41,171 nt of DNA from Armatimonadota bacterium. Its GTDB lineage: Bacteria > Sysuimicrobiota > Sysuimicrobiia > Sysuimicrobiales > Kaftiobacteriaceae. The DNA lies in contig JAVHLZ010000006.1 in the NCBI GenBank assembly GCA_031081675.1, positions 69,087 through 110,257 on the forward strand. The letters run 5' to 3'. The position numbers were made by a program, and so were the translations under genes. Below the pieces are notes generated by a model. It saw only the letters and a program-made list of their open reading frames with translations, had not been told where the DNA came from and did not search any database. This document shows, piece by piece, positions 1 to 41,171 of this stretch; the first letter of the stretch is position 1, and every line of letters starts with the position of its first letter.

Positions 1-150
1 CTGGTGGACTCGGTGTACGGAGGCGCCCTGACCGGGGACCAGATCGTCGCGATCCTCAAGCAGACCGCCGACGACCTGGGCAAGCCCGGCAAGGATATGT
101 GGTACGGCTTTGGCCGGATCAACGTCTACCGCGCGGTGACCGGGAAGTAG
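1..150 (+). CDS. Subtilisin-like (S8) serine protease, C-terminal end (partial)
   Basis: The frame is open from the first base of the window and ends at TAG 148-150, giving 49 residues. The end reads GFGRINVYRAVTGK. A glycine-rich stretch followed by (I/V)N..RAV is the usual last helix of subtilisin-family peptidase S8 domains, where the chain packs after the catalytic Ser. The catalytic residues lie upstream, outside the window. A complete S8 protease is encoded 1.4 kb downstream on the same strand, so this may be one of a pair of secreted proteases. The family call rests on a short tail and is therefore moderate. A strong GC hairpin follows at 200-228. Confidence 0.6.
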   Translation: MVDSVYGGALTGDQIVAILKQTADDLGKPGKDMWYGFGRINVYRAVTGK

Positions 151-199
151 CCCGGTCCACGCACCTCGCGGTCGCCGAAGGCGGTCCGGCCAGGCCACT

Positions 200-228
200 G
201 GAGGGGAGGCCCGGGGGGCCTCCCCTCC
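200..228 (+). terminator. GC-rich hairpin after the partial protease gene
   Basis: GGAGGGGAGGCC (200-211) and GGCCTCCCCTCC (217-228) form a perfect 12-bp stem with a 5-nt loop, 50 nt after the stop codon. No real U-tract follows, so it may be a weak or factor-assisted terminator, or an mRNA-stabilising hairpin. Confidence 0.5.
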
Positions 229-272
229 CTCTGCCTCGGACTTTGGTGCCAGATCCCTGTATCCGCGAATTT

Positions 273-355
273 CGGGGTCCGACCCTCACATTCGGGAACA
301 GTCAGGAATTTTGGGGTCAGACCCCAAAATTCGCGAATTTTGGGGTCAGACCCCC
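273..355. repeat. GGGGTCAGACCCC palindromic repeat cluster (copy 1)
   Basis: A degenerate unit (CGGGGTCCGACCCTC, 273-287) is followed by two near-identical units. AATTTTGGGGTC-A-GACCCCAAAATT at 307-331 is a perfect 12-1-12 palindrome. The second copy of AATTTTGGGGTCAGACCCC is at 336-354. The junction AAAATTCGCGAATTTT (326-341) is itself a perfect palindrome. The same core occurs twice in inverted orientation at 15614-15706. No transposase is next to either cluster. These look like REP-type non-coding repeats. Confidence 0.75.
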
Positions 356-434
356 AACTCCGGGTGAGACGCGCTCCCCCGGGTAAAAACGGCCGTTCGC
401 GGCGCGAACCCCCTCACTTCCTCCTCTCGGCTGC

Positions 435-440
435 TACAAT
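435..440 (+). promoter_or_regulatory. Extended -10 element (TGC-TACAAT) of a probably leaderless transcript
   Basis: TACAAT at 435-440 is preceded by TGC, an extended -10 (TGn). The GTG at 448 begins exactly 7 nt after it, where transcription would start. The same TANNNT-N7-GTG arrangement occurs before 29271 and 29559. No convincing -35 is visible. Confidence 0.5.
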
Positions 441-447
441 CATGGGC

Positions 448-1404
448 GTGCGACGCGTCCGGTTCATTCAGTACGGCCTGGGACCCATCGGAGCCGGCAT
501 CGCCGAATTGGCCGTCGCCCGCGGCCACGTCCTGATCGGCGCCGTGGACATCGACCCCGCCAAGGTCGGCCGGCCGGCATCGGCACTGGTGCCCGGGGCT
601 CCGGCGGACATCCGGGTCGCCGGGGATGCCGCGGACCTGCTGGCCGCCGGCGCCGACGTGGTCCTGCACTCCACCCGCTCCCGCCTGCCTGAGGTCCTCC
701 CGCAGATCCTGCCCCTGGTGGACGCGGGGCTCTCGGTGATCTCCACCTGCGAGGAGCTGGCATTTCCCTGGCGCCGGTACCCGAGGGAGTCGGCCGAGCT
801 GGACGCCCTGGCCCGCAGCCGCGGCGCGGTGGTCGTCGGCACGGGCGTCAATCCGGGGTTTGTCATGGACGTGCTCCCGGTCGTCCTGGCCCTGCCCTGC
901 CGGGAGGTGCGGTCGGTCACCGTCGAACGCGTGGTGGACCTGGACGTGCGGCGGGAGCCCCTGCGGCGCAAGGCCGGCGTGGGACTGACTCCGGGCGAAT
1001 TCCGCCGGGGTGTGGCCGAAGGCCGCCTGGGTCACGTCGGCCTGGCCGAGTCGGCGTCACTGATCGCCGACGCCCTCGGCTGGGCCCTGGACGCGCTGGA
1101 CGAATCAGTCGAACCCGTCCTGGACCCCGAGGGCATCGTGCAGGGCCTCCACCAGGTCCTGCGGGCCACCGTCGCCGGCCGGGAGCTCATCACGCTGGAC
1201 CTCCTCATGGCGCGGAGCGCGCCGCGTCCTCGCGACGCCATCCGCATCCACGGCGAGCCCTCCACCTCCGTGGAAATCCCCGGAGGCCTCCACGGCGACG
1301 CCGCCACCTCGGCGCTGGTGGTCAACGCCATCCCCCGTGCGTTAAGTGCCCCATCGGGTCTGCTGGTCCCGACCCAGCTGCCTCCCGCGCCCTTCCGCCG
1401 GTAG
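448..1404 (+). CDS. NAD(P)-dependent dehydrogenase, DapB/2,4-diaminopentanoate dehydrogenase (Ord)-like
   Basis: A 318-residue cytosolic oxidoreductase. The N-terminus has a Rossmann motif (YGLGPIGAGIAELA, about residues 7-20) with an acidic VDID at the end of strand 2, pointing to NAD(H). This is followed by CEELAFPW and GTGVNPGFVMDVLPV, signatures of the dihydrodipicolinate-reductase-like family that includes 2,4-diaminopentanoate dehydrogenase of ornithine fermentation. The ERVVDLDVRREPLRRKAGVG stretch fits the same family. No other ornithine-degradation gene (OrtAB, OraSE) is in the window, so the true substrate is unknown. The start was set at GTG 448, 7 nt after a TACAAT box; ATG 442 in the same frame is the alternative and adds two residues. 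It stands alone between two protease genes. Confidence 0.75.
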   Translation: MRRVRFIQYGLGPIGAGIAELAVARGHVLIGAVDIDPAKVGRPASALVPGAPADIRVAGDAADLLAAGADVVLHSTRSRLPEVLPQILPLVDAGLSVISTCEELAFPWRRYPRESAELDALARSRGAVVVGTGVNPGFVMDVLPVVLALPCREVRSVTVERVVDLDVRREPLRRKAGVGLTPGEFRRGVAEGRLGHVGLAESASLIADALGWALDALDESVEPVLDPEGIVQGLHQVLRATVAGRELITLDLLMARSAPRPRDAIRIHGEPSTSVEIPGGLHGDAATSALVVNAIPRALSAPSGLLVPTQLPPAPFRR

Positions 1405-1591
1405 ACATCCGCGAACTTCCATCAAACTTCCGCACGATCGTCGCCGCCCCGGTTCCGGCCCCGGCAGGAACCCAGAGGAGGTCAGCCGGGACCGGCGAAT
1501 CCATTGCATGCGTCTTCCCTGATCTGTCGGACCCCTCCACCGCCGCGCGGATCTGGCCCGTTCAACATCCAGTCGTAGGGGGTGAATCTCT

Positions 1592-3874
1592 GTGAGCAGC
1601 AACCTCCGCAGAATCGCGATTCTCCTCGTCGCCGCCTCGCTGGCCGCGGCCTCCGTCCTGCCGGCCGGAGCCGGCGGTCGCGCCACCGACGCGCCTGCGG
1701 CGGCGCAGCCCCAGGCGGACTACGTCATCGTCAAACTGGCCGACCCGCCGGTAGCCTCGTACGAAGGTGGGATCCCGGGCTACGCCAGGACCAAGCCTCT
1801 CCCCGGGCGCAAACTGGACCCCAACTCGGACGCCGTCAAAAAGTACAAGGACTACCTGGCCGGAAAGCGTCAGAATTACAAGGCGTACCTCCAGGACAGG
1901 GCTCCCCGGGCGGCAGTGGCGCGGGAGTTCGCCAGCGTCTTTAACGGCCTGGCGGTCAAGCTGAACGGGGAAAACCCGCAGACCCTGGCCGCGGGTCCGG
2001 GAGCAGTCGCCGTCTTCCCCGCCACCTTAGTCCGGCCGGCCATGAACATCAGCCCGGGCCTCATCAATGCCCCCGACCTGTGGCGGCGGCTGGGCGGAGC
2101 AGGCAAGGCCGGAGAAGGGGTCAAGATCGGCATCATCGACACGGGCATTGACATCACCAACCCCTTCCTGAGCGACAGGGGCTACCCCAAGGTAAACCAG
2201 ATCGACGCGTGCGCCGATGCGCTGCCCCAGGTTAAGCTGACCAAACCGGGCGACAAGAACACTAGCAACAAGGTGTTCATCTGCCGCGTCTTCTTCTCCG
2301 GCGTGGCGCCCGGCGCTCACGTCCGGCCTAAGGACCTGATCGTCTTCGACCACGGGACCCACGTGGCCGGCACGGCCGCCGGTAACCACGGGACGGACGG
2401 CACCGTGGCCGGCACAGAGGTCCTGATCCGCAACCTCAGCGGCATCGCGCCCCGCGCCCTGTTGGGCGACTACAACGTCTTCCCGGGCTTTGGCGCCGGA
2501 TATGTCGCCTTCGGGGGATCCGCGTTCAGCCACGACATCGCTTCGGCCCTGGAAGCGGCGGTGGAGGACGGCATGGACGTGGTGAACATGAGCCTGGGCG
2601 GAGGGGTGCAGGGGCCGCACGACCTGCTGGCGGAAGCCACCAACGCCACCGTGGACGCGGGGGTGATCGCGGCGGTGGCCGCGGGCAACTCGGGTCCCGG
2701 GGACGCCACCATCACGTCCCCCGGCAGCGCCGAAAAGGCGCTGACGGCAGGGGCCAGCACCAACCCCCACTTCGTGGGAATTCCGGTGACGGTGGCCGGA
2801 AAGACTTTCGGCGCAGCCCTGGGCGACTTCAAGAACTTCGGCAAGGTCACGGCCCCCTACACGGTGACCTCACCCGCCAACGGCTGCACGGCGATCTCCA
2901 CGGACCTCACGGGCAAGATCGCCCTCATCGACCGAGGTGTGTGCACCTTCACCACGAAGATCCGTAACGCCCAGGCCGCCGGCGCCATCGGCGTGCTGGT
3001 GGTGAACAACGTGGCCGGCGACCCGGTGGCCATGGGACACGACGGCACCAGCCCCTTCCCCGAGATCCCGGCCGCCATGGTGTCGAAGAGCGATGGAGCA
3101 TTTATGAAGACGCAGGACAGCGGTACGGGAACGGTGTCCATCGACGGCACGGCCATGCAGGAGTTCATCACCCCCAACGCGGACATCATCGCCGGCTTCA
3201 GCAGCCGCGGGCCGGCGCCGTTCACCTTCCTGATCAAGCCCGACGCCACCGCTCCCGGCGTGAACGTGCTGTCGTCGGTCTTCAACCAGGAGTTCGCGTT
3301 CTTCCAGGGGACCAGCATGGCCACCCCCCACCTGGCCGGATCGGCCGCCGTGCTGCTGCAGTTCTTCCGCGGGCTGTTCGGCGCGAGCCCGCCGCTGCCG
3401 TACCCCGACATCGTCAAGGCGGCCATCGTCACCACCGCCAAGCGGCCGGTCTTCGACCACGTGCTCGGTACACGTGCTACGGGGGTCCTCACCCGCGGCG
3501 GCGGGCGGGTGGACCTGGCGGCCGCCATGAACGCAGCGGGTGCATTCGCCCCGGCGTCGGTCAGCTTCGGCTTGCATCGGGGCTCGGCGCCGATCTCCGT
3601 GTCACGGACGGTCACGGTGGCCAACGTCACGAAGACGGGTCAGACCTACAACTTCAGCATTGACCCGGCGGTGACCACTGCGGGCGTCTCCGTCACGCTC
3701 AGCACGAAGTCGCTAACCCTGGATCCGGGGACGACGAAGACCTTCACCGTCACCCTCACCGCAGCCACCTCGGTCCCCACGGGGGACTACGAGGGTGACA
3801 TCGTGGTCAGCGCGGGTTCGGTGATTCAGAGGATTCCCTACTGGGTCCGCATCGACCGCCAGGGACGGCCGTAG
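1592..3874 (+). CDS. Secreted subtilisin-like serine protease with PA domain (peptidase S8)
   Basis: 760 residues. A Sec signal peptide (LRR then a hydrophobic stretch to about residue 28) precedes an inhibitor-I9-like propeptide starting at YVIVKLADPP (about 44-145). The S8 catalytic domain has Asp183 (GIIDTGID), His254 (FDHGTHVAGTAAG) and Ser575 (QGTSMATPHLAGS), so the triad is complete. A PA domain (about 405-515, GKIALIDRGVCTF) is inserted between His and Ser, as in large extracellular subtilases. The C-terminal 120 residues are a beta-rich fibronectin-III-like domain. It is expected to degrade extracellular protein after propeptide removal. The start is GTG 1592 with GGGGGTGA 8 nt upstream; a factor-independent terminator follows. 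Confidence 0.93.
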   Translation: MSSNLRRIAILLVAASLAAASVLPAGAGGRATDAPAAAQPQADYVIVKLADPPVASYEGGIPGYARTKPLPGRKLDPNSDAVKKYKDYLAGKRQNYKAYLQDRAPRAAVAREFASVFNGLAVKLNGENPQTLAAGPGAVAVFPATLVRPAMNISPGLINAPDLWRRLGGAGKAGEGVKIGIIDTGIDITNPFLSDRGYPKVNQIDACADALPQVKLTKPGDKNTSNKVFICRVFFSGVAPGAHVRPKDLIVFDHGTHVAGTAAGNHGTDGTVAGTEVLIRNLSGIAPRALLGDYNVFPGFGAGYVAFGGSAFSHDIASALEAAVEDGMDVVNMSLGGGVQGPHDLLAEATNATVDAGVIAAVAAGNSGPGDATITSPGSAEKALTAGASTNPHFVGIPVTVAGKTFGAALGDFKNFGKVTAPYTVTSPANGCTAISTDLTGKIALIDRGVCTFTTKIRNAQAAGAIGVLVVNNVAGDPVAMGHDGTSPFPEIPAAMVSKSDGAFMKTQDSGTGTVSIDGTAMQEFITPNADIIAGFSSRGPAPFTFLIKPDATAPGVNVLSSVFNQEFAFFQGTSMATPHLAGSAAVLLQFFRGLFGASPPLPYPDIVKAAIVTTAKRPVFDHVLGTRATGVLTRGGGRVDLAAAMNAAGAFAPASVSFGLHRGSAPISVSRTVTVANVTKTGQTYNFSIDPAVTTAGVSVTLSTKSLTLDPGTTKTFTVTLTAATSVPTGDYEGDIVVSAGSVIQRIPYWVRIDRQGRP

Positions 3875-3894
3875 GTGCCAACTCCTATGCGATG

Positions 3895-3930
3895 GCCGGA
3901 GGCCGGGACCGCGCCGGCCTCCGGCTTTTT
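3895..3930 (+). terminator. Rho-independent terminator after the S8 protease gene
   Basis: GCCGGAGGCCGG (3895-3906) pairs perfectly with CCGGCCTCCGGC (3914-3925) across a 7-nt loop and is followed by TTTTT (3926-3930). It lies 20 nt after the protease stop, in the convergent gap before comF. Confidence 0.92.
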
Positions 3931-3985
3931 GTGCCCCGGGCCTGACCCTGTTGCCACCAGGTAGGACACAGACCAGAGCCCGCTT

Positions 3986-4693
3986 TCAGAAGTCCAGCAC
4001 CGCCATCGCCACGACCCCGACCACCACATCCACCGCTCCGGCGGCCCGCAGCGCCCGGGCGCACGCGACGGCGGTGGACCCGGTGGACAGGACGTCGTCG
4101 ACCAGCAGGACCCGCACTCCGGCCACACCGTCGCCAGCCGCAAACGCCCCGCGCACGTTCGCCCGGCGCTCGTCCCGTCCCAGACCCACCTGCGGGGGAG
4201 ACTCGCGGACGCGCGTCAACGCCGAGGAGCGCACGGGAAGCCCCAGCAGGCGTCCGGCCTCCACGGCCAGCAGCTCCGCCTGGTTGAACCCCCTCTCCCG
4301 CAGCCGCCTGCGGTGCAGGGGCACCGGGACCACCACGTCGGCTTCCATGCGGGGGTCGGAGCCCACCACCTCCGCCACCATCTCCCCCAGGGGACGGGCC
4401 ATCGCCCGGCAGCGGCCGAACTTCAGGGCGCAGACGGCGTCCCGCAGGGGACCGTCGTAGATCCCCCTCGCCCGGGCGCAGCGGAAATAGGTCCGCCGGT
4501 GACGGCAGGGGATGCAGGTGAAGACCAGGTCGGGCGGCCCCCGCAGGGGCCGGCCGCAGCGCTGGCACACCGGGGGGCGGATGAGGCGGAACGCCGCGCG
4601 GCAGCGGGAGCACAGGGGATACTCGCCGGCCTCCCGGCACACCGAGCACACGGCCGGGAACAGCAGGTCCAGCAGGCCGCGCAGCAGCGCCAC
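3986..4693 (-). CDS. comF: ComF family phosphoribosyltransferase-like protein
   Basis: 235 residues, the usual ComF length. The N-terminus holds zinc-ribbon cysteine pairs (Cys16/19/28/31 and Cys43/46/60/63). A phosphoribosyltransferase fold follows, with VVPVPLHRRRLRERGFNQA and a PRPP-binding loop VLLVDDVLSTGST near the C-terminus. ComF proteins act in the cytoplasm during uptake and processing of transforming DNA, together with the ComFA helicase; the ligand of the PRTase domain is not well established. No other competence gene is nearby. The start is GTG 4693. It is convergent with the S8 protease and separated from it by a terminator. Confidence 0.9.
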   Translation of the reverse strand: MALLRGLLDLLFPAVCSVCREAGEYPLCSRCRAAFRLIRPPVCQRCGRPLRGPPDLVFTCIPCRHRRTYFRCARARGIYDGPLRDAVCALKFGRCRAMARPLGEMVAEVVGSDPRMEADVVVPVPLHRRRLRERGFNQAELLAVEAGRLLGLPVRSSALTRVRESPPQVGLGRDERRANVRGAFAAGDGVAGVRVLLVDDVLSTGSTAVACARALRAAGAVDVVVGVVAMAVLDF

Positions 4694-4765
4694 GGCCCGA
4701 CGGTAGCACGCGCCGACGGCGAGGACACTGGCCCGGGTGGGCCAACCACGGACCCCTCGCCCGCA

Positions 4766-4787
4766 CCCTCTCCCCTGGGGGAGAGGG
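4766..4787. repeat. CCCTCTCCCC / GGGGAGAGGG palindrome (single copy)
   Basis: A 10-bp perfect stem (4766-4775 with 4778-4787) lies in the 115-nt gap between ahcY and comF, flanked by further complementary CCCCTCGCC/GGCGAGGGG sequence. It is the same family as the triplet at 6072-6205. It could act as an ahcY transcript terminator but has no U-tract. Confidence 0.7.
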
Positions 4788-4808
4788 AGGGGCGAGGGGG
4801 CACCTCTT

Positions 4809-6205
<1,397 letters not shown>

Positions 6206-6249
6206 GTATGAGTGGCACGGACCGGCACCGGCCGGCAGGGCCGCGGCCG

Positions 6250-7365
6250 TCACTCGATGAAATCCTTCAACCGCTTGCTGCGGCTGGGGTGGCGCAGCTT
6301 GCGCAGGGCCTTGGCCTCGATCTGCCGGATGCGCTCGCGGGTGACCCCGAACTCCCGGCCCACCTCTTCCAGGGTGCGCGGACGGCCGTCGTCCAGCCCG
6401 AAGCGCAACTTGAGGACCTTGCGCTCCCGGGGGGTCAGGGTGCCCAGGACGTCCTCCAGCTGTTCCTTGAGCATGGTGAACGACGCCGCCTCGGCCGGGG
6501 CCAGGGCGTCCTGGTCCTCGATGAAGTCGCCCAGGTGGCTGTCCTCCTCTTCGCCGATGGGGGTCTCCAGGGAAATGGGCTCCTGGGCGATCTTGAGGAT
6601 CTCCCGTACCCGCTCCACCGGCAGCTTCATCGCCTCGGCGATCTCCTCGGCGGTGGGCTCCCGCCCCAGCTCCTGCAGCAGGGTGCGGGAGACGCGGATC
6701 AGCTTGTTGATGGTCTCCACCATGTGCACCGGAATGCGGATGGTGCGGGCCTGGTCGGCCAGGGCCCGGGTAATGGCCTGGCGGATCCACCAGGTGGCGT
6801 AGGTGCTGAACTTGTAACCCTTGCGCCAGTCGAACTTCTCCACGGCGCGGATGAGCCCCAGGTTGCCTTCCTGGATCAGGTCCAGAAACAGCATCCCCCG
6901 CCCCACGTACTTCTTGGCGATGCTGACCACCAGGCGCAGGTTCGCCTCGATGAGCCGGCGCTTGGCCTCCTCGTCGCCTTTCTCCATCCGCTGGGCCAGG
7001 TCCACCTCCTGTTCGGGGGTGAGCAGAGGGACCTTGCCGATTTCCTTCAGGTACATGCGGACCGGGTCGTCGATGGCGACGCCCTCGGCCTCCCGCTCTT
7101 CCTCCTCGGCGGCGCGCGCTTTGGCCTGTTGCTCGGCGTCCCGGGCGTCCTCCACCACCTCGATCCCCTGCTCGCTGAGGACCGAGTAGACCCGGTCGAT
7201 GAGCTCCACGTTCTGGTCGGCGTCGGGCAGCTGTTCGAGGATGTCGTCGTGGGTCACATAGCCCTTCTTGCGGCCCAGCTCCACCAGAGCCTTGAGTTCC
7301 GGCGGCACCTTGGCCTCCTCGGCCGGCGCCGCGGAGGCGGCCTTCTTTTTCGGCACGTCCCTCAC
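6250..7365 (-). CDS. rpoD: Primary RNA polymerase sigma factor (sigma-70/SigA)
   Basis: 371 residues, the size of SigA in Gram-positive-type bacteria (no large 1.1/non-conserved insertion). A short region 1.1-like N-terminus ([17 protein letters not shown]) is followed by region 1.2 ([18 protein letters not shown]). Region 2 contains [16 protein letters not shown] and [14 protein letters not shown] for -10 recognition and melting. Region 3 follows, and region 4 has a helix-turn-helix ([24 protein letters not shown]) for the -35. The start is GTG 7365, whose GTGA overlaps the dnaG stop, so the two are translationally coupled in the classical macromolecular-synthesis arrangement without rpsU. 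The promoters proposed elsewhere in the window would be read by this factor. Confidence 0.97.
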
Positions 7366-9170
7366 CCCCTTTCCGGGAGAGTCCTCCCCGCCGCGTCCTC
7401 CCCACCGGAGGGGCCGGATGGAGACGGACTAACTAGTTTAACATACTCCAGCTGCAGGCGCCGGACCTGCTCCACATCGCCGGCGGCCTGAGCCTGGTGG
7501 ATCCGACGGGCCAGCTCCTGGCGCGCCCGGGCGGCGGGCTCGCGGCGGACGATGTAGTCGATGGCGTCCCGCACGACCCGCGCCGCCTCCCGCTCCACCA
7601 CCGGGGGCGGCTCGAACACCAGCTGCACCAGCAGCCGCTGGGCCTCCCCATCGCCCAACCGGTCGATCAGGGTCTCGGCGCCGGCGGCCCCGGCCGCCAG
7701 CAGGACCTCCGCCAGGGCCCGGTGGCCGGGATCCCGGAACTCGCCGGGTCCCAGCGCCGCCCCCACCTGCTCCCGCACCTGGGGGTCGTGCACCATCAGG
7801 TGCACCAGCAGCCGCTCGGCCTGATGGCGCGCCCGCTCGGGCGGCGGGGCCTCCAGGACCTCGCCCGCGGTCGCCCCGCCTGCGCGCCGGACCTTCAGGC
7901 GCTGGCGGATGGCGTCTTCGGCCAGCCCGAAGCGCTGGGCCAGGCTGCGGATGTACTCGGCCTGGCGGATGGGGTGGCGCACGGCGGCCAGGGACGGCAG
8001 CAGGTCGTCCACCAGCCGCACCCGCCCTTCGATGGTCTGCAGGTCGTGCCGCGAGGCGGCCTGGGCCACCTGGTAGTCAAAGATCGGCACCGCCGTCTCC
8101 AGCAGGGCCGCGAACTTCTCCGGCCCCGCCGTGCGCAGGAACTCGTCGGGGTCGCCGGAGGGCAGGACGACCACCCGCACCGGCATGTCGGCCTCCTCGA
8201 ACACGCTGTGGGCCCGCTCCATGGCCGCCCGCCCCGCGGCGTCGGCGTCGTACACCAGCACCGCGCGGGACGCGAAGCGGCGCAGCACGGCGACCTGGTC
8301 GGCGGTCAGCGCCGTGCCCAGGGTGGCCACGGCGTGCCGAAAGCCGAACTGGTGGCAGGTCAGAACGTCCATGTTGCCTTCCACCACCAGCACCTCGTCC
8401 TTCCGCCGGATGTCCTCCCGCGCCCAGTTCAGGGCGTAGACGGTGCGCCCCTTGCTGAAGACGGCGGTCTCCCGCGAGTTCAGATACTTGGGCTGGGCGT
8501 CGTCCAGGGCCCGCCCCCCGAATGCCACCGGCCGGTCCTGCAGGTCCAGGATGGGGAACATCAGCCGGTGGCGGAACATGTCGAAGTACCCGTCCCCCCT
8601 CTCCCGGGGGACTACCAGCCCGCCGGCAGCCAGCAGGGCCGCGTCGTAGCCGCGAGCCCCCAGCGCCCGCAGGAGGCCGTCCCACTCGGGGGGCGCGTAG
8701 CCCAGCCGGAACCGGTCGGCGGTGGCGTCGTCCACTCCCCGGCGGCCCAGGTACTCCCGGGCGGCCCGGCCGCGCTCGGGGTGGCGCAGCTGTTCGGTGA
8801 AGAAACCCGCGGCTGCCTCCAGGGCCCGGAACAGCCGGTCCCGCTCGGTGGCCTGCCGCCGCTCCTCGGGCGTGCGCTCCAGGCGGACCCCGGCGCGGCG
8901 GGCCAGGGTCTCCACCGCCTCCGCAAAGGACAGGTGGCCGATCTCCATGACAAAATCGAAGATGTCTCCGCCCCGGGAGCAGCCGAAACAGTGCCACAGG
9001 CCCCGCTCACGGTCCACGTGGAAGGACGGGGTCTTCTCCTGGTGGAAGGGGCACAGGCCCTTGTAGTGGCGCCCCGCCTTCTTCAACGACACGTGGGCGC
9101 TGGCCAGTTCCACCAGATCCACCCGTCGACGGATCTCGTCCCGTATATCGGCCGACAGATACCCGCGCAT
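7362..9170 (-). CDS. dnaG: DNA primase
   Basis: 602 residues, standard length. It makes RNA primers for replication. The CHC2 zinc-binding domain has Cys40, His43, Cys61 and Cys64 (CPFH...HCFGC). The catalytic TOPRIM core contains [11 protein letters not shown] (metal-binding Glu) and [10 protein letters not shown] (the two Asp). The C-terminal 150 residues are the helicase-binding domain. ATG 9170 was chosen because GGAGG lies just upstream and the protein then begins at the family-typical point ([13 protein letters not shown]); an in-frame TTG at 9188 has no ribosome-binding site. It overlaps rpoD by 4 nt. Confidence 0.96.
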
Positions 9171-9191
9171 GAGCCTCCGCGGCGACAATGC

Positions 9192-9223
9192 AAAAGGGCC
9201 TATCTCGCGGGAGATAAGGCCCT
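9192..9223 (-). terminator. Probable Rho-independent terminator downstream of the EF-G-like gene
   Basis: Read on the minus strand, AGGGCCTTATCTC pairs with GAGATAGGCCCT (one bulged base, CCGC loop) and is followed by TTTT. It lies 160 nt after the EF-G-like stop and 22 nt before the dnaG start, so it would insulate dnaG-rpoD from read-through. Confidence 0.65.
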
Positions 9224-9383
9224 CCGCCCTGTACGCCTGTGGATTACCCTTCCCTGCCGCCGCCGTCCTCTCCTGCCGAACGCCCCCGACCTTCCCCCTC
9301 TTCCCGCCCGACGTGAGGGCTTCGCGCGTCCCCGGTCACTGCCCCAGCGTTGCCCCGCTCCCCCGCCCCCTCGCGCCGCGCCC
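9224..9383. other. Non-coding gap upstream of dnaG
   Basis: 160 nt of C-rich sequence between the EF-G-like stop and its terminator hairpin. I see no ORF, repeat or promoter with enough support to call. Confidence 0.4.
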
Positions 9384-11465
9384 TCAGCGCGCCTCGGCGC
9401 GCTGCTGCCTGGCCTCGGCGATCACCCGCTCGGCCACGTGGGGCGGCACCTCCTCGTAGTGGGAGAACGTCATGGTGAACGTCCCCCGGCCGCCGGTCAT
9501 GGACCGCAGGTCCGAGGCGTACCGCAGGACCTCCGCCTGGGGGACCTGGGCCCGCACCACCGTGGTCCCGTCACCCTGGGGCTCCATGCCCAGGATGCGC
9601 CCGCGCTTGGCGTTGAGGTCGCCGATCACGTCACCCATCTGTTCCTCGGGCACGCGGACCTCCAGGGTCATGATCGGTTCCAGCAGGACCAGGCCCGCCT
9701 GGGTGGCGGCATCCTTGAACGCCAGAGAGCCGGCGATCTGGAAGGCGATGTCCGAACTGTCCACCTCGTGGTACTTGCCGTCCACCAGGGTCACCCGCAC
9801 GTCCACCACGGGATAGCCGGCCAGCACTCCCTCCTCCAGGGCCTTGCGCACGCCCTTCTCCACCGACGGGATGAACTGGTTGGGGATGGCGCCGCCGAAG
9901 ATCTTGTCCACGAACTCGAACCCGCTGCCCCGGGGCAGGGGCTCGATCTCCAGGAAGCACACCCCGTACTGGCCGCGGCCCCCGGTCTGCTTCACATACC
10001 GCCCCTGGGCCCGCGCCCGGCCCCGGATCGTCTCCCGGTAGGGCACCCGGGGCAGCCGCAGGGTCACGTCCACCCCGAACTTGCGGCGCAGGCGGTCGGC
10101 GAGGATCTCCAGGTGAGACTCCCCCATCCCCATGATCAGCGTCTGCTTCATCTCGCTGTCCCGGTGCACGCGCACCGTCGGGTCCTCCTCGGCCAGCCGC
10201 GCCAGCGCCGTGCCCAGTTTATCCTCGTCGCCCTTGCTCTTGGGCTCCACCGCCATGGCGATGGCCGGCTCGGGGAATTCGACGGGCGGCAGCACCACCG
10301 GGTGGTCGCGCCCGCACAGGGTGTCGCCCGTGGCCGTCTCGGCCAGCTTGGCCACCGCGCCCAGGTCGCCCGGCCCCACCTCCCCCGCAGACTCCTGGTG
10401 CTTGCCGCGCAGGTAATACACCTGGCCGACCCGCTCGGGCTTGCCGCGGGTCGCGTTGAAGACCTGGGAGTCCGAGCGCAGCACCCCCGAGTACACCCGG
10501 AAGTAAGACAGCCGGCCCACGTACGGGTCGGCGACCGTCTTGAACACCAGCGCGGCCAGCGGCGCGTCGGCGGCCGGCGCGAGGCGCACCGGCTGCTGGG
10601 TGCGGGGGTCGGTGCCGACCACCTCCCGCTCGGCGGGAGACGGCAGCAGCGCCACCACCGCGTCCAGCAGGGGCTGCACGCCCACCAGCTTCGTCCCCGC
10701 CGCGCACAGGACCGGGACCACGCGGCCGGCCCGCACGCCGGCGTGCAGGCCCCGGACCAGCTCCTCCTGGGTGAGCTCGCCGGCCTCCAGGTAGCGCTCC
10801 ATCAGGGCGTCGTCGGCGTCGGCGGCCGCCTCCATCAGCTTCTCCCGGGCCGCCCGGGCGGCTTCGGCCAGTTCCGCAGGCACCTCGCCCGCGCTCACCG
10901 CCCCCGTGGCGAAGGTGTATGCCTTCATCTCCACCAGGTCCACCACGCCCGACAGCGCGCTCTCCGCGCCGATGGGAATCTGCACCGGCGCCACCCGGGA
11001 GCCAAAGCGCCGGCGCAGGGAGTCCACGGCCCGATCGAAGCTGGCGTTCTCCCGGTCCAGCCGGTTGACCACCACCAGCCGGCTGACCCCCGCCCGGTCG
11101 GCGTACAGCCAGGCCACCTCGGTCTGCACCTGCACCCCCGCCACGGCGTCCACCACCACCAGGGCGCCGTCGGCCACGCGCAGGGCGGCCACCACCTCGC
11201 CCACGAAGTCCGGGTAGCCGGGAGCGTCGATGAGGTTGACCTTGCACTGCTGCCACTCCAGCGGCGCCAGGGCGGCGTTGATGGTGTGGCGGCGGCGCTG
11301 CTCTTCGGGGTCGAAGTCCGTGGTGGCGGTGCCGTCGTCCACCCGGCCCAGGCGGTCGATGGCCCGGGCCACGAAGAGCATGGCCTCCACCAGCGACGTC
11401 TTTCCGGTGCCCCCATGGCCGACCACGGCCACGTTGCGGATGCGGTCCGGCGGATACGGCTTCAC
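9384..11465 (-). CDS. Elongation factor G-like translational GTPase (EF-G2-type paralogue)
   Basis: 693 residues with the EF-G domain order. The GTPase domain has P-loop GHGGTGKTSL (about residues 16-25), DAPGYPDFVGEV (G3) and NRLDREN (G4). Domain II, an EF-G domain III/IV block with GGRGQYG, and a C-terminal domain V ending HYEEVPPHV follow. Canonical EF-G has AHxDAGKTT and NKMD; here these are GHGGTGKTS and NRLD, as in the second, fusA2-like class found in Thermus, Actinobacteria and Bacillota lineages. It is not next to rpsL/rpsG/tuf, also unlike canonical fusA. It probably binds the ribosome, but its role is not clear. The start is GTG 11465 with GGAGGGG upstream. Confidence 0.88.
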   Translation of the reverse strand: MKPYPPDRIRNVAVVGHGGTGKTSLVEAMLFVARAIDRLGRVDDGTATTDFDPEEQRRRHTINAALAPLEWQQCKVNLIDAPGYPDFVGEVVAALRVADGALVVVDAVAGVQVQTEVAWLYADRAGVSRLVVVNRLDRENASFDRAVDSLRRRFGSRVAPVQIPIGAESALSGVVDLVEMKAYTFATGAVSAGEVPAELAEAARAAREKLMEAAADADDALMERYLEAGELTQEELVRGLHAGVRAGRVVPVLCAAGTKLVGVQPLLDAVVALLPSPAEREVVGTDPRTQQPVRLAPAADAPLAALVFKTVADPYVGRLSYFRVYSGVLRSDSQVFNATRGKPERVGQVYYLRGKHQESAGEVGPGDLGAVAKLAETATGDTLCGRDHPVVLPPVEFPEPAIAMAVEPKSKGDEDKLGTALARLAEEDPTVRVHRDSEMKQTLIMGMGESHLEILADRLRRKFGVDVTLRLPRVPYRETIRGRARAQGRYVKQTGGRGQYGVCFLEIEPLPRGSGFEFVDKIFGGAIPNQFIPSVEKGVRKALEEGVLAGYPVVDVRVTLVDGKYHEVDSSDIAFQIAGSLAFKDAATQAGLVLLEPIMTLEVRVPEEQMGDVIGDLNAKRGRILGMEPQGDGTTVVRAQVPQAEVLRYASDLRSMTGGRGTFTMTFSHYEEVPPHVAERVIAEARQQRAEAR

Positions 11466-11561
11466 GCGCCACCCCTCCCTGGCGTCCTGCGGTCCCCCGC
11501 GCCCGCCGGGCTCGGTCGGTCCCGGAGGGAGGCGAGGGGCCCACTCCCTGTCATTCGCCTT

Positions 11562-12518
11562 TCAGTAGCCCCGTTCCTTATCTACCAGGTTCAGCAGCGG
11601 CTGTCCCGTCAAGAAGCGGCGCAGGTTCTCGCAGAACAGGGGCACTGCCCGGTCCATGTACCGGGGCGATGTCCCCGACACATGGGGGGTGAGAATGACA
11701 TTCTCCAGATCGTACAACGGGCTGTCGGCCGGCAGGGGCTCGTGCTCGAAGACGTCCAGCGCGGCCGCGGCGATCCACCCCTCCCGCAGGGCCCGCACCA
11801 GGGCGTCCTCGCGGACCACCGCGCCCCGGCCCACGTTGATGAAGAGGGCCGAGGGCTTCATCATGCGGAACTCCGCCTCACCCAGCAGGCCCCGGGTCTG
11901 CGGGGTCAGGGGCAGGGTGACGACCACCACGTCCGCCTCCCGCAGGACCTCCGGCAGCCCCTCGGGGGGGAGGACCCGCTCCACCCCCGGCACCGGCGCC
12001 GGCGTGCGCTTGGTTCCCACCACCCGCATGTCGAATGCCCGCGCCCGGGCGGCGATCTCCCGCCCGATGGTGCCCAGGCCCAGGATGCCCAGCGTCCGCC
12101 CCGCCAGCTCGTCGCCCACCATGCGCCGGCGGTCCCACCGCTTCTGCAGCTGCAGCCTGACCGCCACATGCAGCCGCCGGGACAGGGCCAGCATGAAGGC
12201 GAAGACGTGCTCCACCAGCGGCGGGTGGATGCCGCTGCTGCTGGTGACGACGATGTCCCGCTCGCACACCTCCGGATGGAGCAGCTGGTCCACCCCGGCG
12301 GCGGTGGAGTGGATCCACCGCAGCCGGCTCGCCCTCTGCACCACCTCCCGGGGGATGTCCCACCCCACCATGACGTCGGCGTCGGCGGCCAGCTCCAGGC
12401 CCGCGGTGCGGTCGGTGACGGTGGACACGCGCACCCGGGGGTCCACCGCACGGATCTGCTCCAGGTGATGCGCCTCCAGCCGGGCAAAGACCAGCACGTG
12501 GACGGGGTGCTCGGTCAT
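11562..12518 (-). CDS. D-isomer-specific 2-hydroxyacid dehydrogenase family protein
   Basis: 318 residues. It has an N-terminal substrate-binding half and a Rossmann domain (GLGTIG, 147-152). The catalytic set Arg231 (NVGRGAVV), Glu260 (FEHEPLP) and His279 (TPHVSG) is complete. Such enzymes interconvert 2-keto and D-2-hydroxy acids. The strand-2 end reads GTKRT with no Asp, so NADP(H) is likelier than NAD(H); this is inference. The substrate cannot be read from sequence; glyoxylate/hydroxypyruvate-type acids are possible. ATG 12518 overlaps the lysS stop (ATGA), so it is translated together with lysS as the last gene of folC-lysS. Confidence 0.88.
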   Translation of the reverse strand: MTEHPVHVLVFARLEAHHLEQIRAVDPRVRVSTVTDRTAGLELAADADVMVGWDIPREVVQRASRLRWIHSTAAGVDQLLHPEVCERDIVVTSSSGIHPPLVEHVFAFMLALSRRLHVAVRLQLQKRWDRRRMVGDELAGRTLGILGLGTIGREIAARARAFDMRVVGTKRTPAPVPGVERVLPPEGLPEVLREADVVVVTLPLTPQTRGLLGEAEFRMMKPSALFINVGRGAVVREDALVRALREGWIAAAALDVFEHEPLPADSPLYDLENVILTPHVSGTSPRYMDRAVPLFCENLRRFLTGQPLLNLVDKERGY

Positions 12519-14161
12519 GGCGGAGCGGACCTCCCCCCGGGCGGGTCGGGGCGGGCGGCCGACGGCGCGCCCGCCGCCGAGGACGGCCGGGATGCCTCCG
12601 CCAGCCGCCGCAGGACGAATTCCCGGTCCAGGGACGCCAGGAGCCACCCGGCCTGAGGGCCGGAGGGTTTGCCCAGAAACGCCAGGTAGATCGCGGAAAA
12701 CGCCCGCGGGGCGGGCAGGCCCAGGTCCTGCTTGAGGGCGTGGATGCGGGCGTGCAGGTCCTCGCCGGACCACCGGGGCCGCTCGGCGATGGCCGCCGCC
12801 AGCCGGGCCAGGAACTCCCGCTGGGAGGCGTCCAGGTCCACCGCCGGCAGCGTGGGCTGGACCTGGAAGCGGTAGTGGTCGGGGGCATAGGTCTGCAGCC
12901 ACCGGCGCGCGTCCTCCACCCTGCGGCGCAGTTCCTCCCGGTCGGCCTCGGTCAGGGGCGCGCCTTTGTCGGCCTCGGCGGCCGCCATCAGGTCCACGGT
13001 GGGCATCTGGGTCAGGTAGGCCACCTTGCTGAACCGCATCCGGAAGCACCGGGGGGGCGGGCGGTCGGGCTGGGCGTAGTAGAAGGTCCGGGCGTGGTCG
13101 CGCAGCAGGTCCGCCTCCGCCGGAGTGCGGGGCGTCACCTCCTGGTAGTAGGCGGCCGCGGCGCGGTCGTATTCGTCGTACAGGCGCGGGATGGTGTCCC
13201 CGCCGGGGTCGAAGTTGATCTGCTGGCGGTGGTGGGGCCGCACCATCAGGAAACGCGCCAGCTCGGGGCGCAGGATCTTCACCAGCTCCTGGGCGGGCAT
13301 CCCCACCCCCCTGCTGCTGCTCATCTTCCGGCCGCCCACCAGGAACCACTCGTAGGGGATCGGGTACGGGGGCCGGCAGCCGAAGATGCGCTCGCAGATG
13401 GCGCTGGCCACGTCGTGGCTGCCGCCGCGGGTCATGTGGTCCTTGCCGGCGCCCTCCACGGACACCTGCAGGATCCACCACTTGGCGGCCCACTCCACCT
13501 TGTACTGCAGCTTGCTGCCGCCGTCGAAGGGCGACCGCCGCCCCCGGTGGCCACACCCCTGCGCCCACGCCACCTTGTCGGGCCGGCACTCGTAGGCGAC
13601 CTCCCGCCCGTCCCACCCGATGACGACGGTGGTGCCGATGCGGCCGCAGCGCTCGCACAGGACCTGCACCGGGTGGCGCTCGGCCCGGCTGCTCCCGCTG
13701 ATCTCCCGGTCGATCTGGATGAGGTCGTCGGCCCGGTCCAGGGCGATCCGGATGGCGTCGTTGAACTTCCCGGCGCGATACCACTCGCTGGTCCAGTACA
13801 CCTCCGGATGGACTCCCAGGCGGGTGAAGACCTCCGCAAACGCCTGGCCGTAGTGGCGGGCGAAGCTGATGCCGTCTCCGGCCGGAGACGGCACGTCGGC
13901 CAGCGGCCGGCCCAGGTGGCGGGCCCACTCCGGAGGCGCGCCGGCGGGCACCGCGTCCAGGGGGTCGTAGTCGTCAAATCCGTACAGAAAGCGGACCGAC
14001 CGGCCGCGGTCCCGCAGGCCGCGGGCGACGCAGTCGTGCAGGATCACGCCCCGCAGCGACCCGACGTGGATGGGCCCCGACGGGCTCTTGGCGTCGTTAA
14101 CCACGTAGGCGTCGGCCGGGCGGGTGCGCAGGATGTCGTCGACGATCGCGTCCACCCACAC
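12515..14161 (-). CDS. lysS: Class I lysyl-tRNA synthetase
   Basis: About 548 residues. It charges tRNA-Lys using a class I Rossmann catalytic core, unrelated to the common class II LysRS. The HIGH-equivalent is SGPIHVGSLRG near the N-terminus and the KMSKS-equivalent is KMSSSRG. Between them are FNDAIRIALDRADDLIQ and a zinc-ribbon-like CERCGR...CGHRG, both typical of LysRS-I. The helical anticodon-binding half is rich in Arg. GTG 14161 gives a normal N-terminus (WVDAIVDD aligns with the family's HWAD start); GTG 14155 is an alternative. LysRS-I is the rule in archaea and sporadic in bacteria. It lies 53 nt after folC. Confidence 0.92.
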   Translation of the reverse strand: MWVDAIVDDILRTRPADAYVVNDAKSPSGPIHVGSLRGVILHDCVARGLRDRGRSVRFLYGFDDYDPLDAVPAGAPPEWARHLGRPLADVPSPAGDGISFARHYGQAFAEVFTRLGVHPEVYWTSEWYRAGKFNDAIRIALDRADDLIQIDREISGSSRAERHPVQVLCERCGRIGTTVVIGWDGREVAYECRPDKVAWAQGCGHRGRRSPFDGGSKLQYKVEWAAKWWILQVSVEGAGKDHMTRGGSHDVASAICERIFGCRPPYPIPYEWFLVGGRKMSSSRGVGMPAQELVKILRPELARFLMVRPHHRQQINFDPGGDTIPRLYDEYDRAAAAYYQEVTPRTPAEADLLRDHARTFYYAQPDRPPPRCFRMRFSKVAYLTQMPTVDLMAAAEADKGAPLTEADREELRRRVEDARRWLQTYAPDHYRFQVQPTLPAVDLDASQREFLARLAAAIAERPRWSGEDLHARIHALKQDLGLPAPRAFSAIYLAFLGKPSGPQAGWLLASLDREFVLRRLAEASRPSSAAGAPSAARPDPPGGRSAPP

Positions 14162-14214
14162 AGGCGGTCCCGTTCCCTCTCCAGTGTACAGGTACCCGTC
14201 CGCGGCCTGACCGA

Positions 14215-15558
14215 TCAGGCCTGTCCCGGACTTCGCGCCGCAGGCGAGACCTCCCGGAACAGATCCGCGCGGGCGTCTCCCACCAGGAAGAACGACCCGG
14301 TCACCACCACCACATCCTCCGGGCCGGCCAGGTCCCGGGCCCGGCGGACAGCCTCGTGGCGGTCGGGGACCACGTCCACCCGGGAGACGTACCGGGCCAC
14401 CTCGGCGGCCAGGACCTCCGCCGGCAGAGGCCGGACATGCCGGGGGACGGTGACCACGGCGGCCGCCGCCAGGGGCGCGATCAGGCCGGTGCACATGCGG
14501 TGGTCATGGGTGGCCACCATGCCGTAGACCAGGATGACCCGTCGGCCGGGAAAGACGGCCTCCAGGGTCTGCCGCAGCGCCGCGAGGGACGCCGGGTTGT
14601 GGGCCACGTCCACCACCACGTAGGGACGCTCGGCAACGACCTCGATCCGTCCCGGCCAGCGCAGCGCCGCCAGGGCCGGGCCCGCCGCCTGCGGATCGAA
14701 CCGATATCCCCGGCAGGACAGGACCTCGGCGGAGGCCACCGCGGTGGCCAAATTGGCGGCCTGGTGGGCGCCCACCAGGGGGAGCTGGATCGCGCCATAG
14801 TCGGCGGCCGGACCCGCCAGGGCGACGGTCTGGCGGTAGGGGGTGCTGTCCAGGACCTGCCAGCGCATCTCCTCGGCTACCAGCCGCAGCCGGGCCCGGT
14901 GGCGGGTGCACACGTCGATGATGGCGGCCAGAGGCTCGGGGGCCTGGGGAGCGCTCACCACCACCCCGTTGCGGCGGACGATGCCGGCCTTCTCCCGGGC
15001 GATGGCGTCCAGGGTGCTCCCCAGCACCTCCATGTGGTCGTAGCTGACCGGCGTGAGGACCGCCAGGACGGGGTCGCTGACGTTGGTGGCGTCCAGGCGC
15101 CCTCCCAGCCCGACCTCCACCACCGCCAGGTCCACCCCCGCATCCGCGAAGTGAAGGAAGGCCAGAGCCACGGAGACCTCAAAGTAGGTGGGCAGGCCCA
15201 GCGGATGGGCGGCCATCGCCTCCACGTGGGGGCGCACCCGCTCCACCAGGGCGGCCAGCGCGTCCGGGGCGATCATCTCGCCGTCCACCTGGATCCTCTC
15301 CCGGTAATCCACCAGGTGCGGCTTGGTGTACAGGCCCACCCGCGATCCGCAGGCGCGCATCATCGCAGCCAGCATGGCCGCCGTGGAACCCTTGCCTTTG
15401 GTGCCGGCCACCAGGACCGTCGGGACGCGGTGGTGCGGATCCCCCAGGCGGGAGAGCAGGTCCGCCGTCCGGAGGATCTTGGCGGTCGGGGGCCCGCCCG
15501 CCGGCCGCGGCCGGCCCAGCAGCCCGTCGATGTACGCCACAGCCTCAGCGTATGTCAC
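14215..15558 (-). CDS. folC: Folylpolyglutamate synthase / dihydrofolate synthase
   Basis: 447 residues. A Mur-ligase-type ATP-dependent enzyme that adds glutamate to dihydropteroate and/or folates. The P-loop is GTKGKGST (52-59). GLGGRLDATNV, YDHMEVLGSTLDAIAREKAGI and DVAHNPASL mark the central and C-terminal Mur-ligase domains. GTG 15558 has GGAGAGG upstream and yields the standard N-terminus (TYAEAVAYIDGLL); upstream extension would run through the GGGGTCTGACCCC repeats and is not credible. folD lies 249 nt upstream on the same strand, so one-carbon metabolism genes are grouped. Confidence 0.95.
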   Translation of the reverse strand: MTYAEAVAYIDGLLGRPRPAGGPPTAKILRTADLLSRLGDPHHRVPTVLVAGTKGKGSTAAMLAAMMRACGSRVGLYTKPHLVDYRERIQVDGEMIAPDALAALVERVRPHVEAMAAHPLGLPTYFEVSVALAFLHFADAGVDLAVVEVGLGGRLDATNVSDPVLAVLTPVSYDHMEVLGSTLDAIAREKAGIVRRNGVVVSAPQAPEPLAAIIDVCTRHRARLRLVAEEMRWQVLDSTPYRQTVALAGPAADYGAIQLPLVGAHQAANLATAVASAEVLSCRGYRFDPQAAGPALAALRWPGRIEVVAERPYVVVDVAHNPASLAALRQTLEAVFPGRRVILVYGMVATHDHRMCTGLIAPLAAAAVVTVPRHVRPLPAEVLAAEVARYVSRVDVVPDRHEAVRRARDLAGPEDVVVVTGSFFLVGDARADLFREVSPAARSPGQA

Positions 15559-15613
15559 CGCGCCTCTCCATCTTCGGTGCGGATGCGACCTACCCCCGCT
15601 TCTGCGACAGGAA

Positions 15614-15706
15614 GGGGTCTGACCCCAAAATTCCGCGATGTCCCCCATTCATGCGACACGCCTCTGCGGGAACCTGCGATCGTGGGGGTCTGACCCCAAA
15701 TTTTCC
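15614..15706. repeat. GGGGTCTGACCCC palindromic repeat cluster (copy 2, inverted)
   Basis: GGGGTCTGACCCCAAAATT starts at 15614 and GGGGTCTGACCCCAAATTTT at 15685, 71 nt apart. On the minus strand these read AATTTTGGGGTCAGACCCC, the same unit as at 307-354, again preceded by a CGCG-like flank. They lie in the folC-folD gap. Confidence 0.75.
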
Positions 15707-15806
15707 GGCGGTGCTCTTCCGCCGGGTGACGCCCACCCGCGCGGTCGGCGCCGGGCTCTCGGGAGCGCCCCGACGCCGCGCGGCGGGCGATCCCGCGCCC
15801 GGGTTC

Positions 15807-16700
15807 TCAGACGATGCGGCCCGCCCGGAGCTGCTGCTCGGCCGCCCGCACGGTGTTGTGCAGCAGCATGGCGATGGTCATGGGGCCGACACCGCCCGGC
15901 ACCGGGGTGATCCACCCGGCCACCTCAACGGCCGAGGCAAACTCCACATCCCCTACCAGCTTGCCGTCTTTCCGGGAAATCCCGACGTCGATCACTACCG
16001 CCCCCGGCTTGATCATGGGGCCCGTGATCAGGCCGGGGCGGCCGGCGGCCACCACCAGGATGTCGGCCCGCCGGGTGTGAGCGGCCAGGTCCCGGGTCCG
16101 GGTGTGGCACCAGGTGACGGTGGCGTGGGCGTTGAGGAGCAGCAGGGCCATGGGGCGCCCCACGATGATGCTGCGGCCCACCACCACCGCCTCGCGGCCG
16201 GCCGGGTCGATCCCCGCGTGGGCCAGCAGCCGCATCACCCCCGCCGGGGTACAGGGCACCAGGTGCGGCCGGCCCACCAGCAGCGCCGCCATGTTCGCCG
16301 GTCCCAACCCGTCCACGTCCTTGGCGGGGTGGATCCGGTCGAACACCGCCCGGGGGTCGATGTGGGCGGGCATCGGCTGCTGGGGGAGGATGCCATGGAT
16401 GTCGGCCCGGGCGTTGAGCTGGTCGATGAGGGCCAGGACCTCTTCCTGGGAGGCGTCGGCCGGCAGGTGGAACGTCTCCGACCGCATCCCCGCGCGGCCG
16501 CAGGCTTCGGCCTTGCGCCGCACGTACAGGTGGGAGGCCGGGTCGTCGCCCACCAGGATGGCCGCCAAGGCCGGAGACACCCCGTAGCGGGAGGTCAGCG
16601 CCTGCGCCTGGGCGGCCACCTCGGCTTCGATCTGCGCGGCCAGAGCCCTGCCGTCGAGGATGGTCGCCGCCACGGGAAGTAGGCTTCTCACCTCGGCCAC
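15807..16700 (-). CDS. folD: Bifunctional methylenetetrahydrofolate dehydrogenase / methenyltetrahydrofolate cyclohydrolase
   Basis: 297 residues. It interconverts 5,10-methylene-, 5,10-methenyl- and 10-formyl-tetrahydrofolate in the cytoplasm. The catalytic YxxxK is Tyr59-Lys63 (YVRRK). KDVDGLGPANMA, PCTPAGVMRLL and the NADP-binding VVGRSIIVGRPMA are present, ending with TPVPGGVGPMTIAML. The usual VQLPLP loop reads PQQPMP. GTG 16700 has AGGAG upstream; GTG 16673 is a possible shorter start. Confidence 0.95.
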   Translation of the reverse strand: MAEVRSLLPVAATILDGRALAAQIEAEVAAQAQALTSRYGVSPALAAILVGDDPASHLYVRRKAEACGRAGMRSETFHLPADASQEEVLALIDQLNARADIHGILPQQPMPAHIDPRAVFDRIHPAKDVDGLGPANMAALLVGRPHLVPCTPAGVMRLLAHAGIDPAGREAVVVGRSIIVGRPMALLLLNAHATVTWCHTRTRDLAAHTRRADILVVAAGRPGLITGPMIKPGAVVIDVGISRKDGKLVGDVEFASAVEVAGWITPVPGGVGPMTIAMLLHNTVRAAEQQLRAGRIV

Positions 16701-16780
16701 CGGACTCCTGGGATCGGCGCGCCGGCGGATGCGGCCGGCGCTCCCCTCGCGGCCAGGACTGCGCTCCCGCGGGTGCCCGC

Positions 16781-17335
16781 CTACAGGCCGGCGACCCGGG
16801 CCGCGGCCCGGCGTAGCACTTCGCGCGCCGCGTCCCGCAGGCTGTGGATCCCTGTCGCCACGGTGGTGGTGGACACCAGGTCCCGCATCACCAGGCGCCG
16901 CTCGGTCACGTCCAGAACCTGGACTTCCAGGGCGGCGTGCACCAGCACGGGACGGATCAGGTCGTCGGGGACCGGCGGCACCTCGGGGCGGTCCACCTCC
17001 AGGACCGTCCACCGTCCCCTCACCAGCCACCGGGCTCCCACCGCAGCGGCCAGCGCGGATCCCCCAAACGGCCGGGAGAGATCCTCCGGCCCCACCCCCC
17101 GCGCCCGCAGCGCCGACTCGACCTGGGCCACGGGCACCACCTGCAGTCGGCCGCCCCCGGAGCGGGCCAGCAGCTCGGCAAACTCGGCGTGCATGCGGGA
17201 GGCGCCGATGCGGAAGCCGTCCACGCTGTCGTCGGCAAACTCGACCACCGCCACCCGGATGGGCTCCTGGGCCGACAGCGGCCCCGGCCCCAGCAGGACA
17301 CCGCCGACCAGGAGGGCTGCGATGACCCGCCTCAC
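16781..17335 (-). CDS. Secreted protein of unknown function with CsgG/TolB-like N-terminal fold
   Basis: 184 residues from GTG 17335. The signal peptide is clear: Arg-Arg, a hydrophobic core and a GPLSA cleavage region near residue 23. The mature part starts IRVAVVEFADDSVDGFR, the beta-strand-plus-FxD/N pattern of CsgG-, LpoB- and TolB-N-like periplasmic proteins, and later has ARWLVRGRWTVLEVD and VLDVTERRLVMRDLVSTTT. I cannot assign a function. It is 80 nt upstream of folD, with no obvious shared role. GTG 17377 is an alternative start that would put 14 residues before the signal peptide. Confidence 0.6.
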   Translation of the reverse strand: MRRVIAALLVGGVLLGPGPLSAQEPIRVAVVEFADDSVDGFRIGASRMHAEFAELLARSGGGRLQVVPVAQVESALRARGVGPEDLSRPFGGSALAAAVGARWLVRGRWTVLEVDRPEVPPVPDDLIRPVLVHAALEVQVLDVTERRLVMRDLVSTTTVATGIHSLRDAAREVLRRAAARVAGL

Positions 17336-17412
17336 GAGAAGGTCACCCACGACAGATCCGTACCGCCGCGTGGTCACGAACAGGTGACGGGAGCGGCCGC
17401 GGCAGCGGACCG

Positions 17413-17486
17413 TGGAGCGGGGAACGGGAATCGAACCCGCATCACCGGCTTGGAAGGCCGGAGCTCTACCATTGAGCTATCCCCGC
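17413..17486 (-). tRNA. tRNA-Gly (anticodon TCC)
   Basis: On the minus strand the 5' acceptor GCGGGGA (from 17486) pairs with TCCCCGC. A D-arm, the anticodon loop CTTCCAA (TCC), a TTCGATT T-loop and an encoded CCA (17413-17415) are all visible. It is 74 nt with CCA. Confidence 0.96.
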
Positions 17487-17490
17487 GCTC

Positions 17491-17615
17491 GAGGGAAGAA
17501 GGAAAAGGGAAGAGGGAAAAGGGGACAACCACTCTCCTGGCTGGCACTTTCCCTCTTCCTTCTTCCCTCGTCCTTCTTCCCTTTTCCCTCCACCGTTTCC
17601 CTTTTCCCTCCACCG
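17491..17615. repeat. Polypurine/polypyrimidine inverted and tandem repeat between two tRNA genes
   Basis: GAGGGAAGAAGGAA (17491-17504) is exactly complementary to TTCCTTCTTCCCTC (17556-17569). The rest is GGGAAAAGGG-type sequence and its complement. A 17-nt unit, CCCTTTTCCCTCCACCG, is repeated at 17579-17595 and 17599-17615, the second copy abutting the CCA of tRNA-Tyr. A related TTTTTCCCTTTTCCCTTT tract is at 26176-26193. Confidence 0.7.
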
Positions 17616-17702
17616 TGGTGGGCGGGGAAGGATTCGAACCTCCGAAGGCATTCCGCCAGCTGATCTACAGTCAGCCCCGTTTGGCCGCTTCGGTACCCGC
17701 CC
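17616..17702 (-). tRNA. tRNA-Tyr (anticodon GTA)
   Basis: The 5' acceptor GGGCGGG (from 17702) pairs with CCCGCCC. The anticodon loop is CTGTAGA (GTA). There is a long class II variable arm, the T-loop TTCGAAT and an encoded ACCA end (17616-17619). It is 87 nt with CCA, upstream of and co-oriented with tRNA-Gly. Confidence 0.96.
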
Positions 17703-17713
17703 GACCGACTAGC

Positions 17714-17743
17714 ATTATATGGCGGCTCTCCGCCCTCCCACAA
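17714..17743 (-). promoter_or_regulatory. Promoter of tRNA-Tyr
   Basis: On the minus strand TTGTGG (17743-17738), an 18-nt spacer and a perfect TATAAT (17719-17714), 11 nt before the mature tRNA 5' end. This would leave a leader of a few nucleotides for RNase P. Confidence 0.8.
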
Positions 17744-17785
17744 GACGCGCAGGCGCCCGGCCTAGTCCGGAGAACACTCATACGT

Positions 17786-18919
17786 GTGAGCACGTCCCAT
17801 CCGCCCTCTCCTTCTCGGTCCGAGGTCGCCGCGTGGCGAGACCACTGGCAGGATGAAGGCGACGCCGCCTTCCTGTACCGGCGCCTGGCCGCCGCCGCGC
17901 GCGATCCCCGGCAGGCTCGCCTGTTCGCGGAACTGGCGGAGGTGGAGGAGCAGCACGCAGCGCGGTGGGCGGACCTCCTGCGGGCCGCCGGGGTCTCCCT
18001 GCCGGCTCACCGCCCCAGCCTGCGGGCGCGCCTGACGGCCCTGCTGGGTCGCGCCGCGGGGTGGGCGGCCCTGGCGGGCCTGCTGCTGGCCGAAGAGGGC
18101 CGAGAGACCCGCGGGTACCTCCGGGGTGCCGCCCGCTACCGGCACCCGGACGCGGCCGCCGCCGCCGCCCGCCTGGCCCGGGAGTCGGCGGAGCACGCCG
18201 CCCGCCTGGCGGGGATGGCGGGCGGCGCACCGGGAGAGCCCTGGCATCGCATCGCCTCCGGGGGCTTCCTGCGCAACGCCGTTTACGGCTTCAACGACGG
18301 GCTGACGGCGAACTTCGGCCTGGTGATGGGCGTCCTGGGGGCGAACGCCCCGGCCCACCTGATCATCGTCTCCGGGGTGGCCGGGCTCATCGCCGACGCC
18401 CTTTCCATGGGAAGCAGCAGCTACCTGGCCGCCACGAGCGAGCGCGAGGTCTACGCCCACGAGATCGCCATGGAACGGGAAGAACTGCGGGTGATGCCGG
18501 ACCTCGAAGAGGCCGAACTGGCCATCCTGTACCAGGCCCGGGGGATGACCCCCGAAGCGGCGGCGCTGGCGGCCCGGGAGGTCATGCGCCATCCCGACCG
18601 GGCCCTGCAGGAACAGGTCCAGATGGAGCTGGGCATCGGGCAGACGGCCTTCTCCCCCCTGCGGGAAGGAGGGATCACGGGCATGGCCACCGCCGTGGGG
18701 GCCCTCATCCCCGTGATCCCGTTCCTGGTCCTGGACGGCGCGGCGGCCACCTGGACGTCCTTTGCCGTCAGCATGCTGTCCCACTTCCTGGTGGGCGCGG
18801 CCCGCAGCGTCTTCACGGGCCGCAGCGCCTTGCGCAGCGGTCTGGACATGTTCCTCGTGGGGCTGGGGATCGCCGCCGTAGGCTTCGTGGCGGGCGAGCA
18901 GGTGGCCCGACTGCTGTAA
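17786..18919 (+). CDS. MbfA-like membrane ferritin: ferritin-like domain fused to VIT1/CCC1 transporter
   Basis: 377 residues in two parts. Residues 1-145 form a four-helix ferritin-like/rubrerythrin bundle with Glu and His in helical repeats (DEGDAAFLYRRLA, EVEEQHAARW, LAEEGRETRGYL, ESAEHAARLA), suited to a di-iron site. Residues 160-377 are a VIT1/CCC1 membrane domain with GFNDGLTANFGLVMGVLGA, a cytosolic loop rich in Glu (EVYAHEIAMEREEL) and VGALIPVIPFLV. This architecture is that of MbfA, an iron exporter for peroxide and iron-excess stress in alpha-proteobacteria; function here is by homology. GTG 17786 starts it; no strong ribosome-binding site is seen. Confidence 0.88.
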   Translation: MSTSHPPSPSRSEVAAWRDHWQDEGDAAFLYRRLAAAARDPRQARLFAELAEVEEQHAARWADLLRAAGVSLPAHRPSLRARLTALLGRAAGWAALAGLLLAEEGRETRGYLRGAARYRHPDAAAAAARLARESAEHAARLAGMAGGAPGEPWHRIASGGFLRNAVYGFNDGLTANFGLVMGVLGANAPAHLIIVSGVAGLIADALSMGSSSYLAATSEREVYAHEIAMEREELRVMPDLEEAELAILYQARGMTPEAAALAAREVMRHPDRALQEQVQMELGIGQTAFSPLREGGITGMATAVGALIPVIPFLVLDGAAATWTSFAVSMLSHFLVGAARSVFTGRSALRSGLDMFLVGLGIAAVGFVAGEQVARLL

Positions 18920-18963
18920 GTGGGGGTTGCGCCTCCCCCGGCGGGTGTGCGAAGGTATCATCC

Positions 18964-19920
18964 GTGACCTCCCCGGCGATCCGACCCTTCGAGGACCGGG
19001 ACTATCCGGCGGCCGTGGCCGTCGCCTCCGCCGTGTACGCCGACTATCCGTGGTCGGAGGCCGAGTGGCGCCACGAAGACGCCCGATACGACGGGGTCCG
19101 CCTGCGCCTGCACCGCCTGGTGGCGGAGGACGGCAGCGGGATAGTCGGCATGGCCGAGTACCACCACGTCAGCAGCATGTACCACCCCCGGAAGCTGTGG
19201 GTGGAGATCGTCGTCCGCCCGGACCGCCAGGGGCTGGGCATCGGCAAGAGACTGTACGGAGCACTGGTGGAGGCGATGCAGCCCCTGCGGCCGGCCGTGC
19301 TATGGGCCGGCGTGCGGGAGACCTTCGCCCGCAGCCTGCGGTTCGTGCAGGACCGGGGCTTCCGCGAGATCCGTCGGGCATGGGAGTCGCGCCTCCTGGT
19401 GGCGTCCTTTGACCCGGCGCCGCTCTCGTCACGGGCGGCCCGCACCGGGGAGATCAGGCTGATCACCGCCGCCGAGCTGCGGGAGCGCGACCCGGACTGG
19501 CTGGCCACCCTGTACGACCTGCACACCACCGTCGCCGCCGACATCCCCCAGCCCGAGCCCTACACCCCGCCGACGCGGGAGGAGTACCGCCAGCGCCTGC
19601 TGGACAATCCCGACTACCTGCCCGACGGCCACATCCTGGCCCTGGACGGAGAGCGGTGCGTGGGGGAAAGCGTCGTCCTCCGCAGCCAGCGGCTGCCCGA
19701 CGTGCTCTACCAGGGGCTCACCGGCGTCCGCCGGGCGTACCGGGGCCGGGGGATCGCGCTGGCCCTGAAGCTGCGGGTGATTGACTACGCGCGGCGGCAG
19801 GGATACCGGGAGATCCGCACCTGGAACGACTCGCTGAACGCGCCCATGCTGCGCGTCAACACCCTGCTGGGATTCGTGCGCCAGCCGGCGTGGATCACCT
19901 TCGAGCGCCGGGAGGACTGA
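18964..19920 (+). CDS. Tandem GNAT-family N-acetyltransferase
   Basis: 318 residues with two GNAT domains. The first (about 1-150) has the acetyl-CoA loop VRPDRQGLGIGKRLYGALVEA. The second (about 165-318) has VRRAYRGRGIALALKLRVIDYA followed by TWNDSLNAPMLRVNTLLGF, the usual end of a GNAT fold. It presumably acetylates a small-molecule amine or protein N-terminus; the acceptor cannot be inferred. The start is GTG 18964, with GAAGG 8 nt upstream. Its stop is 2 nt before gdhA, so the two are co-translated. Confidence 0.87.
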   Translation: MTSPAIRPFEDRDYPAAVAVASAVYADYPWSEAEWRHEDARYDGVRLRLHRLVAEDGSGIVGMAEYHHVSSMYHPRKLWVEIVVRPDRQGLGIGKRLYGALVEAMQPLRPAVLWAGVRETFARSLRFVQDRGFREIRRAWESRLLVASFDPAPLSSRAARTGEIRLITAAELRERDPDWLATLYDLHTTVAADIPQPEPYTPPTREEYRQRLLDNPDYLPDGHILALDGERCVGESVVLRSQRLPDVLYQGLTGVRRAYRGRGIALALKLRVIDYARRQGYREIRTWNDSLNAPMLRVNTLLGFVRQPAWITFERRED

Positions 19921-19922
19921 CC

Positions 19923-21206
19923 GTGGCGTCCGCCCCCCAACCGTCCGCTCCGCCCGCGACCCGGACCGAGGACCCCTGGGACGCCGCCCTGCGCCAGTTC
20001 CACCGCGCCGCCGATCACCTGGCCCTGCCCCGGGGCATCCGCGACTACCTGGTCACGCCCAACCGCGAACTGGCTGTCGCCTTTCCCGTGCGCATGGACG
20101 ACGGCTCGGTACAGGTCTTCACCGGCTACCGGGTGCACCACAGCACGGTCCTGGGGCCCACCAAGGGCGGCATCCGCTACAGCCCCCAGGTGGACCTGGC
20201 CGAGGTGCGGGCGCTGGCCATGCTGATGACCTGGAAGTGCGCCCTGATGCACCTGCCCTACGGAGGGGCCAAGGGAGGCGTGGCCTGCGACCCGGCGGCC
20301 CTGTCCCGGAGCGAGCTCGAACGCCTGACCCGGCGCTACGCCACCGAGATCAGCGTCCTGATGGGTCCTGACGCCGACATCCCCGCCCCCGACGTGGGCA
20401 CCAACGAGCAGGTCATGGCCTGGATCATGGACACCTTCAGCATGCACCGGGGGCACTCGGTGCCGGCGGTGGTGACCGGCAAGCCGCTGAGCATCGGCGG
20501 CTCCGCCGGGCGGCGGGACGCCACCGGCCGGGGCGTCGCCATCGTTGCGCGGGAGGCGGCCGCGCTGGCGGGCCTGCCCCTGGCCGGCAGCCGGGTGGTA
20601 GTGCAGGGGTTCGGCAACGTGGGCTCGGTGGCCGCCTGCCTGCTCCACGACCTGGGGTGCCGGGTGGTGGCCGTGAGCGACGTGTTCGGGGGCATCTACA
20701 ACCCGGCCGGGCTGAACCCGTGGGAGGTCGCCGAGCACGTGCGCCGCACGGGCCGCGTCCAGGGGTTTCCCCGCGCCCGGACCGTCACCAACGAGCAGCT
20801 GCTGGAACTGCCCTGCGAGATCCTGGTGCCGGCCGCGGTCGAGGGCCAGATCACCGCCCGCAATGCCGCCCGGGTCCAGGCCCGGATGATCGTGGAGGCC
20901 GCCAACGGCCCCACCACCCCCGAGGCCGACCAGATCCTGGACGACCGGGGCGTGCTGGTGGTCCCCGACATCCTGGCCAATGCCGGCGGGGTGACGGTCT
21001 CCTACTTCGAGTGGGTCCAGGATCTGCAGTCGTTCTTCTGGAGCGCAGACGAGATCACCCGGCGGCTGGAGCAGGTCATGGTCCAGGCGTTCCACGGAGT
21101 CGAACTGCTGGCCCGGGAACGGGGCGTGGACCTGCGCACCGCCGCCCTGATCTACGCCATCGGGCGGGTCGCCGACGCCCTGCTGGCCCGCGGCCTCTAC
21201 CCGTAA
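19923..21206 (+). CDS. gdhA: Glu/Leu/Phe/Val-family glutamate dehydrogenase
   Basis: 427 residues. It catalyses reversible oxidative deamination of glutamate to 2-oxoglutarate, linking carbon and nitrogen metabolism. The N-terminal domain has GPTKGGIRYSP and KCALMHLPYGGAKGG with the catalytic and substrate lysines. PDADIPAPDVGTNEQVMAW and a dinucleotide-binding GFGNVGS lie in the second domain. ANAGGVTVSYFEWVQ and the LQSFFWS segment match hexameric GDH of the short (about 420-residue) class. GTG 19923 comes 2 nt after the GNAT stop; the downstream gene is convergent. Leucine dehydrogenase is less likely, since these enzymes are shorter. Confidence 0.93.
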   Translation: MASAPQPSAPPATRTEDPWDAALRQFHRAADHLALPRGIRDYLVTPNRELAVAFPVRMDDGSVQVFTGYRVHHSTVLGPTKGGIRYSPQVDLAEVRALAMLMTWKCALMHLPYGGAKGGVACDPAALSRSELERLTRRYATEISVLMGPDADIPAPDVGTNEQVMAWIMDTFSMHRGHSVPAVVTGKPLSIGGSAGRRDATGRGVAIVAREAAALAGLPLAGSRVVVQGFGNVGSVAACLLHDLGCRVVAVSDVFGGIYNPAGLNPWEVAEHVRRTGRVQGFPRARTVTNEQLLELPCEILVPAAVEGQITARNAARVQARMIVEAANGPTTPEADQILDDRGVLVVPDILANAGGVTVSYFEWVQDLQSFFWSADEITRRLEQVMVQAFHGVELLARERGVDLRTAALIYAIGRVADALLARGLYP

Positions 21207-21255
21207 CCCCTCCCGCGCGGCCCGGCGCCGTCGGCTGCGCCCGCACGTGCCCAGG

Positions 21256-22479
21256 CTACCGGGGCGCGAACGCCACCTTGAACGCCCGGGATCGGGCCTT
21301 GCCCGACGCCGCCCGCAGGGCCGCCCGGTACTCCTCCAGGGGAAAGTGGTGGGTCACCAGGTGGCCCAGCCGCATCCGGCCCGCCGCCATCCACTCCAGA
21401 ACCAGCGGGAGGGTGCGCACCCGCCGCCCCTGCCACGTTTCCACGCCGTAGATGTAGCTGCCGGTCACGCGCAGTTCCTTCCACCACACAGGCGTCCAGT
21501 CCACCCCCGCCGGGACTGCGGCCAGGCCCAGCAGGACCACCGTGCCGCCGGGCCGGGTCAGCCGGAAGGCGTCGTCGAGGCTGCGGGCGCTGCCCACACA
21601 CTCCACGGTCAGGTCGGCGCCGCCCAGCAGGACCCGCTTGCCCAGCATGGGACGCCGCAGCACGCCGCCCACCAGGTCGGCCACCTCCGGATAGTGGGCG
21701 TCGCCGGGGCCCAGGCGCACCACCCGATCAGCGCCCAGACGGCGGGCGGCCTCCCCCTGGTAGGCATGCTTGACCAGGGCCACGATCCGGGCCGCGCTGC
21801 CCAGGGCGCGGAGGGCGGCGATGGCGCACTGGCCGATGATCCCCCCGCCGATGACCAGCACCGTGTCGCGGTCTGACGGAGGGGAGGCCAGCAGGGGGTG
21901 AACCGCGCACGCCGCCGGCTCCGCCATCAGCGCGTCTTCATCGGTCAGCCCGTCGGGGACGGGAAAGACCTGCGATCGGTGGGCCACAAATCCCGCGCTC
22001 CAGCTGCCGCCGGTGTCCCGGCAGGCGCCGATCATCAGCCCCGGGCTGAGGTGGCCGTCGGCTACCCGTACGCACAGGTTGTAGCGGCCGGCGGCGCAGT
22101 ACGGGCAGGGCGGGAGGTCCCGGGCGGCGCACGGCAGCGCCGGCTCCACCGTCACCCGCTGCCCGACCGCCAGGCCCTCAACCCGCCGGCCCACCTCCGC
22201 CACCGTGCCCACGTTCTCGTGGCCCAGGACGAACGGAAACGACGTGACGGCCGACAGGGCGGGGCTGCTGTCCAGGTGGATGGTGTGCAGGTCGCTGCCG
22301 CAGATGCCGCCCAGGCGCACCCGCACCCGCACCCACTCCTCCCCCGGCAGCCGAGGTTCGGGCACCTCCCGGTAGCGCAGGGGCGCCCATGGCCCCCACG
22401 CGGCCGAGCGGCGGATGGCGCAGAGGGCGCGGGTGAGGACAAACCGGGCGATGGTGGGATGGAACACCAGGGCGCGCAT
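21256..22479 (-). CDS. Zinc-dependent alcohol dehydrogenase family protein (MDR)
   Basis: 407 residues. Catalytic-zinc ligands are visible as Cys in GGICGSDLHT, His-Glu in LGHENVGTV and Glu in AEPAACAVH. A structural zinc site lies in CAARDLPPCPYC...NLC. NAD(P) binds at VIGGGIIGQ. It resembles sorbitol/threonine-dehydrogenase-type MDR enzymes but the substrate is unknown. Residues 1-30 are an unusual extension before the GroES-like domain. The start is ATG 22479. It lies 74 nt behind the class II aldolase gene, in the same orientation, and probably ends that operon. Confidence 0.87.
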   Translation of the reverse strand: MRALVFHPTIARFVLTRALCAIRRSAAWGPWAPLRYREVPEPRLPGEEWVRVRVRLGGICGSDLHTIHLDSSPALSAVTSFPFVLGHENVGTVAEVGRRVEGLAVGQRVTVEPALPCAARDLPPCPYCAAGRYNLCVRVADGHLSPGLMIGACRDTGGSWSAGFVAHRSQVFPVPDGLTDEDALMAEPAACAVHPLLASPPSDRDTVLVIGGGIIGQCAIAALRALGSAARIVALVKHAYQGEAARRLGADRVVRLGPGDAHYPEVADLVGGVLRRPMLGKRVLLGGADLTVECVGSARSLDDAFRLTRPGGTVVLLGLAAVPAGVDWTPVWWKELRVTGSYIYGVETWQGRRVRTLPLVLEWMAAGRMRLGHLVTHHFPLEEYRAALRAASGKARSRAFKVAFAPR

Positions 22480-22553
22480 CAGGGGGTGCGGTGAGCGGGT
22501 CCGGCGGGAGGCGCCGGGGGGTCGGGCGCGGGGCGCAGGCCGCGGCCGCTCAT

Positions 22554-23636
22554 CTACGACATGGGGACCTGGCGGATGAAGCCGCGCTCCAGGCGGGTGA
22601 AGATGTCGTCCAGGGTGGGCCCGGTGATGGTGAGGCCGTGGTTTTTCAGGCCCACCACCGCCCGCGCCGGGTCCGGCGCCTGGCGGACCACCTCGGCCAC
22701 CGCGCGGGCGAGCTGGAGGGTCCCGCACGGGTAGTTGATGGTGGTGGAGGTGACGTCTTCCATCCAGGCGTGCACGTGGACGATGGCGCCCACCGAGGGG
22801 TGCTCGGTGTAGATCATCCAGTGCTCGATGGCGTCCACCGACACCCGCCGGGGCTTCACGTGGGGCGGGACCGACAGCAGCATCACATGCCGCTGGGGGT
22901 CGTAGCCTTTGACCAGCAGGATGTCCCGGCCGATGACCTTCATGTTGGCCTTGTCCACCCCGCTGGCGCTCATCCAGAAACGCCGGGCGTCCTTGCGCAC
23001 GCTCAGGTTGCCGTACGACAGCCCGCCGATGCCGTACAGGCGCTCGATGTGGCGCAGGTCGCGCTCGTCCAGCAGCTCGTGGATGGGGAAGGGGGCGGGC
23101 AGCAGGTTGAGGGCGTCCAGCCGCCGCCCGGCCTCGCTGAGCTGGCGGGTCAGGTCATCGCCCTCCCACAGCCCGGGCTCCAGGTCCGGGTGGAACTCGT
23201 TGTCGATCACCAGCTGGGACGACGCCAGCGGGTGCAGGCGCTCGTAGATGTAGTCGAAGTAGTCGTCCCCGGCCAGATCGGGGATGGGGTAGTAGCCCTG
23301 TTCCAGGGTGACGAAGTAGGTGTGCAGCGCCTCCCGATCCCGCACCAGGTAGATGCACAAGTTGGCCAGCGACCGCACCAGCAGCGGGTACGCCTGGCGC
23401 AGCACGTTGTCCGGCCGCTGGTCGGTGACCGCCACCGACACCACGAAGATGGCCTTGGCGCGGCGCCGGTAGGGCCGCGGCCGGTCCACGGCGATGAAGT
23501 TGAAGACCAGCCGCAGGTCCGCCGCCTCGGGGTCGTCGGTGTAGACGTGCCCCCGGCGCTCGAAGGCGGCGCGCAACCCCGCCGCCATCCGCGCCAGCGC
23601 CGGATCGCCGTAGTCGCCCACACAGGTGAACAGCAT
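22554..23636 (-). CDS. Class II aldolase/adducin-domain protein with extra N-terminal domain
   Basis: 360 residues. The C-terminal half (about 175-360) is a class II aldolase/adducin fold: YGIGGLSYGNLSVR and FWMSASGVDK for phosphate/substrate binding, metal-ligand histidines in AIVHVHAWM, and the later LKNHGLTITGPTLDDIF. The N-terminal 170 residues (LFTCVGDYGDPAL..., LRLVFNFIAVDRPRPYRRR...) match no family I can name, so this is not a plain fuculose-phosphate aldolase, which is about 215 residues. ATG 23636 lies 7 nt after the transporter stop, with a 6-bp hairpin (23639-23653) between the nearest Shine-Dalgarno (GGAGGTG) and the start. Confidence 0.82.
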   Translation of the reverse strand: MLFTCVGDYGDPALARMAAGLRAAFERRGHVYTDDPEAADLRLVFNFIAVDRPRPYRRRAKAIFVVSVAVTDQRPDNVLRQAYPLLVRSLANLCIYLVRDREALHTYFVTLEQGYYPIPDLAGDDYFDYIYERLHPLASSQLVIDNEFHPDLEPGLWEGDDLTRQLSEAGRRLDALNLLPAPFPIHELLDERDLRHIERLYGIGGLSYGNLSVRKDARRFWMSASGVDKANMKVIGRDILLVKGYDPQRHVMLLSVPPHVKPRRVSVDAIEHWMIYTEHPSVGAIVHVHAWMEDVTSTTINYPCGTLQLARAVAEVVRQAPDPARAVVGLKNHGLTITGPTLDDIFTRLERGFIRQVPMS

Positions 23637-23638
23637 CA

Positions 23639-23653
23639 GGGTATTAGATACCC
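23639..23653 (-). promoter_or_regulatory. Hairpin at the transporter-aldolase junction
   Basis: GGGTAT-TAG-ATACCC is a perfect inverted repeat covering the TAA stop of the transporter. It separates GGAGGTG from the aldolase ATG; folding would bring them to a normal distance, suggesting translational coupling. Confidence 0.35.
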
Positions 23654-24825
23654 ACCTCCGGGCCCGCGCTCCTCCCGGGTTCGGAGCCGACTTCTCCTCC
23701 CTCCCACCGCGGCCGCCGCAGCCGGACCAGCACGGTGCCGACCACCAGCCCGATCACGTAGCCGTAGGGCAGACCCAGGACCGCCAGGCTGACCAGCAGG
23801 GCCGTCGACAAGTCGAGCGGATCGCGCAGGTCCCGCAGCAGGCGCATCAGGGCCAGCGCCTCGAAGGTCAGGATCACCCCCAGCACCGGAAGCGGGAACA
23901 GCCGGAGGACGTCGGCAAATCCCCGGCTCCAGAACACGCCCAGCGCCAGGTACAGGGCCCCATAGATGACGACCGAGCCGCCGGTGCGGGCACCGAAGGC
24001 GTAGTGGCCGGCCAGGCCGCCCGAGCCATGGCAGGTGGGCACCCCGCCTCCCCACGGGTTGATCAGGTTCATGGCGGCGTAGGTGAGCGCGATCCGACGG
24101 ACGGTCAGGGGGTGGTCGGGGAAGAAGTCGGCCACCACCTGGCGGGTGGCCAGGACCGAGTTGGCCAGGGACAACGGCAGCTGCGGCAGAGCCAGGACCA
24201 CAAAGCCGGTGGCGATGTCCCGGGCCGAGGGCACCACCGGCGCGGGCAGGCGGACGGAGACGCCGGACAGGATCTGCCAGGCGTCGGCGCCCCTGATCAG
24301 CGCGTATCCCACCCCCAGGCCGATGACCAGCAATGCCGGGGGCCAGCGCCGGTGGCCGAGCAGGGCCACGGTCAGCGCGAACGCCACCGCGGCCAGTACG
24401 TACCCCGCCGGGCCGTCGGCGGCGACGTAGCGGCCCAGGGCCAGCGACGCCAGCTGCAGCCCCAGCCCGAACTGGATGCCCCGCACCACGGCCCGGGGAA
24501 CCAGCCGGGCCACCCACTCCACGGCGCCGGTGGCGGCCAGGACCAGCATCGCCAGACCCACCGCCAGCCCCCCGCCGTAGAGGACCGCCGGAGCCAGCTT
24601 CTGGGTGATGACGATCACGGCCATGGCCTTCAGGGGCTGGACCGGCATGGGCAGGCCGTACAGCAGGCCGGTGGCGACCTGCATGAGGCCGAACATGGCG
24701 AGGACGGAGGCAGGGTCCAGCCCGGCCGACAGGATCATCCCCGCCAGCAGCGGGAAATCGGTCCCGATGTCGCCGAAGGCACCGGCGACCTCGTTGCGGT
24801 CGAAGCGGATGCGGCGCCAGCCCAC
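23644..24825 (-). CDS. MOT1-family putative sulfate/molybdate transporter
   Basis: 393 residues, about 10-12 membrane segments. The hallmark GAFGDIGTDFPLLAG sits near the N-terminus and the second conserved block, GGGVPTCHGSGGLAGHYAFG, near residue 255. Both define the MOT1 family (SulP-related, no STAS domain), whose plant and fungal members carry molybdate with high affinity; bacterial substrates are less studied. QPLKAMAVIVI is also conserved. No modABC or molybdopterin synthesis gene is near, so the oxyanion is uncertain. The start is GTG 24825. It is the first gene of the operon with the class II aldolase. Confidence 0.85.
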   Translation of the reverse strand: MGWRRIRFDRNEVAGAFGDIGTDFPLLAGMILSAGLDPASVLAMFGLMQVATGLLYGLPMPVQPLKAMAVIVITQKLAPAVLYGGGLAVGLAMLVLAATGAVEWVARLVPRAVVRGIQFGLGLQLASLALGRYVAADGPAGYVLAAVAFALTVALLGHRRWPPALLVIGLGVGYALIRGADAWQILSGVSVRLPAPVVPSARDIATGFVVLALPQLPLSLANSVLATRQVVADFFPDHPLTVRRIALTYAAMNLINPWGGGVPTCHGSGGLAGHYAFGARTGGSVVIYGALYLALGVFWSRGFADVLRLFPLPVLGVILTFEALALMRLLRDLRDPLDLSTALLVSLAVLGLPYGYVIGLVVGTVLVRLRRPRWEGGEVGSEPGRSAGPEVGI

Positions 24826-24874
24826 GTCTTACTCGATTCCCCCGCCCGACGGGGAAACCTGCCGGCCCAGACCT

Positions 24875-24960
24875 GCCCGATCTACGCAATCTGCGCGATC
24901 TCCGCAATCCGAAGGGGAGACATGGCGCAGATCGCGCAGATTGGGCAGATCGCGCAGATT
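24875..24960. repeat. Inverted array of 9-nt units (CAATCTGCG / CGATCTGCG), copy 1
   Basis: The left arm (24875-24909) alternates CGATCTACG, CAATCTGCG, CGATCTCCG. The right arm (24924-24960) is its complement, (GCGCAGATC GCGCAGATT) repeated. The arms could form a long hairpin with a 14-nt loop. The right arm runs into the stop codon (24959-24961) of the flavoenzyme gene. A 20-nt core is identical to the copy at 28345-28364. Confidence 0.8.
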
Positions 24961-26122
24961 ATCCCAGTATTCCCTGGGCGTGGCGGCCGCGGATGAGCCG
25001 CCCCTCGGCGAACCGGCTGAGGCGGAACACGGAGACATCCACCGGCGGCTGCTCCCCCACCATCACCGCGGCCAGCGCCTCGCCCACGGCCGGGCTCAGC
25101 TTGAACCCGTGGCCGGAGAACCCCGCCGCGACGAACAGACCCTCCACTCCCGGCACGGGCCCCAGCACCGGCTGCCAGTCCGGGGTGATGTCGTAGAGGC
25201 TGGCGAAGCCCCCCCGCACCTGGGCCGACCGGGCGGTGGGAAAGCGGCGGGCCCACAGCCGCCCGATGCGCTCGACGAACTCGAAGTCCACGCCCGGAGC
25301 GAAAGCGTCCGGCTGCACGATCTGCTCGGCTTCCTCCTCCAGGACGCCCGCCAGCACGGTGTCCCCGGCCTCCGGACGGGCGTACAGGCCCAGGACCATA
25401 TCCTCCACCACCACCGGGAGCCGCCATCCGGGGGGCGGCGCCAAGTGGACCACCTGCTGGCGGGAGCTCTGGATGGGGATGTCCACCCCGGCGGCGCGCA
25501 GCAGATCCGGCGTCCACGGCCCGGCGGCCACGAGGACCGCCGCGGCATCCACCGGGCCCCGGGTGGTCTCCACCCCGCGCACCCGCCCGCCCTCGATCCG
25601 CAGCGCCCGGACCGTCACCCCTTCCCACACGTCCGCTCCCGACCGGCGCGCCGCCGCCGCGAACCCGGCCGCGGTGGCATAGCCGTCGGCGAACCCGGAG
25701 CCCGGCTCCCAGGCCGCGCCGGCCACATCGTCGGTGGCCAGCTGCGGGAACCGGGCCGCCACCTCGTCCGGGGAGAGGACCTCGGCCTCGATGCCCAGGC
25801 GGCGCTGCATGGCGACGATCTCCCGCAACCCGTCCATCTCCCGGTCGGGGGCCAGCAGCAGAAATCCGCAGCGCGTGAAGTCGCACGTCGCGCCGGTGAC
25901 ATCCTCGAAGCGGGCGAAGACCTCCCGGCTGCGGGCGGCCAGGAGGATCAGGGGTTCGTAGGAGTAGTGCAGGCGGATGATGCCGGCGGTTCGGCCGGTG
26001 GGGCCGCTGCCCACGGTGCCGCGCTCCACCAGGATCACCCGCCGCCCCCGCCGGGCCAGCTGGAAAGCTGCGCTCGTCCCGGTCACGCCCCCGCCCACAA
26101 CCACCGCGTCCGCCGTCGCCAT
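24959..26122 (-). CDS. FAD-dependent oxidoreductase, DAO (glycine/sarcosine oxidase-like) family
   Basis: 387 residues. The N-terminal dinucleotide-binding motif is VVVGGGVTGTSAAFQLARRG, with Glu in ILVERG at the strand-2 end for the FAD ribose. GPTGRTAGIIR follows, then a substrate domain, and the C-terminal second FAD contact is LFVAAGFSGHGFKLSPAVGEALA. The family oxidises secondary or primary amino acids (sarcosine, glycine, proline-like) to imines. TPDWQPVLGPVPGV is also typical. The start is ATG 26122 with GGAGGGGG upstream. It is last in the pfkA operon. Substrate is unknown; a sarcosine-oxidase-beta-like role is the best guess. Confidence 0.88.
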   Translation of the reverse strand: MATADAVVVGGGVTGTSAAFQLARRGRRVILVERGTVGSGPTGRTAGIIRLHYSYEPLILLAARSREVFARFEDVTGATCDFTRCGFLLLAPDREMDGLREIVAMQRRLGIEAEVLSPDEVAARFPQLATDDVAGAAWEPGSGFADGYATAAGFAAAARRSGADVWEGVTVRALRIEGGRVRGVETTRGPVDAAAVLVAAGPWTPDLLRAAGVDIPIQSSRQQVVHLAPPPGWRLPVVVEDMVLGLYARPEAGDTVLAGVLEEEAEQIVQPDAFAPGVDFEFVERIGRLWARRFPTARSAQVRGGFASLYDITPDWQPVLGPVPGVEGLFVAAGFSGHGFKLSPAVGEALAAVMVGEQPPVDVSVFRLSRFAEGRLIRGRHAQGILG

Positions 26123-26175
26123 GGCCGTCCCCCTCCGCGCCGCCCGCCGGCGCCCGGTTGTCCTCCCCTTTGCCT

Positions 26176-26193
26176 TTTTCCCTTTTCCCTTTA
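26176..26193. repeat. Pyrimidine tract (TTTTTCCCTTTTCCCTTT)
   Basis: A short copy of the polypyrimidine family seen at 17537-17615. It lies directly after the small membrane-protein gene and includes its stop codon (complement of TTA, 26191-26193). Confidence 0.5.
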
Positions 26194-26334
26194 TCTCACC
26201 GACGGCGCGTGGTCGCGGCGGGCGGACCTCGACCACAGGCCGACCAGGTAGGCGACATATGCCACCAGGACGATCGCCGCGGTCCCGACCGCCGCCAGCA
26301 CCACCGCCACCGCGTACCGCACCCACCGCATCAT
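26191..26334 (-). CDS. 47-residue single-pass membrane protein
   Basis: MMRWVRYAV then a 20-residue hydrophobic helix (AVVLAAVGTAAIVLVAYVAY) and a basic tail (LWSRSARRDHAPSVR). The Met codon at 26334 overlaps the stop of the LacD-like aldolase gene (ATGA), which strongly favours a real coupled gene. It has no recognised family. It may be a small membrane partner for the flavoenzyme or aldolase, but nothing in the sequence proves this. Confidence 0.6.
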   Translation of the reverse strand: MMRWVRYAVAVVLAAVGTAAIVLVAYVAYLVGLWSRSARRDHAPSVR

Positions 26335-27335
26335 GACGCGCCTCCCCCGTACTCCCGGTACCACGATTCCGAGACTGCCGCCAGGCCCGTCGGCGCCAGC
26401 CCTCGCTTGCGCCACCAGGGCTGGCCGTGCTCGCCCGCGATCTCGTGCAGCCGCCGCATGCGCTCCGCCCCCGCCGTGTGCAGCCACCGGCGGCGCTCGG
26501 CGCGGTCGGCGATCCGCAGGGCTTCCTCCCACACCGCCCGGCCCCCCAGGAAACCCGACGCCCCCGCGCGGCACGCCACCTCCACCTGGGTGACGAACTC
26601 GTCGTACCCGACCCCGCCGCTGAGCAGGACCCAGGGCACCGGCGAGGCGGCGTCCAGCCGACGGCACGCCTCCAGCAGCGCCCCCGCATCCCGCGCGCGC
26701 CGGAGGTCGCCCGGGAACTGGACCTTCAGCACATCCACTCCCAGCCCGCCCAGCTCACGCGCGGTGCGCGCCACCAGGTCCGCCCGGTGCGCGGCGAACG
26801 TCTCGGGGTCCTCGCCGGCAGCGGGGTACACGATCGGTTCCAGGACGAACGGCAGGTCCCACCGGCGGCAGTCCTCGGCAACCCGGAGGACCACGTCCCG
26901 CTGGTGGGCGGCGGCGTCGGTCAGGTCCGGCCGGTAGTACAGCAGGAGCTTCGCCCCCGCAGCGCCCATGCGCCGGATCTTCTCGACGCTCCACCCCTCC
27001 AGCAGCCGGGTCATCCTGCCCTGGGGGAGCTCTTCGTACCCGGTCTCCTCCAGGCTCACCAGCAACCCCGTCCGGCCCGGCAGAACGCCGCCGGCGATGG
27101 CCTGGGCCGCGCCGTACAGCGGGTCCAGCAGCACTGCGGTGGACACCGGCGCCAGGGCTTCCGCCAGGTCCAGCTTGACCTCCACCAGGGCCCGAGCCTC
27201 CACCCGGTCGGGGGACTGCGGGTTCAGCAGCCTCTGCAGGGACCCCCGGTGATCCATGGCGCAGATGGCGAAGATGCCGCCCGGATCGGAGATCTGCTGG
27301 AGGCCGCGCACCTTGCCGACGGTCAGCGGTTCCAC
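26331..27335 (-). CDS. Class I aldolase of the LacD (tagatose-1,6-bisphosphate aldolase) family
   Basis: 334 residues, TIM-barrel. CAMDHRGSLQRLLNP at the N-terminus, LLDPLYGA, MGAAGAKLLLYYRPD, the Schiff-base lysine region DVLKVQFP and the phosphate-binding VLLSGGVGYDEF...GASGFLGGRAVW are LacD signatures. LacD enzymes cleave tagatose-1,6-bisphosphate to DHAP and glyceraldehyde-3-phosphate and usually also accept fructose-1,6-bisphosphate. Because pfkA is only 8 nt upstream, its role may be glycolytic FBP cleavage; this is inference. The related sulfofructose-phosphate aldolase is an alternative, but no sulfoquinovose genes are here. GTG 27335 has AGGAGGT upstream, part of which is the pfkA stop. 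Confidence 0.88.
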   Translation of the reverse strand: MEPLTVGKVRGLQQISDPGGIFAICAMDHRGSLQRLLNPQSPDRVEARALVEVKLDLAEALAPVSTAVLLDPLYGAAQAIAGGVLPGRTGLLVSLEETGYEELPQGRMTRLLEGWSVEKIRRMGAAGAKLLLYYRPDLTDAAAHQRDVVLRVAEDCRRWDLPFVLEPIVYPAAGEDPETFAAHRADLVARTARELGGLGVDVLKVQFPGDLRRARDAGALLEACRRLDAASPVPWVLLSGGVGYDEFVTQVEVACRAGASGFLGGRAVWEEALRIADRAERRRWLHTAGAERMRRLHEIAGEHGQPWWRKRGLAPTGLAAVSESWYREYGGGAS

Positions 27336-27343
27336 GGGACCTC

Positions 27344-28315
27344 CTACGTGGCCAGAGTCCGGATCAGGCTCAGCAACCGCAGGTCCAGCGTCTTCTTGTT
27401 GGCCGCCACCTCCGCCAGGGGCGTCGTGTCGATTTCTCCCCGGCGGAGACCGACCATGACCCCGTCTGTCCCCTCCACCAGCAGGTCCACGGCGGCTGCC
27501 CCGGTGCGGGTCGCCAGCAGGCGGTCAAAGGCGGTGGGCGCCCCGCCCCGCTGCACGTGGCCCAGGATGGTGGCCCGCAACTCGTATCCCAGCCGCTCCC
27601 GGTGCTCGTGGAAATACCGGATCAGGCGCTCGGCGTTGTAGGCGGCCCCCTCGGCCACCACCACCAGCGCGTGAGCCTTGCCCCGCTGCGCCGCCAGGCG
27701 GAGGTCCTCCACAATCTGCTCAGGGTGGATCTCGACTTCGGGGATCACCACCGACTCGGCGCCCCCGGCCAGAGCCGTCATCAGGGCCAGGTACCCGCAC
27801 TGCCGGCCCATCACCTCCACCAGGAAGGCCCGCTGCAGGGCGGACGCGGTGGTCTTGAGCCGGTCCACCGCCTCCAGGGCGATGTTCAGCGCGGTGTCCA
27901 CGCCGATGGTGATGTCGGCGCCGTAGACGTCATTGTCGATGGTGGATGCCACGCCCACGACCCGCACTCCGGCCCGCGACAGCTCACAGGCGCCGCACTG
28001 GGAGCCGCTGCCGCCGATGACCACCAGGGCGTCGATCCGGTGTTCCTCCAGGGTCGCCAGGGCCCGCCGTCGTCCCTCGGGGGTCTGGAACTCGGGGCAA
28101 CGCGCCGAGTGCAGGATGGTGCCGCCCAGCTGGATGATCCCCCCCACATCGCGGGCGGTGAGGGGCACCACCTCGCCCGCGATGAGGCCGGCGTAGCCGT
28201 GGCGGATGCCCACGACCTCCCACCCGGCCACCACCGCCGTCCGCACCACGGCCCGGATGGCGGCGTTCATGCCCGGCGCGTCTCCCCCGCTGGTCAGCAC
28301 GCCCACCCGCGGCAT
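27344..28315 (-). CDS. pfkA: ATP-type 6-phosphofructokinase
   Basis: 323 residues. It aligns without gaps to E. coli PfkA at the key sites: Gly11 (LTSGGDAPG), Arg72, Gly104 and catalytic Asp127 (STIDND). MGRQCGYLALMTALAGGAE follows. Gly104 is the ATP-type residue (PPi enzymes have Asp). Unusually, position 103, normally the Mg2+-contacting Asp of GGDGS, is Ser (VIGGSGSQCGA), which may affect metal or nucleotide use. The start is ATG 28315, 9 nt after an extended -10 element. It is the first gene of a four-gene operon with the LacD-type aldolase, the membrane peptide and the flavoenzyme. Confidence 0.93.
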   Translation of the reverse strand: MPRVGVLTSGGDAPGMNAAIRAVVRTAVVAGWEVVGIRHGYAGLIAGEVVPLTARDVGGIIQLGGTILHSARCPEFQTPEGRRRALATLEEHRIDALVVIGGSGSQCGACELSRAGVRVVGVASTIDNDVYGADITIGVDTALNIALEAVDRLKTTASALQRAFLVEVMGRQCGYLALMTALAGGAESVVIPEVEIHPEQIVEDLRLAAQRGKAHALVVVAEGAAYNAERLIRYFHEHRERLGYELRATILGHVQRGGAPTAFDRLLATRTGAAAVDLLVEGTDGVMVGLRRGEIDTTPLAEVAANKKTLDLRLLSLIRTLAT

Positions 28316-28324
28316 CGCGTTTCC

Positions 28325-28333
28325 ATCATACCA
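28325..28333 (-). promoter_or_regulatory. Extended -10 promoter of the pfkA operon
   Basis: TGG-TATGAT on the minus strand ends 9 nt before the pfkA ATG, so the leader would be 2-3 nt. The expected -35 area lies inside the adjoining 9-nt repeat array and shows no consensus. Confidence 0.5.
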
Positions 28334-28337
28334 GGGG

Positions 28338-28413
28338 ATCTGCGCAATCTGCGCGATCTCCGCACTCCTGCATTTCGGCTCCTTCCGCGGGGATCGCGCA
28401 GATCGCGGGGACC
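28338..28413. repeat. Inverted array of 9-nt units (CAATCTGCG / CGATCTGCG), copy 2
   Basis: The left arm has GGATCTGCG, CAATCTGCG, CGATCTCCG; the right arm has GATCGCGCAGATCGCGGGG. A core of 20 nt at 28345-28364 is identical to 24887-24906. It fills the gap between pfkA and the response regulator gene, so the pfkA operon has a copy at each end. Confidence 0.8.
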
Positions 28414-28420
28414 GCGTGGG

Positions 28421-29095
28421 TCAGGGTTGGATCAGCCCTTTGCGGATGGCGTAGCGGACCAGGAGGGCCCGGTCGTGGAGGTCGAGCTTCTCCATGATGT
28501 GGGCCCGGTGGGTCTGCACGGTCTTGACGCTGATGAACAGGCGCTCGGCGATCTGCTGGTTGGTCAGGCCCTCCGCCAGCAGGACCAGGATCTCCCGCTC
28601 CCGCTCGGTCAGGCCGTCGTAGCGGTCCCGCCCTTCCCCGGAGCGCACCCGCTCCAGGTAGTCCTGCACCACGCTCCGGGCCACCGAGGGATACAGGAAC
28701 GCCTCCCCCCGGGCGGCGGCCCGCACCGCCTCCACCAGATCGGAGGCGGCCGCACGCTTGAGCACGTACCCCGACGCCCCCAGCTGCAGCAGCTGGAAGA
28801 CGTAGGACTCGTCCTCGTGCATGGTCAGGATGAGCACGGCGGTGTCGGGGCTGATCCGGCGGATCTCCCGGGTGGCCTCCACGCCGTTCATCTGGGGCAT
28901 GCTGATGTCCATGACCACCACGTGGGGACGCACCCGCCGCACCAGCTCCACCGCTTCCCGGCCGGTGGTGGCCTCGCCCACCACCTCAAAGTCCGGTTCG
29001 GCCTCCAGGATCATGCGGATTCCTTCGCGGACGATGGCGTGGTCGTCGGCGATCAGGATCCGGATGGTGGACACCGACTGCGCCGCCTTGGCCAT
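28421..29095 (-). CDS. NarL/LuxR-family response regulator (paralogue 1)
   Basis: 224 residues. The receiver domain has acidic ADDH, phospho-acceptor Asp in VVVMDISMP and a conserved Lys in YVLKRA. The C-terminal LuxR-type helix-turn-helix is LTEREREILVLLAEGLTNQQIAERLFISVKTVQTHRAHIMEKL. It is about three-quarters identical (counted by eye) to the regulator at 31282-31932, including MHEDESYVFQLL and RGEAFLYPSVAR. It is transcribed away from the kinase gene. ATG 29095 was chosen after GTGAGGAAG; ATG 29149 is a longer option without a ribosome-binding site. Confidence 0.92.
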   Translation of the reverse strand: MAKAAQSVSTIRILIADDHAIVREGIRMILEAEPDFEVVGEATTGREAVELVRRVRPHVVVMDISMPQMNGVEATREIRRISPDTAVLILTMHEDESYVFQLLQLGASGYVLKRAAASDLVEAVRAAARGEAFLYPSVARSVVQDYLERVRSGEGRDRYDGLTEREREILVLLAEGLTNQQIAERLFISVKTVQTHRAHIMEKLDLHDRALLVRYAIRKGLIQP

Positions 29096-29257
29096 CTTCC
29101 TCACCTCGCCGGCCGTGTCCCGCAGGGTGACTGCCCGTACCTGCAACATATGGCGGGATCCGGTCCGGGGCCATCAGGTGCCGGCCGGATTATGGCATCG
29201 GTGCCCGAGAGGCCCCTCGGGCGGCCGACCGATGGGCCCAGCCCGGGCGCCCTACAG

Positions 29258-29263
29258 TACAAT
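29258..29263 (+). promoter_or_regulatory. -10 element (TACAAT) of the zinc-ribbon gene, leaderless arrangement
   Basis: TACAAT ends exactly 7 nt before GTG 29271, the same distance as at 435-448 and 29546-29559. No ribosome-binding site precedes the GTG and no -35 consensus is visible. Confidence 0.45.
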
Positions 29264-29270
29264 ATGATGG

Positions 29271-29483
29271 GTGGTGCCCATGGGCGTCTCCGGCAGTCGC
29301 GTGCGGCACTCTCCGTCTCCGGACCTGGCCATCTGTCCCCACTGCGGGGCCATCTTTGTCCCCTCTCCGGGAGGCGCCTGCCCCCGGTGCGGGTATCCCC
29401 TCACCGCCGTCCTGGACCGCCGGGCCCTTCCGCGCACGCCTCCACTGCCCGACATCCACCCCCCGCTGCGGCGGGCCGGCTGA
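29271..29483 (+). CDS. Small zinc-ribbon protein
   Basis: 70 residues. A single zinc ribbon, CPHCGAIF...GACPRCGYPL, has two CxxC knuckles 13 residues apart, with Pro- and Arg-rich flanks. It has no membrane segment. It lies in the divergent region between a response regulator and the histidine kinase, 75 nt upstream of the kinase. It could be a regulatory or redox/zinc-sensing accessory, but this is a guess from position. Start choices are GTG 29271 (7 nt after TACAAT), GTG 29274 or ATG 29280. Confidence 0.6.
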   Translation: MVPMGVSGSRVRHSPSPDLAICPHCGAIFVPSPGGACPRCGYPLTAVLDRRALPRTPPLPDIHPPLRRAG

Positions 29484-29545
29484 GCGGCCTTCCGCTCCCC
29501 TCTGCCCCTGCCCGGGCGCCCGAAGACAACCCCCCGCGGGCTGTG

Positions 29546-29551
29546 TACGAT
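29546..29551 (+). promoter_or_regulatory. -10 element (TACGAT) of the histidine kinase gene
   Basis: TACGAT is 7 nt before GTG 29559; AAGACA lies 17 nt upstream (29523-29528) as a possible -35. AGGAG overlaps the region but is only 2 nt from the GTG, too close for normal use unless TTG 29568 is the start. Confidence 0.4.
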
Positions 29552-29558
29552 AGGAGAT

Positions 29559-31292
29559 GTGACGGTTTTGACGGGTGCGCTGGCGGTCGGCGTCGGCATC
29601 CACCTGGCCCTGACCCTCTTTCTGCTCCTGCGCTATCTGGAGGGCCGTGAGCGGCAGATCGGGTGGTGGGCCGTCGCCTATGCCCTGTTCGCCTCCCACG
29701 TGGTGGCCGAAACCCTTCTCACCCTCACCCCCTCCAGCACTCTGGTCGCCATCCGGCACGCTCTGTTCCTGGCGTCGGCGTGGGCCATGGTGCAGAGCTT
29801 CCGCCCCGACCGGCGGGTCACGATCCTGGCCGTGGTGGGCATCGCTGCCTCCGCGGTTCTGGCGGAGGCGTCCTGGACCGCCGCCGCGGTGGTGGCGTCG
29901 GTGCTGGGCGGGGCCGCGTTTGCGGGCAGCGCCGGCCTGCTGTACGGCCAGGAGCGGGGCCTGCAGACCACCAGCGCCCGGCTGCTGTTCTGGGGGCTGC
30001 TGCTGACCGGGATGCTGGCGCTGGTCTACCCCCTGCTGCGACCGCACCCGGTCCTGGCCGGCGTGGGGGCGGGTTTTTCGGGGCTGTTCACCCTGCTGTT
30101 CAGCATCGGCATCGTCCTGCTGGCCCTCCAGCGCACCCGGGACCTGGTGACCATGAGCGCCATCGCCGAGTCCCTGAACCGCTCCCTGGACGTCCACAGC
30201 GCCGTGAGCCGGGCGCTGGACCTGCTGGTGGACCTGATGCGGCTGAGCAGCGGGTGGATCTACCTGCGCCGCGATGGCGGGTTTGCCATCGCCGCCACCA
30301 AGAACCTCCCCCTGGAACTGGCCGCCTCCGACATGGCCGCCATGGAGGGGGACTGCCGCTGCCTGGAGATGCTCCGCAACGAACAGCTGGCCGACGCGGT
30401 CACCATCGTGCACTGCGAGAGGCTGGAGCAGGCGGGGTGGGACGCGCCCCGCCACGTCACGGTTCCCCTGCGCACCGCCGGAGGCACCATGGGCGTGATG
30501 AACCTGCTCCTGCCCCGGCGGCGCGCCCTGACCAGCCGGGAGCTGGCCACCCTGTCGGCCATCGGCGACCAGATCGGGCTGGCGGCGGAACGCGCCCGGC
30601 TGTACGAGGAAGTGCGGGCCAAGGAGGCGATGCGGGGCGAGCTGCTGCAGAAACTCATCACCGCCCAGGAGGAGGAGCGGCGCCGCATCGCCCGGGAGCT
30701 CCACGATGAGGCGGGCCAGGCCCTGACCGCCCTCATCCTCAACCTGGAGGTGGCCGAGCGCTCGGCCGCGCCGCCGGAGCAGCAGCGGCTGAGCCGCCTG
30801 CGGGGCATCGCCGAGGATACCCTGCGGGAGCTGCGGAAGATGATCTACGACCTGCGCCCCACCATCCTGGACGACCTGGGGCTGGCGGCGGCCATCCGGT
30901 GGTACGTGAAGGAGCACGTGGAGCCCCAGGGGCTGCAGGTGGACCTGACCCTGGCCGGGTTGGACGAGCGCATGCCCCACCACATCGAGACGGCCGTCTT
31001 CCGCATCGTCCAGGAAGCCCTGACCAACGTGCTCAAGCACGCCGACGCCCGCCGGGCCTGGGTCACCGTGGCGCTGGCCGACGGCCAGGTGCGCCTGTCG
31101 GTGACCGACGACGGCCGCGGGTTTGACCCCCAGGCTCTGCCCCGGGCGCGGGACGGCCGGGGGCTGGGGCTGATGGGCATGCAGGAGCGGACGGAACTGC
31201 TGGGGGGGACGTGGAAGATCACGTCCCGGCCTCAGGCGGGCACCCGCATCGAGGCCGTCATCCCCGTGGAGGTCCCATCCGATGGCCATTAA
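29559..31292 (+). CDS. Membrane sensor histidine kinase with GAF domain (NarX/DegS-type HisKA_3)
   Basis: 577 residues. About seven hydrophobic segments (1-195) are followed by a GAF domain (about 205-350). Next come a HisKA_3 dimerisation helix with phospho-acceptor His382 (RRIARELHDEAGQALTALI) and an HATPase domain with the N-box EALTNVLKHADA and DDGRGFDP/GLGLMGMQER. The GAF domain has a cysteine group, Cys266-x-Cys268-x17-Cys286 (DCRCLEM ... VHCERL), which could bind a metal or Fe-S cluster or act as a thiol switch. The partner regulator gene overlaps its end by 11 nt. Proximity to the oxidase locus suggests redox or oxygen sensing (inference). Confidence 0.92.
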   Translation: MTVLTGALAVGVGIHLALTLFLLLRYLEGRERQIGWWAVAYALFASHVVAETLLTLTPSSTLVAIRHALFLASAWAMVQSFRPDRRVTILAVVGIAASAVLAEASWTAAAVVASVLGGAAFAGSAGLLYGQERGLQTTSARLLFWGLLLTGMLALVYPLLRPHPVLAGVGAGFSGLFTLLFSIGIVLLALQRTRDLVTMSAIAESLNRSLDVHSAVSRALDLLVDLMRLSSGWIYLRRDGGFAIAATKNLPLELAASDMAAMEGDCRCLEMLRNEQLADAVTIVHCERLEQAGWDAPRHVTVPLRTAGGTMGVMNLLLPRRRALTSRELATLSAIGDQIGLAAERARLYEEVRAKEAMRGELLQKLITAQEEERRRIARELHDEAGQALTALILNLEVAERSAAPPEQQRLSRLRGIAEDTLRELRKMIYDLRPTILDDLGLAAAIRWYVKEHVEPQGLQVDLTLAGLDERMPHHIETAVFRIVQEALTNVLKHADARRAWVTVALADGQVRLSVTDDGRGFDPQALPRARDGRGLGLMGMQERTELLGGTWKITSRPQAGTRIEAVIPVEVPSDGH

Positions 31293-31932
31293 GGTTCTGA
31301 TCGCCGACGACCACGCCATCGTCCGCGAGGGCGTCCGCATGATCCTCGAGCGGGAACAGGACATCGAGGTGGTGGGCGAGGCGGGGGACGGCCAGCAGGC
31401 CCTGGAGCTGGTGGAGCGCCTGCGGCCCGACGTGGTGATCATGGACATCAGCATGCCGGGCATGGGCGGCATCGAGGCCACCCACAAAGTCAAAGAGCGC
31501 CATCCGGGCGTCGCGGTGCTGGCCCTGACCATGCACGAGGACGAGTCCTACGTCTTCCAGCTGCTGCGGGCGGGGGCCTCGGGCTACGTGCTCAAGCGCG
31601 CGGCCGCCTCCGACCTGGTCCAGGCGGTCCGCTCGGCCGCCCGGGGAGAAGCGTTCCTGTATCCCTCGGTCGCCCGCAAGGTGGTGGAGGACTACCTCAA
31701 GCGGGTCGAGGCCGGGGAGGAGCGGGACCGCTACGACGGACTGACCGAGCGGGAGAAGGAGATCCTCACCCTCATCGCCCAGGGGCTGTCCAACCAGCAG
31801 ATCGCCGAGCGCCTGTTCATCAGCATCAAGACGGTGCAGACGCACCGGGCCCACATCCTGGAGAAGCTGGGCCTGCACGACCGCACCGAACTGGTCCGCT
31901 ACGCCATCCGCAAGGGCCTCATTGAACCCTGA
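31282..31932 (+). CDS. NarL/LuxR-family response regulator (paralogue 2)
   Basis: 216 residues. The receiver has ADDHAIVREG, phospho-acceptor Asp in VVIMDISMP and YVLKRA. The DNA-binding LuxR domain is LTEREKEILTLIAQGLSNQQIAERLFISIKTVQTHRAHILEKL. ATG 31282 lies inside the end of the kinase gene with GGAGGT 8 nt upstream, so it is the co-translated cognate regulator. Paralogue 1 on the other side of the kinase keeps nearly the same recognition helix (FISVKTVQTHRAH versus FISIKTVQTHRAH), so both may bind the same sites. Confidence 0.94.
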   Translation: MAIKVLIADDHAIVREGVRMILEREQDIEVVGEAGDGQQALELVERLRPDVVIMDISMPGMGGIEATHKVKERHPGVAVLALTMHEDESYVFQLLRAGASGYVLKRAAASDLVQAVRSAARGEAFLYPSVARKVVEDYLKRVEAGEERDRYDGLTEREKEILTLIAQGLSNQQIAERLFISIKTVQTHRAHILEKLGLHDRTELVRYAIRKGLIEP

Positions 31933-31973
31933 GGCCCCTCGCGCGGGGCCCGTCATCCCCGCCAGGGGCGGGG
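31933..31973. terminator. Two GC hairpins in the convergent gap
   Basis: GGCCCC/GGGGCC (31933-31938, 31945-31950) and CCCCGCC-AGG-GGCGGGG (31957-31973) sit between the convergent response-regulator and oxidase-locus genes. There is no U-tract; they may act as bidirectional transcription barriers. Confidence 0.4.
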
Positions 31974-31985
31974 AGCCTCCGCGGG

Positions 31986-32501
31986 TCAGCGGCCGGTGGC
32001 GATCCGGGTGAGCAGAAAGACGATGTAGCCGTACGTCGCCCAGATGCCGCCCAGGAGGGCCCCCAGCAGGGCCAGGGGCGGGACGGGGTACGGGCTGATG
32101 AGGCCCGGCTGGGGGCTGAGGGCCTGCAGGACCTGCCGGCCGGGCCGGACCGCGGGGCGCCACGCGGGGCGCTCCGCGAGGGTCAGGGCCGCCCGCTGCG
32201 GAGGCTCGGACACCTCCGCCTCGATCTCCGGGTACGGGCGCCCGGACGGCAGCGCCAGGACCGCTCTCCCGGACGCGTCGGTGGTCACCTCTCCCAGGGG
32301 AAGCCAGCCGAAGGCGGTGCGGGCCCGGAAGGCCACGGTGGCGCCTTCCACGGGCTCCCCGGAATCGTCCGTCACCACCGCCGCGACCTGCGGCCGCCCT
32401 CCGGGCCCCGACTCCAGGGAGAGGGCGACGCCGGCGGCCGCCCCCGAGGACAGGAGGAGGATCCCCACCACCGCGGCCGCCGCACTAACGGGCCAGCGCA
32501 T
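31986..32501 (-). CDS. Ig-like domain membrane protein, last gene of the respiratory locus
   Basis: 171 residues. The N-terminal signal/anchor (PVSAAAAVVGILLLSSGAAAG) is followed by an exported beta-sandwich of the carboxypeptidase-regulatory/CNA-B kind (VVTDDSGEPVEGATVAFRA, VTTDASGRAVLALPSG). A C-terminal transmembrane helix (PPLALLGALLGGIWATYGYIVFLL) completes it. ATG 32501 lies within the end of nrfD (17-nt overlap), so it is tightly coupled. I know no named family; an accessory or assembly subunit of the NrfD/Fe-S complex is plausible. It has no cysteines and so no redox centre of its own. Confidence 0.7.
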   Translation of the reverse strand: MRWPVSAAAAVVGILLLSSGAAAGVALSLESGPGGRPQVAAVVTDDSGEPVEGATVAFRARTAFGWLPLGEVTTDASGRAVLALPSGRPYPEIEAEVSEPPQRAALTLAERPAWRPAVRPGRQVLQALSPQPGLISPYPVPPLALLGALLGGIWATYGYIVFLLTRIATGR

Positions 32502-34035
32502 GGGCCACCTCCCCGCCCTGCTCGGTCTCCCGGGTCTCCCACAGGGAGACGATGGGGAACAGCTTGCTGAACACGATGTAGATCAGCAGGAAGCCGGCCA
32601 CGGCTCCGAAGGTAATCGACCACTCCACCCAGGTGGGCGTGTACACCCCCCACCCCTGGGGCGCCCGCTGGATCGGCAGGAACGGCGACTGGAGCGTGGG
32701 GACGATGATCACGTACCGCTTCCACCACGCGCCCACGTTGACCAGCACGGACGCCACAGTCGCCGTGGCGATCGGGCGGGCGCGGCAGAGGGGCAGCAGG
32801 GCCACCAGCACCCACAGCGATGCCACCGCGAGCGTCCCGGCGGCAACCGCCCGCAGCACACCGGCGTCCAGCGTCGCCGCCACCGGCGACGGCGGAGCGT
32901 AGGCCGCGATCGCCAGCACCCCCGACGCCGCCGCCGCCGCCAGGGCCGGCCGGGGCTGAAGCAGGGGAACCCGGGCCAGGCGGGGGACCAGGGACGCCCG
33001 GGGCAGGGTCAGCAGCAGCACCGGGAGCAGCAGCCCGCCCACCTGGGTGAACCAGAACAGCCGGGCAAACGGCCCGCTCAGCACCGCCGCCAGGTAGCCG
33101 CGCTCATGGGAGGCCATCTTGAACGCCGGGACCCAGTACTCGTTGAAGGTGAAGTAGGCGTAGATCAGGCCCAGGGCGATCACCAGGTAGCCCATCCGGC
33201 GGAAGTGGTCTTCGGTGATGTACTCCTCCAGGCGGTAGGCCCACCGGAAGGCGGCCATGGCGGTGACCACGGCCGCCGCCCCGCTGAACAGCGCCCCGGA
33301 GACGAAGTACGGACCGAAGATGGTGCTGTTCCACCCCGCCCGCAGGGTCATGGCCATGATCCAGGACACCACCGTGTGGACCGACACCGCGATGGGGATG
33401 ATGAGGACGGCCAGGATGCCCATGGCCGCCTCCAGGTGGCGGCGCTGGACCTCGGTGCCGCGCCACCCCAGGGCCAGGGCGGTGTACAGCCTCCGCCGCC
33501 ACGCCGGCCCCGCCGCGAACCGGTCCCGGAGCAGGGCGATGTCGGGGATCATGGGCACGTACAGGAACAGCGTGCTGCCGGTGAGGTAGGTGGTGATGGA
33601 CAGGATGTCCCACAGGATGGGCGACTGCAGCCGCCCGTGCAGCACCAGGTTGAGGAGCCGGTCCGGCCGGCCCATATCCACCAGGGGCATCAGGCCCCCC
33701 ATGAGCAGCGACGCGAAGGTGATGGCCTCGGCCATGCGGGTGATCGGCCGCCGCCACTCGGCTCCGGTGAGGCGCAGGATGGCCGACATCAGCGCGCCGA
33801 CGTGGCTGACCCCGATGAAGAACACGAAGTTGGTGATGTAGACGCCCCACATGACGTTGTCCCGCAGCCCGGTCACGCCCAGGCCGTAGCGCAGCTGGAC
33901 GCCGTAGGCGATGAGCCCCCAGAGCGCCACCCCGACCAGAACGCCCATGAGGGCGTAAAAGCCCGGCCCGCCCCCGTGCAGGGAGGCCAGCACGCGGAGC
34001 TCCCGGGGCGAGAAGAGATCCCGGCGGCGCATCAT
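32485..34035 (-). CDS. nrfD: NrfD/PsrC-family integral membrane protein (quinol-interacting subunit)
   Basis: 516 residues with about ten membrane segments. Recognisable blocks are MWGVYITNFVFFIGVSHVGAL, the conserved LVDMGRPDR, HTVVSWIMAMTLRAGWNSTIFGPYFV, NEYWVPAFK, GAWWKRYVIIVPT and YTPTWVEWSI near the end. NrfD/PsrC/ActC proteins carry no cofactor but hold a quinone site and pass electrons to a partner Fe-S subunit. ATG 34035 overlaps the stop of the Fe-S gene (ATGA). In polysulfide reductase or Alternative Complex III the partner set includes a molybdopterin-fold subunit; none is encoded here. The gene symbol denotes the family only. Confidence 0.88.
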   Translation of the reverse strand: MMRRRDLFSPRELRVLASLHGGGPGFYALMGVLVGVALWGLIAYGVQLRYGLGVTGLRDNVMWGVYITNFVFFIGVSHVGALMSAILRLTGAEWRRPITRMAEAITFASLLMGGLMPLVDMGRPDRLLNLVLHGRLQSPILWDILSITTYLTGSTLFLYVPMIPDIALLRDRFAAGPAWRRRLYTALALGWRGTEVQRRHLEAAMGILAVLIIPIAVSVHTVVSWIMAMTLRAGWNSTIFGPYFVSGALFSGAAAVVTAMAAFRWAYRLEEYITEDHFRRMGYLVIALGLIYAYFTFNEYWVPAFKMASHERGYLAAVLSGPFARLFWFTQVGGLLLPVLLLTLPRASLVPRLARVPLLQPRPALAAAAASGVLAIAAYAPPSPVAATLDAGVLRAVAAGTLAVASLWVLVALLPLCRARPIATATVASVLVNVGAWWKRYVIIVPTLQSPFLPIQRAPQGWGVYTPTWVEWSITFGAVAGFLLIYIVFSKLFPIVSLWETRETEQGGEVAHALAR

Positions 34036-34964
34036 CGTCGGGCCTCCCCGGCCGAGGCCGGCTCGGTGGCGGGGGGCGGAGGCGGATACAGGGGGCGCCG
34101 GGGCGGCAGGTAGTAGACCCGGGGCTCGGTCCCCAGCTCCTCCAGCAGGCGGTAGCCGGCGTTGGCGGCCACCAGCTCCGACAGGCGCACGGTCTCCCCC
34201 TGGGAGTTGGTGACGGCGTCCTCTCCCTGGTCGCCGAAGTAGATGGCGCCCATGGGGCACGCGGCCGCGCACGCCGGCAGCCGGCCCTCGGCGAGCAGGG
34301 CCGGGCAGAAGATGCACTTTTCCGTGGTCCCGCGGCGGTGCACCCGGTTCCACTCCATCGCGTAGGGCTCGTCGGGCATGCCGGGGACCTCCGGGTCCAC
34401 CCAGTTGAAGCTGCGGGCCTGGTACGGGCAGGCGGCCATGCAGAACCGGCAGCCGATGCAGCGGGAGGTGTCCTGCATGACGATCCCGTCCTCCCGCTTC
34501 CAGGTGGCCGACACGGGGCACACCTTCACGCACGGCGGATTGTCGCACTGCATGCACGGGCGGGGCAGCCAGTAGGGCGCGCCCAGCTCGTGATCGCGCA
34601 TCTCGTACACCCGGATCCACTCCTGGCCGCCGGGGAGGAAGTGCATCGCCTGGCAGGCGCGGGTGCACTCCCGGCACCCGTCGCAGCGCGCCAGGTCGAT
34701 CACCATCACCCACCGGCGTCCCGAGGCCGCCGCCGGCTCCGCCCGCGGTGGCTTCGCGGCGAAGGCCAGGGCCACGCCTCCGCCTGCGGGCACAGCCTCC
34801 AGGTGTGCCAGGCTGTGGACCCCCTCCGGCCGGGCCACCAGCGCGGGCACCGCGCCCTTCACGCCGCGGCGCCACCGGGCCAGCGGGGCCACCGCCCGGG
34901 AGCCCGACAGGGCGGCCGCCACCGCCGCGAGGGACGTGAGGAACGAGCGTCGCGTCAGGCGCAC
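34032..34964 (-). CDS. Tat-exported four-cluster 4Fe-4S ferredoxin-type subunit (HybA/TtrB/PsrB-like)
   Basis: 310 residues. A twin-arginine signal (TRRSFLTS then a hydrophobic stretch) predicts folded export. Four cysteine groups each suit a [4Fe-4S] cluster: CDGCRECTRAC, CMQCDNPPCVKVCP, CIGCRFCMAACP and CIFC...CAAACP. The order and spacing are those of electron-transfer subunits that partner NrfD-type proteins. A Pro-rich C-terminal tail (about 285-310) has no membrane anchor. GTG 34964 immediately follows the stop of the upstream cupredoxin gene. Likely role: wire between the NrfD quinol site and periplasmic copper proteins. Confidence 0.9.
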   Translation of the reverse strand: MRLTRRSFLTSLAAVAAALSGSRAVAPLARWRRGVKGAVPALVARPEGVHSLAHLEAVPAGGGVALAFAAKPPRAEPAAASGRRWVMVIDLARCDGCRECTRACQAMHFLPGGQEWIRVYEMRDHELGAPYWLPRPCMQCDNPPCVKVCPVSATWKREDGIVMQDTSRCIGCRFCMAACPYQARSFNWVDPEVPGMPDEPYAMEWNRVHRRGTTEKCIFCPALLAEGRLPACAAACPMGAIYFGDQGEDAVTNSQGETVRLSELVAANAGYRLLEELGTEPRVYYLPPRRPLYPPPPPATEPASAGEARR

Positions 34965-35408
34965 CTACCGGCCTCCCAGCACCACCAGCTGACCGATCTG
35001 GCCGGCGTGGTCCGGCGCGCACCCGGCGGCGGCGCAGCCGTAGTGGTAGATGCCGGGCCGCTGCGCCACAAACCGCACCGTCGCCGTCTCCCCCGGAGGG
35101 ATCGGGGGGACCACCACGTTCAGGGCCGCCACCACAAAGCCGTGGGCGGCCTCCGGATCCCCGTTGTGGAGCCGCAGGATGACCGTGTCCCCCGCATTCA
35201 CCACCACAACCGGCGGGACCCAGTGCCGCACGGCGGTCTCCCCCGCCTCCAGGACGTGCAGCCACAGGTCGAACTGGCGCACTTCGGGCACGACCGGGGG
35301 TGCCGCCGAGACAGGAGGGCGCGCGGACCGCAGCACCACGTACCCGGACGCCCCGGCCACGACGGCCGCGACGATCACCGCCGACAGCGCCAGCCCCCGG
35401 CCGTTCAC
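34965..35408 (-). CDS. Membrane-anchored cupredoxin with CuA-like motif (C-x4-C-x3-H-x2-Q)
   Basis: 147 residues. An N-terminal anchor (about 5-27) is followed by a cupredoxin beta-sandwich (VVVNAGDTVILRLHN). Candidate ligands are His89 (EAAHGF), Cys125, Cys130, His134 and Gln137 (GCAAAGCAPDHAGQ). This is the CuA order His...Cys-x(n)-Cys-x3-His-x2-Met with n=4 instead of 3 and Gln in place of the weak Met ligand. It shares the CAPDH signature with the cupredoxin at 35926. Alternatives are a type 1 site with one Cys, or a Cys125-Cys130 disulfide. GTG 35408 has AGGAGG 6 nt upstream. Confidence 0.85.
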   Translation of the reverse strand: MNGRGLALSAVIVAAVVAGASGYVVLRSARPPVSAAPPVVPEVRQFDLWLHVLEAGETAVRHWVPPVVVVNAGDTVILRLHNGDPEAAHGFVVAALNVVVPPIPPGETATVRFVAQRPGIYHYGCAAAGCAPDHAGQIGQLVVLGGR

Positions 35409-35418
35409 GGCGCGCCTC

Positions 35419-35877
35419 CTATCGGACGACAAAGGTGCCCTTCATGCCGGCCTCGTAGTGGCCTTCCACGTGGCACCCGATCTCGAACGTCCCCTTGCGC
35501 TGCGGGGTGAACTCCAGCGTCACCGACCGCCCCGGCGCCAGCTCCACCTCCATCAGGGCCTCCGCCTCAATTTCCACCCCTGCAGTCTCCACGGTCACCT
35601 CGACGCCCTTGAAGTAGGTGTTCTCCTTGGCCCACTCCTCCAGCTCTTCACCGGCCAGCCCCGCCCGGGGCAGGCTGTACACCATGAACTCGTGCTTCTG
35701 CTTGCCGCGGTTCACCAGGACCAGCTCCACCGGCGTGCCCGCGGTCACCGTCACCCGAGAGGGCGTGAAGCTCATCTCGTTGAGCACGACGGTGACCTTC
35801 TGGGCCTTGGGGGCTCCCGCCGCGGGGCCGATGGCCGCCAGGGCCAGAGCGATCCCCAGGATCACGACCGTCCTCAT
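35419..35877 (-). CDS. Exported blue-copper (type 1) cupredoxin
   Basis: 152 residues. It has a cleavable signal peptide (hydrophobic to about 20, AAGA) and a classic plastocyanin/azurin-like site: His62 (KQKHEF), Cys135, His140 and Met145 (GCHVEGHYEAGM, C-x4-H-x4-M). An acidic insert at 75-110 (EELEEWAKEN, VEIEAEALMEVE) might form a docking face. Of the four copper proteins in the locus it is the only ordinary type 1 candidate and the only one with a cleavable signal, so it could be the mobile shuttle. ATG 35877 is preferred because GGAGG lies 8 nt upstream; ATG 35883 would be too close. Confidence 0.88.
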   Translation of the reverse strand: MRTVVILGIALALAAIGPAAGAPKAQKVTVVLNEMSFTPSRVTVTAGTPVELVLVNRGKQKHEFMVYSLPRAGLAGEELEEWAKENTYFKGVEVTVETAGVEIEAEALMEVELAPGRSVTLEFTPQRKGTFEIGCHVEGHYEAGMKGTFVVR

Positions 35878-35925
35878 CCGCATCCCTCCTCACCTCCATC
35901 GGTCTCGTCGTGGACTGCGATCGCG

Positions 35926-36384
35926 TCAGCGTCGCCCTTCCACCACCACCAGGTGCCCCACCATCCGGTCGTGATCCGGGGCGCAGGTCCCGGTGGCCGG
36001 ATCGTGGGGCAGGTAACAGCGATACTCGAAGATGCCGGGCCGGTCGGCCGCGAACTCCACGACCTCGGCCGCCCCCCCGTGCAGGGCGCCGGTGCGCACG
36101 CCCAGCCCGGCAAACTCCAGGCCGTGGCGGAAGTGGGACAGGTTGAGGACCCGCAGCCGCACCGTGTCGCCCCGCCGCACGACCAGCAGCTGGGGATCGA
36201 ACAGGTGGCTTTCGGCCGGCCCGCCGATGGCCCCCCGCCCGGTGATCAGCAGCTCCAGGTCCACGCGCGCCGGCGGGGAGCCGCCCGCCGGCGGGGACGC
36301 CAGCAGGGTCAGGGCGCTGATTCCCAGGGCGACCAGGGAGATCGCCAGGGAGACCCCCGCCACCACCGACCGCGCCCCCTCCAT
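35926..36384 (-). CDS. Membrane-anchored cupredoxin with CuA-like motif (C-x10-C-x3-H-x2-M), copy B
   Basis: 152 residues with an N-terminal anchor (about 8-30). Candidate ligands are His87 (or His84) in SHFRHGLEF and the C-terminal loop Cys123, His127, Cys134, His138, Met141 (YRCYLPHDPATGTCAPDHDRM). The second half, C-x3-H-x2-M, is the exact CuA spacing seen in CoxB of the same locus. The first Cys is 10 residues before the second rather than 3, with an extra Pro-His between. It is clearly paralogous to the neighbour at 36390. ATG 36384 is 5 nt after that gene's stop. Confidence 0.85.
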   Translation of the reverse strand: MEGARSVVAGVSLAISLVALGISALTLLASPPAGGSPPARVDLELLITGRGAIGGPAESHLFDPQLLVVRRGDTVRLRVLNLSHFRHGLEFAGLGVRTGALHGGAAEVVEFAADRPGIFEYRCYLPHDPATGTCAPDHDRMVGHLVVVEGRR

Positions 36385-36389
36385 ATCCG

Positions 36390-36845
36390 TCACTCGGTGA
36401 CGATCAGGTAGCCGCGCATCTGCTCGTGGTCGGGCGTGCAGTCCCGGGTCGCGGGATTGTGGGGCAGGGCGCACCGGTACACGAACACCCCGGGCCGGTC
36501 GGCCACGAACCGCAGGTCGTCGCTGGCGCCGGGAGCCAGCCGCCGGGTCCGCAGACCGTAGCCGGTGATCTCCAGCTGGTGGGCAAAGGCGTCGGGGTTC
36601 GCCACGGCCAGGTCGACGGTGTCTCCCACCCGCGCCACCAGCATGGTGGGGTACCAGCGGTGGGCCACCATGCCCTGGCCGGTGAACGTGGCCACCACCA
36701 TGGACAGCGGCAGGGTGGCGGCCGGACGCGGCGCCGCAGCCCCCTCCAGCCGGGGACTCCGGCCGTAGGCCAGCAGGCTGGTGGCCAGGGCGACGACTGC
36801 CACCACGAGGGCGAAGTAGGCGATCCCGTCGGTGCGACCCGCCAT
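36390..36845 (-). CDS. Membrane-anchored cupredoxin with CuA-like motif (C-x10-C-x3-H-x2-M), copy A
   Basis: 151 residues. The N-terminal anchor is about residues 8-27 (IAYFALVVAVVALATSLLAY). Ligand candidates are His89 (AFAHQLE), Cys125, His129, Cys136, His140 and Met143 (YRCALPHNPATRDCTPDHEQM). The frame YxCxxPH...M-x-G-x-L is that of plastocyanin-like proteins, but 13 residues containing Cys and His stand between the Pro-His and the Met. A binuclear CuA-like centre, a type 1 centre with either His, or a disulfide are all possible. ATG 36845 has GGAGGTGG upstream and follows a promoter-like sequence. Confidence 0.85.
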   Translation of the reverse strand: MAGRTDGIAYFALVVAVVALATSLLAYGRSPRLEGAAAPRPAATLPLSMVVATFTGQGMVAHRWYPTMLVARVGDTVDLAVANPDAFAHQLEITGYGLRTRRLAPGASDDLRFVADRPGVFVYRCALPHNPATRDCTPDHEQMRGYLIVTE

Positions 36846-36874
36846 ATGCCACCTCCGCACCCCAACCCACCGTC

Positions 36875-36904
36875 AGGGTACGCTCGCGGCGGAGGACGGC
36901 ACAA
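36875..36904 (-). promoter_or_regulatory. Candidate promoter of the cupredoxin/Fe-S/NrfD operon
   Basis: TTGTGC (36904-36899), an 18-nt spacer and TACCCT (36880-36875) on the minus strand, about 29 nt before ATG 36845. The -35 form and spacing resemble the tRNA-Tyr promoter (TTGTGG-N18-TATAAT). It lies in the 173-nt gap after coxC, so the locus may be two transcription units. Confidence 0.4.
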
Positions 36905-37018
36905 CGCCCGTCCGGGTAGTCAGCACCCCTACCCGTTCGGGCAGGTCACGCTCGGGCGGAAGGGGCGGCGGGACGGCGGACGGGGTGGCCGGGACGCGCG
37001 CGCGCGGGCGGGGGGAGC

Positions 37019-37585
37019 TCAGCCGGTGACCAGGTACAAAGTGGGGTAGATGAACACCCACACCACGTCCACGAAGTGCCAGTACTTGACGGCCCCCTCC
37101 ACCGGCCAGTAGTCGTGGGGGCCGTACCGACCCCGGCGCCCGTGCAGGTACACGCCAGCCAGCAACGCGACCCCGCTGGCGACGTGCAGGGCGTGCATGC
37201 CCGTCAGGGTGAAGAAGATGGTCCCCACCCGCCGGCCGGGGGGAAAGTGGGCAAAGGCCTGCGCCCACTCCACCCCCACCCCTGCCAGGAACAGCAGGCC
37301 CAGGCCGACCGTGGCCAGGGTGTTGCGCGCGAACAGGGACCGGTGCCCCCGGGCGATGGCCGCTTCGGCGCGGTAGGCGGTGAGGCTGCTGGCCAGCAGC
37401 ACGGCGGTGATGGCCAGCCCCAGGGGCTGGTTGAGGCCCTCGGGCCGCTCCAGGCCCAGCAGGTAGTAGCGGGCGGCCAGCAGGGCGGAAAACAGGAACC
37501 CCTCGGACAGCAGGAACAGCCACAGGCCCAGCCGCCGGAGATACAGCCGGCTGTAGCGGGGGCGGGCGGCGACGCGGGTGGCCAC
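37019..37585 (-). CDS. coxC: Cytochrome c oxidase subunit III
   Basis: 188 residues with five predicted membrane helices, the short form of subunit III. LWLFLLSEGFLFSALLAARYY contains the conserved helix-III Glu. FFTLTGMHALHVASGVALLAGVY and AVKYWHFVDVVWVFIYPTLYL are the family's C-terminal signature. It supports the stability of subunit I. GTG 37585 is preferred with AGGAG 5 nt upstream; GTG 37591 overlaps the subunit IV stop (GTGA) but is too near the ribosome-binding site. Confidence 0.93.
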   Translation of the reverse strand: MATRVAARPRYSRLYLRRLGLWLFLLSEGFLFSALLAARYYLLGLERPEGLNQPLGLAITAVLLASSLTAYRAEAAIARGHRSLFARNTLATVGLGLLFLAGVGVEWAQAFAHFPPGRRVGTIFFTLTGMHALHVASGVALLAGVYLHGRRGRYGPHDYWPVEGAVKYWHFVDVVWVFIYPTLYLVTG

Positions 37586-37587
37586 GG

Positions 37588-37791
37588 TCACTCCTCCCCG
37601 GGGCGCCACAGATCGGCGACGTGCATGAAGTACCACACGATGAGCGCGGCGTCGGCCAGGTTCAGCAGCACCAGCCACGGCAGCGGATGCGGCACCCGGA
37701 ACGCCACGGGCACCTCCAGGACGGTGAGCGCCAGCAGGGCGCCCAGCACCCGCGTGCCCACCCGCAGGCGCGCGGCCAGTTCAGAGTCCAT
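37588..37791 (-). CDS. Small subunit IV of cytochrome c oxidase (CoxD/COX4_pro-like)
   Basis: 67 residues, two membrane helices (VLGALLALTVLEVPVAF and WLVLLNLADAALIVWYFMHVADL). The FMHVADLW end is typical of bacterial cytochrome oxidase subunit IV. ATG 37791 overlaps the end of coxA by 11 nt and its stop overlaps a GTG of coxC, so all three are coupled. Confidence 0.82.
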   Translation of the reverse strand: MDSELAARLRVGTRVLGALLALTVLEVPVAFRVPHPLPWLVLLNLADAALIVWYFMHVADLWRPGEE

Positions 37792-39616
37792 GGGCCCTCC
37801 CCTCCCCGGATCCGCCGGCGGCGGCCATCACAGCGTGCACGGCCCCCGGCACCCCGTAGCCGTAGGGATCCCCCACCACCTGGGGCGGGTGGGGGAAGTT
37901 GCCTTCGGGGGGAGGCGACGGCACCTGCCACTCCAGCGTCCGCGCCCCCCAGGGGTTGGCCGCGGCCCGAGGCCCGCGAAGCCAGCTGCGCACCACGTTG
38001 AACAGGAACACCAGGATGCTGGCCCCCAGCAGGCCCGCCATGACCGAAATCCACAGGTTCACCCCGGCCAGGGACGCCGGGTAGTCGGCGATGCGCCGGT
38101 TCATCCCGTGCACGCCCGCCCAGAACATGGGCAGGAACGTGGCGTTGTAGGCCAGGAACATCCACCCGAAGTGCACCCGGCCCAGCCGCTCGTCATACAT
38201 CCGCCCGGTCACCTTGGGGAACCAGTAGTACAGGCCGCTGAAGAGGGCGAAGATCATCCCGCCCACGATGGTGTAGTGGAAGTGGCCGACCACGAAGTAG
38301 GTGTCCTGCAGGTGCAGATCGGTGGGGACGTCGGCGTTGAAGATGCCGGTCACGCCCCCGATCAGGAAGTTGAACAGGAACCCCAGGGCGAAGAGCATCG
38401 GGGTGCGCAGCCACAGCCGGCCCATCCACAGGGTCCCCAGGGCGGCCAGGAACACGAGCCCCGTGGGGATGGAGATGAGCTCGGTGGTGGCCATGAAGGG
38501 GCCCAGCAGCGACTCCCGCATGCCGCTGGTGTAGAGGTGGTGCGCCCACACCACGAAGCTCAGCCCCACGATGCCCAGGAACCCTCCCACCACCCAGGGG
38601 TAGGCGTACAGGGGCTTGCGGGAGAAGTGGGTCAGCACCTCCAGGGCGACGCCGAAGGCGGGCAGGATCATGATGTAGACCGCCGGGTGGGAGTAGAACC
38701 AGAAGATGTGCTGGTACAGGAGGGGCATGCCTCCCCGGGCCGGGGCGAAGAACGCCATCCCCGCCTCCCGGTCCAGCAGGACCATCAGCAGCGCCGCCGC
38801 CAGGTACTGGGTGGCGGTGACGCTGATCAGCGACGCGGCGAACACCGACCACACGAAGATCGGCAGCCGCCGCCAGGACATGCCGGGAGCCCGCAGCCCC
38901 ACGATGGTGGCCAGGAAATTGATCCCGCCCAGGATGGAGGACAGCCCGAAGGTGATCACCGCCAGGTTGAACAGGACCTGGCCGCTGGCGTTGACCACGC
39001 TGAGGGGCGGGTAGGCCGTCCACCCGGTGTCGAATCCGCCGGCCAAGGGCGTGGCCACCAGCAGCACCGCCACCGGCGGCACCAGCCAGTAACTGAGGGC
39101 GTTGAGCCGGGGGAAGGCCATGTCCTCGGCGCCGATCATCAGCGGCACCAGGTAGTTGCCGAAGCCGCCCAGGAGGGTGGCCACCGCCACGGCGATCATG
39201 ATGATGCCGTGCAGGCTCATCAGGTGGGTGTAGGCGGCGGCTCCCATCACCGTCGGCCCGGGGGCGGCCAGCTCCACCCGCATCACCAGCGCCATCGCGC
39301 CCGCCACCACGAACAGCGCCACGAAGGTGACCAGGTACTGCACCCCGATCACCTTGTGGTCGGTGGTGAACCGGACGTAGCGCCGCCACGTGTGGTCGGG
39401 CTCGTGGCGCACCGGCAGCCCCACCCACCCCCGGGCCCAGGCCTCCCACAGACCGACGCCCAGCAGCCAGCCGGCCAGCCCGATCACGTAGCCGACGGTC
39501 ACCCAGACCTCGGCCCGCGGGGGGCGCCCCACGGCCCACCCGGCCGCCAGCGTCGCCCCGGCGCCCAGCGCGAAACCGACCAGCCCCCACCCGATCCCGC
39601 GCGCGATCATGCGCAC
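37781..39616 (-). CDS. coxA: Haem-copper oxidase subunit I, A2 (YS-motif) type
   Basis: 611 residues. It reduces O2 to water at a haem-CuB centre and pumps protons. CuB ligands are His310 in SHPAVY (with Tyr314 for the His-Tyr crosslink) and His359-His360 (AHHLYTSGM). Haem ligands are His445 and His447 (GHFHY) plus an N-terminal His in THLMSLHG. The helix VI motif reads FYSHPAVY instead of GHPEVY: the D-channel Glu is absent and the Tyr-Ser pair marks the A2 subfamily known from the Thermus and Rhodothermus caa3 enzymes. An extra N-terminal membrane segment is present. GTG 39616 has GAGGTGA upstream. Confidence 0.95.
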   Translation of the reverse strand: MRMIARGIGWGLVGFALGAGATLAAGWAVGRPPRAEVWVTVGYVIGLAGWLLGVGLWEAWARGWVGLPVRHEPDHTWRRYVRFTTDHKVIGVQYLVTFVALFVVAGAMALVMRVELAAPGPTVMGAAAYTHLMSLHGIIMIAVAVATLLGGFGNYLVPLMIGAEDMAFPRLNALSYWLVPPVAVLLVATPLAGGFDTGWTAYPPLSVVNASGQVLFNLAVITFGLSSILGGINFLATIVGLRAPGMSWRRLPIFVWSVFAASLISVTATQYLAAALLMVLLDREAGMAFFAPARGGMPLLYQHIFWFYSHPAVYIMILPAFGVALEVLTHFSRKPLYAYPWVVGGFLGIVGLSFVVWAHHLYTSGMRESLLGPFMATTELISIPTGLVFLAALGTLWMGRLWLRTPMLFALGFLFNFLIGGVTGIFNADVPTDLHLQDTYFVVGHFHYTIVGGMIFALFSGLYYWFPKVTGRMYDERLGRVHFGWMFLAYNATFLPMFWAGVHGMNRRIADYPASLAGVNLWISVMAGLLGASILVFLFNVVRSWLRGPRAAANPWGARTLEWQVPSPPPEGNFPHPPQVVGDPYGYGVPGAVHAVMAAAGGSGEGRAHGL

Positions 39617-39656
39617 AGCCCGCTCACCTCGTGCCCCCTGCCCCCGCCTCCGCCGC

Positions 39657-40391
39657 CTACGGGGACCGGGCGCTCTCCGCCCACTCGCGAAACGCCTCCG
39701 GGTCCACCACCCGGACCGGCGAGGCCATCAGGTGGTGGCCCAGGCCGCACAGCTCGGCGCACTGGACCCGGAAGTTCACGTCGGCGGCCCGGTCGCCGAC
39801 CCGGGTGGGCGTCACGTACACCGTCGTCACCATGCCGGGCACCGCGTCCACCTTCACCCGGAACGCCGGGATCCAGAACGAGTGGACCACGTCGGCGGCA
39901 GTCACCTCGAACCGCACTCGCCGGCCCACCGGCAGGACCAGCTCCCGGCTGGTGACGCCCGCGTCGGGATAGACGAACCGCCACACCCACCGGGAACCCT
40001 CCACCCGCACCACCAGGTCCGCATGGCGATCGGCGCGCAGCTCGGCCAGACCCCGCAGGCCGGGGTTGAAGATGACGTAGACGGCCAGGCCGCCCGTGAC
40101 CGCCAGCCAGATCCACGGCACCGCCGAGCGCCCCCGCAGCGGGGGGCCGTCGTCGGGAGGTTCCCCGCGGCCGCGGAACGCCACCACCGAGTACGCGAGG
40201 GCGGCCAGCACGAACGTGAACACCGGGACCGCCAGCAGGAGGAGAAAGCGGAAGGCGTCGTCGATGATGCGGGCCTCCCGGGCGGCCGCCACCGGCAGCA
40301 GGTGGGCGCGTCCCGCCGCCAGCAGGCCCAGGACGGTCAGGACGCCCCACAGCACGGCCACCGCGCCCGCGTGCCGCGCCACCGGCCTCAC
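39657..40391 (-). CDS. coxB: Cytochrome c oxidase subunit II with CuA site, no haem c domain
   Basis: 244 residues. Two N-terminal membrane helices (about 45-70 and 92-108) precede a periplasmic cupredoxin domain. The CuA ligands are all present: His170 (VVHSFWIP), Cys211, Glu213, Cys215, His219 and Met222 (CAELCGLGHHLM), with Trp135/Trp137 in the usual electron-entry region. It ends shortly after the CuA domain and lacks the C-terminal haem c domain of caa3 oxidases, so electrons must come from a separate donor. GTG 40391 overlaps the regulator stop (GTGA). Confidence 0.95.
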   Translation of the reverse strand: MRPVARHAGAVAVLWGVLTVLGLLAAGRAHLLPVAAAREARIIDDAFRFLLLLAVPVFTFVLAALAYSVVAFRGRGEPPDDGPPLRGRSAVPWIWLAVTGGLAVYVIFNPGLRGLAELRADRHADLVVRVEGSRWVWRFVYPDAGVTSRELVLPVGRRVRFEVTAADVVHSFWIPAFRVKVDAVPGMVTTVYVTPTRVGDRAADVNFRVQCAELCGLGHHLMASPVRVVDPEAFREWAESARSP

Positions 40392-41074
40392 CCCGCCTTC
40401 GCCATCCGGCCGCCCGCGGCCGGCACCCGCAGGAGGAACAGGCAGCGGGGATCGCCCCGCAGCAGGGACTCCCGCTGTTCCACCTCGGCGCGGGACAGCC
40501 GGGCCAGCAGGCGCCGGGCGATCTCACAGCACGCCGGGGACTCCCGGGCCGCCGGCAGCAACGGACAGCGCCGCAGGCTCACCTCGTAGCCGTCGGGGGC
40601 GATGCGGACCTGCGAGCGCCCCTCGCCGTCGAAGAGCACGGAAACGGCCGCGCGGATGCGGGCGCCGGGGTCGGGGATCTGCTCGATGGCCCGGTACTCG
40701 CTCTCCAGCGCCCCCACCACGCCGTCCACGACCTCCGCGGCGCGGTCCGGCCCCAGGGACTCCACCACGCGCAACAGCACGCCCAGAAATCTGGACGGAT
40801 CGGCCGGGCCCGCGGAGGGTTCGGCGCGGCGGTAGGCGAACGCCGGCCGTCCGGGGCGGCCCCGGACGGCCATCTTCTCGACCAGGCCCTCCCGTTCCAG
40901 GGACGCCAGGTGCTGGCGCAGGGCGGACGGCGACAGCCCGACCGCCGTGGCCAGTTCGCGGACGGTACGGCCGCCGGCGGACGGCAGGCGCCGGAGGATG
41001 TCGTCTTTGGCAGCCACCGCCCGGAGAACACGGGCGCGGGGTCGCGGGCGGTTGGCGGACGGGACAGCCGTCAT
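40388..41074 (-). CDS. SufR-like winged-helix transcriptional regulator with C-terminal cysteines
   Basis: 228 residues. The N-terminal winged helix (about 22-85) has RTVRELATAVGLSPSALRQHLASLEREGLVEK and the wing RGRPGRPAFAYRRAE, the GRPxxxY pattern of the ArsR/DeoR-like SufR group. The C-terminal domain has four Cys: RRCPLL, ACCEIA and PRCLFL, with spacing C-x11-C-C-x27-C. In SufR such cysteines hold an Fe-S cluster; here the spacing differs, so the ligand is unknown. It is first in the oxidase operon and overlaps coxB, so it probably senses a redox or metal signal and controls its own operon. A tandem repeat sits at its start codon. Confidence 0.82.
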   Translation of the reverse strand: MTAVPSANRPRPRARVLRAVAAKDDILRRLPSAGGRTVRELATAVGLSPSALRQHLASLEREGLVEKMAVRGRPGRPAFAYRRAEPSAGPADPSRFLGVLLRVVESLGPDRAAEVVDGVVGALESEYRAIEQIPDPGARIRAAVSVLFDGEGRSQVRIAPDGYEVSLRRCPLLPAARESPACCEIARRLLARLSRAEVEQRESLLRGDPRCLFLLRVPAAGGRMAKAG

Positions 41075-41077
41075 ATC

Positions 41078-41095
41078 GTTTCAACGGTTTCAACG
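41078..41095. promoter_or_regulatory. Tandem GTTTCAACG operator candidate
   Basis: GTTTCAACG occurs twice head-to-tail (41078-41086, 41087-41095), directly upstream of the regulator ATG. Each contains a CGTT/AACG half-site pair. It is in an ideal place for autorepression. No -10/-35 pair is clear nearby; TTGGCA (minus strand, 41106-41101) is the best -35 candidate. Confidence 0.5.
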
Positions 41096-41171
41096 AATAC
41101 TGCCAAAGACGTTAGCCGGCTGTCAGGCCCGGGGCCAATCGGGCGAAGGCTGTATTTTTCAGTTGTTGAGA

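Follow-up and report, generated by a model that had tools for sequence, protein, structure and literature searches.

Three membrane-anchored cupredoxins with CuA-like ligand sets and altered cysteine spacing in an FeS/NrfD gene module of Sysuimicrobiota

Gene Content of the Locus

The window, a stretch of DNA of 41,171 nucleotides that was analysed over its whole length, originates from a Sysuimicrobiota genome (formerly Armatimonadota CSP1-3). Its minus strand carries, in this order, coxB, coxA, the gene of subunit IV, coxC, four cupredoxin genes designated CU1, CU2, CU3 and CU4, and the genes of an FeS protein, an NrfD-type protein and an Ig-like protein. CoxB (39657..40391, minus strand) possesses the canonical CuA motif, H170 and C211-x3-C-x3-H-x2-M, and is followed on the same strand by CoxA (37781..39616), prokaryotic oxidase subunit IV (37588..37791) and CoxC (37019..37591). 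About 174 bases separate the end of coxC from the start of CU1. Along the row from CU1 to the FeS gene the spacings are 5, 42, 10 and 0 bases, and the genes further downstream overlap. A scan for promoters and terminators found none.

CU1 (36390..36845, minus strand), for which a model and orthologues in five other genomes are available, comprises a TM helix and a cupredoxin domain with H89 and, further along the chain, C125-x10-C136-x3-H140-x2-M143. Its ligand loop through to the C-terminus (36393..36473, minus strand) reads CALPHNPATRDCTPDHEQMRGYLIVTE. CU2 (35926..36384, minus strand) likewise joins a TM helix to a cupredoxin domain, with H87 and C123-x10-C134-x3-H138-x2-M141, as does CU4 (34965..35408, minus strand), where H89 is followed by C125-x4-C130-x3-H134-x2-Q137. 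CU3 (35419..35883, minus strand) is an ordinary type 1 cupredoxin with one Cys and the motif C-x4-H-x4-M, and is not CuA-like. The rest of the row, also on the minus strand, encodes an FeS protein with a twin-arginine-like signal and 16 Cys (34032..34964), an NrfD-type quinone-interacting membrane protein (32485..34035; PF03916) and, as the conserved last gene of the module, a small protein of Ig-like/carboxypeptidase-regulatory-like fold (31986..32501). When a CU1 alignment was used as the query, the nearest named relatives of CU1 were Armatimonadetes bacterium CSP1-3 and two Armatimonadota/Armatimonadetes MAGs; a single CU1 protein as the query against genome contigs gave nothing.

Ligand Motif of CU1, CU2 and CU4

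The sequence-only reading had placed a His…Cys…Cys-x3-His-x2-Met/Gln set in three of the four tandem cupredoxins, and its coordinates and residue numbers proved accurate. The order of the ligands is indeed that of CuA as in CoxB (H170, C211-AEL-C-GLG-H-HL-M). As had been proposed, CU1, CU2 and CU4 are stand-alone and membrane-anchored, each having a single domain and one N-terminal helix, and the Cys-Cys gaps, x10 in CU1 and CU2 and x4 together with Gln in CU4, are the same in every orthologue. The Pro-His that had been noted in the x10 loops does occur, but it is not conserved and is replaced by Pro-Tyr in one of six CU1 and five of six CU2 sequences. This loop His was considered as a third His ligand and was ruled out: it is Tyr in half of the 12 CU1/CU2 sequences and therefore is not an obligatory ligand.

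Each of the three proteins contains exactly two Cys. A search of the whole window in six frames for C-x3..16-C-x3-H-x2-[M/Q] gave four occurrences, namely CoxB, CU1, CU2 and CU4, and C-x3..10-C-x3-H-x2-[M/Q] arises in ~1e-4 of shuffled copies when each protein is shuffled. Canonical CuA has been described as the fixed motif Hx34Cx3Cx3Hx2M (PMC6189053). The upstream His precedes Cys1 by x35, close to the canonical x34, in most CU1, CU2 and CU4 sequences, and by x37 in some CU2 that have a two-residue insert. Cys2-x3-His-x2-Met is present in 6/6 CU1 and 5/6 CU2, and CU4 has Gln for Met in all copies read. The exact Cys-x3-Cys is absent, with x10 in CU1 and CU2 and x4 in CU4, and because of this spacing the three proteins do not belong to canonical CuA, though they may still work like it. 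The Pfam COX2 model (PF00116) did not match CU1 or CU2 of the window and gave 15.2 bits for CU4, below the cut-off of 22. The type 1 pattern, a single Cys in C-x2..9-H-x3..4-M, describes CU3; CU1, CU2 and CU4 depart from it by the second invariant Cys and by H-x2-M/Q.

Conservation and Distribution

Six genomes of the phylum contain CU1 and CU2 as adjacent genes. All five ligand positions are kept in all six CU1 orthologues, and four of them in all six CU2 orthologues, where Met141 is present in five and is Gln in one. The seven full-length CU4 sequences keep all five positions including Gln, and an eighth CU4, split over two contigs (genome G012), has a loop of identical pattern. The gap is exactly x10 in 12/12 CU1/CU2 sequences from the six genomes and x4 in every CU4 from eight genomes; the orthologues, which are ~35–70% identical, show invariant ligand positions and fixed gap lengths. 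Among 42 mixed CuA, CU1/CU2 and CU4 sequences, the columns of G74, H89, G119 and C125 are invariant, and those of C136 and H140 are conserved in at least 90%. Such conservation bears on the proposal that the Cys pair forms a structural disulfide only, or that the domains are degenerate and hold no copper. A disulfide would be sterically easy across a 10-residue loop, and copper binding itself is predicted; however, the His and Met/Gln are kept as strictly as the Cys, and a disulfide alone needs neither. This explanation appears very improbable.

Loops with x10 or x4 spacing were observed solely in this phylum. No such loop was found elsewhere among the matches whose loops were read in ~700 sampled genomes (343 genomes and a second, partly overlapping set of 384, with about nine candidates scored per genome and part of the matches read), and with a sample of this size and partial reading their absence outside the phylum is not proved. 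Outside the phylum, every loop that was read belonged either to a C-x3-C protein, NosZ or single-domain CuA, or to a type 1 domain. In agreement with the sequence-only reading, no described family with x10 or x4 spacings turned up. A full-text literature search for the canonical motif string matched the PmoD paper only (PMC6189053), and the words “cupredoxin” and “copper” do not occur in the Sysuimicrobiota genome paper.

Two further loops were observed. A second CU4-like gene with a broken frame (L187, G017:C21:36800-38600) has the loop CALPGCAEDHAEQ, and another odd loop, CPIPCDHDRSTPSARKM, with C-x3-C and displaced His and Met, is encoded at L045:16925-17407.

Predicted Structure

CU1 and CU4 were modelled with AlphaFold2 at mean pLDDT values of 94.3 and 94.7, with about 96–98 in the ligand loop blocks; the alignments behind the models included CuA sequences, and the models are thus not blind to CuA. 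In the CU1 model, the N-terminal helix spans residues 4–28, a strand ends at Cys125, residues 130 and 135 are isolated bridge residues, and a short turn begins at His140. These features suggest that the CU1 insert forms a small hairpin that could return Cys136 to the site. Nitrosocyanin was the first fold match, and NosZ, ba3 CuA (2cua, 6pty) and NirK were also near the top. The joint presence of these proteins in the list confirms the fold but not the metal.

Relationship to CuA and Type 1 Domains

Profile comparison with hhalign matched CU1/CU2 with single-domain CuA at 7e-26 and with NosZ CuA at 1.5e-20, both alignments running through Cys2, His and Met, and with NirK at 1.7e-14, where the alignment stops at Cys1. 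The loops align as though seven residues in CU1/CU2, or one in CU4, had been inserted after Cys1. CU4 and CU1/CU2 profiles match each other at 9e-27. The best NCBIfam match of CU4 is the CuA end of NosZ (2.4e-11), and among solved structures it matches ba3 CuA domains best, with Cys aligned to Cys. CU4 and CU1/CU2 also have Cys-x-x-Asp-His in common; the Asp before the loop His occurs in a few CoxB but in none of the canonical single-domain or NosZ loops of the set. The CuA ancestry of the CU4 loop is well supported by these sequence comparisons; that of the CU1/CU2 loop is likely, not proven.

The strand core is less discriminating. By sequence, the CU1/CU2 core matched type 1 NirK domains and nitrosocyanin best among solved structures, and type 1 and CuA domains are equally close to it. 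Trees of the cupredoxin core (about 80–97 columns) did not place CU1/CU2; the AU test gave p 0.48 for grouping with NirK and p 0.40 for grouping with CU4, and the three tested clades were accepted. Taken alone, the strand core is compatible with CuA as well as type 1 ancestry. The core results, together with the first rank of nitrosocyanin among fold matches, are in line with a mononuclear type 1-like site, in which Cys125, His89, His140 and Met143 would hold one copper within a long C-x14-H-x2-M loop and Cys2 would be a non-ligand or second-shell residue. Loop swaps have demonstrated that a CuA scaffold can carry type 1 sites with several loop lengths (PMC7480511). On the other hand, Cys2 is invariant in all CU1, CU2 and CU4 loops, H-x2-M/Q has the CuA spacing whereas type 1 sequences of the set have H-x3 or x4-M, and the NirK profile match does not extend beyond Cys1. 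A mononuclear site therefore seems unlikely.

Among the closest known systems, the CuA domain of NosZ (TIGR04246/TIGR04244), which ranks among the top family matches for both CU4 and CU1, has the same fold, upstream His, Cys and Cys-x3-His-x2-Met order. It differs in its C-x3-C and in being a domain of a catalytic enzyme, whereas CU1, CU2 and CU4 have x10 or x4, are stand-alone and membrane-anchored, and CU4 carries Gln. Subunit II of the Thermus ba3 oxidase (2cua/1ehk/6pty), a near fold match, similarly combines one N-terminal TM helix with one CuA-type domain in about 150–170 residues, but it has C-x3-C and is an oxidase subunit, while CU1, CU2 and CU4 are encoded by genes of their own next to a complete CoxB. 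The phylum also has canonical CuA-like cupredoxins (L018, L045, L046), which are single-domain proteins, mostly with an N-terminal hydrophobic stretch. They contain C-S-P-x-H-x2-M-x-G and gave the strongest CU1/CU2 profile match among the outside groups tested, but have C-x3-C without an insert. These stand-alone proteins with canonical C-x3-C-x3-H-x2-M are encoded at L045:11465-12034, L045:13461-13898, L046:4963-5367 and L046:6874-7356, and in L018, several of them near nosZ, and they are natural intermediates.

The type 1 domain of three-domain NirK (2dv6, 6tfd) resembles CU1/CU2 in its core strands and is their best sequence match among solved structures; unlike them, it has one Cys, another loop and H-x3/4-M, and the match breaks off at Cys1 or directly after it. 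Nitrosocyanin (1iby) has a mononuclear red copper site with a single Cys, and against its model TIGR03096 CU1, CU2 and CU4 scored 20.0, 27.2 and 17.3 bits, far below the cut-off of 142.85. AcoP of Acidithiobacillus ferrooxidans likewise belongs to a respiratory chain and is a single-domain cupredoxin whose loop has an unusual length (PMC4059628), but this loop is C-x6-H-x4-M and the site is mononuclear and green. PmoD/AmoD proteins are membrane-anchored cupredoxins that arrive at a CuA centre in a non-canonical way (PMC6189053), with Cx7MxHxnC forming the site in a homodimer and in another part of the fold; judged by residue positions, this motif is absent from CU1, CU2 and CU4.

Neighbouring Genes and Electron Transfer

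NrfD proteins, which interact with quinones, have FeS proteins as partners in many complexes (PMC8076601). The nearest NCBIfam families of the two neighbours are DsrO and DsrP. The FeS protein scored 189.8 against the DsrO equivalog, just below the cut-off of 200, and the NrfD protein scored 98.6 against that of DsrP, far below the cut-off of 350. DsrO/DsrP and related pairs share with the module an FeS + NrfD gene pair and belong to quinone-linked complexes (PMC8076601), but the adjacent candidate carriers here are cupredoxins in place of a DsrJ-type heme c. From its 16 Cys, the FeS protein is expected to hold four [4Fe-4S] clusters, and its twin-arginine-like start would place it on the outer side, the side also predicted for the cupredoxin domains.

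The FeS-NrfD pair directly follows CU4 in the genomes where the flank of CU4 was examined, the FeS/NrfD/Ig-like set is conserved there in several genomes, and FeS/NrfD genes occur with or near CU1-CU2 in 6/6 genomes. In the window, the set (31986-34964) stands without a molybdopterin or heme subunit, and it represents a candidate quinol:cupredoxin oxidoreductase. In genome G020, the module lies near a molybdopterin enzyme that has FeS and NrfD proteins of its own, and the CSP1-3 genome contains the FeS/NrfD pair in two consecutive copies (L038:5281-10689). A histidine kinase/response regulator pair adjoins the cupredoxin/FeS/NrfD module in most genomes (window 29559-31932; L037, L038, L039, L041, L043, L044), which suggests regulated expression of the module. 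Pfam Cytochrom_C (PF00034) matched one protein of the genome (G000:C4:58570-59253; L141, L142), whose two domains lie in a single 610-residue frame, the count being of Pfam cytochrome c family matches.

The gene neighbourhood also bears on a role in copper delivery, where the Cys pair would cycle between a disulfide and a Cu(I)-bound state and would help to assemble the CuA centre of CoxB rather than transfer electrons. Two Cys with an adjacent His and Met, the membrane anchor and the neighbouring coxBAC would suit such a role, and Cys pairs of cupredoxins can appear as a disulfide in crystals, as in PmoD (PMC6189053). However, among the genomes examined the module follows coxBAC in the window alone and elsewhere stands with histidine kinase, response regulator, FeS and NrfD genes, so that electron transfer fits better; moreover, the CuA set is retained in full, down to the upstream His. 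Copper delivery is quite improbable.

Discussion

The chances seem slightly better than even that CU1, CU2 and CU4 are membrane-anchored, CuA-derived electron carriers, probably dinuclear, partnered with the FeS/NrfD proteins and, in this genome, with coxBAC. Their metal loop would derive from the CuA loop, with seven residues added after Cys1 in CU1/CU2, and one added and Met changed to Gln in CU4; every CuA side-chain position (His, Cys, Cys, His, Met/Gln) is retained. A dinuclear CuA-type centre would be the likeliest, with both Cys bridging and the insert looped out as a short hairpin. The proteins would act as one-electron carriers on the periplasmic side. The tight order CU1-CU2-CU3-CU4-FeS-NrfD suggests that electrons come from a quinol-oxidising FeS/NrfD pair, and the flow might run from quinol through NrfD/FeS to the cupredoxins and, in this genome, to CoxB. 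Copper binding, the presence of two coppers, the partners and the direction of flow are what we infer from the sequences and gene order.

Several features count against this explanation: CU4 has no axial Met, and the Cys of CU1/CU2 are 10 residues apart. In CuA, the backbone carbonyl of one residue is an axial ligand, and the corresponding residue falls in the altered stretch. The CuA interpretation first proposed for the locus is thus partly supported and is the most economical reading, the copper state being predicted. The fuller proposition, that these are natural dinuclear CuA sites in which 10 or 4 residues separate the Cys, one with axial Gln, in free-standing membrane-anchored carriers which together with FeS/NrfD replace cytochrome c and complex III, is tentative and somewhat doubtful.

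If true, a large insert separating the two bridging thiolates is compatible with the Cu2S2 core, and CU4 would represent a naturally occurring equivalent of axial Met replacement. The loops suggest that the CuA site, for which a single fixed spacing has long been assumed, has natural variants. The operon would provide a testable model of copper carriers replacing cytochrome c in the respiratory chain of an uncultured phylum.
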